Of a DNA stretch of 8,687 bases, positions 1 through 8,687 are shown one piece after another. The stretch is from positions 1 to 8,687 of the forward strand of contig CAMLRI010000059.1 of assembly GCA_946482385.1 (NCBI GenBank), written 5' to 3'. This DNA comes from an uncultured Cellvibrio sp. GTDB lineage: Bacteria; Pseudomonadota; Gammaproteobacteria; Pseudomonadales; Cellvibrionaceae. The number at the start of each line of letters is the position of its first letter. Positions within the stretch are counted from its first letter, which is position 1. The notes under the pieces were generated by a model. The model had not been told where the DNA came from and did not search any database. It was given only the letters and a program-made list of their open reading frames with translations. Position numbers and translations under genes: made by a program.

Positions 1-1173
1 TACATTACTCTCTAGCTGAGTGGCGCCTGGTGCCGCCTCTACACCCGCTGTCGAGGTTTTAATTTCACCCAACAGGCTGGCGGCGTCCTCCAGCTGTTCC
101 AGCAGGCTACGGAAATATTCTTCACCAGCCATGGTGGCTTGTTGCAGGCTTTCCAGGGAGTTGAGCGCTTTTTCCGCCAGGCCCAGCAGCTGGGCTTCCT
201 GCTCCAAATTCAAATCCATACTCATGGCCATGGCCCGCAGCTCGGTGGAGAGTTCGGTCATAATTTCCTTAACGGAGTTGCGGTTATCGCGCGAGGCCAT
301 TTCCAGCAGCAACATGACTGTGCGGGAATTTTCCTGCTGGGCGCGCAACATGCTATTAACCTTTAAGGTTTTTGCCCGCGCTTCGGCGATAGACACTATG
401 TGAGCGAGCAGATCGCGCAGGCGGCCATAGCGCGCCTCGTCTTCAAAGGGCGCATCCAAGGCCAGCAGTTGCACCTGGGTAAAGTTAAACAACAAAAAAC
501 GGCCGTGGGAGACTATACGGCTGGCCGATTGCAATGCACCTTGCAACAAGCGCTTATAGGATTCGGGGGCATCGAGCGGGTAGTGGCTAATATCTTTATC
601 AAAGCGAAATTGCATCACCGCTTGCAAACCCAAATCGCGCAGGCAATTAAAGGTGAGCAGCGCCAACTCCGCCAGCTCCTTGGTGCTTTGCACCTTTTCG
701 GCATAGTGCGCCACCACACCCATTTCCGAGGCAGATGACATGGCGGTAAACGCCAGGCTGGAATAATTTTTTAACTCATCCTGCAGCGCATTCAGCGCTT
801 TTTTATCGGCGCAGGTTTTTAACAATACAGCGGCAAAATCTTCGCCGGCCATACCTATACTGGCATAGGCATCTATGCCCAATGCACTCAGTTGTCCGCG
901 CACTCGCGGTGAGGCCGCCTCCAGCAGCAAGACCACCTTGGGCATGGCCGTAGGCAACTGTGCCAAACGCCCGGTATCAAACAGGGTTTGGCCAGCCACC
1001 AATACCAGCAACTCACTCTGCGCCAAGAGTGCCAACCAATCTTCCGGTTGTGGGCAGCTGTCGTAACAGCCCACACCAAACGGCAGGAGTTCACCGCTGC
1101 GGTTTAAAATCAACTGTTCATCGGGCACCAGGTAAGCGCCCTCTTCCCCTGCCATCATCCACAATGCATTCAT
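1..1173 (-). CDS. Response-regulator-like protein with degenerate receiver domain (3' end missing)
   Basis: The frame is open from ATG at 1173 to the window edge, giving 391 codons without a stop; the C-terminus lies outside. The start is supported by AGGGGAAGG about five bases upstream. Residues about 50-121 resemble the second half of a CheY-like fold: a hydrophobic strand (LLVLVAG, 55-61), a second strand (KVVLLLE, 79-85), a helix, then ALGIDAY and a helix. No aspartate sits at the end of the first strand, where a phospho-acceptor is expected, so phosphorylation is unlikely. Residues about 124-275 carry a segment (SSLAFTAMSSASEMGVV near 138-154, RYGRLRDLLAHI near 249-259) that I recall as the output tail of some gammaproteobacterial response regulators of unknown function. 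Residues 275-372 are predicted helical or coiled coil. No signal peptide or membrane segment is seen, so it is probably cytoplasmic. It is divergent from the binding-protein gene. The family assignment is from memory; the function is unknown. Confidence 0.8.
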   Translation of the reverse strand, partial: MNALWMMAGEEGAYLVPDEQLILNRSGELLPFGVGCYDSCPQPEDWLALLAQSELLVLVAGQTLFDTGRLAQLPTAMPKVVLLLEAASPRVRGQLSALGIDAYASIGMAGEDFAAVLLKTCADKKALNALQDELKNYSSLAFTAMSSASEMGVVAHYAEKVQSTKELAELALLTFNCLRDLGLQAVMQFRFDKDISHYPLDAPESYKRLLQGALQSASRIVSHGRFLLFNFTQVQLLALDAPFEDEARYGRLRDLLAHIVSIAEARAKTLKVNSMLRAQQENSRTVMLLLEMASRDNRNSVKEIMTELSTELRAMAMSMDLNLEQEAQLLGLAEKALNSLESLQQATMAGEEYFRSLLEQLEDAASLLGEIKTSTAGVEAAPGATQLESNV

Positions 1174-1250
1174 AGGCCTTCCCCTAGAACTACTACTCCA
1201 CCCACTGATACAGCCGCGCTACGCCATCGGCTTATGCCAAAACCAAAAAA

Positions 1251-1256
1251 AGTATA
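1251..1256 (-). promoter_or_regulatory. Putative -10 element for the receiver-like gene
   Basis: Read on the minus strand, the hexamer is TATACT, one mismatch from the sigma-70 -10 consensus. It is followed by a run of T and then GG, so the transcript would start near 1244 and leave a leader of roughly 70 bases. No good -35 hexamer is found at 16-18 bases, which fits a promoter needing an activator. The two dyad sites lie at about -40 and -58 relative to this start. This is inference from sequence alone. Confidence 0.4.
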
Positions 1257-1273
1257 GTCACATTGTCTTAAGT

Positions 1274-1294
1274 TAACGGTTGAAATAACCGTTA
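1274..1294. promoter_or_regulatory. Perfect inverted repeat, candidate operator
   Basis: TAACGGTT at 1274-1281 and AACCGTTA at 1287-1294 form a perfect eight-base dyad separated by GAAAT. The half-site spacing of about 13 bases between centres is suitable for a dimeric regulator. No T-run follows, so it is not a typical terminator. Its centre lies about 40 bases upstream of the proposed start of the minus-strand transcript, over the expected -35 region. I do not recognise the cognate protein. Confidence 0.5.
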
Positions 1295-1295
1295 G

Positions 1296-1309
1296 GTGAT
1301 TTATATCAA
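1296..1309. promoter_or_regulatory. FNR/Anr-like box
   Basis: GTGATTTATATCAA matches the FNR/Anr consensus TTGAT-N4-ATCAA at nine of ten defined positions; only the first base differs. The centre at 1302.5 is about 58 bases upstream of the proposed minus-strand start near 1244, close to the -61.5 position used by class I FNR-type activators. It is also about 240 bases upstream of the binding-protein gene, so regulation in either direction is possible. A partly overlapping dyad (GGTGATT at 1295-1301, AATCACC at 1308-1314) could instead be a different operator. The spacing does not fit a CRP site. Confidence 0.4.
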
Positions 1310-1542
1310 TCACCCTGTTGCCCACACCAACCAAACACTGGCCATGAGCAGCGCCCAACAAATCACCCACCGTTATAAAAAATATTCACACTTGTAAATT
1401 TCGGTATAAAACAGACCTCTATTCACCCTGGCAAGGGGTGACATCAGCATCAGGCAAATAAAGAAGGCAGATATTCGTCAAACCTGTATACATCTTCTAA
1501 ACTCAGCTCTATAACACTAATGGCTATCTGGATACCCGCTCT

Positions 1543-2745
1543 ATGATCAAATTCTTTTATGCCCTTTGCGTGCTGGGTTTATTAGGCTTGCGCCCGGCGC
1601 TGGCCAATACCGAACTGCACATTATTTACACCTATGCCAAAGATAATTTCGGCCAGGTGCTGCAAGAATTTGGTCAACAGCAGGGCATTAAGATTAAAAG
1701 TGAATTCAAGGAACAGAACGATCTTAAATCCAGCATGATGGGGTTGATGGAAGCCAATACCGCACCCGATGCCATCATCATGCCCTCCGACCATGTGGGG
1801 CTGCACAGTTTTATCCGCTACAGCGAAATTGACCGCAAACTCTTTCCCGCCGCCATTCCCGAACGTATTTGGAACAGCGGTTTTAGCGATGGCAAGCTCT
1901 ACGGTGTGCCACTGATCCAAGGCAATCATCTGATGTTGTTTTACAACAAAGGCCTGATCAAAGAACCTGCGGCTAATTGGGAAGACATGCTTAAGCACAA
2001 AGCCGAATTAGAAGCAAAAGGCCTTGCCACCATCGCCTGGAGCTTTGACGAAGCCTATTGGTTTTTGCCCTTTTTGGCGGCCTACGGTGGTTGGCCGCTC
2101 AATAATGGCAAGGTAGAACTCAATACCCCCGCCATGGCAGCCGCATTGGATTTTTATAAAGGCCTGCGCTTGAAAAGCCTGCCCTACCCGGATTGCAGCT
2201 ACCAGTGTGCGGTGGATTTATTTAAAACCGGCAAGGTGGCCTACACCATCAATGGCGATTGGATCGGCAAAGAATTTCACCAGGCCCTGGGCGATAACCT
2301 GGGGGTAAGTGCCATACCTTCGGCCGAAGGTAAAACCATGATCCCCACCTTCTCCACCCATGTGATTGCCTTTCCCGGCGACTCCCTTAATGGCGCCAAG
2401 CGTGCCAGTCTTATCGCCCTGGCCAACTACCTGCAAAGCGCCAAGGTGCAGCGCCAAATATGGGATTTGAGCGGCGCTATCCCCGTGGAAGAATCCGCCT
2501 TTAACTATGCCCAAGGTAATGCCCAAGGCTACTTGAAAAAAACCATTGAATTGATGGCCAACACCAAGCCCATGCCCGCCGACAAAGAAATGACCTTTAT
2601 TTGGGATGCCATTGGCAAGGGCTATTGGCGCCATCGCGAGGGGGCTCTGGACGGTGCGGCCGCAGCACGCTATATGCAACAATTAGCCGAGCGACATATT
2701 CGCAATGCCCAACGTATGGTCAATTCCCAACCACCGACCCCCTAG
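1543..2745 (+). CDS. MalE-like periplasmic solute-binding protein
   Basis: This 400-residue protein has a signal peptide (positive start, hydrophobic core, cleavage expected after ALA at 19-21), so the mature form is periplasmic. Length and order of conserved segments follow the maltose-binding-protein family (extracellular solute-binding family 1). Examples are a PDAIIMPSD strand, YGVPLI, LFYNKGLI, TINGDW with W240, and MTFIWDAI with W354; the last two align with the MalE regions that supply aromatic sugar-stacking residues. C218 and C222 (CSYQC) could form a local disulfide. The ligand is unknown, but an oligosaccharide is reasonable. No permease or ATPase gene is adjacent; instead a diguanylate cyclase begins nine bases after the stop. 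That suggests a sensory rather than a transport role, as for NspS with MbaA, but this is inference. The ribosome site is weak (GGAT at 1530-1533), and the ATG overlaps the stop of an eight-codon upstream ORF. Confidence 0.88.
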   Translation: MIKFFYALCVLGLLGLRPALANTELHIIYTYAKDNFGQVLQEFGQQQGIKIKSEFKEQNDLKSSMMGLMEANTAPDAIIMPSDHVGLHSFIRYSEIDRKLFPAAIPERIWNSGFSDGKLYGVPLIQGNHLMLFYNKGLIKEPAANWEDMLKHKAELEAKGLATIAWSFDEAYWFLPFLAAYGGWPLNNGKVELNTPAMAAALDFYKGLRLKSLPYPDCSYQCAVDLFKTGKVAYTINGDWIGKEFHQALGDNLGVSAIPSAEGKTMIPTFSTHVIAFPGDSLNGAKRASLIALANYLQSAKVQRQIWDLSGAIPVEESAFNYAQGNAQGYLKKTIELMANTKPMPADKEMTFIWDAIGKGYWRHREGALDGAAAARYMQQLAERHIRNAQRMVNSQPPTP

Positions 2746-2748
2746 GAA
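2744..2748 (+). promoter_or_regulatory. Ribosome binding site overlapping the upstream stop codon
   Basis: AGGAA at 2744-2748 begins inside the TAG stop of the binding-protein gene (2743-2745) and lies six bases before the GTG at 2755. It selects GTG as the start of the cyclase gene and implies tight translational linkage of the two genes. Confidence 0.65.
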
Positions 2749-2754
2749 TAACCT

Positions 2755-4824
2755 GTGTCACTGCTTGCCAAACTCACCCTGCGCAGTTTTCGCCACACGG
2801 TACTCGCCCTGGTGTGGGCGGCGGTATCTGTGCCAGTGTTAATGCTGTGCATCTACCAACTCCGCAACGATTATGAGCAGGCACTGGTTCACAACGACCG
2901 CGAGCTGGCCTACGAAACAGAACGGGCGTCTTTTCTACTCACCCAGGCCATACGCCAATTGATGGGCGACCTGGATCGTATCGCCAGCGATGGCTCGGTG
3001 ATCCGCTCCCTCTCTATGCCCATACTTACGCCCATCTCGGTAAAAAAAATTGAGGAATACCTGGGCCACAACCCCGCTACCGACAGCGTAATGTTGATTG
3101 ACCAGGAATTGTTTCCGATTGAGGTGCTACCCACCTGGGCCTTGACTGATGACATTTCCGCTTATGAACCCTACATGGCCGAAGTAGTGTCATCGCCGGA
3201 TGCCATTAGCGACCCCCGCCCGCGCTTATTTATTCCACCCGCCAACACCAGCCATGGGCGCCAATTAATTTTTATCCGCCCTATTCTCAGCGCCAGCGAT
3301 TCGCTATCCAAACCCTTTCAGGTCAACGGGCTGCTGATGGTGAATATCAGTATTGAAAAACTGATGGTAGGGCTAAAGCAAGCCGGTGCTGATGAGCCGC
3401 AGCTGCTGCGCCTGCTCAGTAAAGATGAAACCCTCTACACCCAAGGCGATGCCAAACCCAATGAATTGCGCCTGCACCAAGTGGCCATAGCCGCCGAACT
3501 GGGCAAACAACAGCTAACCCTGGAGCTGGGGCGCACCGCCGATGGTGTGCTCAGCCAGGTGCTGCTGGGCTATCGCACCCAGGCCATAGCAGCGCTGCTA
3601 TTTCTGGGGCTGATGTTATTAGTCATTAAAAAACTGGCCGACAAACTGGCGCGCCCGCTGCAAATTTTAAGCGAGCTAACCCACAACATGAGCCACCAAA
3701 ACCTGGAAAACCGCAAGGCCACACCTATAGATACCAGCGCCGTGCAATACCGCGAGTTTTCCGAGGCCTTTGCCCTGCTCAGCAATATGGAAAGCACCAT
3801 ACAGGCGCAATTCCAACAACTGCACCAAGCCAATATCACCCTGGAAGACAAGGTTGCCGAGCGCACCGAGGCGCTGAAAAAAAATATTCTGCTGCTCGAC
3901 CAACAGCGCAACTCCCTGCAAAAGCTGGTGCAATTTTCCCTGGAGGTACAACAGCTAGCCTCGGTCGATGAAATAGGCCCCATGGGGCTCTCGCTGGCAG
4001 AATCCATTTGCCAACAACCTGTGGGCCTGTATTTGCTGCGCAGCGATTTTTTTGCCGGCTACGAACAATTGCACACATTGGATATTGCCATGCGCCAGCT
4101 GCTGCAACAGCAGCATCAACAGCTCAATGAATACGCTGCCCTGCTGCGCCTGGCCAAAAATACCCCCTGGATACACATAGTGCCCATAGGTACATCCACA
4201 CCCAGTTACCAGGGTTGTTTAATTACCCTGCGCAGCGAGCTGAGCGAACAATTCGGCGAAGCATTAATGGTGCTTAGCACCATGATGTCATCGGCACTCA
4301 AGCAACATAACCTCAATGCCAAGCTGCATCAGCTGGCGCATATAGATTCTGTCACCCGCCTGCCCAACCGCCACTACTTCACCTCGCGCTACAGCGAATT
4401 ACTCAACCGCTTTAATAGCAACAACCCCAGCACCCATTTTGGTGTTTTTGTGATCGATGTGAACGGCCTAAAATTTGTTAACGACCACCACGGCCACGAA
4501 TACGGTGATGAAATGCTCAAGCAAGTGGCCAATGCCATCAAGCAGGTGGCGCGCGCCAACGATACGGTTGCGCGGGTGGGCGGCGACGAGTTTTATATTT
4601 TGCTGGAACATGCCAACAGCGACACCTGCGAAAAATTTGCCGCGCGCCTGCGCGACATCAGCAATAACCTGAGCATGACCATTAACCATAAACCTCACCC
4701 CATTAGCTTCAGCCTGGGCTTTGCCAGCACCGATTTGGATTCGCTAAAAAACTTGCTCAGCCTGGCCGACGAACGCATGTATTTTGCCAAGAAAAAACAT
4801 TATCAAAACCAATCCGGGCCCTGA
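2755..4824 (+). CDS. Membrane diguanylate cyclase with periplasmic sensor, HAMP-like, GAF-like and GGDEF domains
   Basis: This 689-residue protein should make c-di-GMP from two GTP at the inner membrane. Helix 1 is at about 14-37. A periplasmic region of some 240 residues follows and looks Cache-like (RPRLFIPP, then RQLIFIRPIL and NGLLMVNISIEKL). Helix 2 is at about 277-291, followed by a HAMP-like segment (292-350, with ARPLQ) and a coiled coil (about 350-395). Residues about 390-530 look GAF-like but are weak. The C-terminal GGDEF domain starts after HIDSVTRLPNR. The catalytic motif GGDEF is intact at 609-613, and the inhibitory I-site RxxD is present as RAND at 600-603, so active, product-inhibited synthesis is expected. 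No EAL domain is present. The start is GTG, chosen from the AGGAA six bases upstream. The gene lies nine bases after the binding-protein gene, which makes that protein the obvious candidate partner for the periplasmic domain; this pairing is inferred. Confidence 0.9.
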   Translation: MSLLAKLTLRSFRHTVLALVWAAVSVPVLMLCIYQLRNDYEQALVHNDRELAYETERASFLLTQAIRQLMGDLDRIASDGSVIRSLSMPILTPISVKKIEEYLGHNPATDSVMLIDQELFPIEVLPTWALTDDISAYEPYMAEVVSSPDAISDPRPRLFIPPANTSHGRQLIFIRPILSASDSLSKPFQVNGLLMVNISIEKLMVGLKQAGADEPQLLRLLSKDETLYTQGDAKPNELRLHQVAIAAELGKQQLTLELGRTADGVLSQVLLGYRTQAIAALLFLGLMLLVIKKLADKLARPLQILSELTHNMSHQNLENRKATPIDTSAVQYREFSEAFALLSNMESTIQAQFQQLHQANITLEDKVAERTEALKKNILLLDQQRNSLQKLVQFSLEVQQLASVDEIGPMGLSLAESICQQPVGLYLLRSDFFAGYEQLHTLDIAMRQLLQQQHQQLNEYAALLRLAKNTPWIHIVPIGTSTPSYQGCLITLRSELSEQFGEALMVLSTMMSSALKQHNLNAKLHQLAHIDSVTRLPNRHYFTSRYSELLNRFNSNNPSTHFGVFVIDVNGLKFVNDHHGHEYGDEMLKQVANAIKQVARANDTVARVGGDEFYILLEHANSDTCEKFAARLRDISNNLSMTINHKPHPISFSLGFASTDLDSLKNLLSLADERMYFAKKKHYQNQSGP

Positions 4825-4825
4825 G

Positions 4826-4855
4826 TGTAAAACCCTCAAGCAATACCGCTATACT
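4826..4855 (+). promoter_or_regulatory. Possible weak internal promoter ahead of lapG-lapD
   Basis: TATACT at 4850-4855 is one base from the -10 consensus. A poor -35 candidate, TGTAAA at 4826-4831, lies 18 bases upstream. It sits just after the stop of the cyclase gene, in a 122-base gap before lapG that is otherwise pyrimidine-rich. It would let lapG-lapD be expressed separately from the sensor genes. The gap has no clear terminator, so read-through from upstream is also possible. Confidence 0.25.
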
Positions 4856-4934
4856 CTCGCCTCACCCACCCTTCCCTCATTAACTCCCACTGCCTCCATG
4901 CTGCCCACCCTGCCCGCCCATGTATTAGATGCAC

Positions 4935-4939
4935 AGGAA
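4935..4939 (+). promoter_or_regulatory. Ribosome binding site that fixes the lapG start
   Basis: AGGAA lies seven bases before the ATG at 4947. The alternative in-frame ATG at 4929 has no such site upstream and would place this motif inside the coding region. I therefore take 4947 as the start. Confidence 0.6.
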
Positions 4940-4946
4940 TCCCGCA

Positions 4947-5858
4947 ATGGGTAACCACTGCCTGGGCGCAGTTCAGCACAGCCGCTGGCGTTGGCCTGTG
5001 TGGTTGTTGGCCCTGCTTACCCTGGCGGCCAGTGCCGCACTCAATACCTCGCTGATGCGCGAACAAATGCAAACGCGCTACGGCGAAGACGGTGTGGCAC
5101 TACTCGATGCCTGGCAGCGTATGCTCAGCGATGCGCAACCACTGGCCAGCGCGCAGCAAGTGGTACAAGTCAATAATTTTTTTAACCAGCAGATTCGCTA
5201 CAGCGAAGACCTGCCGCTGTGGCAGCAATCGGATTACTGGGCCACCCCCTTGGAAACCCTGGGGCTGAGGGCGGGCGATTGCGAGGACTACAGCATCGCC
5301 AAATATTTATCGCTGTTGGCGCTGGGCATTCCACCATCGCAGCTGCGCCTGATTTATGTGCGCGCACAAATCGGCGGGCCACACAGCAAACTATTCCAGG
5401 CACATATGGTGCTGGGTTATTACCCGGCTACTGATGCCACTCCGTTGATTCTCGATAGCCTGGTACACAGCCTGCTGCCCGCCAACGAGCGGCCCGACCT
5501 GCGCCCGGTATTCAGCTTTAACAGCCAGGGCTTGTGGATCGGCGGCCAACTCACCCAAGCCGACCCCACAGCGCGCTTATCGCGCTGGCGGGATTTATTA
5601 ACCCGCGTCGAGGCCGAAGGTTTCCTGCTGGCAGCGCCAGCAACTGCCATAGCGGCCAATAGCTCCTTGCCAGCGGTTAACACAACACCTCTTACAACAC
5701 CGGCAACACCAGTAACACAAACAAACCAGTCGCTGCCAGTGGACGCCAGCGCATCATCATCTTCCACCAGCGCGGCAGCGCAACAAACCGCAGCCCCGTT
5801 AAACATTTCCGATACTGTAAATACTCCAGAAAAAGGCACTACCTATGTCGCTGATTAG
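4947..5858 (+). CDS. lapG: LapG-type periplasmic cysteine protease (transglutaminase-like)
   Basis: LapG cleaves the N-terminal region of LapA-type adhesins in the periplasm and so releases them from the cell surface; LapD sequesters it when c-di-GMP is high. Numbered from ATG 4947 (303 residues), the family's Cys-His-Asp triad is visible: C112 in AGDCEDYSIAKY, H153 in QAHMVLGYY and D170 in LILDSL. The acidic DCED segment matches the calcium-binding region known in LapG. The N-terminus has an arginine-rich start and one hydrophobic stretch (about 16-33) ending in ASAA, a signal peptide or anchor. The catalytic core ends near residue 230. The last 70 or so residues are a low-complexity Ala/Thr/Ser/Pro tail that I do not expect in a typical LapG, possibly a disordered linker. 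The gene overlaps lapD by 14 bases, so the two are translationally linked. An earlier ATG at 4929 would add six residues. Confidence 0.93.
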   Translation: MGNHCLGAVQHSRWRWPVWLLALLTLAASAALNTSLMREQMQTRYGEDGVALLDAWQRMLSDAQPLASAQQVVQVNNFFNQQIRYSEDLPLWQQSDYWATPLETLGLRAGDCEDYSIAKYLSLLALGIPPSQLRLIYVRAQIGGPHSKLFQAHMVLGYYPATDATPLILDSLVHSLLPANERPDLRPVFSFNSQGLWIGGQLTQADPTARLSRWRDLLTRVEAEGFLLAAPATAIAANSSLPAVNTTPLTTPATPVTQTNQSLPVDASASSSSTSAAAQQTAAPLNISDTVNTPEKGTTYVAD

Positions 5859-7749
5859 ACAATTGTGGATTGGCATTATTGTGCTGCTACTACTCGCCCT
5901 GGGCGGTAGCTTTGCCATTAGTCTGTTATCTGCCAAAAATTATTTTGAACAACAATTGCGCCTCAAAAATATCGACAACGCCACCACCCTGGCGCTGTCG
6001 ATGTCGCAACTGGCCAAAGACCCAGTCACCCTCGAATTAATGATCACCGCGCAATTCGATGCCGGCCACTACGAATACATTATGTTTAACGATCCGCACA
6101 ACAAACCTATAGTGGCCCGCAACTTTGCCGAGGCTACCGCCGCCAATGTGCCTGGCTGGTTTAACCAATGGGTAGCATTCAACCTTCCCCCCGGCATAGC
6201 CCAGGTGCAAGATGGCTGGCAGCAATACGGCACCCTGCTGGTAAAAAGCCACTCGGGTTATGCAGTAGAAGCCCTATGGCACAACGCCAAAAATTTACTG
6301 GAGTGGTTTTTATTTGCCTGCGTGGTGGCCGGCCTACTCGGCAGCCTGGTACTGAAATATTTGCTTAAACCCCTGGACGCTGTGATCGCCCAAGCGGAGG
6401 CTATAGGCGCGCAGCGTTTTATTGTGTCGCGCGAACCTAAAACCCTGGAATTTCGCCGCCTGGTTCACGCCATGAACCATCTTTCCGGCAGGGTGCAGAC
6501 CATGCTCAACAAAGAGGTGCAACAACTGCAACAGCTGCGCCGTGAAGCCCAGCAAGACAAGCTCACCGGGCTGAGCAACCGCGAACATTTTTTCAATATC
6601 CTCGACACCCGCTTGCAAGCCAACGATGGCCAAAGCCAAGGGGTATTGGCACTGGTGCGGGTGCGCGGTTTAGGTGAATTAAATAAACAACTCGGCCATC
6701 AACAAACCGATGCACTGCTGTGCCAACTGGCCAATGCCATCACCCATTTTGCCAGCCGCTATCCCGATGCGGCCGCAGGGCGTTTAAACGGCAGCGACCT
6801 GGCACTGTTAATGCCGGGCAATCTTTCGCCGGAATCTATTGCCGCTGAGTTATCCCACGGTTTAAACCTGGAGCTGGTTACCCTGGGGCAAGAGCAACTT
6901 GCCCTACCCCTGGCGGCCTGCCGCTACCAACAATCTGAGCTGCGCGCAGCTTTGATGCAGCGCTTGGACGGCGCCCTGGCCCAGGCGGAATTGAAAGGAA
7001 ATCGCGCGGTGGTGTTGGCCAACCGCGATGCCGGTGGCCAACGCCATTTGGAAGACTGGCGAAATTTATTGCAGCAGGCACTGAACCTGGGGCACCTAAG
7101 CCTGGAGCAATTTCCCGTGCGCGATCTGCGCGGCGAATTGATTCACCAAGAAGCCCCCTTGCGCCTGGCCCTGGAAGGCGAACTCAAACCCGCCAGTTTC
7201 TTTATGCCCTGGGCCAGCCGCCTGGGTTTATTGGCACAATTGGATTTAACCGTATTGCGCCTGGCGCTCACTTATTTACAGCAACCGCTCACCACATCAG
7301 GTTTGGCCATTAATATTTCCGCCGATGCGCTGTGCAATGCCCGCTTCCGCGAGCAGGCCATAGAAATGATTGAACAACACCCCGAGCAGGCACAGCGTTT
7401 ATGGCTGGACTTCCCCGAGGTTTGCGCCCTGCGCCATATGGATGAACTCCGGGCCTTTTGCACCCAGCTGCACCAGCTGGGCTGCCGCCCCGGCCTTAAA
7501 CATGTAGGGTTGGAATTCACCCAATTCCAACAATTACAGGATATGGGTTTAAGCCATTTAAAAATCGACAGCGCCCTGGTACAAACCCTGGAACAACAAC
7601 CGGGCAACCAGGCTTTTTTACAAAGCCTGTGCCACATTGGCCACTCGCTGGGCTTTACCATAGTCGCCATGGGCGTGAATCGACAAGAGCAGCAATCCCA
7701 ACTGGAAAAACTAGGCCTGGATGGTTTTACCGGGCCGGGAATTCACTAA
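5845..7749 (+). CDS. lapD: LapD-type c-di-GMP receptor with degenerate GGDEF and EAL domains
   Basis: LapD is an inner-membrane receptor that signals inside-out: c-di-GMP bound by its EAL domain makes the periplasmic domain capture LapG. This 634-residue protein has helix 1 at about 7-29, a periplasmic domain of about 120 residues, helix 2 at 154-170 and a HAMP segment from 171. A degenerate GGDEF domain (about 235-385) and a degenerate EAL domain (about 400-634) follow. The periplasmic domain contains GWQQYG with W125, matching the conserved tryptophan by which LapD is known to contact LapG, and SHSGYAVEALW ending at W145. GGDEF is replaced by NGSDL (315-319). EAL is EAP (436-438), and the catalytic glutamate late in EAL domains is methionine in VAMGV (M609), while KID (573-575) remains. 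This implies binding without synthesis or hydrolysis. AAAAGG lies eight bases before the ATG, inside lapG. Confidence 0.94.
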   Translation: MSLIRQLWIGIIVLLLLALGGSFAISLLSAKNYFEQQLRLKNIDNATTLALSMSQLAKDPVTLELMITAQFDAGHYEYIMFNDPHNKPIVARNFAEATAANVPGWFNQWVAFNLPPGIAQVQDGWQQYGTLLVKSHSGYAVEALWHNAKNLLEWFLFACVVAGLLGSLVLKYLLKPLDAVIAQAEAIGAQRFIVSREPKTLEFRRLVHAMNHLSGRVQTMLNKEVQQLQQLRREAQQDKLTGLSNREHFFNILDTRLQANDGQSQGVLALVRVRGLGELNKQLGHQQTDALLCQLANAITHFASRYPDAAAGRLNGSDLALLMPGNLSPESIAAELSHGLNLELVTLGQEQLALPLAACRYQQSELRAALMQRLDGALAQAELKGNRAVVLANRDAGGQRHLEDWRNLLQQALNLGHLSLEQFPVRDLRGELIHQEAPLRLALEGELKPASFFMPWASRLGLLAQLDLTVLRLALTYLQQPLTTSGLAINISADALCNARFREQAIEMIEQHPEQAQRLWLDFPEVCALRHMDELRAFCTQLHQLGCRPGLKHVGLEFTQFQQLQDMGLSHLKIDSALVQTLEQQPGNQAFLQSLCHIGHSLGFTIVAMGVNRQEQQSQLEKLGLDGFTGPGIH

Positions 7750-7821
7750 TCACTCCAATAAACAACAACCATAAAAAATCGCCGGGAGCCATTTTAAACG
7801 TCGGCACGACGGCCCCTAGGG

Positions 7822-7843
7822 TGGCCGCCATGGATGGCGGCCA
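7822..7843. repeat. GC-rich inverted repeat after lapD
   Basis: TGGCCGCCAT at 7822-7831 and ATGGCGGCCA at 7834-7843 are perfect ten-base arms around two bases; in RNA the loop would open to at least four. The right arm overlaps the left arm of the adjacent terminator hairpin, so the two folds compete. A run of A follows on the plus strand, so by itself it is not a plus-strand terminator. Confidence 0.6.
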
Positions 7844-7880
7844 TAAAAAAACGCACTCGATGGTGCGTTTTTTTATGGCC
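7839..7880. terminator. Bidirectional intrinsic terminator between convergent genes
   Basis: Two perfect 18-base arms (7839-7856 and 7863-7880) flank the six-base loop TCGATG. Each strand has the core CGCAC/GTGCG stem flanked by seven A on one side and seven T on the other (7845-7851 and 7868-7874), so transcripts from either direction end in a stem followed by a U-run. It lies about 90 bases after the lapD stop and 20 bases beyond the stop of the minus-strand gene, where a shared terminator is expected. Confidence 0.9.
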
Positions 7881-7899
7881 TGTTTTTAGGGTGAGCCGC

Positions 7900-8232
7900 T
7901 TATAAACCCAAACCCTCATTGCCATCATCCAGCAAATCAATACCCTGATGCTGGCCGCGCAATTCACGCCGGGTCATCAGTTTGGTTTGCGCAGCTTCGG
8001 GCAAATCAGTAAAGCGGATAACGCCTTTTTCAATCAGCAAGCCAATCACATCTTCCAACACCCGCGCCATCGCCTGGTCGGATTGCTCCAGGGACTGCAG
8101 CGCGCCTGTTTTTTGCAAGCCATAAAACACTTGCAGTTCAGCGGCACCATCTTCCAGCTGCTCGGTAAAACCAGCTGTCGCAACACGGCTTACCGCCTCA
8201 ATGGCTCCCTTGTTATCGCGCCTGATATACAT
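7900..8232 (-). CDS. Conserved small hypothetical protein, 110 residues
   Basis: A complete ORF starts at ATG 8232 with GAGG about five bases upstream. The protein is acidic and helical, without signal peptide, membrane segment or cysteine, so it is probably cytoplasmic. The central helix (ARVLEDVIGLLIEKGVIRFTDLP, about 55-77) followed by AAQTKLMTRRELR is the recognisable part. I recall similar short proteins in Pseudomonas and relatives carrying the label 'tryptophan synthase subunit beta-like'. The protein is far too short to be TrpB and shows none of its pyridoxal-phosphate features, so that name should not be read as a function. The gene follows the adhesin gene on the same strand at about 75 bases and ends at the shared terminator. 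Co-transcription with the adhesin is possible, but a hairpin lies between them. Function unknown. Confidence 0.85.
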   Translation of the reverse strand: MYIRRDNKGAIEAVSRVATAGFTEQLEDGAAELQVFYGLQKTGALQSLEQSDQAMARVLEDVIGLLIEKGVIRFTDLPEAAQTKLMTRRELRGQHQGIDLLDDGNEGLGL

Positions 8233-8244
8233 AACACCTCAATA

Positions 8245-8267
8245 CCCGGGCCTGATTAAAGCCCGGG
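8245..8267 (-). terminator. GC-rich hairpin between adhesin gene and small gene
   Basis: CCCGGGC at 8245-8251 and GCCCGGG at 8261-8267 form a perfect seven-base stem with a nine-base loop, about 40 bases after the adhesin stop on the minus strand. No proper U-run follows (TATTGAGG instead), so termination would be weak. The stem ends about 12 bases before the start codon of the small gene, next to its ribosome site. It may be a partial terminator, an mRNA-stabilising 3' structure or an element tuning translation downstream. Confidence 0.45.
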
Positions 8268-8307
8268 ATGATTTGCCCTTATCCCAACCCAAAATACAGT
8301 TGGTTAA

Positions 8308-8687
8308 TTAATTGTTAGTCAACAAATTTCCTGCATTTTTCAGCTGGGTAATGATATCGGCATCGCTCTGGCCGTTTACCAGATTAATACCGCTCAACAC
8401 AATTTGCTGATCCGTTGCTGTAGCACTGTAACCACCGGCATAACCACCCGTAGAGCTGATATGCACAGTGGTGGTATTTACATTGCCCGTATTGCTGTAA
8501 GTAAAGTGCAAATAATCGGTAAGGTTTGTGTTGTTCTCGCCTTGCAGCAAATCGGTTAAATCCAACACATCGCTTTGTGTTTTACTAAAATCAACCAGCG
8601 TATCTACTGCCGGGCTACCTGCAGTTCCCGCATCAGCCAAATTCCACTTAAAGGTATCCGCCCCCAAGGCGCCGGTCAGGGTATCGT
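8308..8687 (-). CDS. C-terminal end of a large RTX-type adhesin with type I secretion signal (5' part missing)
   Basis: The frame is open from the right window edge to TAA at 8310-8308, giving 125 visible residues; the true start lies far outside. It begins in DTLTGALGADTF, the end of an RTX/calcium-binding type segment. It continues as a typical type I secretion C-terminal domain of the VC_A0849 subclass: AVDTLVDFSKTQSDVLDL, DLLQGENNTNL, LHFTYS, HISSTGGYAGGY, DQQIVLSGINL and a short polar tail. Such domains end giant repeat adhesins secreted through LapEBC-type exporters, which are not in view. Acid-rich composition without cysteine is usual for them. Because lapG and lapD lie directly opposite, this is the likely LapG substrate, a LapA-like adhesin. 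The N-terminal retention module and its cleavage site, which would prove this, are outside the window, so I give no symbol. Confidence 0.88.
   Translation of the reverse strand, partial: DTLTGALGADTFKWNLADAGTAGSPAVDTLVDFSKTQSDVLDLTDLLQGENNTNLTDYLHFTYSNTGNVNTTTVHISSTGGYAGGYSATATDQQIVLSGINLVNGQSDADIITQLKNAGNLLTNN

What the first reader, a model, noticed from the sequence alone, without database searches (positions are those of the whole stretch)
1543..7749. Candidate one-locus circuit: sugar-type binding protein, diguanylate cyclase, LapG and LapD
Seen: four same-strand genes in the order MalE-like periplasmic protein, membrane GGDEF enzyme with a large periplasmic region, lapG, lapD, facing an adhesin C-terminus. 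Known: LapD reads c-di-GMP and controls LapG, which cuts LapA-type adhesins; NspS (PotD-like) controls the c-di-GMP enzyme MbaA in Vibrio cholerae. Inferred: here a carbohydrate-type binding protein gates a dedicated cyclase whose product is read by the neighbouring LapD, so a sugar signal would decide attachment or release. A MalE-like input wired to Lap output is, to my knowledge, not a described system.
Basis: partly seen in the sequence, partly recalled or inferred. Interest (0 to 1): 0.72.

Follow-up and report, generated by a model that had tools for sequence, protein, structure and literature searches.

The report
Sugar-type sensor pair beside Lap genes
A maltose-binding-type protein that here looks like a sensor, not an uptake protein, is paired with a c-di-GMP-making enzyme and lies beside the genes that hold or release a surface adhesin, so a sugar signal may decide whether the cell stays attached.

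Summary
Cellvibrio japonicus, the closest named relative, has the same order. Two claims differ in strength. (1) SBP gates the cyclase: well supported. In 53 of 54 related loci a large gene follows the SBP directly; Pfam finds GGDEF in 24, HATPase_c in 28, SpoIIE in 2 of these. True pairing ranks first of 128 within-genome swaps. The cyclase's periplasmic domain is predicted as dCache, with LuxQ among the matches. Among the 20 permease proteins of C. japonicus none matches a sugar type best. (2) Dedicated wiring to Lap: partly supported. Linkage to lapGD is seen only in the window and C. japonicus; in genome G048 the pair lies 1.55 Mb from lapG. The two sites are reciprocally empty, so the pair looks like a cassette, in C. 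japonicus placed exactly between lapG and an alpha-amylase. That neighbour and the pocket suggest maltodextrin as ligand (inferred). New variant of a known kind (NspS-MbaA-like input, Lap output). Ligand, c-di-GMP and adhesin retention could not be tested.

The parts
1543..2745 (+). MalE-like periplasmic binding protein (400 aa, Sec-type signal by eye); proposed sensory subunit
2755..4824 (+). membrane diguanylate cyclase (689 aa); GGDEF 609-613, RxxD I-site 600-603
   Evidence: GGDEF E 1.3e-37; motif columns invariant or nearly so in the 15 aligned sequences
2866..3579 (+). periplasmic domain of the cyclase, predicted dCache (about residues 38-275)
4336..4800 (+). GGDEF catalytic domain
   Evidence: Pfam PF00990 residues 528-682
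4929..5858 (+). lapG, periplasmic cysteine protease (start codon may lie further downstream: relatives are shorter)
   Evidence: Peptidase_C93 50 bits, cut-off 27; best NCBIfam LapG, under its cut-off; 67% over 217 aa to C. japonicus LapG
5845..7749 (+). lapD, c-di-GMP receptor; GGDEF and EAL motifs degenerate by eye
   Evidence: LapD_MoxY_N, GGDEF, EAL; 66% over 633 aa to C. japonicus LapD
7839..7880 (+). terminator-like hairpin, 19 pairs then T run, after lapD
   Evidence: 17 terminator-like sites found in the stretch, 10.3 expected; this is the longest stem
7900..8232 (-). 110-aa protein of unknown function between adhesin and lapD
   Evidence: relative at the same place in L125, L127, L129; no Pfam/NCBIfam match
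8308..8685 (-). C-terminal end of a large type-I-secreted adhesin (runs off the window)
   Evidence: TIGR03661 62.7 bits; 73% over 124 aa to the 2386-aa C. japonicus adhesin, whose N-terminus holds LLDELEETAAG

Best explanation
The first two genes are a two-part receptor: a MalE-type periplasmic protein binds an oligosaccharide (most likely a maltodextrin) and, in the bound closed form, docks on the dCache domain of the neighbouring membrane diguanylate cyclase and changes its c-di-GMP output, as LuxP does with LuxQ and NspS with MbaA. It is not an uptake protein. In this lineage the pair has been placed directly upstream of lapG-lapD, so its c-di-GMP would be read by LapD, which holds back LapG and keeps the large adhesin on the surface; I expect sugar to favour attachment. 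Shown by sequence: gene order, domains, intact cyclase motifs, pairing, co-divergence, and no sugar-type permease recognised in C. japonicus. Inferred: ligand, docking, sign of the effect, and preferential signalling to this LapD.
For: GGDEF and I-site kept. 53 of 54 related loci have a large gene directly after the SBP; Pfam on those 53: GGDEF 24, HATPase_c 28, HisKA 24, SpoIIE 2, some members having more than one. SBP and receptor N-terminal distances correlate, r 0.95 over 58 pairs, and the true pairing ranks 1 of 128 within-genome swaps in 7 genomes with two pairs. On the SBP tree four labels (three outputs and ABC) need 4 changes, shuffled mean 29.1; 3 among sensory SBPs alone. dCache fold with LuxQ among Foldseek matches. 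20 C. japonicus permease proteins: no sugar-type best match. MBP pocket residues D65, E153, Y155, W230, W340 fall on D83, E172, Y174, W240, W354 (by eye, MBP numbers recalled), and the GNH..YN stretch matches maltotriose-bound 6ffl. In C. japonicus the pair lies between lapG and a GH13 alpha-amylase; G048 and G045 have that amylase directly beside lapG without the pair, and C. japonicus has the alternative site empty. C. japonicus adhesin has a TAAG site.
Against: Linkage to lapGD is not general: pair unlinked in G048, apparently decayed and unlinked in G045; no LapG hit in the fetched flanks of 80 loci; Marinimicrobium (G007) has a pair but no PF06035 match; 78 of 144 family genomes have PF06035 over the cut-off while 8 have an SBP relative at 1e-40 and 3 this cyclase at 1e-60 (one search scored at most 8 candidates in each genome listed). 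MBP residues W62, R66 and E111 are replaced (M, H, N). In the window the neighbour upstream is a different 391-aa protein, not the amylase. No complex could be modelled. The three pair-bearing Cellvibrio-type genomes show 40, 53 and 54 loose first-look candidates for cyclases (not verified), which could also feed LapD.
Confidence: 0.55

Rival explanations
1. The SBP-cyclase pair is a real sensory module, but its c-di-GMP acts on the cell-wide pool; position next to lapGD is a lineage accident without special wiring.
For: Pair is unlinked to lapGD in G048 and G045 and a pair exists without a PF06035 match in Marinimicrobium; linkage seen in two lineages only.
Against: In C. japonicus the pair sits exactly between lapG and the amylase that adjoins lapG in two relatives; in the window it is on the same strand, 104 nt before lapG, with the longest terminator-like hairpin only after lapD.
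Confidence: 0.35
2. The binding protein works in sugar uptake and the neighbouring cyclase is unrelated to it.
For: It is a MalE-family protein with a sugar-type pocket. The window's own genome is not held, so a permease there cannot be excluded.
Against: No sugar-type best match among 20 C. japonicus permease proteins, nearest more than 200 kb away; 53 of 54 related loci have a large gene directly after the SBP, with sensory outputs; co-divergence.
Confidence: 0.04
3. The dCache domain itself binds the signal (as in GcbC or SpdE) and the SBP only modulates or delivers a different ligand.
Against: The SBP is kept with the receptor in nearly all related loci examined and co-diverges with it.
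Confidence: 0.06

Closest known systems
NspS-MbaA (Vibrio cholerae, passage in PMC11575326; Sinorhizobium meliloti, PMC9993111, search listing with start of abstract)
   Same: A transporter-type periplasmic binding protein, separate gene, controls a membrane c-di-GMP enzyme
   Different: NspS is PotD-like (recalled) and senses norspermidine, MbaA is called dual-function; here MalE-like, GGDEF only, next to lapGD
LapD-LapG-LapA system (Pseudomonas; PMC3032553, passages seen; a C. japonicus LapD is listed in its alignment)
   Same: LapG protease, LapD with LapD_MoxY_N plus degenerate GGDEF-EAL, large adhesin
   Different: An SBP-receptor pair lies directly upstream; a 110-aa gene lies between lapD and the adhesin
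GcbC-LapD (P. fluorescens; PMC8846402, passage)
   Same: dCache cyclase feeding LapD in response to an outside ligand
   Different: GcbC likely binds citrate by its dCache domain; here a separate SBP is proposed as the sensor
LuxP-LuxQ (Vibrio harveyi; PDB 1zhh, 2hj9)
   Same: Periplasmic binding protein on a receptor whose periplasmic domain is among the fold matches
   Different: LuxP belongs to another binding-protein family and LuxQ has kinase output (recalled)

Membership tests
Lap system | LapG-type cysteine protease (Peptidase_C93) | tested here: met
   PF06035 50 bits, cut-off 27; NCBIfam LapG equivalog cut-off not reached, 222.5 of 320
Lap system | LapD with LapD_MoxY_N, GGDEF and EAL, both degenerate | tested here: met
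   Domains; motifs degenerate by eye; NCBIfam LapD equivalog cut-off not reached, 413.9 of 1020
Lap system | LapG-cleavable adhesin | tested here: inconclusive
   Only the adhesin C-terminus is in the window; the C. japonicus relative has TAAG at residue 113
NspS-MbaA type | Periplasmic SBP gene adjacent to a membrane c-di-GMP enzyme | tested here: met
   9-nt gap; pairing kept in relatives
NspS-MbaA type | PotD-like polyamine-binding protein | tested here: not met
   Best NCBIfam model MalE; best structures are maltotriose/maltotetraose binders
NspS-MbaA type | GGDEF-EAL dual enzyme | tested here: not met
   GGDEF only
NspS-MbaA type | Ligand changes enzyme output | not testable with these tools
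   needs assays
MalE of an ABC importer | MalE fold and sugar pocket | tested here: met
MalE of an ABC importer | Cognate sugar permease | tested here: inconclusive
   Window genome not held, no permease family match in the window proteins scanned. In C. japonicus not met: 20 PF00528 proteins scanned, 19 with non-sugar best match (several under the curated cut-offs), 1 (cut by the fetched stretch) without match at 1e-30
dCache receptor | dCache periplasmic fold | tested here: met
   By predicted model; Pfam dCache_1 does not match the window protein but matches 8 of 53 relatives
GcbC-LapD type | Cyclase physically contacts LapD | not testable with these tools
   no complex prediction available

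The most novel reading that the evidence does not exclude
A starch-oligosaccharide-gated attachment switch: a MalE-type sensor, split off from transport, controls a dCache cyclase whose product is delivered to the adjoining LapD, and it is one member of an unnamed, widespread, mostly Gammaproteobacterial receptor class in which MalE-like SBPs pair with membrane receptors of interchangeable output (cyclase, histidine kinase, SpoIIE-type phosphatase).
Probability: 0.42. Interest if true: 0.75.

Novelty: new variant of a known kind. Interest (0 to 1): 0.6.

Why it matters
Few outside signals that feed LapD are known (my recall; GcbC with citrate, PMC8846402, is one). A sugar-type binding protein feeding a cyclase at a lap locus, in a polysaccharide degrader, would link food detection to holding on to the food particle. 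C. japonicus can be mutated and has starch RNA-seq data (PMC10714805), so it can be tested at once. The wider class of MalE-like proteins next to receptors also suggests that genes named 'sugar ABC transporter substrate-binding protein' (examples) are in part misannotated sensors.

Tried and rejected
Uptake role: rejected on the C. japonicus evidence. Conserved four-gene linkage: rejected as a general rule. Matching contig lengths between the SBP, cyclase and LapG protein lists to find further linked contigs: only the C. japonicus contig is shared with certainty; a 6025-base length shared by three proteins may be chance, and only 120 of 3708 LapG hits were listed, so linked contigs may have been missed. 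Aeromonas SpdE as the Aeromonas member of the class: the L054 cyclase matched PDB chains only over its GGDEF part, not 7k5n. Periplasmic domain against PDB sequences: no match up to E 10. Crude GH13 motif search in ORFs of L001-L080: none found, no positive control run. First regex labels of output type were faulty and were replaced by profile labels. LuxQ is not among the 50 rows shown by VIA-align, only in Foldseek. A review of solute-binding proteins in signalling was not held.

Limits of the counts: the genome scan used one peptide pattern (91 relatives, best 80 kept), so relatives without it are missed, and no record titled Cellvibrio appeared there. The cut at L054 was mine, where hits change to Paenibacillus, Elusimicrobia and others; of those 26 loci 10 show a crude EAA permease motif. 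L011 is the one of 54 without a partner. One search counts families, not members; by my profiles 24 of the 53 partners are GGDEF and 25 kinase, L026 and L030 were set to phosphatase by hand, L025 and L028 stayed unlabelled and were set to kinase by hand for the tree. The swap test is won narrowly over the Catenovulum swap (0.94987 to 0.94983); the two Neiella and two Aliagarivorans genomes are not independent. The tree is a quick one with long branches, and near-copies make labels cluster.

Full report
WHAT IS THERE. Searches confirm the four genes and the facing adhesin end. The SBP and the cyclase are 9 nt apart, the lapG frame starts 104 nt after the cyclase, lapG and lapD overlap. The longest terminator-like hairpin on the plus strand lies after lapD (7839-7880), and none is listed on that strand between cyclase and lapG; promoter hits (4) do not exceed shuffles (6.5). 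A single transcript is plausible, not shown. A conserved 110-aa gene separates lapD from the adhesin. The cyclase keeps GGDEF (609-613) and the RxxD I-site (600-603) in line with relatives, so it should be an active, feedback-inhibited enzyme. LapD's motifs are degenerate by eye, as expected of a receptor.

WHERE IT COMES FROM. No genome is held for the window. The nearest named proteins are from Cellvibrio japonicus: SBP 76%, cyclase 69% (residues 1-500), LapG 67%.

THE PAIR. The SBP alignment A1 was scanned over genome contigs with one peptide pattern (91 relatives, best 80 kept as loci). In L001-L054, mostly Gammaproteobacteria (Aeromonas, Photobacterium, Agarivorans, Neiella, Psychromonas, Pseudoalteromonas and others), 53 of 54 SBP genes are directly followed, often with a 4-nt overlap, by a gene of 442 to 1103 codons. 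Pfam on those 53: HATPase_c 28, GGDEF 24, HisKA 24, receiver 15, dCache_1 8, SpoIIE 2 (counts by family). With the window, C. japonicus and three more pairs (58 in all), SBP distance and receptor N-terminal distance correlate at r 0.95, and at 0.65 among distant pairs. Because species history alone could do this, I swapped partners within the seven genomes that hold two pairs: the true pairing is first of 128, narrowly over one swap. On a quick tree of 68 SBPs the four labels need 4 changes against a shuffled mean of 29.1, and 3 among sensory SBPs. SBPs thus tend to stay with one receptor type.

NOT UPTAKE. C. japonicus has 21 PF00528 matches in 20 proteins, the nearest more than 200 kb from the SBP. 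The 20 were scanned with NCBIfam: in 19 the best matches are sulfate, sulfonate, nitrate, taurine, molybdate, peptide, phosphate, phosphonate or related non-sugar permeases, several under the curated cut-offs; one, cut by the fetched stretch, had no match at 1e-30. None is of the maltose type by best match. In G048 and G045 the nearest matches are about 26 kb away, not typed.

THE LAP LINK. In C. japonicus (L125) the order is adhesin, 110-aa-type gene, lapD, lapG, cyclase, SBP, then a GH13 alpha-amylase with a signal peptide by eye. In G048 and G045 the adhesin-lapD-lapG block is directly followed by the same amylase (79% over 636-637 aa), with no pair. There the pair (apparently decayed in G045) lies between a 200-aa gene and an oxaloacetate-decarboxylase-type gene; in C. 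japonicus those two genes are about 0.5-0.6 kb apart, with no ORF of 150 aa between. So the pair behaves as a two-gene cassette with reciprocal empty sites. The G048 cyclase is the shorter form (615-aa frame), so the two sites may hold paralogues rather than one moved copy. In 144 genomes of the family, 78 have PF06035 over the cut-off, 8 an SBP relative, 3 this cyclase. In the 30 lapG places given as loci, with flanks of about 1.5 kb, no SBP or cyclase of this type was found. No LapG was found among ORFs in the fetched flanks of the 80 loci, and of 28 genomes searched for PF06035 23 have it; Marinimicrobium has a pair and no match. The Lap link is therefore local to one lineage as far as seen.

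MECHANISM. Most likely: maltodextrin released by secreted amylases reaches the periplasm, the SBP closes on it, docks on the dCache and alters c-di-GMP synthesis; LapD next door reads the change and sets LapG and adhesin. GcbC-LapD (citrate; PMC8846402, passages) shows that a dCache cyclase can feed LapD by contact. In C. japonicus a secretion mutant cannot grow on starch, and the authors hypothesise that its starch enzymes are regulated mainly by substrate detection (PMC10714805, parts 1 and 2 of 3 read). The C. japonicus adhesin carries LLDELEETAAG, a LapG-type site (motif recalled). Ligand, docking and sign are inferences.

NOVELTY. The 2022 review (PMC8846402, passages seen) states that of the binding-protein clan only SBP_bac_3 has been studied in c-di-GMP networks; PMC9602780 (passages) lists cyclases among receptors that SBPs can activate. 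Ten searches of the paper library showed no MalE-type SBP paired with a cyclase or Lap system in the listings seen. Most subscription papers are not held, so this is no proof of absence. I rate it a new variant of a known kind.

Noticed in passing
L001-L054: A widespread, seemingly unnamed family of MalE-like SBPs paired with receptors of different output (cyclase, histidine kinase, SpoIIE-type phosphatase); some relatives are named sugar ABC substrate-binding proteins.
   Followed up: yes
L133:8659-10971 and L027:8736-11137: Doubled sensors: a fused double SBP (770 aa) before the cyclase in Marinimicrobium and two tandem SBP genes before a kinase in Colwellia; some protein lists also show two or three SBPs with one contig length.
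   Followed up: partly
window 7900-8232 (-): 110-aa protein between adhesin and lapD in all four Cellvibrio-type loci looked at, without Pfam or NCBIfam match.
   Followed up: partly
L128:8646-10559: SBP truncated and cyclase in two pieces in G045 while its lap block is intact: the pair may be dispensable there (or the assembly is wrong).
   Followed up: partly
window 1-1173 (-): 391-aa protein running off the window, divergent from the SBP, without Pfam or NCBIfam match; it stands where C. japonicus has the alpha-amylase.
   Followed up: no
P0140, P0149, P0151, P0154: A shorter form of the cyclase (609-613 aa) lacks about 75 residues after the second membrane helix.
   Followed up: no
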